Positions 1 to 64,000 of a stretch of 64,000 bases of DNA are shown one piece after another. Source of the stretch: an uncultured Pelagibacteraceae bacterium (GTDB lineage Bacteria > Pseudomonadota > Alphaproteobacteria > Pelagibacterales > Pelagibacteraceae); the NCBI GenBank assembly GCA_902559635.1, contig CACEIY010000001.1, positions 1 to 64,000 of the forward strand, written 5' to 3'. The translations under genes were made by a program, and so were the position numbers. The notes under the pieces were generated by a model that saw only the letters and a list, made by a program, of their open reading frames with translations, did not search any database and was not told the origin of the DNA. Within the stretch, counting starts at the first letter, position 1, and each line of letters starts with the position of its first letter.

Positions 1-370
1 TAATTAAGACATTATCATCTTGAAAAATATTTAAGTTATTTGCATAAAAATGTGGCTTTGGTAAAATAGCATAGGAAATATCATCTATAAAATTAACTTT
101 TAAATTGTATTTATCTTTTATTTGATTTTGTAATTTTATTTTAACTAAACTTTTATCATAAAAAGAAGGTATTAAAAAATAGCTTAAAACTATTATCATC
201 AATGAGCCAAAAGCTAAAATAACTATATTATTAACCTTTTTAGTTCTTGCACTTTTCTTTTTATAATCTTTTATAAAATTGTGTAAATTACTAAAAAAAC
301 TTTCTATTAATTTATTTATTGATAATAGTAATTTGTTAAATTTTTTTTTTGTAAAATTTATATTTAACAT
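1..370 (-). CDS. AsmA-like protein, N-terminal part (truncated by window edge)
   Basis: Manual translation of minus strand from ATG at 370: MLNINFTKKKFNKLLLSINKLIESFF...VNNIVILAFGSLMIIVLSYFLIPSFYDKSLVKIKLQNQIKDKYNLKVNFIDDISYAILPKPHFYANNLNI; TM segment followed by the AsmA-type 'I.Y.ilPkPhf...n' motif. Confidence 0.6.
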   Translation of the reverse strand, partial: MLNINFTKKKFNKLLLSINKLIESFFSNLHNFIKDYKKKSARTKKVNNIVILAFGSLMIIVLSYFLIPSFYDKSLVKIKLQNQIKDKYNLKVNFIDDISYAILPKPHFYANNLNIFQDDNVLI

Positions 371-399
371 TTGTGCAGATTTATAAATTAATAATTTAA

Positions 400-2436
400 A
401 TGGTAAACTCTGATTATCTAAAAAATTTAAATGAAGCTCAAAAAGATGCTGTAATGCATCTAGAAGGTCCACTTTTAATAGTTGCAGGCGCTGGATCAGG
501 AAAAACTAAGGTTTTAACCTCTAGAATTGCCAATATTATTAAAAAGAAAAAAGCGTTTCCTAACCAAATTTTGGCTGTAACTTTTACAAATAAGGCTGCA
601 AAAGAAATGCAAAACAGAGTTAGTAAAATTTTAGGCTCAACAGCTGTAGGGCTTTCTTGGCTAGGAACATTTCATTCTATTTGTGCAAAGTTACTAAGAA
701 AGCATGCGCCTGCTGTTAATCTAAACTCAAACTTTACAATCATAGATACTGATGATCAAATAAGACTTATCAAAAATATTTGTAAAGCTGAAAATATTGA
801 TGTCAAACAATTGTCTCCAAAATTTATATTAGCAATAATAGATCGATGGAAGAATAAAGGATATTATCCAACAGAAGTTATAATTAATAAAAAAGATATT
901 TATGAGAAAACAATCCTGCCTCTTTATAAAATATATCAACAAAAATTAACAGATTTAAATTCCTGTGACTTTGGAGATCTTATTTTACATACTGTAAAAA
1001 TTTTAGAATATAATTTAGATATAAGAGAAATTTATTCAAAAAATTTTAAATATATTCTTGTAGATGAATATCAAGATACAAACTTTATTCAAAGTAAGTG
1101 GTTAAATCTATTATCTGAAAAAAATAAAAATATTTGTTGTGTTGGTGATGACGACCAATCAATTTATAGTTGGCGAGGTGCTGAAATTAAAAACTTTCTA
1201 GAATTTGATCAAGTTTATAAAAATACAAAAGTAATTAGACTTGAACAAAATTATAGATCTTCACAAAATATATTGTCTGTAGCTTCTAATCTTATTGCAA
1301 ATAATCAAAATAGAGTTGGAAAAACTTTGATTACAACTATGGAAGAAGGAGATTTAGTTCAATTAAACTGTTTTAAAAATGGTAAAGATGAGGCGATAGG
1401 TGTTTCAGACGAAATAGAAAAAAAAATAAAAAAAAAATTTTCTTATAATAATATTGCAATTCTTGTAAGAGCTATCTTTCAAACAAGAGAGTTTGAAGAA
1501 AGATTTCTTAAAATTGGAATGCCTTACAGAATCTTAGGAGGAACCAAATTTTATGAAAGAGCAGAAGTTAAAGATTGTGTTGCTTACTTAAGATTAATTC
1601 ATCAAGAAAAAGACGATTTAGCATTTGAAAGAATTGTGAATAATCCGAAACGATCTATAGGAGAAAGTACTCTTAAAAATATCCATGAATTTGCAAAAGA
1701 AAATAATTTTAATTTGGAAAGAGCATCAGTAAAAATGCTTGAAAAAAATTTGATTAAACCCAAAACTAAAATTGGTCTTAGTTTGTTTATTAATTCATTA
1801 AATAAATGGAGATATGATTTAAATGTTAAAAAATCTACTCATGTAAAATTGTTACAAATTGTGCTAGATGAATCGGGATATTCTGCAATGCTAAAAAATA
1901 AAAAAGATTTAGATAATCAAAATAGATTAGAAAATATCAAAGAATTACTCAATGCAATGAAAGAATTTGATAACTTAGAAAGTTTTTTAGAACATGTTTC
2001 TCTAGCAACTTCTGTGGATCAAGAATGGGATGGAGAAAAAATTAATATGATGACAATGCATTCTGCTAAAGGTTTAGAGTTTGACGTAGTTTTTTTACCT
2101 GGCTGGGAAGAAGGATTGTTTCCACATCAAAAATCTATTGAGGAAAAAGGACAAAAAGGATTAGAGGAGGAAAGACGACTAGCTTATGTAGGAATTACTA
2201 GAGCTAAAAAAAAGGCTATAATATCATTCTCAATGAATAGATTTTACCAAGGAGATTGGATAGATAGTATGGCTTCTAGATTTATAGAAGAATTGCCTGA
2301 AAAAAATTTAGAAAAAAATTCATTTTTTGATGAAGAAATTAATGATGTAGATGATTTTGATTTTAATCAAGATTTTGAAAGTGAGGAAGGGGCTAGAAGT
2401 CCTGGATGGATAAGATATCAGAAACGAATAAAATAA
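400..2436 (+). CDS. uvrD: UvrD/PcrA-family superfamily 1 DNA helicase
   Basis: LNEAQKDAV...GAGSGKTKVLTSRI Walker A, VDEYQDTN, GDDDQSIYSWRGAE, MTMHSAKGLEFDVVFLPG, VGITRAKKK motifs. Confidence 0.95.
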   Translation: MVNSDYLKNLNEAQKDAVMHLEGPLLIVAGAGSGKTKVLTSRIANIIKKKKAFPNQILAVTFTNKAAKEMQNRVSKILGSTAVGLSWLGTFHSICAKLLRKHAPAVNLNSNFTIIDTDDQIRLIKNICKAENIDVKQLSPKFILAIIDRWKNKGYYPTEVIINKKDIYEKTILPLYKIYQQKLTDLNSCDFGDLILHTVKILEYNLDIREIYSKNFKYILVDEYQDTNFIQSKWLNLLSEKNKNICCVGDDDQSIYSWRGAEIKNFLEFDQVYKNTKVIRLEQNYRSSQNILSVASNLIANNQNRVGKTLITTMEEGDLVQLNCFKNGKDEAIGVSDEIEKKIKKKFSYNNIAILVRAIFQTREFEERFLKIGMPYRILGGTKFYERAEVKDCVAYLRLIHQEKDDLAFERIVNNPKRSIGESTLKNIHEFAKENNFNLERASVKMLEKNLIKPKTKIGLSLFINSLNKWRYDLNVKKSTHVKLLQIVLDESGYSAMLKNKKDLDNQNRLENIKELLNAMKEFDNLESFLEHVSLATSVDQEWDGEKINMMTMHSAKGLEFDVVFLPGWEEGLFPHQKSIEEKGQKGLEEERRLAYVGITRAKKKAIISFSMNRFYQGDWIDSMASRFIEELPEKNLEKNSFFDEEINDVDDFDFNQDFESEEGARSPGWIRYQKRIK

Positions 2437-2437
2437 A

Positions 2438-4132
2438 GTGATTAAAAAAATTCAAACTTTAAGAAGTAAATTTAAAAAATATAATATTGATGGATATATT
2501 GTTCCTAAAAATGATGATTATTTTACAGAATACTCAAAAATTAACCGATTAAAAATTATATCAAATTTTAGTGGATCAGCAGGGCTTGCCATTATTTTAA
2601 AAAAGAAAAATTATTTATTCACTGATGGTAGATATACTATTCAAAGTCAAATCGAGTCTGGAAAAAATTTTCAAATATTAAGTTTTGAAAAATTAAATAA
2701 TTGTAATTTATTTAAAAATCTTAAATTAGGCATTGATCCAAAACTTTTTACTTATCAACAAATTAAAAAGTTTTTTTTAAAAAATAATAAAGTTGAATTT
2801 ATAAAAGAAAATTTGATCGATGAAATTCAAAAACAAAAAATAGATGACTCATTTCCGTTCTTTTTGTTAAAGAAAAATATAGTTGGAGAAAGTACTAATT
2901 CCAAACTAGATAAAATTTCAAAATATCTTAAAAAAAATAAATCAGATTATATTTTTATAAGTGCCCCAGAAAATGTGGCATGGATTTTAAATATAAGAGG
3001 TGGAGATGGACCCAATAGTCCTGTGCCTAATTCTAGGCTGATAATAAGTAAAACAAAAAAAATCTTTTTAATTAGTAAATTTAAGAAATGTAAAAAACTT
3101 TTTAGAAAAAAAGTTATAAAATCAAATGAATTTATAGATACTAAGGAATTTCCAAAAAGAATTTTAAATCTTAAAGGTAAAAATTTTATTATTGATAGAA
3201 ACTCCTGCTCAATTTTTTATGAAGATATTATTAAGTCTAAATTCAAAATTATAAAGGGAGAGGATCCAACCTATCTTTTAAAAGCAATTAAAAATAAAAC
3301 TGAAATTAATAATATGAAAAAAGCTCATATATTAGATGGTGCAGCTTTAACAAAATTCATTTATTGGATAAAAAATATCAATAAAAAACAAATAACAGAA
3401 GTAGAGGCACAAAATAAATTAGAAAAATTTAGATCAAGGAGTAAAAACTTTCTATATCCTAGCTTTGATACAATTGCTGGTTCAGGAAAAAATGGAGCTA
3501 TAGTTCATTATCGTGCAAAAAAAGAGAATTGCAGAATCATAAAAAATAAAGATATTTTTTTATGTGATTCAGGAGGCCAATATAAATACGGTACAACAGA
3601 TGTGACTAGAACAATTTGTTTTTCTAAACCAAGTCAAAATATTAAAGATATTTTTACAAAAGTTTTAAAAGGTCATATTGCTGTAGCTACTACTAATATA
3701 AATAAAGATAATATTGGCAAAAAAATTGATAAAAGAGCTAGAAAATTTCTTAAACAGAGTAATTTAGATTATAATCATGGAACAGGCCATGGAGTAGGAT
3801 TTTTTCTAAATGTTCATGAAGGGCCTCAATCAATTTCAAAAATAAATAAAGTCAAAATAAAAGAAGGTATGATTTTAAGCAATGAACCAGGATATTATAA
3901 AAAAAATAAATTTGGTATTCGAATTGAAAACTTAGTTTATGTCAAAAAAACAAAAAAAAAGATTTTTTTTGAAAATTTAACTTTAGCTCCAATTGAAAAA
4001 GATTTAATCAATTTTAAACTCTTAAATTCATCAGAAAAAAATTACTTATTTAAATATCATCTTAATGTTTATTCAAAAATTTCAAAATATTTGAACTTTA
4101 AAGAAAAAAAATGGCTAACTAGCTTTATTTAA
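2438..4132 (+). CDS. pepP: M24B family Xaa-Pro aminopeptidase
   Basis: Creatinase N domain plus M24 motifs (LCDSGGQYKYGTTDVTRT, HGTGHGVG, EPGYY, GIRIENLV). Confidence 0.9.
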   Translation: MIKKIQTLRSKFKKYNIDGYIVPKNDDYFTEYSKINRLKIISNFSGSAGLAIILKKKNYLFTDGRYTIQSQIESGKNFQILSFEKLNNCNLFKNLKLGIDPKLFTYQQIKKFFLKNNKVEFIKENLIDEIQKQKIDDSFPFFLLKKNIVGESTNSKLDKISKYLKKNKSDYIFISAPENVAWILNIRGGDGPNSPVPNSRLIISKTKKIFLISKFKKCKKLFRKKVIKSNEFIDTKEFPKRILNLKGKNFIIDRNSCSIFYEDIIKSKFKIIKGEDPTYLLKAIKNKTEINNMKKAHILDGAALTKFIYWIKNINKKQITEVEAQNKLEKFRSRSKNFLYPSFDTIAGSGKNGAIVHYRAKKENCRIIKNKDIFLCDSGGQYKYGTTDVTRTICFSKPSQNIKDIFTKVLKGHIAVATTNINKDNIGKKIDKRARKFLKQSNLDYNHGTGHGVGFFLNVHEGPQSISKINKVKIKEGMILSNEPGYYKKNKFGIRIENLVYVKKTKKKIFFENLTLAPIEKDLINFKLLNSSEKNYLFKYHLNVYSKISKYLNFKEKKWLTSFI

Positions 4133-6154
4133 CATTTTAAAAAATTGAACTTGATCTATAATTTGAATTTTGAGTTTTTTTGCATCTTCAACTTTTCTTT
4201 TAGTCGGTTTGTCTCCAATAATTAAATAATTTAGTTTTTTTGAAACACTGCTTACTGTAGTTCCAGAATTTTCTTCAATTAATGATTTAACTTCAGCTCT
4301 GCTAACTCCATTTAATTTCCCTGTAACTAAAAATGTTTTATCTTTTAGTAAACCATTCTTTTTTTCAGATACTGCATTATTTATTGTTAAAATTTTTTCT
4401 AATTCGATTAAAACTTTTAAATTCATTTCATTAGAAAAAAAAATTTTTAATGAATTGACCTGAGTTTCCCCTATACCATCAATATTTATTAAATCTTTAT
4501 ATCTATTATTTTTAGATAGATTTTTAAATTTTGAAAATGATCCAAAATATTTTGATAAAAGCTTAGCATTCTCTAATCCTATATGTCTAATTCCTAATGA
4601 ATAGATAAATCTTTCTAAAGAAATATTTTTCTTGTCATTTATTGAGTATTTCAAATTTTTAACCGATAAATTTCCCCAGCCTTCTAATTTTTCAATTTTT
4701 TTATAATCTAATTTAAAAATATCTTGAGGAAATTTAATTAAATTTAATTTCCAAAAACTCTCAACAATTTTTTTACCAAATCCATCTATATTAAAAGCTT
4801 CTTTTGATACAAAATGTTTTAATTTTTCAACAGAAATCTTTTCACAATAATATCCTTCACTTGAACATCTTCTAACTGCATCATTTTTTTTTGTGATAGA
4901 ATTAAATTCTTTAATTGTTTTTGATCCACATGAAGGACATTTATTTGGAAAGATAAATTTTAAACTGTCTTTTGGTCTTTTTTTTATATCTACAGAAAGA
5001 ATATGAGGTATTACGTCTCCAGCTCTCTCTACCGTTACTGTGTCTCCTATTCTAATATCTTTTCGATTTATTTCATCTTCATTATGTAATGTTGCATTTG
5101 ATACCAATACTCCACCAATATTAATTGGTTTAACTTTTGCTACAGGTGTTAAAGCTCCAGTTCTTCCAATTTGTATATCAATATCTAAAATTTCAGAAAT
5201 TGCTTTATTTGATGAAAATTTGTGTGCTATAGCCCACCTTGGAGCATTACCAACATAACCTAATCTCTTTTGCAAAACAAAGTCATTTATTTTGTAAACA
5301 ATTCCATCTATGTCAAAGTCTAAATCAGCTCTTTGTTTTTCAATTTCATTATAATTTTTAATTAAATTTTTTATTCCAGTAACTAATCTGTTCAATGGGT
5401 TAGTTTTAAATCCCCATTCACTTAATTTTTTAAGGTACTCAAATTGGTTATCTATTTTTAAACCTTTTTCAAAACCGAAAGTATAAGCAATAAATTTTAA
5501 GGGTATTTTTTTTGTATCTTCTGGATTTTTTTGTCTCAATGAACCTGAAGCTGCATTTCTTGGATTAGCAAACTTTTCCCTCAATTTATTAAAATCACTA
5601 TTTCGTATAAAAACTTCTCCTCTAATGTCAATTTCTTCAGGAAAATCTTTTGCAAAAATAATTTTAGGAATATCTTTTATTGTTGCAAGGTTAGAGGTTA
5701 TATCCTCTCCTTCTTTACCGTCTCCTCTGGATAATCCACTTATTAATTTTCCTTTTTTATAAGATAAAGATGCAGAAATACCATCTATTTTTGGTTCAGC
5801 TGTATACGAAATATTTGAATTTATATTTTGAGAAAGAAAATTTAGTATTTTTTTTTCAAAATTTAAAAGATCTTCTTCACTAAAAGCATTAGCTAGAGAA
5901 AGCATAGGAATTCTGTGTAAAGCTTTTTTAAAATTTTTTGAAGGCTTATAACCAGTTTTTTTTGTAGGAGAATCTTTAGACTTTAGATATGTATATTTTT
6001 TTTCTAAATTTATAATATCTTTTTTAAGATCATCATATTCTGAATCTGTGATTTCAGAAACGTTATCGTTATAATATTTTTTATTGTAATAATTTATAGA
6101 TTTTATTTTTTTTTTATATTTTTTTTCGATTAAATCTTTATTCATCTTAATCAA
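4115..6154 (-). CDS. ligA: NAD-dependent DNA ligase
   Basis: YTAEPKIDGISASL (KxDG), GDGKEGEDIT, FANPRNAASGSLRQ, Zn-finger CPSCGS, C-terminal BRCT. Confidence 0.97.
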   Translation of the reverse strand: MIKMNKDLIEKKYKKKIKSINYYNKKYYNDNVSEITDSEYDDLKKDIINLEKKYTYLKSKDSPTKKTGYKPSKNFKKALHRIPMLSLANAFSEEDLLNFEKKILNFLSQNINSNISYTAEPKIDGISASLSYKKGKLISGLSRGDGKEGEDITSNLATIKDIPKIIFAKDFPEEIDIRGEVFIRNSDFNKLREKFANPRNAASGSLRQKNPEDTKKIPLKFIAYTFGFEKGLKIDNQFEYLKKLSEWGFKTNPLNRLVTGIKNLIKNYNEIEKQRADLDFDIDGIVYKINDFVLQKRLGYVGNAPRWAIAHKFSSNKAISEILDIDIQIGRTGALTPVAKVKPINIGGVLVSNATLHNEDEINRKDIRIGDTVTVERAGDVIPHILSVDIKKRPKDSLKFIFPNKCPSCGSKTIKEFNSITKKNDAVRRCSSEGYYCEKISVEKLKHFVSKEAFNIDGFGKKIVESFWKLNLIKFPQDIFKLDYKKIEKLEGWGNLSVKNLKYSINDKKNISLERFIYSLGIRHIGLENAKLLSKYFGSFSKFKNLSKNNRYKDLINIDGIGETQVNSLKIFFSNEMNLKVLIELEKILTINNAVSEKKNGLLKDKTFLVTGKLNGVSRAEVKSLIEENSGTTVSSVSKKLNYLIIGDKPTKRKVEDAKKLKIQIIDQVQFFKMLNKAS

Positions 6155-6981
6155 AAAAGTTTTTTGAATTTGTCTAAAACACTAGTTTTATCTTTAGTTG
6201 GCTTTTGTATTTTAGATGAGTAATCTTTATTAAAAACTTTATAAGATTTTTTATACCATTCGCTTGATAAATAATTGTACCCTAAAACATTTGCATATTT
6301 TTGAGACTCTTCAATTAAACCCAATTTATAATTGATCTCTACCAATCTATGTAATGCTTCTTCAACAAAAACAGTTTGGTTATAATTATCAATTATAATC
6401 TTAAACCTATTAATAGCAGCTATCCATTTTCCTTTTTTAATATAATGTCTTCCTAAATACATTTCTTTAGAAGCTAAAATATCTTCAATTAAACCCAATT
6501 TAAATTTTGCATCCAAAGCAAATTCTGTGTCTGGATAATTTTGAACTATAAAATTAAATTGATCTTTAGCTTTTAATAATGGTGCAGAATCTCTTTTTTC
6601 ATCTTCGATAGTCTCATAGTAACACATAGCTATTAGATAATTTACGTAAGCTATATTTTCGTCTGTTGGATAAGTTTTTAAAAACCTATCTAAATTATAT
6701 AATGCTTCAGAATAATAATTTTGCATATAATATGAATATGAAGCCATTAACGCTGACTTAGGAGCCCAAACAGATTGAGGGAATAAAAGTTCAGCTTCTA
6801 AAAATTTTTTAGCTGCAAAATATGGGTCTCCTTCATCTAAAGCTTTATAAGCCTCTTTATAAGCTGAAACCATTTCTAGATCTTGTCTTGTTTCTTTAAT
6901 AACAGAAATTTCTTTTTCTTCTTTAGAACAAGCAACTATAAAAAATAAAAAAATAGAAAGTATAATATTTAATTTTTTCAT
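6151..6981 (-). CDS. bamD: Outer membrane assembly lipoprotein BamD
   Basis: Lipobox (FFIVAC), TPR-type YfiO fold sequence, located downstream of lpxC as in alphaproteobacteria. Confidence 0.88.
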   Translation of the reverse strand: MKKLNIILSIFLFFIVACSKEEKEISVIKETRQDLEMVSAYKEAYKALDEGDPYFAAKKFLEAELLFPQSVWAPKSALMASYSYYMQNYYSEALYNLDRFLKTYPTDENIAYVNYLIAMCYYETIEDEKRDSAPLLKAKDQFNFIVQNYPDTEFALDAKFKLGLIEDILASKEMYLGRHYIKKGKWIAAINRFKIIIDNYNQTVFVEEALHRLVEINYKLGLIEESQKYANVLGYNYLSSEWYKKSYKVFNKDYSSKIQKPTKDKTSVLDKFKKLF

Positions 6982-7019
6982 AAATTTTTAAATGAACTAA
7001 TTATAAAGGTAAAAAAAAA

Positions 7020-7940
7020 TTATGCTATAGATCTTAGCAAAGATCTATTAATAAGTGTGTGCGGTAAATTTCTTTCTTGAATTTCGATTACAGAGAAGTT
7101 TTCTTTGTTTTCAAAAACTTTTTTCATTAACTGATTAGTAAGATAATGACCACCTTGAGAACATTTTATACTCGCTATCATCCTATAGCCACAAGTATAA
7201 AGATCTCCAATACAATCTAAAATTTTATGATTTACAAATTCTTTTGAATTTCTTAAACCACCTTCATTTAATATTTCATTATCTTTTACTACTATTGCAT
7301 TATCTAAACTTCCACCTTTAGCTAATCCATTTTTTTTTATAACTTCTATATCTTCAAAAAGACAGAAAGTTCTAGAATTAAAAACATCATCTAGATCATC
7401 TTCATAAACATTTATTTTATTTTTTTGATTTCCAATAATGGAATTTTTATATTTCAATTCAAAATCAATATCTAAACTTAACTTTGTAGGTTCAATTGAA
7501 ATAAACCTGTCACTTTTTTCGACTTTAACTTTTTTATTAATCTTGATTATTTTAATTGGTTTATTACTCATAGAAAAACCTGAAACTAAAATTTTTTTAA
7601 TAAAATCATGAGCAGATCCATCTAAAATTGGCACTTCTTCATTATCAATTTCGATAATAGCATTGTCTATTCCCAACCCAAACAAAGCACCCATTAAATG
7701 TTCAATAGTAGAAACTTTAACTCCATGTTCATTAGAAATTGTAGTGTTTAATGAAGTATTACTAACATTGCTAAAATTTGGATAAACTAAATTGTTTATT
7801 TTTAAATCTACTCTTTTAAAAACTATTCCTGTATCTGGTTCAGAACTTTTAATACAAAGATTAACTATTTTTCCATTATGTAAGCCTACACCTTTAAATT
7901 TTACATCATTTTTTATAGTTTTTTGATTGAGTAAAGACAT
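7020..7940 (-). CDS. lpxC: UDP-3-O-acyl-N-acetylglucosamine deacetylase
   Basis: Q(K)TI...GVGLHNG, STIEHLMGALFGLGIDNA, PILDGSA, NHKILDCIGDL, GH(Y) motifs. Confidence 0.96.
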   Translation of the reverse strand: MSLLNQKTIKNDVKFKGVGLHNGKIVNLCIKSSEPDTGIVFKRVDLKINNLVYPNFSNVSNTSLNTTISNEHGVKVSTIEHLMGALFGLGIDNAIIEIDNEEVPILDGSAHDFIKKILVSGFSMSNKPIKIIKINKKVKVEKSDRFISIEPTKLSLDIDFELKYKNSIIGNQKNKINVYEDDLDDVFNSRTFCLFEDIEVIKKNGLAKGGSLDNAIVVKDNEILNEGGLRNSKEFVNHKILDCIGDLYTCGYRMIASIKCSQGGHYLTNQLMKKVFENKENFSVIEIQERNLPHTLINRSLLRSIA

Positions 7941-8004
7941 AAGAGTTTTTTAATACCTAGAGTAAAAAAACAAAAAACAACAAATGTTACGAGAAAATAC
8001 AGTT

Positions 8005-8706
8005 TTAATTAAAAAAACTAAAAAACTTCTCAAAAAAGCTTATATTTTTGGTATTTTTATTTGAAAAGAAAATTTCATTTTGATTCAAGCCATTTAAAAC
8101 TTTATGAGCAATAATTAAATTTTTTCTATCACTAAAATCTTCAAATTCTTTTAAGTATGCAAAGCAAATAATATTTCTAACCATTATTTGATATTTGGAC
8201 AAAATATCTTTCAAGTTTTGAACTATACTTTTATTTAAACAAATAAATTTTACTTCTAAACAAATTTTGTCATAATTATTAATTTCAATTAACTGTGAAT
8301 AACTTTTTCCATCAACTATAAATTTATTTATAACCATGTGTGTTACTTCAAAATTTCCTATGGTATTTTTAAACTGACTCTTTAATTCAACTAATAAACT
8401 ATTTAATCTATTTAGATTAAATTTCATTCCGTCAAAAGAATATTTCATTGATAAATTCACAAATAAAAAATCGTTATGATCAATAACTAAGTGAATATCC
8501 TTAACATAGTTATTTAAATTTTTTTCAATATCAAAAATATGATTTTTTAAAAATTGATCTAACAGATCAAAGTTTTCATTAGTTGATGAGTCGTCAATTA
8601 AATTTTTTTTTGAGAAATAAATTTCATTATTTGTATCAATTGCTTCAAATTTAATATTGTTTGGTCCTATAAATAAAAAAAATTTATAATCTTTTAATTT
8701 AATCAT
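8005..8706 (-). CDS. ftsA: Truncated FtsA-like cell division protein (SHS2/1C-containing, second ATPase lobe absent)
   Basis: Position immediately after ftsQ in the dcw cluster; segment VKDIHLVIDHNDFLFVNLS...EVTHMVINKFIVDGKSYSQL...LEVKFICLNKSIVQNLKDILSKYQIMVRNIICFAYLKEF aligns by eye with FtsA 1A/1C; C-terminal ISFFEKFFSFFN amphipathic helix. Confidence 0.65.
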   Translation of the reverse strand: MIKLKDYKFFLFIGPNNIKFEAIDTNNEIYFSKKNLIDDSSTNENFDLLDQFLKNHIFDIEKNLNNYVKDIHLVIDHNDFLFVNLSMKYSFDGMKFNLNRLNSLLVELKSQFKNTIGNFEVTHMVINKFIVDGKSYSQLIEINNYDKICLEVKFICLNKSIVQNLKDILSKYQIMVRNIICFAYLKEFEDFSDRKNLIIAHKVLNGLNQNEIFFSNKNTKNISFFEKFFSFFN

Positions 8707-9370
8707 TTAAAATAACTTGATCAGTTTGTCTTAAATCTATTATTTTTTTATTTTTAAATTCTTCATAAATTATAATTTTAGATAAATTATTCAAAGATTT
8801 TTCTATTTGATTTAAAGGTAACTTAATAATCAATCCATCTTTGGTTTCAATGTCCCACCTTTTAGATTTAAAAAAATACAAATTCTTAATTTGATCAAAA
8901 TTAAACTCTGAATCATTTATATAAGTCTTTAACTTTAAAAAATCATCAGGTTCTACATTACCAAAAATAAAAGGTAAACTTTCTACTGAATTTTTTGTTA
9001 AAATTAAGTTTCCATTAGATCCTATATAATAATTCTGATTATTCTTCTTAGTGATAGCTAAAAAATTTGTTTTTTTAATAAATATTTTTAATTCCGAAGG
9101 ATAATTTTTAAATACAGACAATTCTTCAACTGTTTTATTTGCAAAAATTTTTTTTGAAATTTCAGTTTTATCTAAAAATATAAGACTTTCTTTTTTTAAA
9201 AAATTAAAATCTTTTTCAAATTTTTTTTTTTCAAGATTGTTTAATCCTGAAACATTCAAAGTAATTATTTTTAAAAAGTTTAAGTTTAATAAATTTATAT
9301 TATTTACTGTTACCAATATTAAAAAGAGAAATAAGTAAATTATAATCTTTTTACTTATTTGTTGATGCAT
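8699..9370 (-). CDS. ftsQ: Cell division protein FtsQ
   Basis: N-terminal TM, POTRA-like VSGLNNLEKK..., downstream of ddl, 'RWDIETKDGLIIKLP' motif typical of FtsQ. Confidence 0.85.
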   Translation of the reverse strand: MHQQISKKIIIYLFLFLILVTVNNINLLNLNFLKIITLNVSGLNNLEKKKFEKDFNFLKKESLIFLDKTEISKKIFANKTVEELSVFKNYPSELKIFIKKTNFLAITKKNNQNYYIGSNGNLILTKNSVESLPFIFGNVEPDDFLKLKTYINDSEFNFDQIKNLYFFKSKRWDIETKDGLIIKLPLNQIEKSLNNLSKIIIYEEFKNKKIIDLRQTDQVILND

Positions 9371-10265
9371 CTTTTAAAATAATCTTAATTAAATTAATAA
9401 AATTAATACCATTATAAGCAGAAATTTCAGGCACTAAAGAAAGTTTAGTCATTCCAGGTTGAGTATTTATTTCTAAAAGATAAAATTTATTTTTATAAAA
9501 CTTAAAATCCAATCTACTAACACCTCTGCAACCAATTAAATTATGAACTTTAAGAGAAATTTTCATCAATTCTAAATATTTTTTTTTATTTAAGTTAACT
9601 GGAATAATATGTTTTGTTTTAGCTTTAACATTATATTTAGCTTCATAATCATAAAATTTTCTTTGTGGTTTTAATTCAATTGCTCCAAGTTTTTTTTCAC
9701 CAAGAATTGCTGCTTGAATTTCTCGCCCTGGAATAAATTCTTCTATTAAAATATGTCTATAACCCTTCAATTTTATTAATTTTTTGTGAATTTCATTTTT
9801 ATTACATATAAAAACATTTACACTAGATCCTTCATTTATTGGTTTAATCACAACAGGAAAATTTAATTTTTTTTTAATTAAATTATTTAATTCTACTTTT
9901 GATTTATCAAAACTATATTTGATATACTTTGGAGTTAAAATTTTATTTTTACTAAAAATTTTTTTAGAAATTTCCTTATTCATCGCTTTAGCAGATGCTA
10001 TAACACCTGAATGGGTATAAGGTACTTTAAGATTTTCTAAAATTGATTGTATATAGCCATCTTCTCCAAACTGACCGTGTAAAGCATTAAAAATAATTTT
10101 AGGTTTAAAAGTTTTTACAATATGAGTTAAATTTTCATTTGGTTCACATTTCTTAACTGCATAACCATTTTTTTTTAGTTCTTTAGCAACTTCCCTTCCT
10201 GTTAAAAGACTTATTTTTCTTTCTTTAGATGTGCCACCAGAAATTATTAAAATTTTTTTTTTCAA
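9351..10265 (-). CDS. ddl: D-alanine--D-alanine ligase
   Basis: ATP-grasp, FNALHGQFGEDG, PVVIKPINEGSSVNV, EINTQPGMT. Confidence 0.95.
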   Translation of the reverse strand: MKKKILIISGGTSKERKISLLTGREVAKELKKNGYAVKKCEPNENLTHIVKTFKPKIIFNALHGQFGEDGYIQSILENLKVPYTHSGVIASAKAMNKEISKKIFSKNKILTPKYIKYSFDKSKVELNNLIKKKLNFPVVIKPINEGSSVNVFICNKNEIHKKLIKLKGYRHILIEEFIPGREIQAAILGEKKLGAIELKPQRKFYDYEAKYNVKAKTKHIIPVNLNKKKYLELMKISLKVHNLIGCRGVSRLDFKFYKNKFYLLEINTQPGMTKLSLVPEISAYNGINFINLIKIILKDASTNK

Positions 10266-11173
10266 TTTTCTAATATTTTTATTTCTTTTTCTATACTAAT
10301 GCCTGTTTTTTTAAATACACTTTCTGATACAAAATTAATTAACTTTTTCATATCATTAAATGTTGCATTTCCTTTATTAACAAAAAAATTTGCATGTTTT
10401 TTAGATATGCATGCATCACCAAATTTAGTATCTAATGAAACTGACTCTCTTATTAATTCCCAAACTTTTTTATCAGTTTGTTTAATTGGATTCTTAAAAG
10501 TGCTTCCACTGGTTTTTATTTTGGTTGGCTGTTTAATATCTTTTTGAGTTTTTAATCTTAACATTTCCTCTTTTATTTTGTTTGATTTTTGCTTTGTTCC
10601 TCTAAAAGAAGCGCTTAAAAATATTAAATCATCTGACAAATTATTGTTTCTATACTCAAAATTAATTTTATTAGCTGGAATTGTTGAAACATGTCCAAAT
10701 TTATCAATTGCCTGAATTGATATTAAGATATTTTTAATTTCATTGCCAAAACAACCAGCATTCATTTTTATTCCACCGCCAACAGTGCCTGGAATACAAG
10801 ATAAAAATTCAAAACCACTTAAACTATTATCAGAGGCATATAATGCTAAATTTTTATCTAAAACAGCAGTACCAGAAATTACGATATCTTCTCCTAAAAG
10901 AGACAATCTATTAAAATTTTTACCCAGTTTAATTACAGCTCCGTCATAAGTTTCATCTGTTATTAACGTATTTGAGCCCGCCCCAATGACAAATATATTT
11001 TCTAAATTATTTAGGATTTTAAGAAATTTAACTAAATCTTTTAAGTTTTCAGCCTTATAAAAGATTTTTGCTTTTCCCCCAATATTGAACCAATTTTTTT
11101 TCTTTAAATCTTGATTAAAAATTACTTCTGGTTCAAAATTTTTAAATAATTCTTTTAATTTATCTACTTCCAT
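10262..11173 (-). CDS. murB: UDP-N-acetylenolpyruvoylglucosamine reductase
   Basis: NWFNIGGKAK, GAGSNTLI, GIPGTVGGG-like CIPGTVGGGIKMNAGCFG, SGSTFKNP; ORF track start 11203, MEVDK start at 11173 more likely. Confidence 0.94.
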   Translation of the reverse strand: MEVDKLKELFKNFEPEVIFNQDLKKKNWFNIGGKAKIFYKAENLKDLVKFLKILNNLENIFVIGAGSNTLITDETYDGAVIKLGKNFNRLSLLGEDIVISGTAVLDKNLALYASDNSLSGFEFLSCIPGTVGGGIKMNAGCFGNEIKNILISIQAIDKFGHVSTIPANKINFEYRNNNLSDDLIFLSASFRGTKQKSNKIKEEMLRLKTQKDIKQPTKIKTSGSTFKNPIKQTDKKVWELIRESVSLDTKFGDACISKKHANFFVNKGNATFNDMKKLINFVSESVFKKTGISIEKEIKILEN

Positions 11174-12570
11174 TACATTAAATTTGATAATTCTTTCATC
11201 CAATTAGAAATTGAACCAGCTCCCATACCAACTACAATTTTTTTTCCATACATATTCATCTTTAAAAATTTTGCTAATTGAACATAATTTTCAACCATAA
11301 ATAATTTTACTTTAGAGTTTTTTACAATTTCTTTTGCGAAATTTTCATAACTGAAGCCTAATTTTATCTTTTCTCCAGCTGTAAATATTGGACATAAAAC
11401 TACTAAATCTGCGTTCTTAAAAGCGTAAGTAAATTCTTTTTTTAGATCTTTCAGTCTTGAAATTCTATGAGGTTGGAAAATACAAATTTTGTCATGTTTA
11501 TTATAAACTTTCTTAATACCATCGAGTACAAATTTTATTTCGGTAGGATGATGAGCATAATCATCATAAAAATCAATACCATTATAGGTAAAAATTTTAT
11601 TAAATCTTCTTTGAACTCCCTGAAAATTTTTTAAACCTTTCTTAATTTTTTGTATTGGAATTCCAACTGATAATGCAACACCTAATGCTCCAACAGAATT
11701 TCTTATATTATGAATGCCAAGTAAAGGAATTTTAATATTTTTAATATCTAAAATTTTTTTATTTGGAAGACTAACTCGAATATCAAATTCAGAATAAGTT
11801 TTAAATTGTTTTATATTTTTTATTCTAAAATTAGAATTAGATCTAAGTCCATATGTATAAAAATTTTTATTTTTAATTTTTTTAATTAATTCTCTATTAA
11901 TTTTGTCATCAATACAAATAAATGATTTTCCAAAAGATGGTGTCTTTTTAATAAAATCTAAGAAATAATTTTTTAAGTCATCAATCGATTTATAAAAATC
12001 CATATGCTCTCGATCTGTATTCGTAATTATTGAGTAAGTTGGTAAAATGTGGGCAAAGCTTCCATCAGACTCGTCCGCTTCTAAAATTGACCAATCACTT
12101 TTACCTAACTTTGCTGTATTTTTAATGGAGTTAATCACACCACCATTAATTATTGTTGGGTCTAATTTAGTTTCTTGAAAAATAGAGGTAATTAACGAAG
12201 TCGTAGTAGTTTTTCCATGTGAACCAACTACTACAATATTTTTCAACAAAGAAACTATACTTGCTAACATTTTGCCTCTTTTAATTATTGGAATTTTTTT
12301 TTTCTTAGCTTCTATAAGTTCTGGATTATTTTTCTTTATTGCAGATGAAACAACTACTATTGTTGCATTTTTTAAATTTTGTTTAGAATGTCCTAAAAAA
12401 ATTTTTATTTTTTCTTTTTTTAATCTTTCTACATTTTTATTATTTGAAATATCACTTCCTTGGACTTTAAAGCCTTTTCGTTTCATTATTAATGCAAGTC
12501 CACTCATTCCTATGCCTCCTATTCCAACAAAATGGACTGTTTCTTTTTTTGCTAATTCAATTTTCATCAA
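11173..12570 (-). CDS. murC: UDP-N-acetylmuramate--L-alanine ligase
   Basis: VHFVGIGGIGMSGLA, GSHGKTTTTS, LEADESDGSF, DDYAHHPTEI. Confidence 0.97.
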   Translation of the reverse strand: MMKIELAKKETVHFVGIGGIGMSGLALIMKRKGFKVQGSDISNNKNVERLKKEKIKIFLGHSKQNLKNATIVVVSSAIKKNNPELIEAKKKKIPIIKRGKMLASIVSLLKNIVVVGSHGKTTTTSLITSIFQETKLDPTIINGGVINSIKNTAKLGKSDWSILEADESDGSFAHILPTYSIITNTDREHMDFYKSIDDLKNYFLDFIKKTPSFGKSFICIDDKINRELIKKIKNKNFYTYGLRSNSNFRIKNIKQFKTYSEFDIRVSLPNKKILDIKNIKIPLLGIHNIRNSVGALGVALSVGIPIQKIKKGLKNFQGVQRRFNKIFTYNGIDFYDDYAHHPTEIKFVLDGIKKVYNKHDKICIFQPHRISRLKDLKKEFTYAFKNADLVVLCPIFTAGEKIKLGFSYENFAKEIVKNSKVKLFMVENYVQLAKFLKMNMYGKKIVVGMGAGSISNWMKELSNLM

Positions 12571-13621
12571 TAATTTTATTTAGTTTCTGATTAACATCAT
12601 TCCATGAATTTTGATAATTCAATTTTTTTAAGTTATTTTTTTTATTAATATACTCTGACTTATCTTTTACTATTTTTAATAATAAATTTGTTAATATTTC
12701 ATGATTTAAATTTTTTTGATTTAAAATCCAGCAACATCCGGCCTTTTCATAGAATTTAGCATTATCCATTTGATGGTCATCTTTTGCTGTTGGCAATGGA
12801 ATAGTAATAAATGGTTTGTTCATGATTGAAATTTCAGCTAACGAAGTTGCACCAGCTCTACAAATACATAAATCAGTGTCATTAATTAGTTCTATAAAGT
12901 TTTTTTCAAAATTAAAAATCTTATTTTCTATTTTGTTAAGATTGTAAAAATTTCTTAAATTTTCAATATTTTCAATACTTGTTTGTTGAACAATTCTTAA
13001 GGGATATTTTTTATTAATATCAACTAAGACTTTATTAATTTGTTTATCAAAAATATTTGCTCCTTGGCTGCCACCAAATATCAGTAAACTCAAATTTTTT
13101 TTATTTGGATCTTTTTTTTTTATTTCATAAAAATCTTTAAAAACTAAAGGATTAATCACTTTTATCTTATTTTTAAATTTTTCTGGAAAATTTTTTAAAT
13201 CATTTGAATAACAAATTATTCTTTTAGAAAATTTTAAAAAAAATTTATTAGCCCTCCCTAAGGTCAAATTTGGTTCTAATAAATAAATATTAATTCCAAT
13301 AAATCTTGCTGCAATACATATAGGTAATGACATATATCCACCTGTGGATATTACTTTTGTAACTTTTTCATTTTTCAAATGAAAAATTGAATCAATAATT
13401 AAATAAAATAATTTAATAATTTTTAATGGTAAAAAAAAATTTATATTTAGTTTAGGAGTATCAAAAATTTTTACTTTAATTTTATTAGATTTAAAAAATT
13501 TATATCCCCTTAAATCAGTTGTAAAAATAATTTCATATTTGGTATTTAGATGTTCAGAAACAATTTCAGCTGGTATTACATGACCTCCTGTTCCACCAGT
13601 AGTAACTAATATTTTTTTCAT
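12557..13621 (-). CDS. murG: UDP-GlcNAc transferase
   Basis: TTGGTGGHVIPA, GGSQGA, CRAGATSLAEI, PLPTAKDDHQ. Confidence 0.96.
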   Translation of the reverse strand: MKKILVTTGGTGGHVIPAEIVSEHLNTKYEIIFTTDLRGYKFFKSNKIKVKIFDTPKLNINFFLPLKIIKLFYLIIDSIFHLKNEKVTKVISTGGYMSLPICIAARFIGINIYLLEPNLTLGRANKFFLKFSKRIICYSNDLKNFPEKFKNKIKVINPLVFKDFYEIKKKDPNKKNLSLLIFGGSQGANIFDKQINKVLVDINKKYPLRIVQQTSIENIENLRNFYNLNKIENKIFNFEKNFIELINDTDLCICRAGATSLAEISIMNKPFITIPLPTAKDDHQMDNAKFYEKAGCCWILNQKNLNHEILTNLLLKIVKDKSEYINKKNNLKKLNYQNSWNDVNQKLNKIIDEN

Positions 13622-13629
13622 ATCATTAA

Positions 13630-14751
13630 TTAAATTTTTCTTTTTGTTAAATTTAAAATTATTCCTGACAATATTGAAATACTAATAATAGATGATCCTC
13701 CATAACTTAAAAATGGTAGCGTCATGCCAGTAGTAGGAAATAACCTAATATTAACTCCTATATGAATCATTGCTTGAATTAATATTAAACTTGCTGATCC
13801 AACTAAAATTAATTTTGTTTTGTGGTCTTTTTCAATATTTACTTTTTTGAAAATTGAAAAAATAAAAACTAAGAATAAAATTAATATTAATATAATAACA
13901 AATACACCAAATTCCTCAGAAATAACTGAAATTATATAGTCTGTGTGAGCTTCCGGTACTTTGTTTTTAAGAGTTCCTTCACCAATTCCTTTTCCAAAGA
14001 AACCTCCACTTATAATAGAGTCTATTGCTTTATCAGATTGAAAATTATGTGTAGATGTTTCAGGATCAAAAAAAGATAGTATTCTGTTTTTAATATATTC
14101 AAATTTAGGAACGTAAAATATAAAATATAATAATAAAATTAAACCTATCAAAGAAACAGTTAATAAAAATATTAAATTAATTCCTGAAATAAAAATAAGT
14201 ACCATCCAAGTAAAGCCAACTAATAAAGTTTGACCTAAATCTGGCTGAATAATTAAAAAAAAAGTTATTAAAAGTGTTAAAAAAAGAGTAAGAATAAATT
14301 TTACAGTAAACTGTTTTAATTTATCTAAAGTAATCAATATACTTAAAACTATTATAAAAAAAGGTTTAACGAGCTCTATAGGTTGAAGTCTTGGTAAAAA
14401 AAAAATATCAAGCCATCTTTTTGAGCCTTTGACCTCAACTCCTATAATTGGGACTAAAAACAATAATATTAAAGATACAAAAAAAATATAGATAGAAATT
14501 TTATAAAGAATTTCTTGATCTATATAAGAAAAAATAAAAATTAAACCAATACCTATAATTACAAAAATTAAGTGCTTAAAGAAAAAAAAATAACTATTCG
14601 TATCTAGCTTATCTGATGCAATTAAAGATGTTGATACTAAAGAAAAAAATAGACCAATTAGAAATAATGTAATTATTAAACTAAGAATAAATTTATCTAA
14701 ATTTTTCCACCATTGATAATAAGAAAAATAATTGAAAAATTTATTTATCAT
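13630..14751 (-). CDS. ftsW: Peptidoglycan glycosyltransferase FtsW
   Basis: SEDS family: multiple TM, RLQPIEL(V)KP, QPDLGQ, PEAHTDYIISVISEEFG, PFLSYGGSS. Confidence 0.95.
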   Translation of the reverse strand: MINKFFNYFSYYQWWKNLDKFILSLIITLFLIGLFFSLVSTSLIASDKLDTNSYFFFFKHLIFVIIGIGLIFIFSYIDQEILYKISIYIFFVSLILLFLVPIIGVEVKGSKRWLDIFFLPRLQPIELVKPFFIIVLSILITLDKLKQFTVKFILTLFLTLLITFFLIIQPDLGQTLLVGFTWMVLIFISGINLIFLLTVSLIGLILLLYFIFYVPKFEYIKNRILSFFDPETSTHNFQSDKAIDSIISGGFFGKGIGEGTLKNKVPEAHTDYIISVISEEFGVFVIILILILFLVFIFSIFKKVNIEKDHKTKLILVGSASLILIQAMIHIGVNIRLFPTTGMTLPFLSYGGSSIISISILSGIILNLTKRKI

Positions 14752-16012
14752 TAAAGTATTTTTTTATTATCTTATTAAAATGAAAACCTCTATCTTCAAA
14801 ATTTTTAAAACTATCAAATGAAGCTGCAGCGGGACTAAACAAAATAGTTTTCATATTAAATTGATCTATTTTAATATCTTTACAAACTCCGTTTAAGGCT
14901 TTTTCTAGATTAGAAAATCTTTTTAATTTAATTTTATTTTTTAAATCTGATAAAAATTTTTTACTATTTTTTCCAAAAATATAGCCGCTAATATTCTTAT
15001 AATAAGTTTTGGGTAAATTAAACTTATCTCCTTTTTTTGGAATACCTCCTATTAACCAATAAATCTTATTTGATTCTTTAAGCGCTTCTAAAGATGATGA
15101 ATAACTTGTTGATTTAGAATCATTAATAATTTTTATATTATTTTTTTCATAAATAGTTTGCTGCCTATATTTTAAACCTTTAAATTTTGTTATTGTTTTA
15201 ATTAATAATTTTTTATTAATTTTAAATCTTTTTATTATTTCTAAAACAAATAATAAATTTTCTTTGTTTGATGTTGATAAAAAATAATTATTTTTAAAAT
15301 TTAATAAATATCTATTATTTAATTTCGTATTAACTTTTATAATTTTGCTTTTGAAAAAATTTTTTTTTAGAAATTTATTTATATTTATGTCATACATATT
15401 TACAAAGGCAATTGAGTTAGTTTTTTGATTTTTTATTAATTTAAATTTAGCTTTGATGTATTGTTTCAAAGTCTTATGCCTCTCTAAATGATCAGGTGTA
15501 ATATTTAATATTGCCGAATATTTTGAATTAAAAATTTTACTATACTCTAATTGATAAGACGATGCTTCTATAACAAAAATAGATTTAGGGTTAATGTTTT
15601 TTACAGATAAAATTGGATATCCTATATTACCTGCTAGCTTTACATCGTATCCCTGCTTTTTTAATATTTCATATATAAGCTGACTAGTTGTTGATTTACC
15701 GTTTGTGCCTGTAATAGTAATGCATTTATTATTATAGAATGATTTAAAAACATCAAAATCAGTATAAATAATTTTTGAGTTTTTTTTTAAATAATTTTTT
15801 AATTTACAATTATTCTTATTTATTCCTGGACTTAAGATTATTATATCAAATCTCGATTTAATAATTTTATTTATTAATGTGATTTTCTTATTGTCGTCAA
15901 ATAATGAAATTTTATTTTTTTTTTTTAAAAAATTAAATGTTGAAATTCCACTTTTACCTAATCCATAAATTAAAATTTTTTTATTTATAAAAATATTTGA
16001 ATTAACATTCAT
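14741..16012 (-). CDS. murD: UDP-N-acetylmuramoylalanine--D-glutamate ligase
   Basis: YGLGKSGIST, TGTNGKSTTSQL, ASSYQLE, NITPDHLERH, NDSKSTS. Confidence 0.94.
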   Translation of the reverse strand: MNVNSNIFINKKILIYGLGKSGISTFNFLKKKNKISLFDDNKKITLINKIIKSRFDIIILSPGINKNNCKLKNYLKKNSKIIYTDFDVFKSFYNNKCITITGTNGKSTTSQLIYEILKKQGYDVKLAGNIGYPILSVKNINPKSIFVIEASSYQLEYSKIFNSKYSAILNITPDHLERHKTLKQYIKAKFKLIKNQKTNSIAFVNMYDININKFLKKNFFKSKIIKVNTKLNNRYLLNFKNNYFLSTSNKENLLFVLEIIKRFKINKKLLIKTITKFKGLKYRQQTIYEKNNIKIINDSKSTSYSSSLEALKESNKIYWLIGGIPKKGDKFNLPKTYYKNISGYIFGKNSKKFLSDLKNKIKLKRFSNLEKALNGVCKDIKIDQFNMKTILFSPAAASFDSFKNFEDRGFHFNKIIKKYFNDK

Positions 16013-17097
16013 TATCTTAATTTAAGTGTCGCTAAACCGATCATGGCTAATATGATTGAAATAATCCAAAATCTAATTACCACGGTTGATTCTGGCCATC
16101 CCTTTTTTTCAAAATGATGATGGATTGGGGCCATTTTAAATATTCTTTTACCAGTCAATTTATAAGAAATAACTTGAACAATTACTGACAAGGCTTCAAG
16201 AACAAAAAGACCACCAGTTATAGCTAACACTATTTCATGTTTTGTTATAATTCCTATTGCTCCAAGAGAACCGCCCAAAGATAAAGATCCTGTGTCTCCC
16301 ATAAAAATTTTTGCGGGTGGGGCATTAAACCAAAGGAAACCTAAACTTGAGCCTATAATCGCACTACAAAAAATTGAGATTTCTCCAGTTCCTTCTATGT
16401 AAGGTATTTGTAGATAATTTGAAAAAACAACATTTCCAGTAACGTAACTTATAAATGCAAAACAACCCGCAACTAATATTACTGGCACTGTAGCTAAACC
16501 ATCAAGACCATCTGTTAAATTAACTGCATTAGATGATCCTACAATTACAAATACTGAAAAAGGGATAAAGAACCAGCCAAGATTTACAATTAAATTTTTA
16601 AAAAATGGAAAATATAAATTAGTGATCTCTTTATAATCTACAAAATAAATAAAAAAACTTACTCCTACAATTGCTAATATAATTTGTAAAACTATTTTAA
16701 ACTTTGATGAAATTCCTGAAGAACTACTATATTTAATTTTTTTATAATCATCAAATGCTCCAAGCAAACCAAACGAAATTGCAATATACATACAAAATAG
16801 AATATTAATATTAGACAGATCTGCCCAACATAAAACTGAAACTAATAAGCCAAATAAAATAATTACTCCTCCCATGGTAGGTGTGCCTATTTTTTTTATT
16901 ATATGTTCTTCTGGCCCATCATCACGTATAGGATTTAAGATTTTTTGATTTGAAAAAAATTTAATAAAAGGACCACCAATTAACAAAACTATAACTAAAG
17001 AAGTAAAAAAAGATAACCCAGTTCTAAATGTTATATACTTAAAAACATTTAAAAACCCAAAAGTATCAACAAAGTTTAATAAAAATTGATAAAGCAT
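16012..17097 (-). CDS. mraY: Phospho-N-acetylmuramoyl-pentapeptide-transferase
   Basis: GTPTMGG, FDDYKK, NAVNLTDGLDGLA, FMGDTGSLSLG, MAPIHHHFEKKGWPE. Confidence 0.97.
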   Translation of the reverse strand: MLYQFLLNFVDTFGFLNVFKYITFRTGLSFFTSLVIVLLIGGPFIKFFSNQKILNPIRDDGPEEHIIKKIGTPTMGGVIILFGLLVSVLCWADLSNINILFCMYIAISFGLLGAFDDYKKIKYSSSSGISSKFKIVLQIILAIVGVSFFIYFVDYKEITNLYFPFFKNLIVNLGWFFIPFSVFVIVGSSNAVNLTDGLDGLATVPVILVAGCFAFISYVTGNVVFSNYLQIPYIEGTGEISIFCSAIIGSSLGFLWFNAPPAKIFMGDTGSLSLGGSLGAIGIITKHEIVLAITGGLFVLEALSVIVQVISYKLTGKRIFKMAPIHHHFEKKGWPESTVVIRFWIISIILAMIGLATLKLR

Positions 17098-19941
17098 TTA
17101 ATTTAACCCTTTCAATTGATTTACTATCTTATTAAAACCTGTCGCATTTGAGGCCTTAATCATTAAATAATCATTATTATTTAAATCATTTCTAATCATT
17201 TCAATAATTTGAGATTTATTATTTAAAATTCTACCCTTTTTAAGTTTAGAAACTTTGTTAAATATAAAAGAAGCTTTATTTCCTTTAACAAACACTTTAT
17301 CGATTTTAGTTCGATTAATTACAGGTACAATAGATTCATGTAATTTTTTAGAGTGATTGCCAAGATCCAACATATCTCCGATTAAAAGATATTTTTTTGA
17401 TTTATTACAGTCAATTTTATCATAATTAAGTATTGCTGATTTAAGTGATAAAGGATTCGAATTATAACTTTCATCAATTAAATTTAGATTTTTATTAAAA
17501 ATTTTTATTTTGGAAATATCTCCTCTTCCTTGAGGTGTTTTAAAATTTAAAAATATATTTTTATTTAAATCTAAAATGTTTATATAAATACTCATTACAG
17601 CTAAAGATGCTAAAATATTATAAATATTTGTTTGAAAATTATTAGAAACTAAGAAACAACTAGTAATTTTATTTACTTTTATATTTAGTTTAAATTTTTT
17701 ACTTTTTTTATTAATACTAATTAATTTTATATTTGCTTTTTGATTTTTAATACCAAATGAAACTACTTGAAGATTCCTCATATGAGCTAAGTTTTTATGA
17801 AATTTAAAAAAATTATCATCTGCGTTTAAAACAACATAACCATTTTTTCTGGTATTGTTAATAATCTCTGATTTAGCTAAAGCTATTTGAGTTATATCTT
17901 TAAAATTTTTAATATGAGCATAATTAATATTTGTTATAACGCTCACATCTGGTTTTATAATTTTTGATAAAAAATCTATTTCACCTTTTTTGTCCATACC
18001 TACTTCCAAAACTCCATAATCATCATTCTGATTTAAATTAAAAAGACTTAGAGGAACACCATATTTATTATTATATGATTTTGGAGAAATACTAACCTTT
18101 GAAATTTTTCTTAATGTTTTTCCTAATAATTCTTTAAGAGTAGTTTTTCCACAACTTCCAGTTATCGCAATTATTTTTGTATTTATATTTTTTCTAAAAA
18201 TTTTAGAAATATCTGTTAAAAATTTTAATGAATTTTTAACTTTTATTTGATTTTTGATTTTTGATTTTGTTTGAATTCTATTTACAACGGCCAAAGATGC
18301 TCTTTTTTTAAATGATTGGACCACAAATTTATTTCCATCATTTTTTTTTCCTTTTATTGCAAAAAAAATGTCATTTTTTCTAACTTTTTTAGAACTAATT
18401 CTTGCCTGACTTAAAGATAAAGTGGATGATAGCTGTTTATAACCAGACAACTCTTTAATTATATTTAATTTCAAATTATTTGATAAATCTAAATTCTTAA
18501 CTTTAATTTCATCTAGAATAATTTTTTTGTCGGAAAAATATATTTTTCGTTTACCTATATCTTGAGTTTTTTCATGTCCTTTACCAGCAATTAATAAAAT
18601 TTCACCAACAAGTATATTTTTAATAGCATCTTTTATTGCTTTTGCTCTATTAGATATTTCAATAACTTTTTGTTTCTTTATCCCTTTTTTTATATCTTTT
18701 CTAATCTTGTTGGGTCTTTCAAATCTTGGATTATCATCTGTGAGATATATTTTATCAGAAAAATTATCAGCTATTTTTCCCATTTTTGCTCTTTTGTTTT
18801 GATCTCTGTTTCCACCACATCCAAACAATAAAGAAATTTTGTTATTTGGAAATTGCTCTCTTAAATTTAAAAGACATGTTTTTAGAGCTTCAGGAGTATG
18901 TGCATAATCAAGTATTACTTTAGATTTATTTTTCAATTTACCAATTTTTTGAAATCTTCCCTCCACTGATTTAATTTTTGGAATCGTTTTTAATATTTTA
19001 TCTATTTTTATATTGCTTTGATTGGCAGCCAAGATAGCCATAAATATATTCTTTAATTGGATTTTTCCTATTAACTTGAGATTTATATCTTTTATAGAGT
19101 TATTATATTTTATTTTAAGTATTTGTGACTCTCCTTTAAAAGTGTGTGATAAAATATTAAAATTATTTTTTTTATTATTAAGTGTATGCAGCTTTAAGCT
19201 TTTATTTAAGGCAATTTTTTTAATTTTTTTAAATTCAGGTATTTCTTCATCAGTAATAATATTTCCTTTTTTTTTAATTAAAGTTTTAAATAAATAAAGT
19301 TTTGCTTTTAAATAATTGTTTAAATTTTTATGAAAGTCTAAATGATCTTGAGATAAATTTGTAAATATTCCTGAATTAAATAATAATCCATCTAATCTGT
19401 TTTGTTTAAGACCATGACTTGATGCTTCCATAATAACATTATTAATATTTTTGTTTTTTAATTTTTTTAAGATTTGACTTAATTTTATAGGGTCAATCGT
19501 AGTATTAGATAAATTAAAATTAATATTCTTTGATTTAACTCCCAAAGTTCCAATTGAAGCAACTTTTTTATTATTTAATCTTAATATTTGATAATAGAAA
19601 TCTGCAATTGAAGATTTACCATTTGTTCCTGTAACTGCGATTAAATTATTAGGCCTTTTATAAAAAATCTTATAAGAAATTTCTGCTAATAATTTTCTAA
19701 TATTTTTTGTATGAATAAACAATATTCCATTTTGAAATTTATTATATTTTCTTTCAGTGACTATAATATTTGAACCTTTTTTAATCGCAATTGGTATAAA
19801 ATTATTACCATCAAAATTAGTTCCTTTGATTGCAAAAAAAATATAATTTTTTTTTATTTGTTTGCTATCAAATGAGATTCCTGAAAAAAAAAATTTTTTA
19901 TACTTTTTATCTATATTTTGAAAGTAATCCCCTAAAAACAT
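17098..19941 (-). CDS. murE-murF: MurE-MurF fusion (UDP-MurNAc-tripeptide ligase + UDP-MurNAc-pentapeptide ligase)
   Basis: Single 947-aa ORF with two complete Mur ligase modules: MurE half (AVTGTNGKSS, DDNPRFE mDAP motif, AGKGHE) then MurF half (AITGSCGKTTLKELLG, EVGMDKKGEI, DESYNSNPLSLKSA, GDMLDLG). Confidence 0.95.
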   Translation of the reverse strand: MFLGDYFQNIDKKYKKFFFSGISFDSKQIKKNYIFFAIKGTNFDGNNFIPIAIKKGSNIIVTERKYNKFQNGILFIHTKNIRKLLAEISYKIFYKRPNNLIAVTGTNGKSSIADFYYQILRLNNKKVASIGTLGVKSKNINFNLSNTTIDPIKLSQILKKLKNKNINNVIMEASSHGLKQNRLDGLLFNSGIFTNLSQDHLDFHKNLNNYLKAKLYLFKTLIKKKGNIITDEEIPEFKKIKKIALNKSLKLHTLNNKKNNFNILSHTFKGESQILKIKYNNSIKDINLKLIGKIQLKNIFMAILAANQSNIKIDKILKTIPKIKSVEGRFQKIGKLKNKSKVILDYAHTPEALKTCLLNLREQFPNNKISLLFGCGGNRDQNKRAKMGKIADNFSDKIYLTDDNPRFERPNKIRKDIKKGIKKQKVIEISNRAKAIKDAIKNILVGEILLIAGKGHEKTQDIGKRKIYFSDKKIILDEIKVKNLDLSNNLKLNIIKELSGYKQLSSTLSLSQARISSKKVRKNDIFFAIKGKKNDGNKFVVQSFKKRASLAVVNRIQTKSKIKNQIKVKNSLKFLTDISKIFRKNINTKIIAITGSCGKTTLKELLGKTLRKISKVSISPKSYNNKYGVPLSLFNLNQNDDYGVLEVGMDKKGEIDFLSKIIKPDVSVITNINYAHIKNFKDITQIALAKSEIINNTRKNGYVVLNADDNFFKFHKNLAHMRNLQVVSFGIKNQKANIKLISINKKSKKFKLNIKVNKITSCFLVSNNFQTNIYNILASLAVMSIYINILDLNKNIFLNFKTPQGRGDISKIKIFNKNLNLIDESYNSNPLSLKSAILNYDKIDCNKSKKYLLIGDMLDLGNHSKKLHESIVPVINRTKIDKVFVKGNKASFIFNKVSKLKKGRILNNKSQIIEMIRNDLNNNDYLMIKASNATGFNKIVNQLKGLN

Positions 19942-19943
19942 GT

Positions 19944-21629
19944 TTAATTAATCTCTTTATATTTTGTGGCTAAAATGGGTCCAATTTTTTCTATAATTTG
20001 TCCTGCAACTTCAACTGAAGTCCATCCAGCAGTATTAAATGGAGTGCCTTTGTATTTTATTCCAGAACCATCTCTATAATGATAAATATATTCACTATTG
20101 ATTTTTGGCTCATCCAACATAACTACTAATGAGTATTTTGGCTTTGAAATAGGAAAAATAGAAACAAAAGTATTTATTTTATCTTTTGAGTATCCGCCTA
20201 TTGCACTTTTTTGGGCAGTGCCAGTTTTTCCTCCCACCTCATATCCTTTAACATTTGCTAATGAAGCTGTTCCCTCTTTTAAAGTTACAATTTTTCTTAA
20301 TATTGAATTAATTTTATTTGAAACATCTTTTTTTAATAATCGCTCTCGTTTTAAATTTTGATTAGTCTTTATTAAAGTTGGATGAATTTGATATCCTCCA
20401 TTAGCTATAATTGAATACGCATTTGCTAACTGAAGAATAGTGGTGGTAATTCCATGGCCGTAAGAAACTGTTGCTAATTTACATTTTCCCCAGTTAAAAG
20501 ATACTGGTAAGCCAACTTCTTCAATATCAAAATTAATAGGATTAATTAAATTTAAATTGTTAAGAAACTTTTTATAATCTTTCAGTCCAACTGATTGTCC
20601 AATTCTAACAGATCCTATGTTACCTGACCTAATAAGAATTTGTTCAGCAGTTAAATTTGATGGTATCTTGTTATCGTATTCACTAATAGTATTTCTACCA
20701 CACTTAATACTTTTTTTTAAATTCTTAAATTCTGTTTCAGGTTTAACAGTTTTTTCATTTAATGCAGCAGCAAGTGTGAAGGTTTTAAAAACTGAACCTA
20801 ATTCATAGACTCCTTTTGTTGCACGATTAATATAATTTACATCAGTAATTGTATTTCTTTGATTTGGATCAAAGTCAGGTAGAGAAACTATTGAGATAAT
20901 TTCACCGTTATTAACATTCATTAATATTGCAGCACTTCCAAGAGTTTTAAAAATTTTATTATATTTTAATAATTCTTCTCTGACTAAAAATTGAATATCT
21001 TTATCAACACTTAATTGAATTGAAGTATCATTATTTTTTAATTGCTCATCTAATGATTTTTCAAGTCCAGAAATACCAATATTATCATCATCTATTCTAC
21101 CAATGATATGACTAAATAAATTTTTTTGTGGATACAATCTTCTTATTTTTTCTTCAGGTTTAATTGATTTATCTCCAAGCTTCATTAGTTTTTCATAATT
21201 TTCTTCTGAAATTTTTTTTTCAAACCAAAAAAATTTTTTTTTTTCGATATTTGATTTTACTATTTCATAATTTTTATTTGGAAAAATATATCTTAAATTG
21301 ATTAACAATTTTTTTTGATCTATTATTTCAACAGGATTTATTCCTATATCAATTGAACTAACAGTTTTTGCTAAAAAAGTTCCATTAACGTCAATAATAT
21401 CAGCTCGTTTAATTAGATTGGTTATTTTAGGTTGATTACTAATTTTTGTATCTGATTTTCTGGCACCTAGATGGGCTAAATGAATTGAGTATATTAAAGA
21501 AATAATAAAAAAAACAAAAAATATAAAAGCAATTCTATTAAATTTGATATCTATATTAGATTTACTTTTACCAAATTGAAATTCATCATTATTTTCTTCC
21601 AAGATAAATCTAGAATGATTTTTATCCAT
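19944..21629 (-). CDS. ftsI: Peptidoglycan D,D-transpeptidase FtsI (PBP3)
   Basis: N-terminal TM; SVFK, SGN and KTGTAQK penicillin-binding motifs. Confidence 0.95.
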   Translation of the reverse strand: MDKNHSRFILEENNDEFQFGKSKSNIDIKFNRIAFIFFVFFIISLIYSIHLAHLGARKSDTKISNQPKITNLIKRADIIDVNGTFLAKTVSSIDIGINPVEIIDQKKLLINLRYIFPNKNYEIVKSNIEKKKFFWFEKKISEENYEKLMKLGDKSIKPEEKIRRLYPQKNLFSHIIGRIDDDNIGISGLEKSLDEQLKNNDTSIQLSVDKDIQFLVREELLKYNKIFKTLGSAAILMNVNNGEIISIVSLPDFDPNQRNTITDVNYINRATKGVYELGSVFKTFTLAAALNEKTVKPETEFKNLKKSIKCGRNTISEYDNKIPSNLTAEQILIRSGNIGSVRIGQSVGLKDYKKFLNNLNLINPINFDIEEVGLPVSFNWGKCKLATVSYGHGITTTILQLANAYSIIANGGYQIHPTLIKTNQNLKRERLLKKDVSNKINSILRKIVTLKEGTASLANVKGYEVGGKTGTAQKSAIGGYSKDKINTFVSIFPISKPKYSLVVMLDEPKINSEYIYHYRDGSGIKYKGTPFNTAGWTSVEVAGQIIEKIGPILATKYKEIN

Positions 21630-21630
21630 T

Positions 21631-21933
21631 TTAGTCTGATATTTTTAATTTATTAATTAAAAGTTTATTATTAAAAATTTCTACTGTGTTTATTTCATCA
21701 ATAGATTTTTTTTGTAAATAGTTTTCAAAATATAGCTTTTGATATCCCAATAATTTTTCAGATGAACTTAGATAATCATACTCTAGTTTAGTGTCTTTTA
21801 ATCTATTTTCTAAAAATCTTATATTTTCATTTAATGAATAGATTTCATCATCGACTTTTTTTGTAGAATTTTTAATTAAGGTAGTAACAACAATTAATGA
21901 AAAAATTAAGCTGAATACAAAAAATTTTTTCAT
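21631..21933 (-). CDS. ftsL: FtsL-like septum protein
   Basis: Short TM plus coiled-coil protein between rsmH and ftsI. Confidence 0.7.
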
Positions 21934-22940
21934 AGTTTGAAACTTAAATTTTCTATTTCTAATAATTCATGAAATTGATCTATAATATCAGTCTCAATTT
22001 CATAAATATTCTCTTTTTTAACTATATAGCGTAATTTAGCAGATCTTGAAGATGGATTATCTTTCAATTCTTTTTCTGATGGGACAATTGGTTTTTTTAT
22101 AGGCATTTCAAAAAAAAATTTCTTTTGTTCAGCCTTAGGCTCGTATCTCGAAAAACTTTTACTTTCAGTTAAATTTTTAAAAAAATACTTAATAATTTTA
22201 TCTTCTAAAGAATGAAAAGATACAACAGCTAAAATTCCATCTTTTTTTAATATTTTTGCAGAATTGATTAAACCAAAAATTAATTCACTTATTTCTTCGT
22301 TAACAAATATTCTTAATGCCTGAAACACTTTTGTTGCACTATGTACCCTAAAATTTTTTTTTCTTTTTGTGTTTTCAATTATTTTAACTAAATCTTCTGT
22401 ATTAATTTCTTTTAGATCTCTCTCTTTAACAATATTTTTCGAAATAAATTTTGCTTCTTTTTCATCTCCAAAATATTTAAAAATTTTATAAAGATTTTTT
22501 TCATCAAGTTTATTAATAACATCACTGGCAGAAAAATTATTGTGTCCTAGTTGCATGTTAAGCTTGCCAGTATAATTAAAGGATAAGCCTTTTTTTGGAT
22601 CCTTCATTTGAGTAAAGGAATAGCCTAAATCAAATATAATGCCTTTTATATTTTCATTTGTTAATTTTAGATTGTTTAATTTACTAAATTTAAGATTCTT
22701 AAATAAAAAACGATCAGGAAATTCATTATAAACTTTATCTGCAATTTTTTGGCTATCTTTATCTCTATCAAGCCCAATTACTTTTGTATCTTTACACTTT
22801 AAAATTTCCTTTACATATCCACCTTGACCAAATGTGCAGTCAATAAATGTGCCACCATGTTGAGGGGAAATAACGCTAATAATTTCTTTTAGCAGTACTG
22901 GATAGTGTTTTGTGGTATCCGATACTATGGTGGCTTCCAT
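21930..22940 (-). CDS. rsmH: 16S rRNA m4C1402 methyltransferase RsmH (MraW)
   Basis: [44 protein letters not shown]. Confidence 0.96.
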
Positions 22941-22958
22941 TTATTTTTTCGAAGACCA

Positions 22959-24446
22959 TTAATTTTTTTGTCTTCTTAAAAATGCAGGTATTTCTAAATC
23001 ATCCTCATCTTCATGAACTTCATTTTCAGATGATAATAATTCATTAGAATTAGAAGATTCACTATCATTATTAAATAAATCTGGAGCTTGAGCATCTACT
23101 CCAAATTCACTTAAATCATTATTTGCTACTTCATCATTTTCTGATTGTTCGCTAGTCATAGTTGCTTCTTCTGTGAAAGATATCTCTTCATCTTTTGAGG
23201 TATTTTCTACTATACTTTCTGCTTCTTGATTTTTTAATAACTCCTCATGATATTGATTGTTAACTTGATTTATATCTTCATGAACAGTTTTTTGATTTAT
23301 ATTTTCTGAGACAAATTCATTTTCAAGTTTTAATGCATTAGCACCATGAGAGACTGGACTGGCACCATTGTTTGAAAAATTGAATGAGGGTGTAGGGCCT
23401 AAATTTGAAAAATCAGAATAACCTGGATTTCTATTTTGTATTCTATGAACCATATTTATAACTGACTTTGTCTCAGGTTGTTGACCATCTAATGATGTAG
23501 CGACTATAGAGACTCTTATATTGCCATCAAGAGATGGATCTGTTATTGCTCCAATTATTACTTCTGCATCAGCTTCAACTTCTGATCTTATTTTATTTAC
23601 CACTTCATCAACTTCAAATAATTTAAGATCCTTGCCGCCAGTAATATTTACCAACAAACCTTTAGCACCTTTTAAAGTGTAATCGTCTATTAAAGGATTG
23701 CTAATTGCCATTTCAGTAGCTTTCATGGCTCTTCCTTCTCCTTCGGCTTCTCCTGTTCCCATCATTGCTTTGCCCATAGATGCCATTACAGTTTCTACGT
23801 CGGCAAAATCAAGATTTATAATGCCAGGTCTAACCATCAAATCTGTTACGCTTTGGACTCCATGCATTAATACATTATTAGAAAGATTAAAAGACTCCTC
23901 AAAAGTAGTTTGCTCATTTGCAATCTTAAATAAGTTTTGATTTGGAATTACTATGATTGTATCAACATGTTTTCTTAGTTCTTCAAGACCAATCTGAGCT
24001 CTTTTCATTCTTGAAGGACCTTCATATAAAAATGGAAGTGTTACAACTCCGACAGTTAATATATTTAATTCTTTTGCTGCTCTTGCAATCACATGTGCTG
24101 CTCCAGTTCCTGTTCCACCACCCATTCCTGCAGCTATGAAAACCATATTTGCACCTTGCAAAACATTAATTATTTCATTTAAAGATTCATCAGCTGCAGC
24201 TTGACCAATGTCAATTTTTGCTCCTGCACCCAAACCTTTAGTCAAATTCAAACCAATTTGGATTTTTGATTTAGCTTTGCTATGCTTTAAATCTTGAGCA
24301 TCAGTATTTACCGCAATAAATTCAACTCCTTGCATTCCGTTATCTATCATCTCATTTATTGCATTGCCTCCAGCTCCACCCACGCCCATTACAAGAAGTC
24401 GTGGCTGTAACTCTTTTATTTCTGGTGTTTTAAAGTTAATTGTCAT
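22959..24446 (-). CDS. ftsZ: Cell division protein FtsZ
   Basis: [26 protein letters not shown] tubulin signature, NLDFADV; long acidic linker and [14 protein letters not shown]-terminal peptide. Confidence 0.98.
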
Positions 24447-24461
24447 TTTTTTCCCCTCTCA

Positions 24462-24917
24462 TTATTTGTTTAGTTGATGCTCCCATTTAAGACTTGCGCG
24501 ATTTAAATTTGATTTTTTTCTTGCACTGACCTTAAATTTTTCAAATATTGCTGGTTCCCATATCTGAAATGTTTTTCCTTGACCAACAAATACCATGCTA
24601 TTTTTAATCTTTGCATGTTTTAATAATCTTGGCGTAAGAGAAATTCTCCCCTCACTATCAAATTGTAAATTAATACTTTCAGACAATATTGATGTAGCAA
24701 AAAAATCTCTCTTTTCTTCAAAAGGATTGAGAGAGTCTATTGTATTTGAAATTTTTTCTATCCTATCTTGTGGCCATGCTTCTATTGATTGATTGTTAAA
24801 TGACGGATAACAAATAACACCATTGTATCCTAAATTAGATAAATAAGACCTAAAGCTTGCAGGCACTGACACCCTTCCTTTTTTGTCTAATTTGTTTTCG
24901 TAGGTTGATAAAAACAT
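24462..24917 (-). CDS. mraZ: Transcriptional regulator MraZ
   Basis: N-terminal LDKKGRVSVPASFR SpoVT-AbrB motif, second DSEGRISLTPRL repeat, head of dcw cluster. Confidence 0.93.
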   Translation of the reverse strand: MFLSTYENKLDKKGRVSVPASFRSYLSNLGYNGVICYPSFNNQSIEAWPQDRIEKISNTIDSLNPFEEKRDFFATSILSESINLQFDSEGRISLTPRLLKHAKIKNSMVFVGQGKTFQIWEPAIFEKFKVSARKKSNLNRASLKWEHQLNK

Positions 24918-24947
24918 AAACCATAAATTCCTTTATTCCCTTTAATT

Positions 24948-24971
24948 TGGGAATATTTGGGATATTATGGG
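24948..24971 (+). promoter_or_regulatory. Candidate MraZ-binding repeat array (3 x TGGG at 10-bp period)
   Basis: TGGGAATATTTGGGATATTATGGG, 31-54 bp upstream of the mraZ start codon; repeats read on the + strand, opposite to mraZ transcription. Confidence 0.55.
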
Positions 24972-25080
24972 TTTTTATTAATAGAGTCAATACTTTCAAT
25001 TTAACTAATAATAAGAGAATATTGATCCCAAAATGGAATCAAAAGGTGAACATATATTTCGGAAATTATTTTAAAAATTT

Positions 25081-25435
25081 GCCAGATAAACTATAAGCCG
25101 GGTTCTGTCATTTAAACTTATCATTTATCTAGGTTCAAGATCTCTCTTAAACTCAAGCAACTAACCCTGATGACTAGCCAAGGATGGCTTTTAGTTTCTC
25201 AACAATGTCATCTCTACTTAGTCTTGCTCCCAGTGGGGTTTTCCAGCGTTCATTGTTACCAATAGAACCGGTGCGCTCTTACCACACCTTTTCACCCTTG
25301 CCATGTTATGGCGGTTTATTTTCTGTGGCACTATCCCTAGGGTTGCCCCCGCCAGGTATTACCTGGCACTGTATCCTTGCGGAGCCCGGACTTTCCTCTT
25401 TAATATTAATTAAAGCGATAAGTCATTTATCTGGC
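25081..25435 (-). ncRNA. rnpB: RNase P RNA
   Basis: Conserved AAGCCGGGTTCTGT (3' end, complement strand) and GGAGCCCGGACTTTCCTC; terminal P1 helix gccagataa / ttatctggc closes exactly at 25081-25089 and 25427-25435. Confidence 0.93.
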
Positions 25436-25479
25436 AGAATCAATTTATTATTTAATAAAAATTTTTCAATAGTTATTAT

Positions 25480-26208
25480 TTACGATTTTAAAAGGTTTTT
25501 ACTAATAATTAAGCATTCTTGATCTGCTATCCCATTGACTAAATTTTGTCTAAATCTTCTTTGAAAAGATTTAATTAAAAATTTATTATATCTTGTATTT
25601 GAATTTTTAATTTTTTTATAACCAATTTTATTAACTATCTTGAAAAAGTATTTTTCTTCAAACTTATTAAGTTTTTTTAATCGAAATTTTTTAATTTTTT
25701 TCTCACTTAAGTTGTGCCAATAAGCTAACTTTAATTTTGATAAATTTTTCCATGGAAATTTTTCACCAGGGTCCATTTTTCTATCAGGTGATATATCTGA
25801 ATGTCCTAAAACGTTTTTTCGATTAATCTTATAATTTATAATTAATTTTTTTAACAATTTTTTCAAGGCATTTATTTGATTTGGTGTGAACTTTTCATAT
25901 TTATTTTCATGACCAGAATTTTGAATTTCAATGCCTATTGAGCTTTTATTTAAAGATTTATGACTACACCATTTAGATCTTCCAGCATGCCATGCTTCAT
26001 ATAAATCAGGTACAAGACTTAATATATTTCCATTTTTTTTAATAAAATAATGTGCACTAACTTTAGAATTGAAATCACACAGTTTCTCAATCGCTAAAGA
26101 CTCTTTTTTCATTCCAGTATAATGAATAATTATAAATTTAATTTTTTGTTTTGATCTTTTCGGAAGGCTAAAGTTTGGAGAATAATTTTTTGTTATTTTA
26201 AGCCACAT
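25480..26208 (-). CDS. N-acetylmuramoyl-L-alanine amidase (Amidase_2, AmpD/AmiD-like)
   Basis: IIIHYTGM, VSAHYFIKKNG, WHAGRS, IGIEIQNSGH, GHSDISPDRKMDPGEKFPW. Confidence 0.9.
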   Translation of the reverse strand: MWLKITKNYSPNFSLPKRSKQKIKFIIIHYTGMKKESLAIEKLCDFNSKVSAHYFIKKNGNILSLVPDLYEAWHAGRSKWCSHKSLNKSSIGIEIQNSGHENKYEKFTPNQINALKKLLKKLIINYKINRKNVLGHSDISPDRKMDPGEKFPWKNLSKLKLAYWHNLSEKKIKKFRLKKLNKFEEKYFFKIVNKIGYKKIKNSNTRYNKFLIKSFQRRFRQNLVNGIADQECLIISKNLLKS

Positions 26209-26270
26209 TTAAGTAATAATTTTGCTTAATTGTTAATTTACTTTAGTTCAAATTATAATATAAAACCAAG

Positions 26271-27059
26271 ATGATTAAAAAATTAATAGTAATATTAATT
26301 ACAACCTTTGCGTTAACTTTCAATGTTAGTGCATCTTCTGATGGAGAGTTATTATTAAAAAAAAATGAACCAGCTGAAGTAGAAGATTGTTTTGAAGGAC
26401 TTAACAGGGCTTCATTTGCTCTAAATCAAGGTTTAGATAAAGTTATATTCAAACCAGTATCAAGTGTTTATAGATTATTACCATCTCCAATTAAAACTGG
26501 AGTAAGTAACTCACTAGATAATTTATCTAATGTTGTAACTATTCCAAATAATATTCTTCAAGGCGAATTTTCTAAAGCGGGAATAAATACTGGACGATTT
26601 ATAATCAACACAACAGTTGGTGTTTTGGGTCTTATTGATGTTGCAACTTATCTTGGGTTTACAGAATATGAACAGGAAGATTATGGTCAGAGTTTAGCAG
26701 CACATGGCATTGGACCTGGTTGTTACATAGTGCTTCCAGTGTTAGGTCCAAGTACCGCAAGAGATACTGTGGCATCATTAACAAATTTTATCGGTGGAGA
26801 TGCTTGGTATAATGTAACGGTAAGAAATGATACTCATTACTTTAGTGATGTTGATTATTATTCATCTAAGATTACAGATGGAATTGATTTTAGAGCAAAA
26901 AACTATGACTCTCTTGAAAATCTTAAAAAAAATTCATTAGATTTTTATGCTTCAGTTAAAAGCTTATATTTACAAGATAGACAACAAAAAATTTTAAATA
27001 GTAAAAGAATAATCGAAACTCAAGATGATAGTGGCTGGGAAGAAATAGAAACACAATAA
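26271..27059 (+). CDS. mlaA: MlaA/VacJ family protein
   Basis: EGLNRASFALNQGLD, RFIINTTVGVLGLIDVA, DYGQSLAAHGIGPGCYIVLPVLGPSTARD. Confidence 0.93.
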   Translation: MIKKLIVILITTFALTFNVSASSDGELLLKKNEPAEVEDCFEGLNRASFALNQGLDKVIFKPVSSVYRLLPSPIKTGVSNSLDNLSNVVTIPNNILQGEFSKAGINTGRFIINTTVGVLGLIDVATYLGFTEYEQEDYGQSLAAHGIGPGCYIVLPVLGPSTARDTVASLTNFIGGDAWYNVTVRNDTHYFSDVDYYSSKITDGIDFRAKNYDSLENLKKNSLDFYASVKSLYLQDRQQKILNSKRIIETQDDSGWEEIETQ

Positions 27060-27072
27060 TTTCTGCAATAAA

Positions 27073-27663
27073 ATGTTTGAAAAAAAATTATTGATCCTTT
27101 TAATTCTTTTTTCTTCTATAATTACAAAGTCATTTTCTATAGAACCTGATGTTTTTGTTCAATCTACCGTAAATAGAGCCTCGACATTACTTGCTGAAAA
27201 TATCTCAAAAGATCAAAAAATTGAGAAATTAAAATTAATTGCCAAAGAAACAGTTGATATAAGAGGTATTGGTTTTTACACTCTTGGCTCTAAGAGAAAA
27301 AGTTTAAATGAAACAGATAAAAATCAATATATTAAATTATTTGAAAAATATTTTTTAATAACCTTTTCCAGCAGATTAGCTGAGTATACTAATCCAGAAA
27401 TTGAAGTTACTAATAAAGAAAAGTTGAGTGAGAATTATACTATTGTAAATAGCACCTTAAAGGCTACCAGCGAAAGACCTGAAATAAAGATAGATTGGAG
27501 AATATATACTAAAGATCCTGATAATCCTTTGATTAGAGATTTAATAATTGAAGGGCTTAGTTTAGCTCGGACACAAAAAGAAGAATTTGCTTCTATTTTA
27601 AATTCCAATAATGGAGATATAAAGGCTTTATTCAAAGTTTTAGAAGAATTTTCAAATAAATAA
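27073..27663 (+). CDS. mlaC: MlaC/Ttg2D family phospholipid-binding protein
   Basis: Signal peptide; DIRGIGFYTLGSKRKSLNETDKNQYIKLFEKY, VDW-like KIDWRIYT, DLIIEGLSLARTQKEEFASIL. Confidence 0.88.
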   Translation: MFEKKLLILLILFSSIITKSFSIEPDVFVQSTVNRASTLLAENISKDQKIEKLKLIAKETVDIRGIGFYTLGSKRKSLNETDKNQYIKLFEKYFLITFSSRLAEYTNPEIEVTNKEKLSENYTIVNSTLKATSERPEIKIDWRIYTKDPDNPLIRDLIIEGLSLARTQKEEFASILNSNNGDIKALFKVLEEFSNK

Positions 27664-27675
27664 TGTTTTATTTCT

Positions 27676-27752
27676 TGGTGGGCCCGCCAGGACTCGAACC
27701 TGGGACCAATACATTATGAGTGTACTGCTCTAACCAACTGAGCTACAGGCCC
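27676..27752 (-). tRNA. tRNA with CAT anticodon (elongator Met or, more likely by variable-loop sequence, Ile2/lysidine)
   Basis: GGGCCTGTAGCTCAGTTGGTTAGAGCAGTACACTCATAATGTATTGGTCCCAGGTTCGAGTCCTGGCGGGCCCACCA, cloverleaf closes, CCA encoded. Confidence 0.93.
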
Positions 27753-27883
27753 AAATAATAATGTAGATTTATAGTAATTTTTTTTTTAATCAAGAAGTAA
27801 TGTTTTCTACTTATTTTATAAATCAAGAAATTCATTACTATAATATAATTCATTGGTATATAGTTAAATTTGATGTTTAAAGC

Positions 27884-28984
27884 ATGAAATCAAAAAAATT
27901 TGTTTTTTTTATTTTAATAATATCGACCTTTTCTTTTATCTGGGGTCTTGGTATTGGTGTTTATAAGTGGTTTCCTTATTTTTATTTACTAGAAGCCAAG
28001 CAAATTTTTAGCCCAGGTGTTAAAAGGCAAGTTAGTGAAAATATACTAATTGATAATACTTATGTTCAAAAACATACTGAATCTATTGGAGAAAAGTCTC
28101 TTTTACTTAAGCGTGAGGAATTAATAAAAAAGGTTATTTTTAACAAAAGTTTTTTGAATATAATAAATGAAAAAATTGATGATAATTCTGAAAAAATTAC
28201 TACAGACATATACAACAACAAAATAAATGCTGTCTTAACATATGCTCCAAAATCTGAAAAATGTTTAAGAATATACTTACAAGGTCATGGTGGAGATCCT
28301 TTTTTTTACTCATATCATAATAAATTATTAAAATACTTTTTAAATGAGGGTTGTGATTTTTTATCAATGTCAATGACTGGGCTTGGAATAAATGAAGGAA
28401 ATTTTTCATACCCAAGTCGATATGGTCAGATGATGCTTGATAAGAATATGGCTAAAGATCATAAAAATTATGCATTCTTTTATGATAAAAATTATCCTAA
28501 TTTAGATCCACTAGCATTATTCATCACTCCTCATTACAAAATTATAAAATCTCTAACTTCTAATTATGAAGATATCTCAATCATGGGTATATCTGGTGGA
28601 GGCTGGTATACTGTTTGGCTTTCAGCACTAATTCCAAATATAAAATTTTCAGTTAGTTACGCAGGAAGTTTGCCTATGGAATATAGAAAATTTGAAGGTA
28701 TAGGTGGAGATTGGGAACAGCAAAATAGTCAAATTTATGATTATGTAAGTTATTGGGAATTATATAAATTAATGACATTAGATGAAACAGGCAAAACAAA
28801 TCGTCAAGCAATTCTAGTATATAATGATCAAGATGATTGTTGTTTTTATAATCCTTACGCTCAACATTTTAAATCAATAATAGATGAACTTAATTGGGAA
28901 AATTTTAATGTAATAATAGATGAAAATGACAAACATACTATGAATGTCGAGTTGATAAAGGAAGTGTATCAATCAAGAAAATAA
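27884..28984 (+). CDS. Predicted membrane-anchored alpha/beta hydrolase
   Basis: N-terminal TM; GISGGGW nucleophile elbow, LQGHGGDP oxyanion-type motif, NDQDDCC (Asp) and ENDKHTM (His) candidates. Confidence 0.65.
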   Translation: MKSKKFVFFILIISTFSFIWGLGIGVYKWFPYFYLLEAKQIFSPGVKRQVSENILIDNTYVQKHTESIGEKSLLLKREELIKKVIFNKSFLNIINEKIDDNSEKITTDIYNNKINAVLTYAPKSEKCLRIYLQGHGGDPFFYSYHNKLLKYFLNEGCDFLSMSMTGLGINEGNFSYPSRYGQMMLDKNMAKDHKNYAFFYDKNYPNLDPLALFITPHYKIIKSLTSNYEDISIMGISGGGWYTVWLSALIPNIKFSVSYAGSLPMEYRKFEGIGGDWEQQNSQIYDYVSYWELYKLMTLDETGKTNRQAILVYNDQDDCCFYNPYAQHFKSIIDELNWENFNVIIDENDKHTMNVELIKEVYQSRK

Positions 28985-29038
28985 ATCTATTAAAAAATAT
29001 CTATCTAATTTAACTTCTTATTTAATAGAGAATAATAA

Positions 29039-29113
29039 TGGTGGGCCGTGTTGGTTACGCTCCAACTACCCCTGCAATGTCAATGCAGTACTCTACTATT
29101 GAGCTAACGGCCC
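29039..29113 (-). tRNA. tRNA-Val(GAC)-like gene with non-canonical D- and T-loops
   Basis: GGGCCGTTAGCTCAATAGTAGAGTACTGCATTGACATTGCAGGGGTAGTTGGAGCGTAACCAACACGGCCCACCA; acceptor 7/7, anticodon 5/5 and T-stem 5/5 pairs intact, CCA encoded; T-loop AGCGTAA, D-loop AATAGTA. Confidence 0.75.
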
Positions 29114-29121
29114 ATTGGATA

Positions 29122-30939
29122 TTAGCTCTCTAAGAAACTTTTTAATTGTTTAGATCTGCTAGGGTGTTTTAATTTTCTTAAAGCTTTAGCTTCAATTTGT
29201 CTAATTCTTTCTCTAGTTACAGAAAACTGTAATCCAACTTCCTCTAAAGTGTGATCAGTGTTCATGCCTACACCAAATCTCATTCTTAAAACTCTTTCTT
29301 CTCTAGGTGTTAAGGTTGATAAAATTTTTGTAGTTGCTTCACCTAAATTAGACTTGATTGCTTGTTCTAAAGGGGCTAGTGCTTTTGTATCTTCAATAAA
29401 ATCACCTAAACTACTATCCTCTTCATCTCCAACTGGTTTTTCTAAAGAAACAGGTTCTTTAGAAATTTTTAATACTTTTCTTACTTTGTCTAAAGGCATT
29501 CTTAGCTTTTGAGCTAATTCTTCTGGAGTAGCTTCTCTACCAAACTCACTTAAAATTAATCTCTGGGTTCTTACAATTTTATTAATTGTTTCAATCATAT
29601 GAACTGGAATTCTTATTGTTCTCGCTTGGTCAGCAATTGATCTTGTTATTGCTTGTCTAATCCACCAAGTAGCATAAGTAGAAAACTTGTAGCCCCTTCT
29701 ATATTCAAATTTATCAACAGCTTTCATTAAACCTATGTTTCCTTCTTGTATTAAATCTAAGAACTGAAGACCTCTATTAGTGTATTTTTTTGCTATTGAA
29801 ATAACTAACCTCAAGTTAGCCTCGACCATCTCTTTTTTTGCAATTCTAGATTCTTTTTCACCTTTTTGGACCCTACTAACTAATTTTTTAAAATCAGTTA
29901 CTGACATTCCAAGTTTATGGCTCATTTCAATTAGTCTTTGTTTTATATTTTTAAATTCATCTTTATTTTTAGCAAAAAAATCTTTCCATACTTTATTGGT
30001 GTCTAAGAATTTTCTTAAATTTGGATTAATTTCATTGCCAACATAAAATTTAATAAATTCATTTCTTGAAATTTTATGATTCATAGCAAGCCTTAGAAGA
30101 TTTCCTTCTAAAGATATAATCTTTTTGTTTTCTACATAATGTTTTTGCACAAGTTCTTCTAAAACAGATGGGGATAATTGAAGTGATTTAATATTATTTA
30201 AAATATCATTAACAATTTTTTCATATCCTTTTTCTTTTGTAGCTGAAAAAGTTATGGAATTTAAAGTACAATTGAGTTTTTCTTTTAGATATTTTATTAA
30301 TTTATTATAATCTTTTGTTAAAGTATGTACTGTTTTAAGAACTTTTGGCTTAATTTCTGTTTCCATTGCAGCAAGCGTTGGATTAAAATCATCTTCTTCA
30401 TCATTTGAAGTTTCGTCAGTGTCACCTGCGTTTTTTTGTTTTGCGCTTGGGCCTGTTGTCTCATCTTCCATGTAGTTAGTATCAATATCAATAATTTCTC
30501 TTACTAAAATTTCATCTTTTTGTAATTTTTCATTCCATTCAAAAAACTGTTGGGCAGTAATTGGACTTTGAGATAATGCTATTAACATTACATCTTTTCC
30601 TGCTTCAATTCTTTTTGCTATAGCAATTTCTCCTTCTCTTGAAAGTAGTTCAACACCTCCCATTTCTCGGAGATACATTCTTATAGGATCATCACTTTTT
30701 TCAATTGTTTTACCTTCTTCTTTAGAAGAAGATTCTTTTTTTCTTAAAACTTTATAATCAGATTTTTTTTCTACTAAAGTAACATTCTCATCTAAGATAT
30801 GAATGAAAGCTTGCGCTAAATTTTCATCCGATAAATTTCTTTTTCCAAGTGATTTACTTAATTCTTCATAGGTAATAAAACCTCTGTGAGTCCCTCGACC
30901 CATTAATCTAGCAAATGATTTTGTAATAATTCTTTCCAC
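29122..30939 (-). CDS. rpoD: RNA polymerase primary sigma factor (sigma-70)
   Basis: [55 protein letters not shown], region 4 [24 protein letters not shown]. Confidence 0.98.
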
Positions 30940-31006
30940 AGCAATTAAAGTTTGGAAGTCTTATATAATGTCAAATATATAAAAATCCATTATTAATTTA
31001 CTCAGA

Positions 31007-32782
31007 TTAATTGAGATTCTGCTTTTTTTTTAGCTCTTTTAGCTCGTTAAATGTTGTCTCACTCATATCTATTGAAAACTTCGATTCTAATTCTTGTATT
31101 CTGAACTCCAAATCATAATTCATTAAATCTCTTGAAATATCATCTAATAATTCCATAACTTTATGTTTGTCATCAGATTGATTTTTAAGAATATGTTTTA
31201 TAGGGGCAAATTTGCTTATTTTTTCTAACAATTGTTCGTCTAATTGTAAATCTTCAATTCTAACTTGCTGATCAGATTTTAATTTTTTAATTATTGTCTC
31301 AAATATTTTCTTATTAACTTCAGTAAATAATTTAATATTTTCAATTAAGTGAATATTCTCATTTATCAAATTCAAATTATTCAAAACTAAATATAATAAA
31401 GAAAATTCTTTAAGTTCTACTGCACTTAACGACTGGCTTTCTTTGAAATGTTTCTTTGTTGACTCCAAGGATTTTGTTCTTTTAAGATAAAATTTTTTCT
31501 TATTTTGATTAGAATGAGGCGTTAATTCAGCAATTTTTTCTAAAAAATATTCCAAAACATATTTTTTAATAAAGTTATCGTTAATGGTATTAGCTATATT
31601 TCTAAGTTTTTTTTCAAATATTGCCATCGAGGAAGGATTATTTTCAGTTTGTTTTTTGTAATGACTAAAAATAAACTGATGAATTAATAATTTACTTTGC
31701 TTAGCAAAATCTATGAAATTATCCTTACCATTTTTATTAACATAGCTATCTGGATCTTCTTTATCAGGTAAAAATAAAAATGAAATTTGTTTTTCAGGTT
31801 TTAATGCTTTAATTGAATTTTCTGCAGCTCTCAAAGCAGCTTTATATCCACTTTCGTCACCATCAAAACAAATTATAATATCATCAAAAAATTGATTTAA
31901 AGTAAAAATTTGTTTATCGGTTAAAGAAGTGCCTAAATTTGCAACTACATTATCAATTCCATTTTTATTTAGTCCAACTACATCCATGTATCCTTCAACC
32001 AAATAAATATGATCTTGTTTATTAGAAAGCTTTCTAGCTAAATCTAAATTGTATAAATTTGATCCTTTTTTAAAAAAAATTGTTTCAGGTGAATTGATAT
32101 ATTTTGCAAGATAATCTAAATTTTCAATTATTCTACCTCCCAAAGCTATAGGTTGACCTGAAATATTATTTATTGGAAAAATTAATCTACCTCTAAATCT
32201 TTCAAGATAGATTTTCTTTTTTTCATCAAAATAAAATAAACCAGTATCAATTAAAGATTGTTCTTCAAATTGGCTTTTAAATTTTTCAAAAAAACTTGGA
32301 TTTTTTTCTACGTAACCTATTTTAAATTTTTTAACTTCGTCTTTACTCAAAGACCTGTTCTTTAAATAATCTCTAGCTGACGAATGAATTTCATTTTTTA
32401 ATAATTCGTTATGATAAAAATCTACATATTGACTATAAATCGACTGATATTGTTTCCATTGTTTTTCCCTCTCTTCGTCTTGTTTAGTAAACGTGTATGG
32501 CTGCATACCTGCTAATTGTGCTAAGTGCTTAACTGCTTCGCCAAATTTAAAGTTTTGAGTTTTCATTACAAAATCAAAAATATTTCCATGTTCAGATGTT
32601 GCAAAACAGTGGTAAAATTCTTTTTCATCATTTACTGTGAATGAAGGTGTTTTTTCATTTTTAAAAGGAGACAAACCAACATATTCTTTGCCTCTTTTTT
32701 TTAAGACAACTGACTTTGATACAACTGTTGAAACTTTTAATCTTGTTTTAATTTCATCAAGATATTCTTTGGGATATTTCAT
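31007..32782 (-). CDS. dnaG: DNA primase
   Basis: GLSPFKNEKTPSF, GRLIFPI, TOPRIM VEGYMDVVGL, FDGDESGYKAA. Confidence 0.96.
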   Translation of the reverse strand: MKYPKEYLDEIKTRLKVSTVVSKSVVLKKRGKEYVGLSPFKNEKTPSFTVNDEKEFYHCFATSEHGNIFDFVMKTQNFKFGEAVKHLAQLAGMQPYTFTKQDEEREKQWKQYQSIYSQYVDFYHNELLKNEIHSSARDYLKNRSLSKDEVKKFKIGYVEKNPSFFEKFKSQFEEQSLIDTGLFYFDEKKKIYLERFRGRLIFPINNISGQPIALGGRIIENLDYLAKYINSPETIFFKKGSNLYNLDLARKLSNKQDHIYLVEGYMDVVGLNKNGIDNVVANLGTSLTDKQIFTLNQFFDDIIICFDGDESGYKAALRAAENSIKALKPEKQISFLFLPDKEDPDSYVNKNGKDNFIDFAKQSKLLIHQFIFSHYKKQTENNPSSMAIFEKKLRNIANTINDNFIKKYVLEYFLEKIAELTPHSNQNKKKFYLKRTKSLESTKKHFKESQSLSAVELKEFSLLYLVLNNLNLINENIHLIENIKLFTEVNKKIFETIIKKLKSDQQVRIEDLQLDEQLLEKISKFAPIKHILKNQSDDKHKVMELLDDISRDLMNYDLEFRIQELESKFSIDMSETTFNELKELKKKQNLN

Positions 32783-33243
32783 TAACTATTTAATAATTCT
32801 TTAATTAGAGGACCAGCTTTAGCAAAATCAATTTCGTCTGCATGTAATTTTTTTAATTCTCCCATTACTTTGCCCATATCTTTTACTGAACTTGCTCCAA
32901 GTTTAGAAATTATATCAACGCATATTTTCTTAGTTTCTTCTTCACCAAGTTGTTTAGGTAAAAATCTAGCTATAATATCATATTCTTTTTGCTCTACATC
33001 TAAAAGGTCTGTCCTATTATTTTTTTTATAAATATCTATCGATTCGGCTCTTTGTTTAAGCATTTTTTTCAAAAGTTTTTTAATATCTTCATCATCAGTT
33101 TCTTTTTTATTTGGGCCAGATCTATTGGATATATCTAAATCCTTCATTGAGGATAGAATTAACCTGTAAGTTGATATTTTCGTTTTATCTTTAGCTTTTA
33201 AAGCATTTTTATATTCAGCCTCAATTGTTTCTCTTATTGGCAT
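32782..33243 (-). CDS. yqeY: GatB/YqeY domain protein
   Basis: YqeY family signature (YKNALKAKDKTKISTYRLILSSMKD..., PKQLGEEE, DMGKVMGELK). Confidence 0.92.
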   Translation of the reverse strand: MPIRETIEAEYKNALKAKDKTKISTYRLILSSMKDLDISNRSGPNKKETDDEDIKKLLKKMLKQRAESIDIYKKNNRTDLLDVEQKEYDIIARFLPKQLGEEETKKICVDIISKLGASSVKDMGKVMGELKKLHADEIDFAKAGPLIKELLNS

Positions 33244-33369
33244 ATTTTTTTAATCTACTGCAAAGAAAAAAATCTTCAAAAGAAAAATTGTTTTTTTACA
33301 ATTTTATAATACATCTCTGTTGCGATAATAAATCAATTAATGTATTAACCTTTAACTTATGAGTTGTAA

Positions 33370-34563
33370 TTGATCAAAAAAGTAAAAAAAACTCACAAAA
33401 AAAATTCTCAAATTAATACAGGCGTTTTAGTTCTTGAAAATAAAAAAGTTTTTAAGGGTATTGGAATTGGTTATGAAGGAGAAGCAACAGGTGAGGTTTG
33501 CTTTAACACTTCATTAACAGGGTACCAAGAAATAATATCTGACCCATCATATGCAGGACAAATTATAAACTTTACCTTCCCTCATATTGGAAATGTAGGG
33601 ACTAACAAAGAAGATTTTGAGTCTGATAAAATATGGACTAAAGGAGTAGTTTTTAATTCAGAAATAACTTCACCATCAAACTATAGATCTTTTCAACATT
33701 TAGATGCTTGGCTCAAAAAAAATAAAATAGTTGGAATTACAGGGTTAGACACAAGAAGTTTAACCAATTTTATTAGAGACAAAGGTGCTCCTAAAGGAAC
33801 TATTGCTTACTCAAAAAAAGGCAAGTTTAATATCAGTAGACTTACTAACTCAACAATAAAATGGAGTGGATTAAAAAACTTAGATCTTGCAGATCAAGTA
33901 ACTACACAGAAAAATTATATTTGGAAAGGTCTTAAGACATGGAAAAAAGGAGTGGGTTATAAAAAAAATAGTAAAAATTCTTTTCATGTAGTTGCTATAG
34001 ATTATGGAATTAAGAAAAATATTTTAAGATATTTTTCTGACTTCAAATGTAAAGTGACTGTAGTTTCATGTAGAACATCTTCTGAAAAAATTTTAGCCCT
34101 TAAACCTAATGGAATATTTTTATCAAACGGTCCTGGAGATCCGGCTGCAACTGGGAAATACGCGATTAAAATAATTAAAAATCTGATTAATAAAAACCTA
34201 CCTTTATTTGGTATTTGTCTTGGACATCAAATACTAGCGCTAACATTAGGTGGCAAAACAAAAAAAATGAAATTGGGACATAGGGGTGCAAACCATCCTG
34301 TTAAAAATTTAATCAATGACAATGTAGAAATCACTAGTCAGAATCATGGTTTTGAAGTAGTCAAAGATAATTTACCAAAAAATATTGAGGTTACTCATAA
34401 ATCTCTATTCGATAACAGTATTGAAGGTATAAAACTAAAAAATAAACCTGTGTTTTCTGTTCAATACCATCCAGAATCAAACCCTGGACCACAGGATAGT
34501 GTTTATTTATTTCAAGAATTTATTAACAACATGAAAAAAAATGCCAAAAAGAAAAGATCTTAA
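33370..34563 (+). CDS. carA: Carbamoyl-phosphate synthase small subunit
   Basis: [33 protein letters not shown] glutaminase motif, [11 protein letters not shown] start. Confidence 0.97.
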
Positions 34564-37500
34564 AAAAATATTAGTTGTGGGTGCGGGCCCAATTATTATA
34601 GGTCAAGCATGTGAATTTGATTACTCAGGAACTCAAGCCTGTAAAGCATTAAAAGATGAGGGTTACAAAGTTGTTTTGATTAACTCAAATCCTGCAACAA
34701 TTATGACTGATCCTGATGTTGCTGATAAAACTTATATTGAACCCATTACTCTAGAGGTTTTAGAAAAAATTCTTAAAAAAGAAAAACCAAATGCAATTCT
34801 TCCAACAATGGGTGGCCAAACTGCTCTAAACCTAGCGATGGAGGCTGAAAAAAAAGGAATTTTAAAAAAATACAAAATTGAACTAATCGGTGCAAATTCT
34901 AAAGCGATTGCTAATGCAGAAGATAGAAAGAAATTTAGAAAAAATATGATCGATATCGGTTTAGATTTACCTAAATCTGAAATCGTTAATAATATAAATC
35001 AAGCTTCAAAGGTTTTAAAAAAAATTGGTTTACCAGCGATTATTAGACCAGCATTTACCCTTGGAGGCTTAGGGGGAGGAATAGCTAAAAATAAAAAAGA
35101 CTACTTAAAAATTATCAAAAGTGGATTATACGAGTCCCCTGTTAGCCAGGTACTAGTTGAAGAATGCTTAGAGGGCTGGAAAGAATTTGAAATGGAAGTT
35201 GTAAGAGACAAGAAAGACAATTGTATCATTATTTGTTCAATAGAAAATGTTGATCCAATGGGAATACATACTGGAGATTCTGTAACTGTTGCTCCTGCAC
35301 TTACCTTAACTGATAAAGAATACCAGGTAATGAGGAACGCTTCAATTGCTTGTTTAAGAAAAATTGGAGTTGAAACAGGCGGTTCAAATGTCCAGTTTGC
35401 AATTAATCCTAAAAATGGCCGAATGGTTATAATTGAGATGAACCCAAGAGTATCAAGATCATCAGCACTTGCATCAAAAGCAACTGGATTTCCAATTGCA
35501 AAAGTTGCAGCTAAACTTGCAGTTGGCTATACATTGGATGAATTAAAAAATGAAATTACTAAAGTAACTCCAGCGTCATTTGAACCAAGTATAGACTATG
35601 TAGTAACTAAAATTCCAAGATTTACTTTTGAAAAATTTTCAACTTCTCCTGCAACTTTAGGTACATCTATGAAATCAGTTGGTGAGGCTATGGCAATTGG
35701 AAGAAACTTTAAAGAATCCCTTCAAAAGGCATTGGTGTCTCTTGAAACTGGTTTTTCAGGATTAGACAGAATATTTGATCTAAATAAAAAACAAATTGAA
35801 AAAAACCTTAAAGAAAATATTCCAAATAAAATCTTACTTGTTGCTGAAGCAATAAGAAAAAAGATAAATTTAATAAAAATTCATAGTTTGTCTAAAATTG
35901 ATCCATGGTTCTTAGAACAAATAAAAGAAATAGTAGATAATGAAATTAAGATCAAAAATAAAGGATTACCAAAAGATTTTAATGAGTTTAACAAAATAAA
36001 ATCCATTGGCTTTTCAGATAAGAAACTTTCTGAATTATCAAATACGTCTGAAGATATTGTGAGACGGAAAAGAACTGCGCTTAAAATTTTACCAGTATTT
36101 AAAAAAGTTGATACTTGTGCTGCAGAATTTAAATCCTTTACTCCTTATATGTATTCAACATATCAGCGAAATTTCTCAATAAATTCAGAGTGTGAAGCAG
36201 ATCCATCTAGTAAGAAAAAAATTATAATATTGGGTGGAGGACCTAACAGAATAGGCCAAGGAATAGAATTTGATTATTGCTGTTGTCAGGCAAGTTTTTC
36301 ACTAAAAGATTCTGGTTATGAGACAATTATGATTAATTGTAACCCCGAAACAGTTTCAACAGATTATGACACTAGTGATCGATTGTATTTTGAGCCTTTA
36401 AAAGAAGAGTATGTTTTTAATATAATTAAGAAAGAAAAAGAAAAAGGAAATTTAATTGGTATTATTGCTCAATTCGGTGGTCAAACACCTATTAAACTAG
36501 CTAAATTTTTACACGACAATAAACTTCCAATTTTAGGTACACAGTATACTTCGATTGATTTAGCTGAAGACAGAGATCGATTCAGAAATCTTCTTAATAG
36601 ATTAAAATTAAAACAAGCTGAAAGTGGAATTGCTAAAACTTTTAAGCAAGCAATCCAAATAGCTGAAAAAATTGGCCTACCTTTAATGGTTAGACCTTCA
36701 TATGTGTTGGGTGGAAGGGCGATGGAAATTGTTTACGAAAAAAGTCAACTTAAAAACTTTGTCGAAGAGGCATTTAAAGTTGCTGAAAAAAATCCTATTT
36801 TAATTGACAAATTTATTGATCATGCAATGGAAGTAGATGTGGATGCTATATCTGATGGAAAACAAGTACATGTTGCTGGTATCATGCAGCACATTGAAGA
36901 AGCTGGAATTCATTCAGGAGACTCTGCTTGTAGTTTGCCTCCAGTATCGATTAAGCCTTTCTTAATAAAAGAAATTGAAAACCAAACTAAAAAATTAGCT
37001 TTAGCTTTAAAAGTTAAAGGTTTTATGAATATTCAATTTGCTATTAAAAAAGATGAAATTTATGTAATCGAAGTAAACCCAAGAGCGAGTAGAACGGTGC
37101 CATTTGTTTCAAAAGCAAAAAATCTACCTTTTGCAAAAATTGCTTCAAGAGTTATGGCTGGAGAAAAATTATCTAAGTTTAATTTAAAAGATAAATCTAA
37201 AGGCATGTATGCAGTTAAAGAGGCAGTATTTCCTTTTAATAAATTTCCTAACAGTGATTTGCTTTTAGGACCCGAGATGAAATCAACTGGTGAGGTTATG
37301 GGGTTTGATAAAAACTTTGGAATGGCATTTGCTAAAAGCCAGATTGCATCGGCAAACTCACTACCAAAACAAGGGCTCGCTTTTATATCTTTAAAAGACT
37401 CTCATAAAGATGAAGGAATTGATTTAGCAAAAGAGCTTTTAAAATTAAGTTTTAAATTATGTGCCACGAGAGGAACTGCTGAATACATAAGAAAACATGG

Positions 37501-37765
37501 AATGAAATGTAGAATTATTAATAAAGTAAGTAGTGGATCTCCTCATATAGTGGATATCTTAGACTCTAAAAAGATTGCTCTTGTTATCAATACTGGTGGA
37601 GGAAATACTGAACATCGATTAAGTGATGCAATTGCGCTTAGAAGAGCAACACTTAAAAATAAAGTTCCTTACTGTACTAATATGTCAACTGCACAAGCTT
37701 GTTTAGAAGCAATTAAATCCCTTAAGACAAAAAAATTAGAAGTGACCTCACTTCAAGATATCTAA
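34541..37765 (+). CDS. carB: Carbamoyl-phosphate synthase large subunit
   Basis: Duplicated ATP-grasp: [46 protein letters not shown]-terminal MGS domain. Confidence 0.98.
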
Positions 37766-38427
37766 GACTTTACTTTCCAATCAGTCTCAAAAGTAACGTA
37801 ATTTACTTGTATACATCTTCTTTCTTTAACTATTTTTTTCTTTTCCATACCATGCCAAGTATTTGGGCCACTAGTAAATAAATATCCATAATTGTGTTTA
37901 TATGGAACTGTTTTAACTTTTTCTAATTTCTCATTATAAAAATCTGTACCTAAATCCTCAGATTCATTGGCATTATTTATAAAAATTAATCCTGACATTA
38001 GTTTTTCTTTAATATCACAATGAGGCTTTAACCAAAAACCTTCTCGATCACAAATAACTTCAAGTCGAACATATGAATTTGATAAATCTTTATTGATCAT
38101 TTTTGAAATAATTTCATGTGCTTCTTTAGACTGAAGTTCGTTAATGAATTTTACCAAGTGTGGAAATTTTGATGCATTTTCATTCGTTATAAAGCATCTA
38201 AATTTAATTGCCTCACCTCCAGATGCTATCCCTTCTCTAAATTCAGCTGCACCTCCATCAATTGCTCTGGTTCCATCATAATTAAGATTGTGTTTACTAA
38301 TATCTGGAATATCTGCTTTAATTACTTCTTCTATTGCACCTTCAGTAAGAGCGTTATTATATTCCCAATGATCAAAAGGAAATTTGTGTTTTTTGGATTG
38401 GTTTTTAATTGAATTTAAAAATGACAT
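37762..38427 (-). CDS. Putative 2-oxoglutarate/Fe(II)-dependent oxygenase
   Basis: LKPHCD (HxD) ... [12 protein letters not shown] ... [11 protein letters not shown] facial-triad arrangement. Confidence 0.65.
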
Positions 38428-39365
38428 TAAGCTAACTGGTTTTTTATTTTTTTTGCTATTCTACTAGTTTCATCAAGACTTTCATAGTGCCAAGTCTCTA
38501 ATTTCACATCTAATTTTTTAATAATATTTAGTCGGTCAAAAATTTCTCTAAATTTTTTAATTCTATAGTCATTTTTTTTTGGAGGTATGTCTGCAATATA
38601 AATAGGTTTGCCTGTTAAAGCTGCTTCAGAAATCATTGAAGTAGAGTCACATGTCACTGAAATATATTTGGCTAAAGATAAGGCTGATAAATAAGCTTTT
38701 TTATCAACCGTGTCTATTACTAAACTATTTTCACCTAATTTATTTTTTGATAGTTCTATAACATTTATTGGGGTTCTCATTGAGGGGATTACTATTCCTT
38801 GAAGTTTATTTTTTTCAACTAAATCATTAAATAAATTTAAAATATTTAGAATATTTTTATCTGAATAGTCATAATGCTTTGTGGGACCTCCTAAAATTAG
38901 TAAAAAATACTCTTTTTTAGTTTGCAATCTATCTTTAAGATAATTCGTATGATTATTGATTTCTTCTTTTGTAAGATAATGAATAGCACCTTTTGTCGAA
39001 AAAACATTTTGACCAATAAGACCATCATGTTCTGGTGCAATCACATAATTAAAATTATCTAAATTTACTTTAGGATCTTGAATATGAATATTTTTAACTT
39101 TTTTTTTAGAATTTTTTTTTAAATAAATAGAAGGTATTACACTTTTTCTTCCACATGAAATTATTACGTCAAAATCATCTGAATTAATTTTTTTGAAAAC
39201 CTTTTGAGAAATAGGAGTAAACTTAGGAGGCAAAAGTTTCCAAAAACTATTAAGTTCAACTTTATGGTGTGTGAACTCTAAGTCTAAAGCTTTTGCCAAA
39301 CCTTCTACTTGGCTTATCATTCCATGCATTCCCTCAGTCAATAATATCCCTTTTAATTTAGTCAT
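38427..39365 (-). CDS. ELM1/GtrOC1-family (DUF1022) putative nucleoside-diphosphate-sugar epimerase/fission-ELM1 protein
   Basis: LTEGMHGMISQVEGLAKAL, IISCGRKSVIPS, IQDP, APEHDGL, LGGPTKHYDY, VTCDSTSMISEAALTGKPIY. Confidence 0.8.
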   Translation of the reverse strand: MTKLKGILLTEGMHGMISQVEGLAKALDLEFTHHKVELNSFWKLLPPKFTPISQKVFKKINSDDFDVIISCGRKSVIPSIYLKKNSKKKVKNIHIQDPKVNLDNFNYVIAPEHDGLIGQNVFSTKGAIHYLTKEEINNHTNYLKDRLQTKKEYFLLILGGPTKHYDYSDKNILNILNLFNDLVEKNKLQGIVIPSMRTPINVIELSKNKLGENSLVIDTVDKKAYLSALSLAKYISVTCDSTSMISEAALTGKPIYIADIPPKKNDYRIKKFREIFDRLNIIKKLDVKLETWHYESLDETSRIAKKIKNQLA

Positions 39366-39386
39366 TAATCACTATATAGCTTTCAT

Positions 39387-40331
39387 ATGAGTCAAAATCC
39401 AACTAAACACACAAAAGTGTTAATAATTGGATCAGGTCCTGCCGGATACACAGCTGCAGTTTATGCTGCTCGTGCAATGTTAAAACCAATATTAGTTTAT
39501 GGATCTGAACCAGGAGGACAGCTAAGTACAACAACTGATGTAGAAAATTACCCTGGCTTTGCTGATGTTATCCAAGGACCTTGGTTAATGGATCAAATGA
39601 AAGATCAAGCTAAAACAGTTGGAACTGAGATGATTGAAGATCATATTAGTTCTGTAAATTTAAAATCTAAACCTTTTGAGGCTGTTGGCGACAGTGGTCA
39701 AAAATATACTGCCGATAGCATAATTATTTCTACTGGCGCTCAAGCAAGATGGCTAAATTTAAAATCGGAGCAAGAATTTAGGGGCTTTGGAGTTTCGGCA
39801 TGTGCAACTTGTGATGGTTTTTTCTTTAAAGAAAAAGAAGTTGCGGTTGTTGGAGGTGGTAATGCTGCTGTTGAGGAAGCTATGTTCTTAACTAAGTTTG
39901 CATCAAAAGTTAAGTTAATTCATAGAAGAGATAAATTGAGAGCTGAAAAAATGCTTCAAAAAAAATTAATGGAAAATAAAAAAATTGAAATAATTTGGGA
40001 TACTGTCATAGAAGATGTGATTGGGGATAGCGAACCGAAAAATGTTAAGGGAATTAAAATTAAAAATTTAAAAACTAATAAAATTGAAGAAATTAAAGTT
40101 GATGGCTTATTTATAGCAATTGGTCATGATCCAGCAACTTCATTATTTAAAAAACAATTAAAAATGGATAAAGAAGGTTATTTGATTACTAAACCAGATT
40201 CTACTGAAACTAATATCCCTGGAGTTTATGCTGCTGGAGATGTTAAAGATAAGACTTTTAGACAGGCTGTAACTGCTGCAGGCATGGGTTGTATGGCTGC
40301 ACTAGAAGCTGAAAAATTTTTATCTCACTAA
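39387..40331 (+). CDS. trxB: Thioredoxin-disulfide reductase
   Basis: GSGPAGYTAAVYAARA, SACATCDG redox motif, VVGGGNAAVEEA, AAGDVKD. Confidence 0.97.
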   Translation: MSQNPTKHTKVLIIGSGPAGYTAAVYAARAMLKPILVYGSEPGGQLSTTTDVENYPGFADVIQGPWLMDQMKDQAKTVGTEMIEDHISSVNLKSKPFEAVGDSGQKYTADSIIISTGAQARWLNLKSEQEFRGFGVSACATCDGFFFKEKEVAVVGGGNAAVEEAMFLTKFASKVKLIHRRDKLRAEKMLQKKLMENKKIEIIWDTVIEDVIGDSEPKNVKGIKIKNLKTNKIEEIKVDGLFIAIGHDPATSLFKKQLKMDKEGYLITKPDSTETNIPGVYAAGDVKDKTFRQAVTAAGMGCMAALEAEKFLSH

Positions 40332-40332
40332 A

Positions 40333-43712
<3,380 letters not shown>

Positions 43713-43731
<19 letters not shown>

Positions 43732-44465
43732 TTATTACTGGAGGTGCAAACAGAATTGGAGCAGCGATTGCTGAAAAATTAGCAGGTCCAAATAATGAAA
43801 TTGTTATTCATTTCAATCAATCAAAATCTAAGGCAGAAAGTTTAAAAAGAAAGCTTCAAAATTATGGAACAAAAATTTATTTAATTAAAGGTGATTTAAG
43901 CAAAGAGAAAGATATTAATAAAATAATTAAATTTGCAAAATCTAAACTTAAATATTTTGATTGTCTTATAAATAATGCTTCAATATTTGAAAATGACAGA
44001 TTAGAAAATTTTAAAGTTCATGGTTGGGAAAAACATATATCTACAAACTTAAGAGCACCTGCTCTTTTATCTAAAGAATTTTCTAAAAATATAAGAGGTA
44101 AAAATAACAATATTGTTAACATAATTGATCAAAGAGTATTTAAACTTACACCATTTTTCTTTTCCTACACAATAAGTAAAACTGGTCTTTATACTTTAAC
44201 AAAAACTAGTGCAATGAGTCTGGCACCAAATATCAGAGTAAATGGAATTGCTCCTGGTCCAACAATCAAAAATCAAAGGCAATCAGAAAAACATTTTAAG
44301 AAACAGTGTTTAGCAACTCCTTTAAAAAAGCAAGTTGATGTAGAGCATATATGCAATACAGTTGACTTCTTTATTAAAAATAAGTCTATTACAGGACAAG
44401 TTTTAGCCGTTGATAGCGGTCAAAATTTAAACTGGCAAACTCCAGATGTTTTAGGAAAAGAATGA
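43713..44465 (+). CDS. Short-chain dehydrogenase, FolM/pteridine-reductase-like
   Basis: [24 protein letters not shown] catalytic motif, adjacent to folB. Confidence 0.8.
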
Positions 44466-44887
44466 AAAAGAATAACTTTAAAATTATTAAAATAGATAAA
44501 AATAAAAGCTTATTCAATTATGAGAAAAAAATTCTAATTAATGAGTTAGTTTTAGATCTTAAACTTGGTTATTACGATTTCGAAAAAGAAAAATCCCAAA
44601 GGATTAAATTTAGCCTTGAAATAGATTATGAAGATAAAAAACCAACAAATGACAAAGATATTAAATCTATCGTAAATTATGGGACAGTCGTAAAACTAAT
44701 TACAAAACTTGTAAAAAAAAAACATTATAATTTTTTAGAATCACTTGCTGAAGCAGTTTTTGATGAGTTATTTAAAGACAAAAGGATTGGTAAAATAATG
44801 CTTAAAATTGAGAAATTAGAAATTCTAAAAGACTGTTCATCAGTTGGTATTCAAATTACCAAAAAGAGAAGTCATGATAAGTTCTGA
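44462..44887 (+). CDS. folB: Dihydroneopterin aldolase-like FolB
   Basis: [61 protein letters not shown]. Confidence 0.8.
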
Positions 44888-46709
44888 TATTGGAAAAGAA
44901 ATAATTAAAAAAGAACTCACACTAATTCCTAAACTCCCTGGAGTTTATAAAATGCTTAATGATAAAGGAGAAATTCTTTATGTTGGCAAAGCAAAAAATT
45001 TACCAAATAGACTTAAAAATTATATAGCTGAAAAAAATCATATTATCAGAACTGAAAGAATGTTGTCTCAAACAAGAAAATTAGAGATCACAACCACATC
45101 AAATGAAAGTGAAGCTTTACTTCTAGAAGCAAATTTAATTAAAAAACACAAACCTAAATTTAATATTCTTTTAAGGGATGATAAATCTTTTCCATTTATC
45201 TATATTGGTAATAACGACAAATGGCCACAAATTAAAAGACATCGTGGAAAAAAAACAAATGAAGGTTTTTATTTTGGTCCTTTTGCTTCTGCTGGATCAG
45301 CTAATTGGACAATAAAAATGATTCAAAAGATTTTTCACTTAAGAGTTTGCGATGATACAGTTTTCAAAAATAGAGAACGACCATGTATTCTATACCAAAT
45401 TAAAAGATGCTCTGGACCTTGCGTTGGATATATTAAACAAGAGGAATATAAAAAATCAGTACTTGATGCAATTGAATTTGTATCAGGCAAATCAAGAAAA
45501 ATTCAAAAAAGTTTATCAAACCAAATGGAAAAAGCTAGTGAAGATTTAGACTTCGAAAAAGCTTTGATTTTGAGAGACAGAATAAAATCTTTAAATATTA
45601 TTCAATCTTCTCAAAGAATTAATGAAGCTAACTTAATAGAAGCTGATGTAATTGCGGGATATAAAGAATCTGGTAGGACTTGTATTCAAGTTTTTTTTTA
45701 CAGATCTAAACAAAATTGGGGTAACCAAGCTTTTTTTCCAAAACATGATCCAGATGAAAAATTAAATAATATTATTAATTCATTTATTTCTCAATTTTAT
45801 GAAAATAAAAATGTACCTTCATCAATAATTTTGTCTGAGGATATTAAAGAAAAAGTTTTAATAGAAAAAACTCTTACTCAAAAAGAAAAAAAACAAATTA
45901 TCATTTCAGTTGCAAAAAAAGGATCAAAGTTAAAAGTAATTAATCAAGCAATTAAAAATGCTAAAGATAGCCTAAATAGAAAAATTTATGAAAGTCAAAA
46001 TAATAGAGAATTGTTTGACGCTGTAGCACATAAATTTAAATTAGAGACAAGTATTAATTTAATTGAAGTTTATGACAACAGCCACATTCAAGGAACTAAT
46101 AGTGTTGGAGCTTTAATTGCATATGGAGACGAGGGATTTATAAAAAAAAGATATAGAAAATTTAATATAAAAAATAAACAGAATGAACAAGATGATTATG
46201 GAATGATGCGGGAAGTACTAAATAGAAGATTTAAAAGAGCTGTCCAAGGGAAAGATAATTATTTATCTTTTCCAGATCTAGTCATTGTAGATGGTGGCAA
46301 AGGACAATATTCAGTAGCAAGAGAAACTTTAAATGAACTGGGACTTCACGATATTCCAATCATAGCGATAGCTAAAGGGAAATTTAGAAATAGTGGAAAT
46401 GAAACTTTTTTTTACAATGGAAAAGAATTTAAATTTGCAAAAAATGATCCTACCCTTTTCTTTCTCCAAAGAATTCGAGATGAATCTCATCGTTTTGCAA
46501 TTAGTGCTCACAGAGCTAAAAGAAAAAAAGGAATAAGTAAATCTTTACTTGATCAAATAGAAGGCATTGGTTCGATTAGGAAAAGAGCTCTTTTAAACCA
46601 TTTTGGATCGGCTAGAGCAGTTGAATCTGCCAGTTTAGATGAAATTAAATCAGTAAAAGGTGTAGAAGAAATAGTTGCGAAAAAGATATATAATTATTTT
46701 CATGAATAA
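44844..46709 (+). CDS. uvrC: Excinuclease ABC subunit C
   Basis: [32 protein letters not shown] domain, [24 protein letters not shown], HhH; probable start near 44874. Confidence 0.96.
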
Positions 46710-46715
46710 AAAATA

Positions 46716-47300
46716 ATGCTCAAAAAAATACCAAACATATTAACTATAGGGAGAATTATAATTGTTCCTTTTTTTGTATTAGCATTTTATTTACCAGGTT
46801 TTTATGGAGATTTAACTGCGCTAATCCTTTTTATAGTCGCTTCATTTACAGATTTTTTAGATGGAATGCTAGCAAGAGTTCTGGGAGAAGAGTCTAAACT
46901 TGGAGAGCTTTTAGATCCTATTGCAGATAAAATTATTGTTGCTGCTGCTCTTATTCTTTTAGTTATGGATGGAACTATTAGACATTATGAAGTAATTGCA
47001 GCAATAATTATTTTAACAAGAGAAATTTTAATATCTGGATTAAGAGAGTTTCTTGCTAAGGGAAAAATAAAAATGCCAGTATCTAATCTAGCTAAACTTA
47101 AAACTGTTTTGCAGATGGTGTCTATAGGTTTATTACTATCTGGGGATACAGGAAATAAGATAATAAATTTTCAAGACTATAATGCTCAAACTATAGGAAT
47201 ATTTTTACTATGGTTATCAGCAATATTAACCCTTTATACTGGTTATGATTACATGCGAAAGGGAATAGATCATGCTATTTCAGAGGATAATAAAAATTAA
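46716..47300 (+). CDS. pgsA: CDP-diacylglycerol--glycerol-3-phosphate 3-phosphatidyltransferase
   Basis: PNILTIGRI, DFLDGMLARVLGEESKLGELLDPIADK CDP-alcohol phosphotransferase motif. Confidence 0.95.
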   Translation: MLKKIPNILTIGRIIIVPFFVLAFYLPGFYGDLTALILFIVASFTDFLDGMLARVLGEESKLGELLDPIADKIIVAAALILLVMDGTIRHYEVIAAIIILTREILISGLREFLAKGKIKMPVSNLAKLKTVLQMVSIGLLLSGDTGNKIINFQDYNAQTIGIFLLWLSAILTLYTGYDYMRKGIDHAISEDNKN

Positions 47301-48178
47301 GCTGCTTTTTTCTTTCTAACTAAAGCTTGATAGCTTTCATTTAAATTAATAATCGTATCACAAACTTTATAATGATTATCTGCAATACATGCAACTGGAG
47401 TAACTTCTGCTGCTGTGCCAGTTAAAAAACAACCAACAAAATTTGATAATTCTGTGGGTTTGATTTTTCTCTCATGAACTTTTATTTTTTTAGATTTTGC
47501 AATTTCAATTACTGTTCTTCTGGTAATCCCATCTAAAAATGAATCTGGTATTGGTGTGTGAATTTCGCCCTTCTGATCTTTAAAAAAAACATTAGCACCA
47601 GTTGCCTCTGCAACATTACCTTCATGATCTAGCATCAAAGAATCTGTGTATCCTTGTTTTTCTGCTTCATGTTTGGAAAGTGTACAAATCATATATAGCC
47701 CAGAAGCTTTAGTATCCCAGGGTATAGTATTTGGAGCTGGTCTCCTCCAATTAGAAATATTTAATTTTATTCCTTCAATTTTTAATTTTGGATCAAAATA
47801 AGATCCCCATTCCCAGGCTGCAATTGCTACATGAATTTTTGTTTGTTGTGCTGATATAGCCATCATTTCACTTCCTCTCCAAGCTACAGGTCTAACATAT
47901 CCATTTTCAACTTTTTGAGTTGAAATAATTTTATTACTCGCAATATTAATTTGATCTTCAGTATATGGAATTTCAAAACCCATTCTTTTGGCAGAATAAA
48001 AAAACCTTGAAGTATGTTCTTCTAATTTAAATATTGAGCCATCATATACTCGCTCTCCCTCAAAAACACAGCTAGCATAATGCAATCCATGGCTCAAAAC
48101 ATGAAGTTTTACATTAGACCAATCTACTAATTCGCCATTGTACCATATTTTGCCAGATCTTTTATCGTAAGGTATCAT
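47297..48178 (-). CDS. ilvE: Branched-chain amino acid aminotransferase
   Basis: HGLHYASCVFEGERVY, EATGANVFF, GTAAEVTPV. Confidence 0.93.
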   Translation of the reverse strand: MIPYDKRSGKIWYNGELVDWSNVKLHVLSHGLHYASCVFEGERVYDGSIFKLEEHTSRFFYSAKRMGFEIPYTEDQINIASNKIISTQKVENGYVRPVAWRGSEMMAISAQQTKIHVAIAAWEWGSYFDPKLKIEGIKLNISNWRRPAPNTIPWDTKASGLYMICTLSKHEAEKQGYTDSLMLDHEGNVAEATGANVFFKDQKGEIHTPIPDSFLDGITRRTVIEIAKSKKIKVHERKIKPTELSNFVGCFLTGTAAEVTPVACIADNHYKVCDTIINLNESYQALVRKKKAA

Positions 48179-48247
48179 TTATGAAAAATAAAAATATTAC
48201 TAAAAAATATCTTTGTATCTATAATATGTCAATATAACTTACCAATA

Positions 48248-48685
48248 ATGAAAGAGCTTCTTTATCTCAAAGACGAACAACTTATGGATTTGATAGAAAA
48301 ACTTTTTGTAAGTTATCGAGAAATTTTTGCAGACTCTAGAAAGGTTTTAGACAAATATTCTATTGGATTAGCCCATAATAAAGTAATTCATTTATTATCA
48401 ATGTATGAAGGTATATCTATTTCTGAATTGCTCAAAAGACTTAAGGTTACTAAGCAGAGTTTAAATAGAATTCTAAAAGACTTAATTAAGCTAGAGGCTA
48501 TAGATTTTAAAAAAGATAAACAAGATACAAGAGTTAAACATGTATTTTTAAGTAAAAAGGGTGAAGAAATTTTTAATGAAATTTTTACAATTCAAAAAAA
48601 GAGGATCTATAATGCATTGTTAAATTCAAAATCTGATGAAGTTTTAAATTTTGATAATGTATTAAGTAAAATAATTAATGGATAA
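48248..48685 (+). CDS. petP: MarR-family transcriptional regulator (PetP-like)
   Basis: Winged helix with VTKQSLNRILKDL; followed by PetR-like response regulator and divergent from ilvE. Confidence 0.75.
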   Translation: MKELLYLKDEQLMDLIEKLFVSYREIFADSRKVLDKYSIGLAHNKVIHLLSMYEGISISELLKRLKVTKQSLNRILKDLIKLEAIDFKKDKQDTRVKHVFLSKKGEEIFNEIFTIQKKRIYNALLNSKSDEVLNFDNVLSKIING

Positions 48686-49355
48686 CTTTTTAGCTCATAT
48701 TTTAGTAGTTGATGATGATGAGGGAATCAGATCACTAGTAAAAAAATATCTAAGTGAAAATAAATATATGGTTAATACTGCTGAAAGTGCAGAAGATGCC
48801 TATAAAAAAATTCAAATCATTAATTTTGATCTAATAATTTTAGATATCATGATGTCTGGAAAAAGTGGATTAGAGTTTATACAAGAAAATAAAAAAAAAC
48901 TTGATACACCCATTATTTTATTAACTGCTAAAGGACAGGCCAATGAAAGAGTTGAGGGACTAGAGTTAGGAGCTGATGATTATTTAGCAAAACCTTTTGA
49001 ACCAAAAGAGCTTATTTTGAGAATTAAAAATATTTTGTCTAAAACAAAAAAAAATGATTTAAAAAGAGTTATAGAATTTGAAAATATTAAAATTGATCTC
49101 AATAGACAACTAATTTTTAAAAACAACCTTGAGCATAAGATTAATAATACAGAAAAAATAATATTAGAAAAAATGATAAATAATCCTGGAAAAATATTCG
49201 AACGAATGGAAATTGGAAAACTAATCGATTTAAACAAAGAAAGATCGATTGATGTGATTATAACAAGACTTAGAAAAAAAATTGAATTAAATCCTAAAAA
49301 CCCAAAATTTCTTCAAACTATAAGAGGAGCTGGTTATGTTTTATGGATTGAATAA
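48678..49355 (+). CDS. petR: OmpR-family response regulator (PetR-like)
   Basis: AHILVVDDDEGIRSLVKKYL, LDIMMSGKSG, K in LLTAKGQ, trans_reg_C winged helix. Confidence 0.82.
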   Translation: MDNFLAHILVVDDDEGIRSLVKKYLSENKYMVNTAESAEDAYKKIQIINFDLIILDIMMSGKSGLEFIQENKKKLDTPIILLTAKGQANERVEGLELGADDYLAKPFEPKELILRIKNILSKTKKNDLKRVIEFENIKIDLNRQLIFKNNLEHKINNTEKIILEKMINNPGKIFERMEIGKLIDLNKERSIDVIITRLRKKIELNPKNPKFLQTIRGAGYVLWIE

Positions 49356-50655
49356 ATTAATAAAAAATTTATTACCTAAAAGATTATTCTATCGAGCATT
49401 ATTAATTGTTGCAGTACCTGTCATTGTATTACAATTGGTTATAACAATAGTTTTTTTTGATAGCCTTTGGATAAAAACTAACAAAGGAATGACTAGAGCT
49501 TTGGTAAATGAGGTTAAAACTTTTATAGAAGCCTATAATAATGATGAATATGACAAAAATGAAATTACAAACTTATTTTCAATATACCAAGATTTAATCA
49601 TTGAATATGTTGAAGATGAAAATTTTAATTTCAATTTCGATGAAAGATGGTTTAGTCCAATTGATAGAACTTTAAGAAGAGAATTAAAATCTAGATTCAA
49701 ATCAGAAGAATTTTGGTTCAATACAAAAAATTATAAAGAATTAATTGATTTAAGAGTTAAATATAAATCTGGATACTTTAAATTTTTAGTTCCAAAAGAC
49801 AGGGTCTCAAGTTCTTCTGCGAGATTATTTGGTTTATGGATTACTGTACCTGCATTAATTATGGTTTTTATATCTTTAATATTTTTAAAAAATCAAACTA
49901 GACCAATTACTACTTTAGCAAGAGCAGCCGAAAGATTTGGCAAAGGTGAAGAAATAGAAGAATTTAAACCTTCTGGAGCTGCTGAAATCAGACAAGCAGG
50001 ATTGGAATTTGACAAAATGAGAAAAAGAATTAATCGACACCTAAACCAAAGATCTGAAATGTTATCAGGAATAAGTCATGATCTCAGAACGCCATTAACC
50101 AGAATGAAATTACAAACTGCATTCATTAAAGATAAAAATATTTCTCACAAATTAACAGAGGATATTAATGAAATGGAAAAAATGCTTAATGAATATCTTC
50201 AATTTACTAATTTATCTTATAAAGAAAAAGATGAATTATTTAATCTAAGTCAACTAATAGATGAAATAATTGAAAAATATGACAACAAAAACATTTCAAA
50301 AAATTTATCTCCAAGAGTTTATTTAAATGGAAGAAAAAATTTAATAAAAAGATGTATTAATAATTTGATTGATAATTCAATTAAATATGCAAATAAGGTT
50401 AATATTGAGCTATCCAAAAAAAATACAAATTTATTTATAAAAATAGAAGATGATGGTCCAGGTATACCTGAAGAGGAATATGATAATGTTTTTAAACCAT
50501 TTTATAAAATTGATAAAAGTAGAGCAGATTCTAAATCAAGCGTAGGACTTGGTTTATCAATAGCTTCTGATATTATCCGTTCTCATGGAGGAAATATTAA
50601 ACTAGAAAAATCTTCTTTAAATGGTTTGGGTGTTAAGATCTTTTTGCCCGTTTAG
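49336..50655 (+). CDS. EnvZ-like sensor histidine kinase
   Basis: TM, HAMP, SGISHDLRTPLTRMKLQ (H-box), NLIDNSIKYAN, DDGPGIP, GLGLSI. Confidence 0.92.
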   Translation: MFYGLNKLIKNLLPKRLFYRALLIVAVPVIVLQLVITIVFFDSLWIKTNKGMTRALVNEVKTFIEAYNNDEYDKNEITNLFSIYQDLIIEYVEDENFNFNFDERWFSPIDRTLRRELKSRFKSEEFWFNTKNYKELIDLRVKYKSGYFKFLVPKDRVSSSSARLFGLWITVPALIMVFISLIFLKNQTRPITTLARAAERFGKGEEIEEFKPSGAAEIRQAGLEFDKMRKRINRHLNQRSEMLSGISHDLRTPLTRMKLQTAFIKDKNISHKLTEDINEMEKMLNEYLQFTNLSYKEKDELFNLSQLIDEIIEKYDNKNISKNLSPRVYLNGRKNLIKRCINNLIDNSIKYANKVNIELSKKNTNLFIKIEDDGPGIPEEEYDNVFKPFYKIDKSRADSKSSVGLGLSIASDIIRSHGGNIKLEKSSLNGLGVKIFLPV

Positions 50656-50884
50656 TTGATTTCTTTTTTTGAGAATTGAGTTTTTCAATTCTTTTTTCTA
50701 AATTCTCTACCCTTTTTGATAAAACTTCATATTCCTCTTTACTAGTTAGCTTCATTTTAAAGACAATTTCATCTCTTTTTGATTTTAATATGGTAATTAA
50801 TTCATTTTTTAAATCTTTTGAGGAAATTAAACCTTGTTCAAATAATTTTGTAAATTTATCGAATATAAACTTAGAATTTTTCAT
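50633..50884 (-). CDS. ubiK: UbiK/BMFP-like accessory factor (membrane fusogenic activity family)
   Basis: 83-aa coiled-coil: EYEVLSKRVENLEKRIEKLNSQKKK after an amphipathic N-terminus. Confidence 0.6.
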   Translation of the reverse strand: MKNSKFIFDKFTKLFEQGLISSKDLKNELITILKSKRDEIVFKMKLTSKEEYEVLSKRVENLEKRIEKLNSQKKKSTKRAKRS

Positions 50885-50934
50885 ATATTTATTTTATTAC
50901 ATAATATACTTATATCTTATTATTATTATTTATA

Positions 50935-51717
50935 ATGTTCATTAATAATTTTGACCCAGTCGCTATAGAAATTTTTTCTCTAGAAATTCGATGGTACTCT
51001 CTATCATATATTGCTGGTATTTTAATAGGTTGGTTATTAGCTAAAAATTTATTCATCAAAGATAAAAGTATAAAAGATAAAATTGATGACTACATTACAT
51101 ACTTAATAGTTGGATTAATTTTAGGAGGAAGAATTGGTTATATTTTATTCTATAACCTAAACTATTATCTAGAAAACATATTAGATATGTTTAAAATTTG
51201 GCAAGGTGGAATGTCTTTTCATGGAGGACTAATCGGAATTATAATTGCAAGTTATCTATTTTCTAAAAAATATAAAGATAATGCTTTCAGATATTTAGAT
51301 ATAATTGCTTTAGTTGCGCCTATAGGTATTTTTTTTGGGAGGATAGCAAATTTTATAAATTCTGAATTATATGGACATGAAACCTATGTGCCATGGGCAG
51401 TTCAGTTTGTTCGGGTAGATAGTTTATATAGACACCCCTCACAACTTTACGAAGCGGCACTAGAAGGCCTATTGTTATTTATAATTTTATTATATTTTTG
51501 GAATAAAAATTATTTAGAAAAAACAGGTAAACTTTCAGGTCTTTTTTTAATTTTTTATTCTTTTTTTAGGTTCATAGTTGAATTTTTTAGAGTTCCAGAT
51601 GAACAATTAGGATATCTAATATTCAATTTAACAATAGGCCAAGTCATTAGCTTAATATTTTTTATACTTGGTATAGTCTTAATATTTATTAAAAATGCCC
51701 CTCAAAAAAAATCATAA
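50935..51717 (+). CDS. lgt: Prolipoprotein diacylglyceryl transferase
   Basis: IRWYSLSYIAGI, GGRIGYILFYN, GGMSFHGGLIG, GRIANFINSELYG, RHPSQLYEA. Confidence 0.96.
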   Translation: MFINNFDPVAIEIFSLEIRWYSLSYIAGILIGWLLAKNLFIKDKSIKDKIDDYITYLIVGLILGGRIGYILFYNLNYYLENILDMFKIWQGGMSFHGGLIGIIIASYLFSKKYKDNAFRYLDIIALVAPIGIFFGRIANFINSELYGHETYVPWAVQFVRVDSLYRHPSQLYEAALEGLLLFIILLYFWNKNYLEKTGKLSGLFLIFYSFFRFIVEFFRVPDEQLGYLIFNLTIGQVISLIFFILGIVLIFIKNAPQKKS

Positions 51718-52741
51718 ATTATCTTTAGATAAATTTATTAATTATGCACTTTATGACAAAAGAAAAGGCTACTATATGAAAAAAAATCCTTTTGGAAATG
51801 ATGGAGATTTTACAACTGCACCAAACATTTCAAGATTATTTTCTGAAATGATAGCTATATGGACTATAAGTTATTGGCAAAATCTAGGTTCTCCTAAAAA
51901 ATTTAATATAATTGAACTAGGTGCTGGAAATGGTGAAATGATGAAAATCATGATTGAAAGTTTTAAAAAATTTCCATTTTTTTTCACTAATTGTAATATT
52001 TATATTTATGAGATCAGCTCAAAATTGATTAAAATTCAAAAAAATAAAATTAAAGAAAAAAATGTTAAATGGGTTAAAAATTTTGACAAATTAAAAAATT
52101 CAACTTGTTTGTTTCTTGCTAATGAATTTTTCGATTCAATACCAATAAAACAATTTATTAAGGAGAAAAATAATTGGTTTGAAAAATATGTTTTTTTTAC
52201 AAATGAGAATAAAGCAAAGTTTATTAAAAAAAAAATTAAGATTCAATCTCTAGAAAAAAAATTAAAATTTAATATTTCAAATCGACATAATTTTTTTGAA
52301 TATTCTCCTCTAGGAGTGCAATATCTAAAAAATATTATTAAAATAATTCAAAAAAAAAATGGTGGTTTGTTAATTCTTGATTATGGATATGATAATGAAT
52401 TGACAAAAAATACATTACAAGCCATATACAACAAAAAATACTCAAACATTTTAGAAAATATAGGTAATTCAGATATAACTTATAATATAAATTTTAATTT
52501 ATTTAGAAAAATTGCTCAAAATTTTAATCAAATAGCTATAAATTTTTCAACTCAAAAAAAATTTTTAACTGAAATTGGTATAAAACAAAGAGCTGAGATT
52601 ATTAGTAAAAACAAAACTTTTAAAGAAAAAGCTGATATTTACTATCGACTTAAAAGACTTATAGATGAAAAAGAAATGGGAAATTTATTTAAAGTAATGT
52701 TAATAAACAAACTTAATAATAATTTTCAAATAGGATTTTAA
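51695..52741 (+). CDS. SAM-dependent methyltransferase, MidA/NDUFAF7 family
   Basis: GDFTTAPNISRLFSEMIA, IELGAGNGEMM, NEFFDSIPIKQF, DYGYD. Confidence 0.9.
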   Translation: MPLKKNHKLSLDKFINYALYDKRKGYYMKKNPFGNDGDFTTAPNISRLFSEMIAIWTISYWQNLGSPKKFNIIELGAGNGEMMKIMIESFKKFPFFFTNCNIYIYEISSKLIKIQKNKIKEKNVKWVKNFDKLKNSTCLFLANEFFDSIPIKQFIKEKNNWFEKYVFFTNENKAKFIKKKIKIQSLEKKLKFNISNRHNFFEYSPLGVQYLKNIIKIIQKKNGGLLILDYGYDNELTKNTLQAIYNKKYSNILENIGNSDITYNINFNLFRKIAQNFNQIAINFSTQKKFLTEIGIKQRAEIISKNKTFKEKADIYYRLKRLIDEKEMGNLFKVMLINKLNNNFQIGF

Positions 52742-52743
52742 AG

Positions 52744-53505
52744 TTGTTTAAATCTAAAAAACTCTCAAAATTACAAAATATAAAGCATGGATTTTTTAAT
52801 AAAAATGGTGGTGTTTCTAAAGGAATATATAAAAGTTTAAATTGTGGTATTGGTTCTAAAGATAATAAAAAAGATGTTAAAAAAAATCTCAAAATTGTAA
52901 AAAATAAAATTTGCAAAAAATCTAAAGAGATTTTTATGGTAAAACAAATTCACAGTAATAAATTTATTTTTATTAATGAAAAATCAAAAATTACCAATAG
53001 AAGTAAAAAAGTGGATGCTATAATTACTAATCAAAAAAATTTTCCTATAGCAATCCTAACTGCAGATTGTGTCCCAATTCTAATTTATGATAATAAAAAA
53101 AATATGATTGCTGCAGTTCATGCTGGATGGAAAGGAGCCTATAATGGTATTATTAAAAATGTTATAAATTTCATGTTTAAACAGGGTTGTAAGTCTATAA
53201 ATACAACTGTTGCAATTGGTCCAAGTATATCTAAGAATAGCTATGAAGTTCAAAAAGACTTTAAAAATAAATTTGTTAAAAAAGACAAAAAAAATATAAA
53301 TTTTTTCAAAGATAGTAATAAAAAAATCTATTTTGATTTACCTAATTATGTAAAAACTCAAGTTAAACTACACAAAATTAAGAATATAGATTTTTTAAAG
53401 AAAGACACTTTTATCAAAAAAAATAATTTTTTTAGTGCAAGACAATCAATAAAGTTTAAACATAATGATTATGGTAGAAATATTTCAATAATTGTGATAA
53501 ATTAA
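52744..53505 (+). CDS. pgeF: PgeF/YfiH-family polyphenol oxidase (multicopper-oxidoreductase-like)
   Basis: HGFFNKNGGVSKGIYKSLN, KQIHSN, TADCVPIL, HAGWKGAYNGI. Confidence 0.92.
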   Translation: MFKSKKLSKLQNIKHGFFNKNGGVSKGIYKSLNCGIGSKDNKKDVKKNLKIVKNKICKKSKEIFMVKQIHSNKFIFINEKSKITNRSKKVDAIITNQKNFPIAILTADCVPILIYDNKKNMIAAVHAGWKGAYNGIIKNVINFMFKQGCKSINTTVAIGPSISKNSYEVQKDFKNKFVKKDKKNINFFKDSNKKIYFDLPNYVKTQVKLHKIKNIDFLKKDTFIKKNNFFSARQSIKFKHNDYGRNISIIVIN

Positions 53506-53514
53506 ATTTTTTTC

Positions 53515-54447
53515 ATGAAATTATTGACTGGAAATAGCAACAAATTATTAAGCAAAAAAATTGCTAAATTTCTAAAATCTAAACTTGTTAACTCTAGTAT
53601 AAGAAAATTTTCTGATGGAGAAATATATGCTGAGATAAATGAAAACATTAGAGGTAATAGCATTTTTATACTTCAATCTATTTCATCTCCGGCAAATGAT
53701 AATTTAATGGAATTATTGCTTTGTATAGATGCCTTAAAAAGATCTTCAGCTAAAAATATAACTGCTGTAATTCCTTATTTTGGATACGCAAGACAAGATA
53801 GAAAAGTTGCACCAAGAACTTCAATATCAGCAAAACTAGTTTCAAATTTAATTACAAAAGCTGGTGCAGATAGAGTTGTAACTGTAGATTTACATGCAGG
53901 TCAAATTCAAGGGTTTTTTGATATACCGGTCGACAACTTATTTTCTACTCCCATTTTTGCAAGACATGCTAAAAAAAAGATAAAAAGTAAAAATATTATT
54001 TGTGTTGCACCAGATGTTGGTGGAACTGAAAGAGCAAGAGCACTAGGAAAAGCTCTAAATGTTGGACTGGCTATTGTTGATAAAAGAAGACCAAAACCAG
54101 GACAGTCTCAAGTTATGAATGTGATAGGAAATGTAAAAAATAAAACATGTATTATAGTAGATGATATCATAGACTCTGGAGGCACTATCGTTAATGCTGC
54201 TAAGGCACTTAGAAATAGGGGCGCTAAGGAGGTTTATGTTTATATTACGCATGGAGTGTTAAGCGGAGAAGCTGTTAAAAAAATCAAAAATTCTTTAATT
54301 AAAAATTTAGTTATTACAGACACTATAGATAATAGTGAAAAAATTAAAAATGTTAAAAATATCGAGGTTTTATCAATTTCAAGCCTAATGGGAGAAGCAA
54401 TTAAAAGAATTTCTAACTCAACTTCAGTCTCAGATTTGTTTAAATAA
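53515..54447 (+). CDS. prs: Ribose-phosphate pyrophosphokinase
   Basis: [51 protein letters not shown]. Confidence 0.97.
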
Positions 54448-54491
54448 TTAACTTGAGTAATTAAAAACATATGCTAAAAGCCTATGTTTTT

Positions 54492-55217
54492 ATGAATTCA
54501 TTAGAAGCAAACATCAGAAATAATAAAACTAAAGGTGAATTAAATGCCATTAGAAATAATGATGAAGTTCCTGCAATAGTTTATGGGGGTAAAGAGCAGA
54601 ACGAAAAAGTTTCTATATCTAAAAAAATTTTAAAATCATCAATTGATAAAGAAAACTTTTTATCCAGCATCATTACTTTAAAAGTTGATGGTAAAAGCCA
54701 AAATGTTTTACCAAGGGAAGTAATTTATGATGTTTTATCTGATGAACCTATTCATGTTGATTTTTTAAGAATTGTTCCAGGTGTCAAAATTAAAATAGAA
54801 ATTCCAGTTGAATTCATAAATCATGAGACGTCTCCTGGTTTAAAACGTGGTGGTGTATTGAATATTGTAAGAAGAAAAGTTGAACTTAACTGTCCAAGTG
54901 AAAAAATTCCTGAAAAACTAACTATTGATCTTGATGGAGTAGATATAGGTGAAAGCTTTAAAATTTCATCTGTTAAATTAGATCCAGAAGTAGTCCCTAC
55001 TATTCAGGGAAGAGACTTTGTAATCGCTACTTTAGCTGCACCAACTGTTATGAAAGAACCAGAAAAACCGACTGAAGCTGAAGCGGCAGAAGGTGAAGAA
55101 GGAGCTGAAGGTGCAGAAGAAGCAGCAGAGGGAGAAAAACCAGCTACAGAAGGTGACAAAAAAGAAGGTGATGATAAAAAGCCTACTGATAAAAAACCTC
55201 CTGAAGAAAAAAAATAA
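54492..55217 (+). CDS. rplY: Ribosomal protein bL25 (Ctc type, with long charged tail)
   Basis: PAIVYGGKEQNEKVSISKK, HVDFLRIVPGVKIKIEIPVEF, TL5 C-domain; start at MNSLEANIRN more likely than 54471. Confidence 0.92.
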   Translation: MNSLEANIRNNKTKGELNAIRNNDEVPAIVYGGKEQNEKVSISKKILKSSIDKENFLSSIITLKVDGKSQNVLPREVIYDVLSDEPIHVDFLRIVPGVKIKIEIPVEFINHETSPGLKRGGVLNIVRRKVELNCPSEKIPEKLTIDLDGVDIGESFKISSVKLDPEVVPTIQGRDFVIATLAAPTVMKEPEKPTEAEAAEGEEGAEGAEEAAEGEKPATEGDKKEGDDKKPTDKKPPEEKK

Positions 55218-55254
55218 TCAATTAAGTTGAAATTAAAATTCCAATAAAAATCAT

Positions 55255-55818
55255 ATGCTTTTATTTGTAGGTCTTGGCAATCCAACATCCGATAGTGAAA
55301 ATAATCGACATAATATAGGTTTTAAGGTTATTGACTCAATTAATAAAAAATTTGGTTTATCAAAACAAAAACCAAAATTTAAAGGTCTGTTAACAACAGG
55401 CAACATTGAAGATGAAAAAATTTATGCAATCAAACCGTTAACTTTTATGAATAACTCAGGAATATGTATTAGAGAATTATTAGAATATTTTAAAATTGAT
55501 GTAGAAGATGTAATTGTTTTTCATGATGATTTAGATGTCGATTTTGGAAAAATTAAAGCAAAATTTGGTGGTTCAGACGCTGGACATAATGGAATTGCTT
55601 CTATCGACAAATTTATAGGTAAAGATTATTCAAGAGTAAGAGTAGGCATAGGTAAACCAAAAACTAAAATGGAAGTTAGCGATTATGTATTACAAAATTT
55701 TGATGCAGAAGAAACTGCTAGTATTGAAAAAATATTAGAAAATATCACTGACTCAATTTCAATTTTAATAAAAAAGAAATTAGATTTATTTTCTAGTACT
55801 GTTAATAATAAAAAATGA
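55255..55818 (+). CDS. pth: Peptidyl-tRNA hydrolase
   Basis: VGLGNPTSDSENNRHNIGF, KPLTFMNNSG, DLDVDFGKIKAKFGGSDAGHNGI. Confidence 0.97.
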   Translation: MLLFVGLGNPTSDSENNRHNIGFKVIDSINKKFGLSKQKPKFKGLLTTGNIEDEKIYAIKPLTFMNNSGICIRELLEYFKIDVEDVIVFHDDLDVDFGKIKAKFGGSDAGHNGIASIDKFIGKDYSRVRVGIGKPKTKMEVSDYVLQNFDAEETASIEKILENITDSISILIKKKLDLFSSTVNNKK

Positions 55819-56888
55819 GTTTTAAATGTGGTATAGTCGGTTTACCTAATGTTGGTAAATCCACATTATTTAATGCATTAACAAATTCTAACAAAGCTCA
55901 AGCAGCAAATTTTCCTTTCTGTACTATAGATCCAAATGTAGGAATTGTTTCAGTTCCTGATATTAGATTAAATAATTTAGCCAAAATATCAAAATCTAAA
56001 AAAATAATTAATACAACAATATCCTTTGTTGATATTGCTGGCCTAGTAAAAGGTGCTTCTAAGGGTGAAGGCTTGGGTAACAAGTTTTTATCTCATATTA
56101 GAGAAGTTGATGCTGTTATTCACATGATTAGATGTTTTGACTCTGAAGATATTCAAAATGTAAATCCAACAATTGACCCCATCCGAGATCTAGAAATAAT
56201 TGAAACTGAAATGATGCTAGCAGATTTAGAATCTATTCAAAAAAGATTAGAAAAAAATAATAAAAAAAACATAGATGAAGAACAATTAAAAATATTAGAA
56301 ATTGCTCTTGATTATATAAACAATGATAAAGATTTAGCGATTTTAAAAAATCAATTTAATAAAAAACAATTAAACCAAAGTGGATTATTAAATGTAAAAC
56401 CTAAAATTTTTGTATGCAACGTAGATGAACAGAGTATAAAAGATGGAAATAAATACACTAAAGAATTTATCTCTAAATATGGAGAGGAAAATACATTAAT
56501 AGTTTCTGCTGATATAGAAAATCAAATTAATGAATTAGAAAATGATGAGAAAAAAAAGTATATGGAAATGATTTGTTTAAAAGAAACAGGTTTAAACCTT
56601 TTAATCCAAAAAGGGTATAAAATTCTTGATTTAAATACTTATTTTACTTCTGGTCCTGAAGAAACTAGGGCTTGGACAATTGAAAAAAATTGCACTGCTC
56701 CAAAAGCTGCTGGGGAAATTCATTCAGATTTTGAAAAAGGATTTATTAAAGCAGAAACAGTTTCTTATAAAGATTTTATTACAAATGATGGATGGGTAAA
56801 TTCTAAAACAAATGGTAAAATAAGATTAGAAGGTAAAGACTATGTTGTAAAAGATGGAGATATTTTAAACTTTCGATTCAACACGTGA
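55815..56888 (+). CDS. ychF: Redox-regulated ATPase/GTPase YchF
   Basis: GLPNVGKSTLFNALT, ANFPFCTIDPN, DIAGLVKGASKGEGLGN, C-terminal TGS. Confidence 0.97.
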   Translation: MSFKCGIVGLPNVGKSTLFNALTNSNKAQAANFPFCTIDPNVGIVSVPDIRLNNLAKISKSKKIINTTISFVDIAGLVKGASKGEGLGNKFLSHIREVDAVIHMIRCFDSEDIQNVNPTIDPIRDLEIIETEMMLADLESIQKRLEKNNKKNIDEEQLKILEIALDYINNDKDLAILKNQFNKKQLNQSGLLNVKPKIFVCNVDEQSIKDGNKYTKEFISKYGEENTLIVSADIENQINELENDEKKKYMEMICLKETGLNLLIQKGYKILDLNTYFTSGPEETRAWTIEKNCTAPKAAGEIHSDFEKGFIKAETVSYKDFITNDGWVNSKTNGKIRLEGKDYVVKDGDILNFRFNT

Positions 56889-57644
56889 CCATATCTTTTT
56901 CATGCTAAAATAAACTAATACAGTTAGTATAATTAAGTAAACTATTGCTTTAAAGCCCATTCGATGTCTTGTTTCTAAATGAGGTTCTGCAGCCCACATC
57001 AAGAACGTTGTTACATCTTTTGACATTTGTTCAACTGAGGCCTCGGTACCATCCCCATATTCAATTAAGCCTTCCGAAAGTGGAGCTGACATTTTAATTT
57101 GGTTACCATACATATACTTATTATAATAAACTCCATCATCTAAAATCATTCCATTAGGAGGATCATCATATCCTAAAAGTAAAGAATAGATATAATCCGC
57201 ACCTCCTTTTCTCGCTTTTGCTAATACAGACATATCAGGAGGATATGCTCCTCCATTAGCAGCTTGAGCAGCCTTATCATTTTCATATGGCATCAAAAAT
57301 TTATCAGATAACTTTCCTGGTCTAGTAAACATTTCACCATCAGCGTTTGGCCCATCAGTAATTTCAAAAGAAGCTGCAATAGCCTTTGCTTGTTCAATAG
57401 AAAATTCAGGTCCACCTTTTTCACTTAAGTTTCTATAACTTAAATATTTCATTGAATGACATGCAGCACACACCTCTGAATAAACCTGATATCCTCTTTG
57501 CAAAGATCCACGATCAAATTTTCCAAATAAACCGTTAAAACTCCAATCAATTTTTATAAGGTCAGTTTTTTCAGCTGCCCTTACTTGATAGCTTCCAATC
57601 AATAATAAAAAAATTAAGTAAGTAATTGTTACAATTTTTTTCAC
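56865..57644 (-). CDS. petC: Cytochrome c1
   Basis: CAACHSMKYLSYR heme motif, PPDMSVLAKAR, C-terminal TM anchor. Confidence 0.95.
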   Translation of the reverse strand: MKKIVTITYLIFLLLIGSYQVRAAEKTDLIKIDWSFNGLFGKFDRGSLQRGYQVYSEVCAACHSMKYLSYRNLSEKGGPEFSIEQAKAIAASFEITDGPNADGEMFTRPGKLSDKFLMPYENDKAAQAANGGAYPPDMSVLAKARKGGADYIYSLLLGYDDPPNGMILDDGVYYNKYMYGNQIKMSAPLSEGLIEYGDGTEASVEQMSKDVTTFLMWAAEPHLETRHRMGFKAIVYLIILTVLVYFSMKKIWSRVESKV

Positions 57645-57648
57645 AATA

Positions 57649-58908
57649 TTAATTTAAACTTTCTTTTCTTTTAATAAGCCCTGGATTTGGAGATCCGCCA
57701 AGGACTGGTTCTGTAATACTTAAAGGTACAGGTATTGTTTTCTCTCTGTATCCTAAAATTGGTAATACTATTAAAAAATGTATAAAATAATATGTTGTAG
57801 CCACTCTAGCTACTAACAAATAAAGTCCTTCAGCTGGCATTGCTCCTACGTATCCTAAAATTAAAACATCTATAACTAAGATCCAATAAAACTGTTTGTA
57901 TAAAGGCCTAAATACTGCAGATCTAATTTTTGAAGTATCTAGCCAAGGCAAAATTACTAACACAAAAATTGCTGCAAACATGGCTATAACGCCTAATAAT
58001 TTATCAGGTACAGATCTCAAAATTGCATAAAAAGGTAATAGATACCACTCTGGAACAATATGAGCTGGTGTTACCATTGGGTTTGCTTCAATATAGTTGT
58101 CTGCATGTCCTAAGATGTTAGGTGAATAAAAAACGAAAAAAGCAAACACAATCATAAACATTAACAAAGCAAAACCATCTTTAATAACGATATAGGGATG
58201 AAACGGAACTGTATCTTTTGAAGGTTTTTTAATATCAATTCCAATTGGATTGTTATTTCCAGGAACATGTAATGCCCAAATATGAAGAACTACTAATCCA
58301 AGAATTAAAAACGGCAACAAATAATGTAGAGCATAAAATCTTGTAAGAGTAGGGTTATCTACTGCAAAGCCTCCCCATAACCAAGCAACTATACCTTCTC
58401 CAACAAACGGAATTGCACTAAACAAATTTGTAATTACGGTAGCTCCCCAAAAACTCATCTGTCCCCATGGAAGTACATAACCCATAAAAGCTGTAGCCAT
58501 CATTAAGAAGTATATAATCATTCCAATAATCCAAATTACTTCTCTCGGAGACTTATAAGAACCGTAATACAATGCTCTAAAAATGTGAATGTAAACTGCC
58601 AAAAAAAACATCGAAGCACCATTGGCGTGAACATATCTTATTAACCAACCATAATTAACATCCCTCATTATATGTTCAACACTTGCAAAGGCTAAATCTG
58701 AATCAGCGATATAATGCATTGCTAAAGTTAATCCAGTAACTATTTGAGTAATTAAACAAAAAGTTAATATTCCTCCAAAAGTCCACCAATAATTTAAATT
58801 TTTAGGAGTTGGATATTCAGCAAGGTGATTGGAAAGAGTTAATAAAGGTAGACGGTCGTTAAACCATTTTCCTAATTTAGAACTGGGTTGATAGTCATGA
58901 TCACTCAT
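57649..58908 (-). CDS. petB: Cytochrome b
   Basis: [63 protein letters not shown]. Confidence 0.98.
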
Positions 58909-58918
58909 AAATTATTCT

Positions 58919-59428
58919 TTATCCAATTTTAATTGTGTTAACATTTAAAAATTCATATTTTGGAACTTCCATGTTTGTTGGAGCAGGTCCTTTTCTTATT
59001 CTACCTGATGTGTCGTAGTGAGAACCATGACATGGACAAAACCATCCGTTATAGTCACCTTTATCATTTAAAGGCACACATCCTAAGTGAGTACAAATAC
59101 CAAGCATCACTAACCACTCTGGATCCTTCGCTCTATCCTCATCTTTTTCAGGATGTTTTAATTCTTCCATTTTAACTGCCTTTGCCTCAGCTATTTCATC
59201 TTGAGTTCTTCTTCTAATAAAAACTGGTTTACCTCTCCAAAGTACGGTTATTGTATTTCCTGGTTCAACTGAACTAACATCGACCTCAGTGCTTGCCAAT
59301 GCCTTAACAGATGCATCTGGATTCATTTGGTCAATTAATGGCCATGCTACTGCACCTACACCAACTACACCTAGTGCATATGTTGCTGTAAATAAAAATT
59401 CTCTTCTTTTTGGTTTTTTTTCAGACAT
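58919..59428 (-). CDS. petA: Ubiquinol-cytochrome c reductase Rieske iron-sulfur subunit
   Basis: Tat-like [24 protein letters not shown]. Confidence 0.97.
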
Positions 59429-59500
59429 GTATAAAATTTAAGTTTTGTTTATTTAATATATAATTTCATATAATAAAATAGTATTTTTTCCATAGATAGA

Positions 59501-59974
59501 ATGACACACGAATACTCACGAGAAGACATAAAAATTGCATTGTTTGAACCTGATATACCTCAAAATACTGCTGCAATTATAAGAACTTGCGCTTGTCTAG
59601 GGGCAAAACTAGAAATTATTGAACCGTGTGGTTTTTTACTAACTGACAAGAGATTTAAAAGAGTTGTAATGGACTACCTTAATGAAGACGATATAAAAAT
59701 TTATAAAAGTATAGATGATTTTTTTAAAGCTAAAAAAAATCAAAGAATTATATTGATGACAACAAAAGCTTCTGTAAGTTATCATTCTTTCAAATTTAAG
59801 AAAGGAGACACAATTTTATTTGGGCGTGAAAGCGCAGGTGTACCAAAAGAAATACATAAGCTAATTAAAAATAGACTAAAAATACCTATGGAGAAAAATA
59901 AGAGATCATTAAATATTGCATCCTCAGTTGCAATAATAGTGGCTGAAATTTTAAGACAAATTAGATGGATTTGA
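59501..59974 (+). CDS. trmL: tRNA (cytidine(34)-2'-O)-methyltransferase (SPOUT)
   Basis: ALFEPDIPQNTAAIIRTCACLGA, LFGRESAGVP, MEKNKRSLNIASSVAI. Confidence 0.94.
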   Translation: MTHEYSREDIKIALFEPDIPQNTAAIIRTCACLGAKLEIIEPCGFLLTDKRFKRVVMDYLNEDDIKIYKSIDDFFKAKKNQRIILMTTKASVSYHSFKFKKGDTILFGRESAGVPKEIHKLIKNRLKIPMEKNKRSLNIASSVAIIVAEILRQIRWI

Positions 59975-60792
59975 ATATTAAAAAAGATTTAACAAGTAAT
60001 TGGTTTAAATTATTACAAGACGCATTTTGTTACGATATAGATAAATTAGAAAATAATAGAGCAACATTTCAATCAACTACATGGAAGAGAAATTCAAAAA
60101 AAGATGAAGGAGGTGGTGAGTATCGAATTTTAAGAAACGGAAAAGTTTTTGAAAAAGTTGGTATAAATTTTTCAAAAGTATATGGAAAATTTCCAAAAAA
60201 ATTTCAGATAAATATTCCTGGCGCTAAAAAAGATCCAAGATTTTGGGCCTCTGGGATTTCTGTAGTGATGCATATGAAAAATCCTTTAATTCCTGCTATG
60301 CATTTTAATACAAGGTATATCTGTACTACTCAACAATGGTTTGGAGGAGGCATGGACTTTACGCCTTCTAAAAAAGATAATCTTGAAAAAAAAAATATTC
60401 ACAAAAACCTTAAAACTATGTGTAACAGACATAATAAAAATTATTATAAAAAATATAAAAAATGGTGTGATAAATATTTTTATTTACCTCATCGAAATGA
60501 ACCTAGAGGAGTCGGTGGAATTTTCTTCGATTACAAAAATGATAGTTTCGAAAAAGATTTTAAATTTGTCAGAGATGTAGGAATAACTTTTCAAATGTTA
60601 TTTAATGAAATAATTAAAAGAAAATTAAAAAAAAAATGGACTTTAAAAGATAAAGAGTCACAATATATTAAAAGAGGAAGATATGCTGAATTTAATCTGC
60701 TTTATGATAGAGGGACAAAATTTGGATTACAAACAGGTGGAAATGTTGAAGGAATTTTAATGTCTCTTCCTCCATTAGCAAAATGGAAATAA
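59965..60792 (+). CDS. hemF: Oxygen-dependent coproporphyrinogen III oxidase
   Basis: SGISVVMHMKNPLIPAMHFNTRY, WFGGGMDFTP, RGVGGIFFD, EFNLLYDRGTKFGLQTGGNVEGILMSLPP. Confidence 0.97.
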   Translation: MDLNIKKDLTSNWFKLLQDAFCYDIDKLENNRATFQSTTWKRNSKKDEGGGEYRILRNGKVFEKVGINFSKVYGKFPKKFQINIPGAKKDPRFWASGISVVMHMKNPLIPAMHFNTRYICTTQQWFGGGMDFTPSKKDNLEKKNIHKNLKTMCNRHNKNYYKKYKKWCDKYFYLPHRNEPRGVGGIFFDYKNDSFEKDFKFVRDVGITFQMLFNEIIKRKLKKKWTLKDKESQYIKRGRYAEFNLLYDRGTKFGLQTGGNVEGILMSLPPLAKWK

Positions 60793-60793
60793 A

Positions 60794-61270
60794 ATGGATA
60801 AAGAACCAATTACCATAAACTGTTTTAAAAAACTAAAAGAAGAATTAGTTTTTTTAAAAGAAAAAAAAAGACCAGAAATTATTGCTGCAATTTCAGAAGC
60901 TAGATCTCATGGAGATCTAAAAGAAAATGCTGAATATCATGCCGCTAAAGAAGAACAATCACATAACGAAGGAAGAATTGCAGAGATAAATGATATTATT
61001 GCTAGGGCAAATGTGATTGATGTTACAAAGATTAATAATGAAGGTAAGGTAATTTTTGGATCCACAGTATTTTTAGAAAATTTAGATACTAATGAAAAAA
61101 TAGACTACAAAATAGTCTGTAAAAATGAAGCAGATATAAAACAAAAACTAATATACTTTCAATCTCCAATTGGACGAGGTTTGATTGGAAAAAATAAAAA
61201 TGATCTAGTAGAAATTAATACTCCCGCAGGTATTAAAAACTTTGAAATTAAAGACGTTAAATATATTTAA
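60794..61270 (+). CDS. greA: Transcription elongation factor GreA
   Basis: RPEIIAAISEARSHGDLKENAEYHAAKEEQSHNEGRI, SPIGRGLIGK. Confidence 0.97.
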   Translation: MDKEPITINCFKKLKEELVFLKEKKRPEIIAAISEARSHGDLKENAEYHAAKEEQSHNEGRIAEINDIIARANVIDVTKINNEGKVIFGSTVFLENLDTNEKIDYKIVCKNEADIKQKLIYFQSPIGRGLIGKNKNDLVEINTPAGIKNFEIKDVKYI

Positions 61271-62541
61271 CGACTTATAATTTTATTAATTTGTTTATCA
61301 GATAATTCAAAATTATTATTTACCCACTCTTCTTCAATCATTTTAATCTTATTTCCTAAAGTTTTTCCTTCAGGAATATTATACTCTGACATCAAAGTTT
61401 GAGCACTAATAGGCATGGTTGGCATAACTTTAGATTTAAAAGTTTCAAGTAAATTAATCAAATTTTTATCAATTTTTTTTGAAACAAATAATTTATAACT
61501 TAAAATATCTATCACAGCTTGTTTGCCATTATAATAAAATAGTTTATTTAAACTTTTTTCAGAAAATGATTTACTAGTTATCTTATCATTAAAAAAATGA
61601 TTAATAATTTTTAATCTTTTTTGGTTTTTTTTAGAAATATTGAATTTATACATAAAAAATTCTAAATTATCAGACTCATCTATGATCAATAACGAAAGTA
61701 AAAAAATAATATCACATTCATCTAATTTTTTTTTAGCAAAAAAATTTAAATTTTTAAAAATCTTTATTTTTTTTAATTGAGGAAAAATAATTTCAATTAG
61801 TTCAGTAGATAATTTATCATTGGAAAGTTTTTCTAAAACTTTAGATTTTATAAATTTTTTAAGTTCATCAAATAATCTATCTTTTGATAAATTTGAAATT
61901 CCACTTAAATTTTTTCTTAAAATTTTTAATATTTCTTGATCATGCTTATGCTTAGAATAAATTAAAAAAAATCTTAAATAACGAAGTATTCTTAAATAGT
62001 CTTCTTTAATTCTTTCCTCTGGATCTCCAATAAATTTAACTATTCCATTATCTAAATCTTTTTTACCATTAAAAGGGTCAAATAAATTACCATTGGCATC
62101 TGCATAAATTGAATTAATAGAAAAGTCTCTTCTTGAAGCATCTTTTTTCCAGTCAATAGAAAATTTAACTTCTGCATGTCTCCCGTCAGTATCAATATCT
62201 TCTCTTAAACTAGTGATTTCAAATTTATAATCTTCAATAACAACAGTAATAGTACCATGCTCGATTCCCGTTTCATAAAAATTAATATTATTTTTTTTTA
62301 ATGCAGAACTTACTTCTTTAGGATTTAAATTAGTTGCTAAATCTATATCGTCTACTTTTTCTTTATTGATTATTTTTCTAACACAGCCACCAACATATCT
62401 AATTTCACTAGTACCTGAATGATTATTTATTGCATTAAAGATTTTACTAGCTGGCGTATTCACAGTTAAATCTTTTATAGCTAAGGAAATATAGTCTAGA
62501 TTATTTGAGCGTAATAAAATTTTATCTAAAAGTTTATTCAT
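61267..62541 (-). CDS. cca: CCA tRNA nucleotidyltransferase / poly(A) polymerase family
   Basis: RYVGGCVRKIINKEKVDDIDLATNL, RRDFSINSIY, FDPFNGKKDLDNGIVKFIGDPEERIKEDYLRILRYLRF. Confidence 0.93.
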   Translation of the reverse strand: MNKLLDKILLRSNNLDYISLAIKDLTVNTPASKIFNAINNHSGTSEIRYVGGCVRKIINKEKVDDIDLATNLNPKEVSSALKKNNINFYETGIEHGTITVVIEDYKFEITSLREDIDTDGRHAEVKFSIDWKKDASRRDFSINSIYADANGNLFDPFNGKKDLDNGIVKFIGDPEERIKEDYLRILRYLRFFLIYSKHKHDQEILKILRKNLSGISNLSKDRLFDELKKFIKSKVLEKLSNDKLSTELIEIIFPQLKKIKIFKNLNFFAKKKLDECDIIFLLSLLIIDESDNLEFFMYKFNISKKNQKRLKIINHFFNDKITSKSFSEKSLNKLFYYNGKQAVIDILSYKLFVSKKIDKNLINLLETFKSKVMPTMPISAQTLMSEYNIPEGKTLGNKIKMIEEEWVNNNFELSDKQINKIISR

Positions 62542-62544
62542 AAT

Positions 62545-62618
62545 TGGCTGGGGCGCTAGGATTCGAACCTAGGATGCAGGTACCAAAAACCCGTGCCTTA
62601 CCGCTTGGCTACGCCCCA
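62545..62618 (-). tRNA. tRNA-Gln(TTG)
   Basis: TGGGGCGTAGCCAAGCGGTAAGGCACGGGTTTTTGGTACCTGCATCCTAGGTTCGAATCCTAGCGCCCCAGCCA; U1-A72 typical of Gln, anticodon TTG, CCA encoded. Confidence 0.95.
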
Positions 62619-62651
62619 ATATTACATCCATATAACACAATAAAACTAAAT

Positions 62652-63500
62652 TTAAATAGTTATTGCTGTTTTACACCAGTATTTTCGAAAATGTTTTTTA
62701 ACTTTTTTTTCAGCCTGTTTACATAATTTACTTGAAGAAAAATAAGCAATCATAGCTGAGCCTGAGCCTGTCATTCTAACTAATTTAACATTTGGCAACT
62801 TTTCTAAAAATACTTTTAATAATTTAAGTTTTGGATAAATTTTAAAAGCAATTGACTCTAAATCATTACTCATTTTTTTTAATTCGAAATAACTGAATAA
62901 TTCTTTCTTAGGATTATTAAATTTTGAGCTATTAAATTTTTTTACTTTTGAATAAATTTGTTTAGTTGAGCATCCAAAATTTGGCTTAATAACTAAAACA
63001 TTCTTATTTTTTATAGCTGAAATTTTATAAATAGCACCATTTGATTTTAATATTAAATTTTTAGAACTCATGCCCAAAATAACATCTGAGCCTATAAAAT
63101 TTGTTATTTTTAAAATTTTTTTTTGACTTATCTTAATATTTTGTTTTTTTATCAAAAATTTTAAAATAGTAGCAGCATTCATTGAGCCTCCACCTAGTCC
63201 AGCTTTAGAGGGAATATTCTTTTCAATTTTAATTTCATATTTTTTATCTTTAAGTAATTTTTTTTTATCAAGAATTTTTAATAATTTTGATATTGTATTT
63301 ATTTTTCCAATGTTTTTTGAAAATTTTCCAGTAAACTTTATTATATGTTTTTTTTTATCGATCTCTTTAATTAATATTTCATCGCTCAAGCTTAAAAAAG
63401 ATATAATGCTCTCTATTTTGTGAATTAAAAATGATTTCCCTACAATATTCAATGCTAAATTTATTTTAGCAAATGATTTTATTTTCCAATAACCATTCAA
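62652..63500 (-). CDS. ispE: 4-diphosphocytidyl-2-C-methyl-D-erythritol kinase
   Basis: SFAKINLALNIVGK, NIPSKAGLGGGSMNAATIL, RMTGSGSAMIAYF GHMP kinase motifs. Confidence 0.93.
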   Translation of the reverse strand: MNGYWKIKSFAKINLALNIVGKSFLIHKIESIISFLSLSDEILIKEIDKKKHIIKFTGKFSKNIGKINTISKLLKILDKKKLLKDKKYEIKIEKNIPSKAGLGGGSMNAATILKFLIKKQNIKISQKKILKITNFIGSDVILGMSSKNLILKSNGAIYKISAIKNKNVLVIKPNFGCSTKQIYSKVKKFNSSKFNNPKKELFSYFELKKMSNDLESIAFKIYPKLKLLKVFLEKLPNVKLVRMTGSGSAMIAYFSSSKLCKQAEKKVKKHFRKYWCKTAITI

Positions 63501-64000
63501 GATTTTTCAAGTCCTATAATTAATTTATTATTAATTTTATTAATTAGTTCCTCCTCAGCATCTTTCATTTCTAAAACCATTGACCAAAAGTATCTAGCTT
63601 GAATTTTTCTATCTAATTGCCACAATATATCTCCATAATGATCATTAACTATTGGGTCTTCTGGCATTAGCTCCACTGCTCTTTTTAAAAATTTTTCAGC
63701 CTTAATAAAATCATCAGTTAAATAATAAGCCCAACCAATAGAATCTATAATGTAAGGATCGTTACTTTCACTTGCATAGGCTTTTTCTAACATTTGAATG
63801 GCTTCATCTATTTTATAATCTCTTTCAAGCCATGAATAAGCAAGATAGTTTAAAACATAGGCGTCATTTGGTTTTATTTTTAATGAATGTAACAAATCTT
63901 TATCAGCGTTTTCATAATCTTTTAATCTCTCATAAGTGCCTCCTCTTCGATATAATAAATCTGATTTTAATTCAGAATTTTCATCTAAAGAATTAATAAT
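63497..64000 (-). CDS. TPR-repeat protein (N-terminus beyond window edge)
   Basis: TPR repeats (YVLNYLAYSWLERDYKIDEAIQMLEKAY; YIIDSIGWAYYLTDDFIKAEKFLKRAVEL); reading frame stays open to the window end (...YRRGGTYERLKDYENADKDLLHSLKI), so the ORF-track start is probably internal. Confidence 0.85.
   Translation of the reverse strand: MINSLDENSELKSDLLYRRGGTYERLKDYENADKDLLHSLKIKPNDAYVLNYLAYSWLERDYKIDEAIQMLEKAYASESNDPYIIDSIGWAYYLTDDFIKAEKFLKRAVELMPEDPIVNDHYGDILWQLDRKIQARYFWSMVLEMKDAEEELINKINNKLIIGLEKS

Follow-up and report, generated by a model that had tools for sequence, protein, structure and literature searches.

The window (the whole 64,000-nucleotide stretch of Pelagibacteraceae DNA that was analyzed) carries in its ftsA position an open reading frame of 233 aa that, judged from sequence profiles and structure prediction, is an FtsA lacking exactly domain II (IIA and IIB). 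Domain IA including its last helix, domain IC (SHS2), and the amphipathic helix at the C-terminus are retained. We consider it likely that this is a functional FtsA cut down by clean excision of domain II, and that it would serve late divisome proteins as a nucleotide-free, membrane-bound IA-IC adaptor. In model bacteria it is difficult to tell apart the roles of FtsA as FtsZ tether, curvature-sensing actin filament, and activator of the late divisome, and SAR11 are among the most abundant bacteria in the ocean. Here nature has removed the ATPase, polymer, and FtsZ half of the protein and kept the other half under selection, and the occurrence of short and long FtsA within one genus provides a natural pair with which the essential functions of FtsA become directly testable. 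Among open-access journal articles on SAR11 FtsA and on truncated or domain-lacking FtsA, we found none that describes an FtsA without domain II.

The frame begins with ATG, has no internal stops, and is intact; its first 8 nt overlap the end of ftsQ. It occupies the ftsA slot of a SAR11-type dcw cluster between ftsQ and lpxC, a placement that the sequence-only reading had proposed and that synteny confirmed. The gene order is mraZ-ftsZ-mraW-ftsL-ftsI-murE/F-mraY-murD-ftsW-murG-murC-murB-ddl-ftsQ-[short ftsA]-lpxC, and the genes referred to below are as follows.

7020-7940, minus strand: lpxC, downstream neighbor (PF03331, E 2e-91)
8005-8706, minus strand: short (domain-II-excised) ftsA, 233 aa (slot, hhalign, AlphaFold2, Foldseek)
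8699-9370, minus strand: ftsQ, upstream neighbor (PF03799, E 4.7e-7; PF08478)
22959-24446, minus strand: ftsZ, displaced to mraZ-ftsZ-mraW
22962-23003, minus strand: FtsZ C-terminal peptide (14 aa), nearly invariant with either form of FtsA

The genome of the window (G000) has 927,583 bases in 58 contigs and is 77% complete. It contains one copy of FtsZ and had no match to the FtsA ATPase model PF14450 at E 0.001, the best match at a looser threshold being 0.016. Within the cluster, ftsZ lies at the start of dcw between mraZ and mraW (22959-24917) and not after ftsA, an order seen in nearly all loci of the family that extend that far upstream. A single 947-aa frame at 17098-19941 appears to be a fusion of murE and murF.

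A Pfam search with the window protein alone matched no model. SHS2_FTSA (PF02491) was matched by 17 of 47 short homologs, with a best E of 1.6e-6; PF14450 was matched by none of these 47 and by all 24 long homologs. The short-form profile aligned with the long SAR11 FtsA profile over residues 1-190 (hhalign, 99.9%, E 6e-31). Against the PDB it matched FtsA chains only (E 3.4e-4 to 0.016), with residues 47-189 on FtsA 54-194, and the long-form profile matched FtsA at E of about 1e-18 to 1e-16. The AlphaFold2 model of the 233-aa protein (pLDDT 85.2, pTM 0.80) had an IA-IC-IA topology, its elements running b-b-b-a-b (IA), b-a-b-b-b-a (IC), b-a (IA), a (last IA helix), linker, and a (membrane helix). 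Foldseek placed FtsA at ranks 1 to 19 against the PDB (E 3e-12 to 4e-9), followed by PilM and GspL, and the predicted model of a long SAR11 protein was a whole FtsA. A domain IA with an inserted SHS2/IC domain was found by profiles, PF02491, AlphaFold2, and Foldseek. The proposal from sequence that this is an FtsA with IC/SHS2 and the membrane helix and without 2A/2B, to be checked for a structural match to the FtsA SHS2 domain, was borne out by profile-profile alignment, both structural methods, synteny, and full-length FtsA in the same genus.

The kept and lost parts were mapped as follows.

8470-8706, minus strand: domain IA, first part, residues 1-79 (b1-b2-b3-a1-b4); DxG phosphate-1 motif lost, E61-K62 kept (AlphaFold2 secondary structure, column counts)
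8191-8469, minus strand: domain IC/SHS2, residues 80-172 (AlphaFold2; PF02491 in 17/47 homologs)
8131-8190, minus strand: domain IA return segment, residues 173-192 (AlphaFold2, hhalign)
8128-8148, minus strand: excision junction, about residues 187-193 (alignments, model comparison)
8095-8130, minus strand: last IA helix, residues 193-204, corresponding to long-form helix 329-341 (AlphaFold2 models, profile)
8008-8043, minus strand: C-terminal amphipathic membrane-targeting helix SFFEKFFSFFN, common to long FtsA (alignments, profile)

At the junction, some 140 aa of domain II are present in long FtsA, spanning roughly residues 189-328 of the G146 protein. The short-form profile matched the long ftsA of G146 twice, with profile positions 6-197 and 188-234, the two matches lying 393 nt apart. 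The last 45 or so residues of the short form aligned with the end of long FtsA (profile 188-234 on G146, G297, and G062; 182-233 on G194), and the linker and GFFEKFF helix at the C-terminus are common to both forms. The amphipathic helix, found in the sequence and predicted at residues 224-231, had a moment of 0.56, which 2.5% of shuffled sequences equaled or exceeded; such a sequence and amphipathicity suggest that short FtsA binds the membrane. The sequence-only reading had the protein jump directly to this helix. The helix is present, but the jump is not direct, as the last IA helix and a linker intervene.

No VDIGGGT-type or later ATPase motif is present, as had been noted from the sequence; domain II is absent, and the DxG of IA is also gone. 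The Asp column of DxG holds D in 35 and E in 5 of 40 long forms, and D in 0 of 62 short forms. The E-K pair of helix 1, a His in IC, and the Phe of the membrane helix are retained in short and long forms. None of the elements of an actin-type ATPase site (DxG, DIG/phosphate-2, GxG adenosine motif) was found, nor was domain IIB with its site for the FtsZ C-terminal peptide. Because domain II is missing and DxG is lost, we infer that short FtsA has lost canonical ATP binding and actin-like polymerization. In SAR11 relatives such as G146, long FtsA (370-401 aa) has the same slot, IA/IC profile, C-terminal linker, and amphipathic helix, whereas its domain II is complete, carrying DIG and GxGSK motifs, and its IA has DxG. 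Likewise, FtsA of E. coli, Vibrio, and Thermotoga (PDB 7q6d, 7q6i, 4a2a) shares the IA-IC fold, the region of the FtsN-binding cleft, and the membrane helix, but binds ATP, forms filaments, and binds FtsZ through IIB, all of which the short form lacks. Short FtsA is an FtsA by ancestry, and its mechanism is probably no longer that of an actin.

We compared 20-kb loci of 60 family genomes. The same synteny was found in about 60 family genomes, with a slot frame of either 220-245 aa or 370-416 aa (that of G012 being frameshifted). Among genomes of the order that were at least 90% complete, counted from the matches listed, the genus of the window had about 64 species with an intact short form (220-245 aa) and about 30 others with a long form (370-401 aa); in the other genera all matches were long, save for frames cut at contig edges. 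Variants of 222 aa occurred in one lineage. Six genomes of the genus without an ftsA match were also without lpxC, and therefore the ftsA locus falls in an assembly gap there; G228 and G321 ended at contig edges, and the long form of G189 was cut by one. A full-length FtsA elsewhere in a short-form genome had been named as evidence against a domain-excised FtsA, and PF14450 detected no second FtsA in the closed short-form genomes G123, G137, G155, and G183 or in closed G012 with its frameshifted short form. The other PF14450 matches in the closed short-form genomes were either MreB, confirmed at E about 1e-141, or frames of some 640-650 aa that were taken from their size to be DnaK, as was a 652-aa frame in G137. 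A separately encoded domain II or second FtsA was rejected in these genomes, the remaining matches being MreB and DnaK-size frames.

Some ftsA frames were broken. In closed G012 (L063:1260-1960), a frameshift in short ftsA adjoins a T8-A8 run, and in G371 (L144) short ftsA is frameshifted within or close to a homopolymer tract; either could be mutation, slippage, or sequencing error. In G010 (L065), one TAA beside an A-rich run divides long ftsA where IA/IC gives way to domain II, and the halves could be separate proteins.

Short FtsA is under purifying selection. The dN/dS was 0.12-0.32 in seven close short-form pairs, ftsQ being similar in the same pairs, and 0.15 between the window and the short ftsA of SAG-MED30. 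A decaying remnant of an ftsA no longer needed is very unlikely. The gene evolves fast, homopolymer-tract frameshifts occur in G012 and G371, and one lineage has 222-aa variants, all of which would fit decay; however, the dN/dS range speaks against it, a length of 220-245 aa has been maintained over deep divergence with both ends and the fold conserved, and the gene adjoins ftsQ in every genome. A deletion by assembly or sequencing, a concern raised by the 77% completeness and 58 contigs of G000 and one that the sequence-only reading had set against itself should sister genomes have full-length ftsA, has a negligible chance of being the explanation. Sister lineages do have full-length ftsA, yet dozens of genomes carry the short form, among them single-cell SAG-MED30 (84% identity), SAG-MED09, AG-390-K13, and AG-390-K22 and the four closed genomes, which refutes such a deletion. 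That the protein is a PilM- or GspL-like adaptor for a membrane machine outside division is exceedingly unlikely. PilM (2ych) and the cytoplasmic domain of GspL/EpsL (4pht) were the next fold matches after FtsA; they have FtsA-like folds with an IC-type domain and are adaptors for bitopic membrane proteins, and the cytoplasmic domain of GspL is, like short FtsA, a reduced actin-like fold. However, they belong to secretion or pilus systems, the best E-value was 4e-7 compared to 3e-12 for FtsA, some five orders of magnitude behind, and short ftsA always sits in the dcw ftsA slot, away from pilus or T2SS genes, and is orthologous to the FtsA of sister species.

On a species tree of 11-12 dcw proteins, in which G066, G295, and G009 were placed on under 30% of columns, a single short-form clade was rejected (AU p 1.8e-39), and the short and long states required at least 4 changes, counted on its starred branches. 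Four to five excisions are favored because the outgroups are long, an excised domain could not be restored in place, and at least 4 changes are needed. Excision of domain II has probably recurred across lineages, and it is possible that the short allele was transferred into some of them. A single origin of the short form with spread by recombination, in place of several excisions, seems doubtful, although it deserves some weight. In its favor, the junction position is the same in all lineages, and one short clade was not rejected in the ftsA gene tree of 229 common columns (p-AU 0.55). However, on the same 229 columns a tree joining the group-B short forms to the long clade was also not rejected (p-AU 0.56), the short forms of G202 and G066 resemble long forms of their own sister group (the fork having a support of only 76), and the species tree stands against one short clade (p-AU 2e-39) with its minimum of 4 changes. 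Returning to repeated excision, we give even odds to the broader proposal that the ATPase lobe of FtsA was excised repeatedly and independently in SAR11, that ATP binding, actin-like polymerization, and FtsZ tethering by FtsA are jointly dispensable, and that the conserved core of FtsA amounts to an IA-IC receptor, anchored in the membrane, for the machinery of cell-wall synthesis.

The FtsZ peptide site on FtsA is in IIB (PDB 4a2a), and FtsN is the best-known ligand of IC. In Vibrio FtsA, the FtsN tail is bound in the IA-IC cleft, and in the FtsA double filament lateral contacts are IC-IC while longitudinal contacts involve IIA/IIB (PMC7613929). We propose a late-divisome adaptor because the short form retains exactly the FtsN-binding cleft and the anchor. 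The excised stretch lies between two neighboring points of IA, and what remains (IA with its inserted IC domain, the final IA helix, and the membrane helix) would still make one compact, membrane-bound unit. Loss of IIA would remove the nucleotide site, loss of IIB the known FtsZ-peptide site, and loss of both, judging from known FtsA structures, the actin-type protofilament. Short FtsA would then be a monomeric or IC-to-IC dimeric membrane adaptor, its IA-IC cleft may hold a late divisome membrane protein by its cytoplasmic tail, and the FtsZ ring would be tethered by something else. By analogy with known FtsA, such partner binding and a role as late-divisome adaptor only, as suggested from the sequence, are reasonable to expect, and many SAR11 probably divide without an actin-like FtsA.

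Some observations count against the adaptor model. SPOR-type FtsN, the expected cleft ligand, was not detected in SAR11 genomes, within the limits of model sensitivity, and the FtsZ peptide is kept, which leaves room for FtsZ binding through another surface of short FtsA. We found no co-change of the peptide with the form of FtsA, and therefore its binding must fall to another receptor or to an unrecognized site on short FtsA. It is unlikely that short FtsA continues to tether FtsZ to the membrane by binding this peptide at a novel site in IA or IC. Conservation of the peptide whichever FtsA form is present and retention of the membrane helix would agree with a tether, as would the finding of no SepF or ZipA over the cut-off in 12 genomes, where a divergent SepF could escape a model that in the control gave weak matches beyond real SepF holders. 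However, the known site is in the missing IIB, and other peptide ligands could explain the conserved motif. The FtsX_ECD model left its own Caulobacter control unmatched.

SPOR matches were rejected as FtsN, those inspected being RlpA-like lipoproteins or chance matches. The best SAR11 SPOR matches (L166-L174) were RlpA-like lipoproteins adjoining a DacC-like gene. The disordered C-terminal linker of FtsZ (22959-24446) has a second conserved motif, possibly a binding site. It reads NDLKEFGVDxDxPDLF within the main clade of short FtsA and NGLENFxxxxxTPELF in most of the others.

Follow-up and report, generated by a model that had tools for sequence, protein, structure and literature searches.

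A co-varied alternative elbow in the tRNA-Val(GAC) of SAR11 bacteria

RESULTS

A tRNA-Val(GAC) gene with an altered elbow downstream of rpoD

The window, i.e. the whole stretch of DNA analyzed here (64 000 nt from an uncultured Pelagibacteraceae bacterium, whose assembly comprises 0.93 Mb in 58 contigs and is 77% complete), contains a tRNA-Val(GAC) gene of 75 nt with an encoded CCA on the minus strand (29039..29113), identified by ARAGORN and by Rfam model RF00005. Directly upstream lies the open reading frame of rpoD (sigma-70; 29122..30939, minus strand), whose stop codon is separated from the tRNA gene by 8 nt. All 21 pairs of the cloverleaf, with arms of 7, 4, 5 and 5 bp, are formed, among them 7 of 7 in the acceptor and 5 of 5 in the T-stem. 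The anticodon loop TTGACAT contains U33, A37 and the anticodon GAC (29079..29081, minus strand; called by ARAGORN and invariant in an alignment of SAR11 tRNA-Val(GAC) genes). The elbow departs from the canonical one. By direct reading of the minus strand, the D-loop is AATAGTA (29094..29100), which places A18 at 29097 and G19 at 29096, and the T-loop is AGCGTAA (29055..29061), with A54 at 29061, G55 at 29060, C56 at 29059, G57 at 29058, U58 at 29057, A59 at 29056 and A60 at 29055. The canonical residues G18/U(Psi)55 are absent and replaced by A18 and G55, U54–A58 is absent and replaced by A54 and U58, and G19–C56 is retained. The two other tRNA genes of the window, which served as controls, have canonical loops: tRNA-Met(CAT) (27676..27752, minus strand) with AGTTGGTTA and TTCGAGT, and tRNA-Gln(TTG) (62545..62618, minus strand) with AGCGGTA and TTCGAAT.

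Rereading of the sequence, ARAGORN and RF00005 confirmed what a first-pass annotation had described at this locus, namely its coordinates, the paired stems, the encoded CCA and the letters of both loops. The same annotation had expected that a generic tRNA finder may score the gene low or miss it, which was not the case: both programs detect it, RF00005 with 53.6 bits compared to a gathering score of 29, and by this score it ranks 12th among the 16 tRNAs of its own genome.

Conservation of the alternative form in Pelagibacterales

Of 297 Pelagibacterales genomes, 184 contained the Val-specific pattern of the alternative tRNA, an occurrence well above what chance would give. A genome-wide scan with this tRNA gave at least 120 matches, all listed titles of which are Pelagibacteraceae or Pelagibacterales, which places the window in a SAR11 genome. 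The gene is identical in 20 of 60 sampled relatives (the window's genome not counted) and 84–99% identical in others, and rpoD is located 3–36 nt upstream in most relatives, for canonical and alternative forms alike. In an alignment of 20 distinct SAR11 tRNA-Val(GAC) sequences, each of the 21 stem pairs was formed in every sequence (420 of 420 cells), and double changes were found at 13 of the 21 pairs compared to at most 4 in slid controls. Because the alternative form occurs in 184 genomes and its stems carry many double compensations, sequencing error and strain-specific decay can be ruled out, and the earlier impression that the gene does not look like random decay is supported.

A search with the full-swap pattern, which is narrow and describes one fixed geometry, revealed no cloverleaf outside SAR11 among 299 Pseudomonadota genomes; its sole non-SAR11 match (G800) was rejected as not tRNA-like. 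In two genomes of genus g11 (G083 and G084, given as 99% and 95% complete) there was no tRNA-Val(GAC) among the best matches of the Val model, and those fetched were only tRNA-Val(TAC) or other tRNAs.

Canonical and alternative forms at the same locus

Canonical sister genes read AATGGTA in the D-loop where the window gene reads AATAGTA, so that the register of A18 is unambiguous, and TTCGATC in the T-loop compared to AGCGTAA. We found the canonical tRNA-Val (G18 G19 and TTC) in family f2, in genera g5–g8 and g10, in most sampled members of g12 and, within the window's own genus, in nine genomes or more, often at the same locus as the alternative form, adjoining rpoD. The alternative form prevails in the own genus and also occurs in g9, in three genomes of g11 (G080–G082) and in one of g12 (G326), with AGCATAA and AGCGTTA as further T-loops. 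One canonical/alternative pair (L213 and L225) differs at residue 18, at one compensated T-stem pair and in the T-loop, and a second pair (L221 and L009) at one compensated acceptor pair, at residue 18 and in the T-loop. An intermediate was observed in one genome (G198, L216), where ATTAGTA and TGCAATC combine a swapped 18/55 with an unswapped 54/58.

On an rpoD tree, with bootstrap values that are unsettled, the elbow states interleave: parsimony counts nine changes, at least four of which are forced by supported branches. Sisters with a canonical TTC T-loop had been taken beforehand as a possible sign of sequencing error or strain-specific decay. Such sisters were indeed found, but here they do not imply decay or error, since each form is maintained at this locus, the two are intermingled on the rpoD tree, and D- and T-loop letters always change together.

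In two genomes of the own genus an inserted block parts tRNA-Val from rpoD. In G198 (L494, 2172–4102) the block contains genes resembling an O-antigen ligase/polymerase and a methyltransferase; the second case is G161 (L495).

Covariation of elbow residues in SAR11 and viral tRNAs

Every tRNA with G55 also carried A18, in 18 of 18 distinct tRNAs from SAR11 and in 23 of 23 from viruses, many of the latter recovered by a scan for the T-arm, with the D-loop left free. After collapsing duplicates this holds for 19 of 19 combinations, and A18 was seen with U55 three times. For SAR11 and viral tRNAs combined, mutual information was computed on 712 distinct isotype–loop combinations. The highest value was that of 54–58 (z 85), and 18–55 was second by z (z 78). 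Between the D-loop and the T-loop the strongest links were 18–55 and 19–56, where the 19–56 value is biased, as position 19 was placed partly via its match to 56, and the 18–55 value is not directly biased. R57 was present in all 19 G55 combinations, although it is usual in canonical tRNAs as well. Since every G55 has A18, and since 54–58 and 19–56 covary too, the elbow is, as far as the sequences tell, co-varied, with A18/G55 standing for G18/U55 and A54/U58 for U54/A58, and with G19–C56 kept. The co-varied elbow suggested by the first-pass annotation is thereby upheld, as D-loop and T-loop letters shift jointly across SAR11 and viral tRNAs, and its position-wise reading matches the comparative data.

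A pattern restricted to the T-arm matched 46 viral contigs. All matches inside tRNAs were accompanied by A18 G19 in the D-loop, and by anticodon they were mostly tRNA-Phe, with tRNA-Gln and tRNA-Asn also present. In two samples of viral tRNAs we observed three swaps: G-U to A-G at 18/55, U-A to A-U at 54/58, and G-C to A-U, or once to C-G, at 19/56. The 54/58 swap alone (A54 with U55) was seen in 12 viral tRNAs; the 18/55 and 54/58 swaps can occur separately, and therefore the switch between the two forms has viable intermediates. Phage tRNA-Val with the same elbow as the window gene was found in L204–L206. Searches of named phages found no close relatives of the window tRNA-Val and gave weak matches for the phage tRNA-Phe.

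Several further observations were made in the viral material. A19–U56 occurs in place of G19–C56 in nine combinations, and C19–G56 occurs once, in a viral tRNA-Leu on L056 (contigs with 19/56 variants are L056, L077, L310, L331 and L354). In Pseudomonas phage Boevelstad (PQ464592.1, L503) ARAGORN identified tRNA-Gln, -Arg, -Cys and -Phe, which are unannotated in the deposited record (460–534, 674–750, 2207–2282 and 2495–2570 in L503), and its tRNA-Phe bears the A54/U58 swap (ATCGTAA). The 17-mer GTTGGAGCGTAACCAAC was also met outside tRNAs, in a recurrent protein-coding-like context in L043, L048, L052, L057, L060 and L079.

Alternative elbows in other SAR11 tRNAs

In a complete SAR11 genome of 1.34 Mb (G012), read up to its last 3 kb, 29 of 32 tRNAs have a canonical elbow, the exceptions being Val(GAC), Phe(GAA) and Thr(GGT). 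Its Val(GAC) shows the full swap. Phe(GAA) (L397, C1:1127215-1127289; AGGAGTA and TGCGAAT) and Thr(GGT) (C1:1131481-1131555; AGGTAGTA and TGCAAGT) show the 18/55 swap with U54/A58 kept. As the genome has no other tRNA-Phe, an elbow of the A18/G55 type does not conflict with a role in essential translation. In every matched genome listed for the order, tRNA-Phe has either G18 with TTC or A18 with TGC, and a pattern for its A18/G55 form, which is narrow and may miss other forms, matched only genomes of the own genus among 387 Alphaproteobacteria scanned. In the first 0.8 Mb of another genome (G079), which bears truB, tRNA-His(GTG) has A18 with TGC (C1:412994-413070, in L524; AGTTAGTTA and TGCAACT), and 22 other tRNAs are canonical. 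It had also been proposed to look for a tRNA-Val(TAC) elsewhere, and one is present in G012, so that Val(GAC) might be dispensable; GTT, which is read by G34, makes up 53% of the Val codons of this genome.

Distribution of truB and other modification enzymes

TruB is the Psi55 synthase. Using TIGR00431, we did not find it in six SAR11 genomes, the window's own incomplete one included, while 14 of 14 controls were positive. Using PF01509, truB was absent from 26 of 26 genomes of the own genus, 2 of 2 of g5, 2 of 2 of g6, 1 of 1 of g9 and 8 of 8 of g12; it was present in g7, g8, g10 and g11, in 10 of 11 genomes of f2 and in 18 of 18 other Alphaproteobacteria. Genera without truB are scattered over the order (g1, g5, g6, g9 and g12). 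In the own genus truB is cleanly missing between rbfA and rpsO: in G012 infB-rbfA is directly followed by rpsO and pnp (about 1216430-1219020, C1), and G079 has truB at this place. The truB-bearing gene order is seen in L498. Enzymes for m5U54 were apparently absent from the few genomes covered: there was no homologue of E. coli TrmA in G012 and none in the 0.8 Mb of G079 that were read, and the matches to TrmFO were partial, below the cut-off and located in open reading frames of 624–640 aa, which most likely represent the paralogue MnmG.

The A18/G55 tRNA-Phe was found in 23 of 32 truB-lacking genomes compared to 0 of 16 truB-bearing genomes (Fisher p 1e-6, with relatedness ignored, as the genomes counted are not phylogenetically independent). 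The association is looser for tRNA-Val, as truB and the alternative form occur together in G080–G082 of g11, and the tRNA-His of G079 is alternative despite truB. These cases rule out, as a strict rule, that loss of truB is a necessary cause. It can therefore be at most a facilitating background, and may have relaxed the constraint on the elbow.

DISCUSSION

Proposed structure of the alternative elbow

In canonical tRNAs the T-loop takes up residue 18 by intercalation, which brings it into contact with Psi55; residues 54 and 58 form a reverse-Hoogsteen pair, and G19–C56 is exposed for recognition (PMC4810234). The T-loop of the TPP riboswitch has the consensus UGNRA, in which the G commonly contacts an A from outside, giving a composite GNRA (PMC2258182), and the T-loops of T-boxes include UGxRA and AGAGA (PMC7583486). 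We propose a GNRA-like turn for the alternative elbow, because G55-C56-R57 combined with A18 conforms to GNRA, with a purine at position 57 in every G55 case. By analogy, the structure is likely the composite GNRA fold described as 'UGNRA plus outside A' for the T-loops of the TPP riboswitch and T-boxes. The window gene has G at position 2 (G55), the outside A (A18) and R at position 4 (R57). The U1–A5 of this fold is present in L216 and in the tRNA-Phe, and the window gene has A54/U58 instead.

The comparative data show that G18/U55 was exchanged jointly for A18/G55, and U54/A58 jointly for A54/U58, with the pyrimidine at position 60 becoming A. A18 would insert into the T-loop beside G55-C56-R57 and form a G.A pair, such that G55-N56-R57-A18 would make up a composite GNRA turn that replaces the U-turn of U55 with the same stacking. 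The loop would be closed by A54/U58 as an inverted reverse-Hoogsteen pair, and this inversion would take place separately from the 18/55 swap. The G.A and A.U geometries are both predicted by covariation and analogy. G19–C56 is retained and would continue to offer its flat stacking surface to the ribosome, to RNase P and to further partners. The L shape and the role in translation would be preserved, while m5U54, Psi55 and Gm18 would be impossible and TruB, TrmA/TrmFO and TrmH (G18) would be unable to modify such an elbow. Many SAR11 genera have lost truB, which, together with the apparent absence of m5U54 enzymes, probably removed one constraint on U54/U55 and would thus have eased the switch. 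We consider it quite probable that the gene is expressed as a normal elongator tRNA-Val for GTC and GTT codons, and that its elbow is folded by substitute tertiary contacts.

A further explanation concerns the cause of the change and is compatible with substitute contacts as the way in which the elbow works: once truB and other enzymes acting on the T-loop had been lost, the elbow may have drifted neutrally, the alternative having no function other than to restore the fold. This is possible, if somewhat short of probable, since truB is absent in genera having the A18/G55 tRNA-Phe, is cleanly missing from the infB-rbfA-truB-rpsO operon in G012, and the two states are interleaved on the rpoD tree. 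However, alternative elbows occur in the presence of truB (tRNA-Val of g11, tRNA-His of G079) as well as in phages, and the alternative tRNA-Val is very uniform over diverged genomes (20 identical relatives), which is atypical of free drift. It appears unlikely that the alternative tRNA was acquired as a ready-made block, either from phage or by recombination between SAR11 lineages. The phage tRNA-Val with the same elbow, the interleaved states and a matched 45-nt core shared by two g11 genomes (G081 and G082) with the window gene would be in agreement with such an import, but canonical and alternative SAR11 genes have acceptor, D-stem and anticodon stem in common and are distinguished almost solely by the elbow, as in the two pairs described above, and there is no match in named phages. 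Even more doubtful is an adaptive escape, in which the T-loop would evade an elbow-reading nuclease, a phage integrase using tRNA attachment sites or a modification enzyme; the repeated occurrence of the same elbow in phage tRNAs and the inserts between tRNA-Val and rpoD in G198 and G161, with polysaccharide-type genes in G198, speak for it, yet no nuclease, integrase or attachment site is linked to the gene and the same loops are shared by several unrelated isotypes. A non-proteogenic or regulatory tRNA, similar to the staphylococcal tRNA-Gly for cell-wall synthesis to which the first-pass annotation had pointed, is highly improbable: although TTC and G18 are lost and part of the Val codon box can be read by Val(TAC), the anticodon GAC is invariant, G19–C56 is kept, more than half of the Val codons in G012 are GTT read by G34, and the occurrence of A18/G55 in the sole tRNA-Phe of this genome and in SAR11 Thr(GGT) and His argues against such a role.

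Taken together, the elbow of this tRNA-Val is a real, conserved and co-varied variant within a class of functional molecules. Beyond this, we lean towards the view that the elbow modules of bacterial and phage tRNAs form a small interchangeable set (G-U or A-G at 18/55; U-A or A-U at 54/58; G-C, A-U or C-G at 19/56), that Pelagibacterales, many of them without the Psi55 enzyme, moved Val, Phe, Thr and His to the composite-GNRA module, and that a near-universal contact may thus be replaceable in nature.

Comparison with known systems

Few features of bacterial elongator tRNAs are as conserved as G18–Psi55 and TPsiC, which are recognized by the ribosome, by RNases P and Z and by modifying enzymes; the canonical elbow is near-universal but does not define a tRNA. 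Our findings suggest that this near-universal contact has a natural substitute in an abundant ocean bacterium, SAR11. We found no description of such an elbow in SAR11 or phages in the open-access literature, beyond which one may exist. Sister species that differ almost only at the elbow provide a natural experiment, and one complete genome has the A18/G55 substitute even in its single tRNA-Phe. The matched forms allow one to ask which contacts translocation, processing and modification need and what effect the loss of the Psi55 synthase has. Motif rules, for instance a required TTC T-loop, are unsafe for phage and SAR11 tRNAs. The non-proteogenic tRNA-Gly of staphylococci also has an altered T-loop and D-loop; however, it is a different isotype, glycine where the window gene with its GAC anticodon specifies valine, and the SAR11 RNA shows no sign of being outside translation.

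Compared to the canonical bacterial elongator elbow (G18–Psi55, G19–C56, T54–A58; PMC4810234, PMC7912444), the window gene uses the same positions and the same set of partners. Both have G19–C56, R57, G53–C61, a T-loop of 7 nt and U8/A14 in common, whereas the window gene differs in A18/G55, in A54/U58 and in A for the pyrimidine at position 60, and offers no U54, U55 or G18 to modify. The UGNRA lonepair triloop or T-loop of the TPP riboswitch and of T-box Stem I (PMC2258182, PMC7583486) likewise has G at position 2, an outside A and R at position 4, and a loop closed by A (AGAGA) is likewise found in T-boxes. However, these are not D/T elbows of a tRNA, and the window gene closes its loop with A/U and not with U/A. 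A natural replacement of 54–58 is also known from the eukaryotic initiator tRNA, but there A54–A58 is a purine–purine combination in which A58 is kept, and no 18/55 swap is described (PMC7912444). Finally, tRNA-Pyl and metazoan mitochondrial tRNAs are likewise without G18G19 and TPsiC (PMC7609411); in these the cloverleaf is altered or the D/T contact is lost, whereas the SAR11 tRNA has a standard cloverleaf in which the contact appears to be replaced residue for residue.
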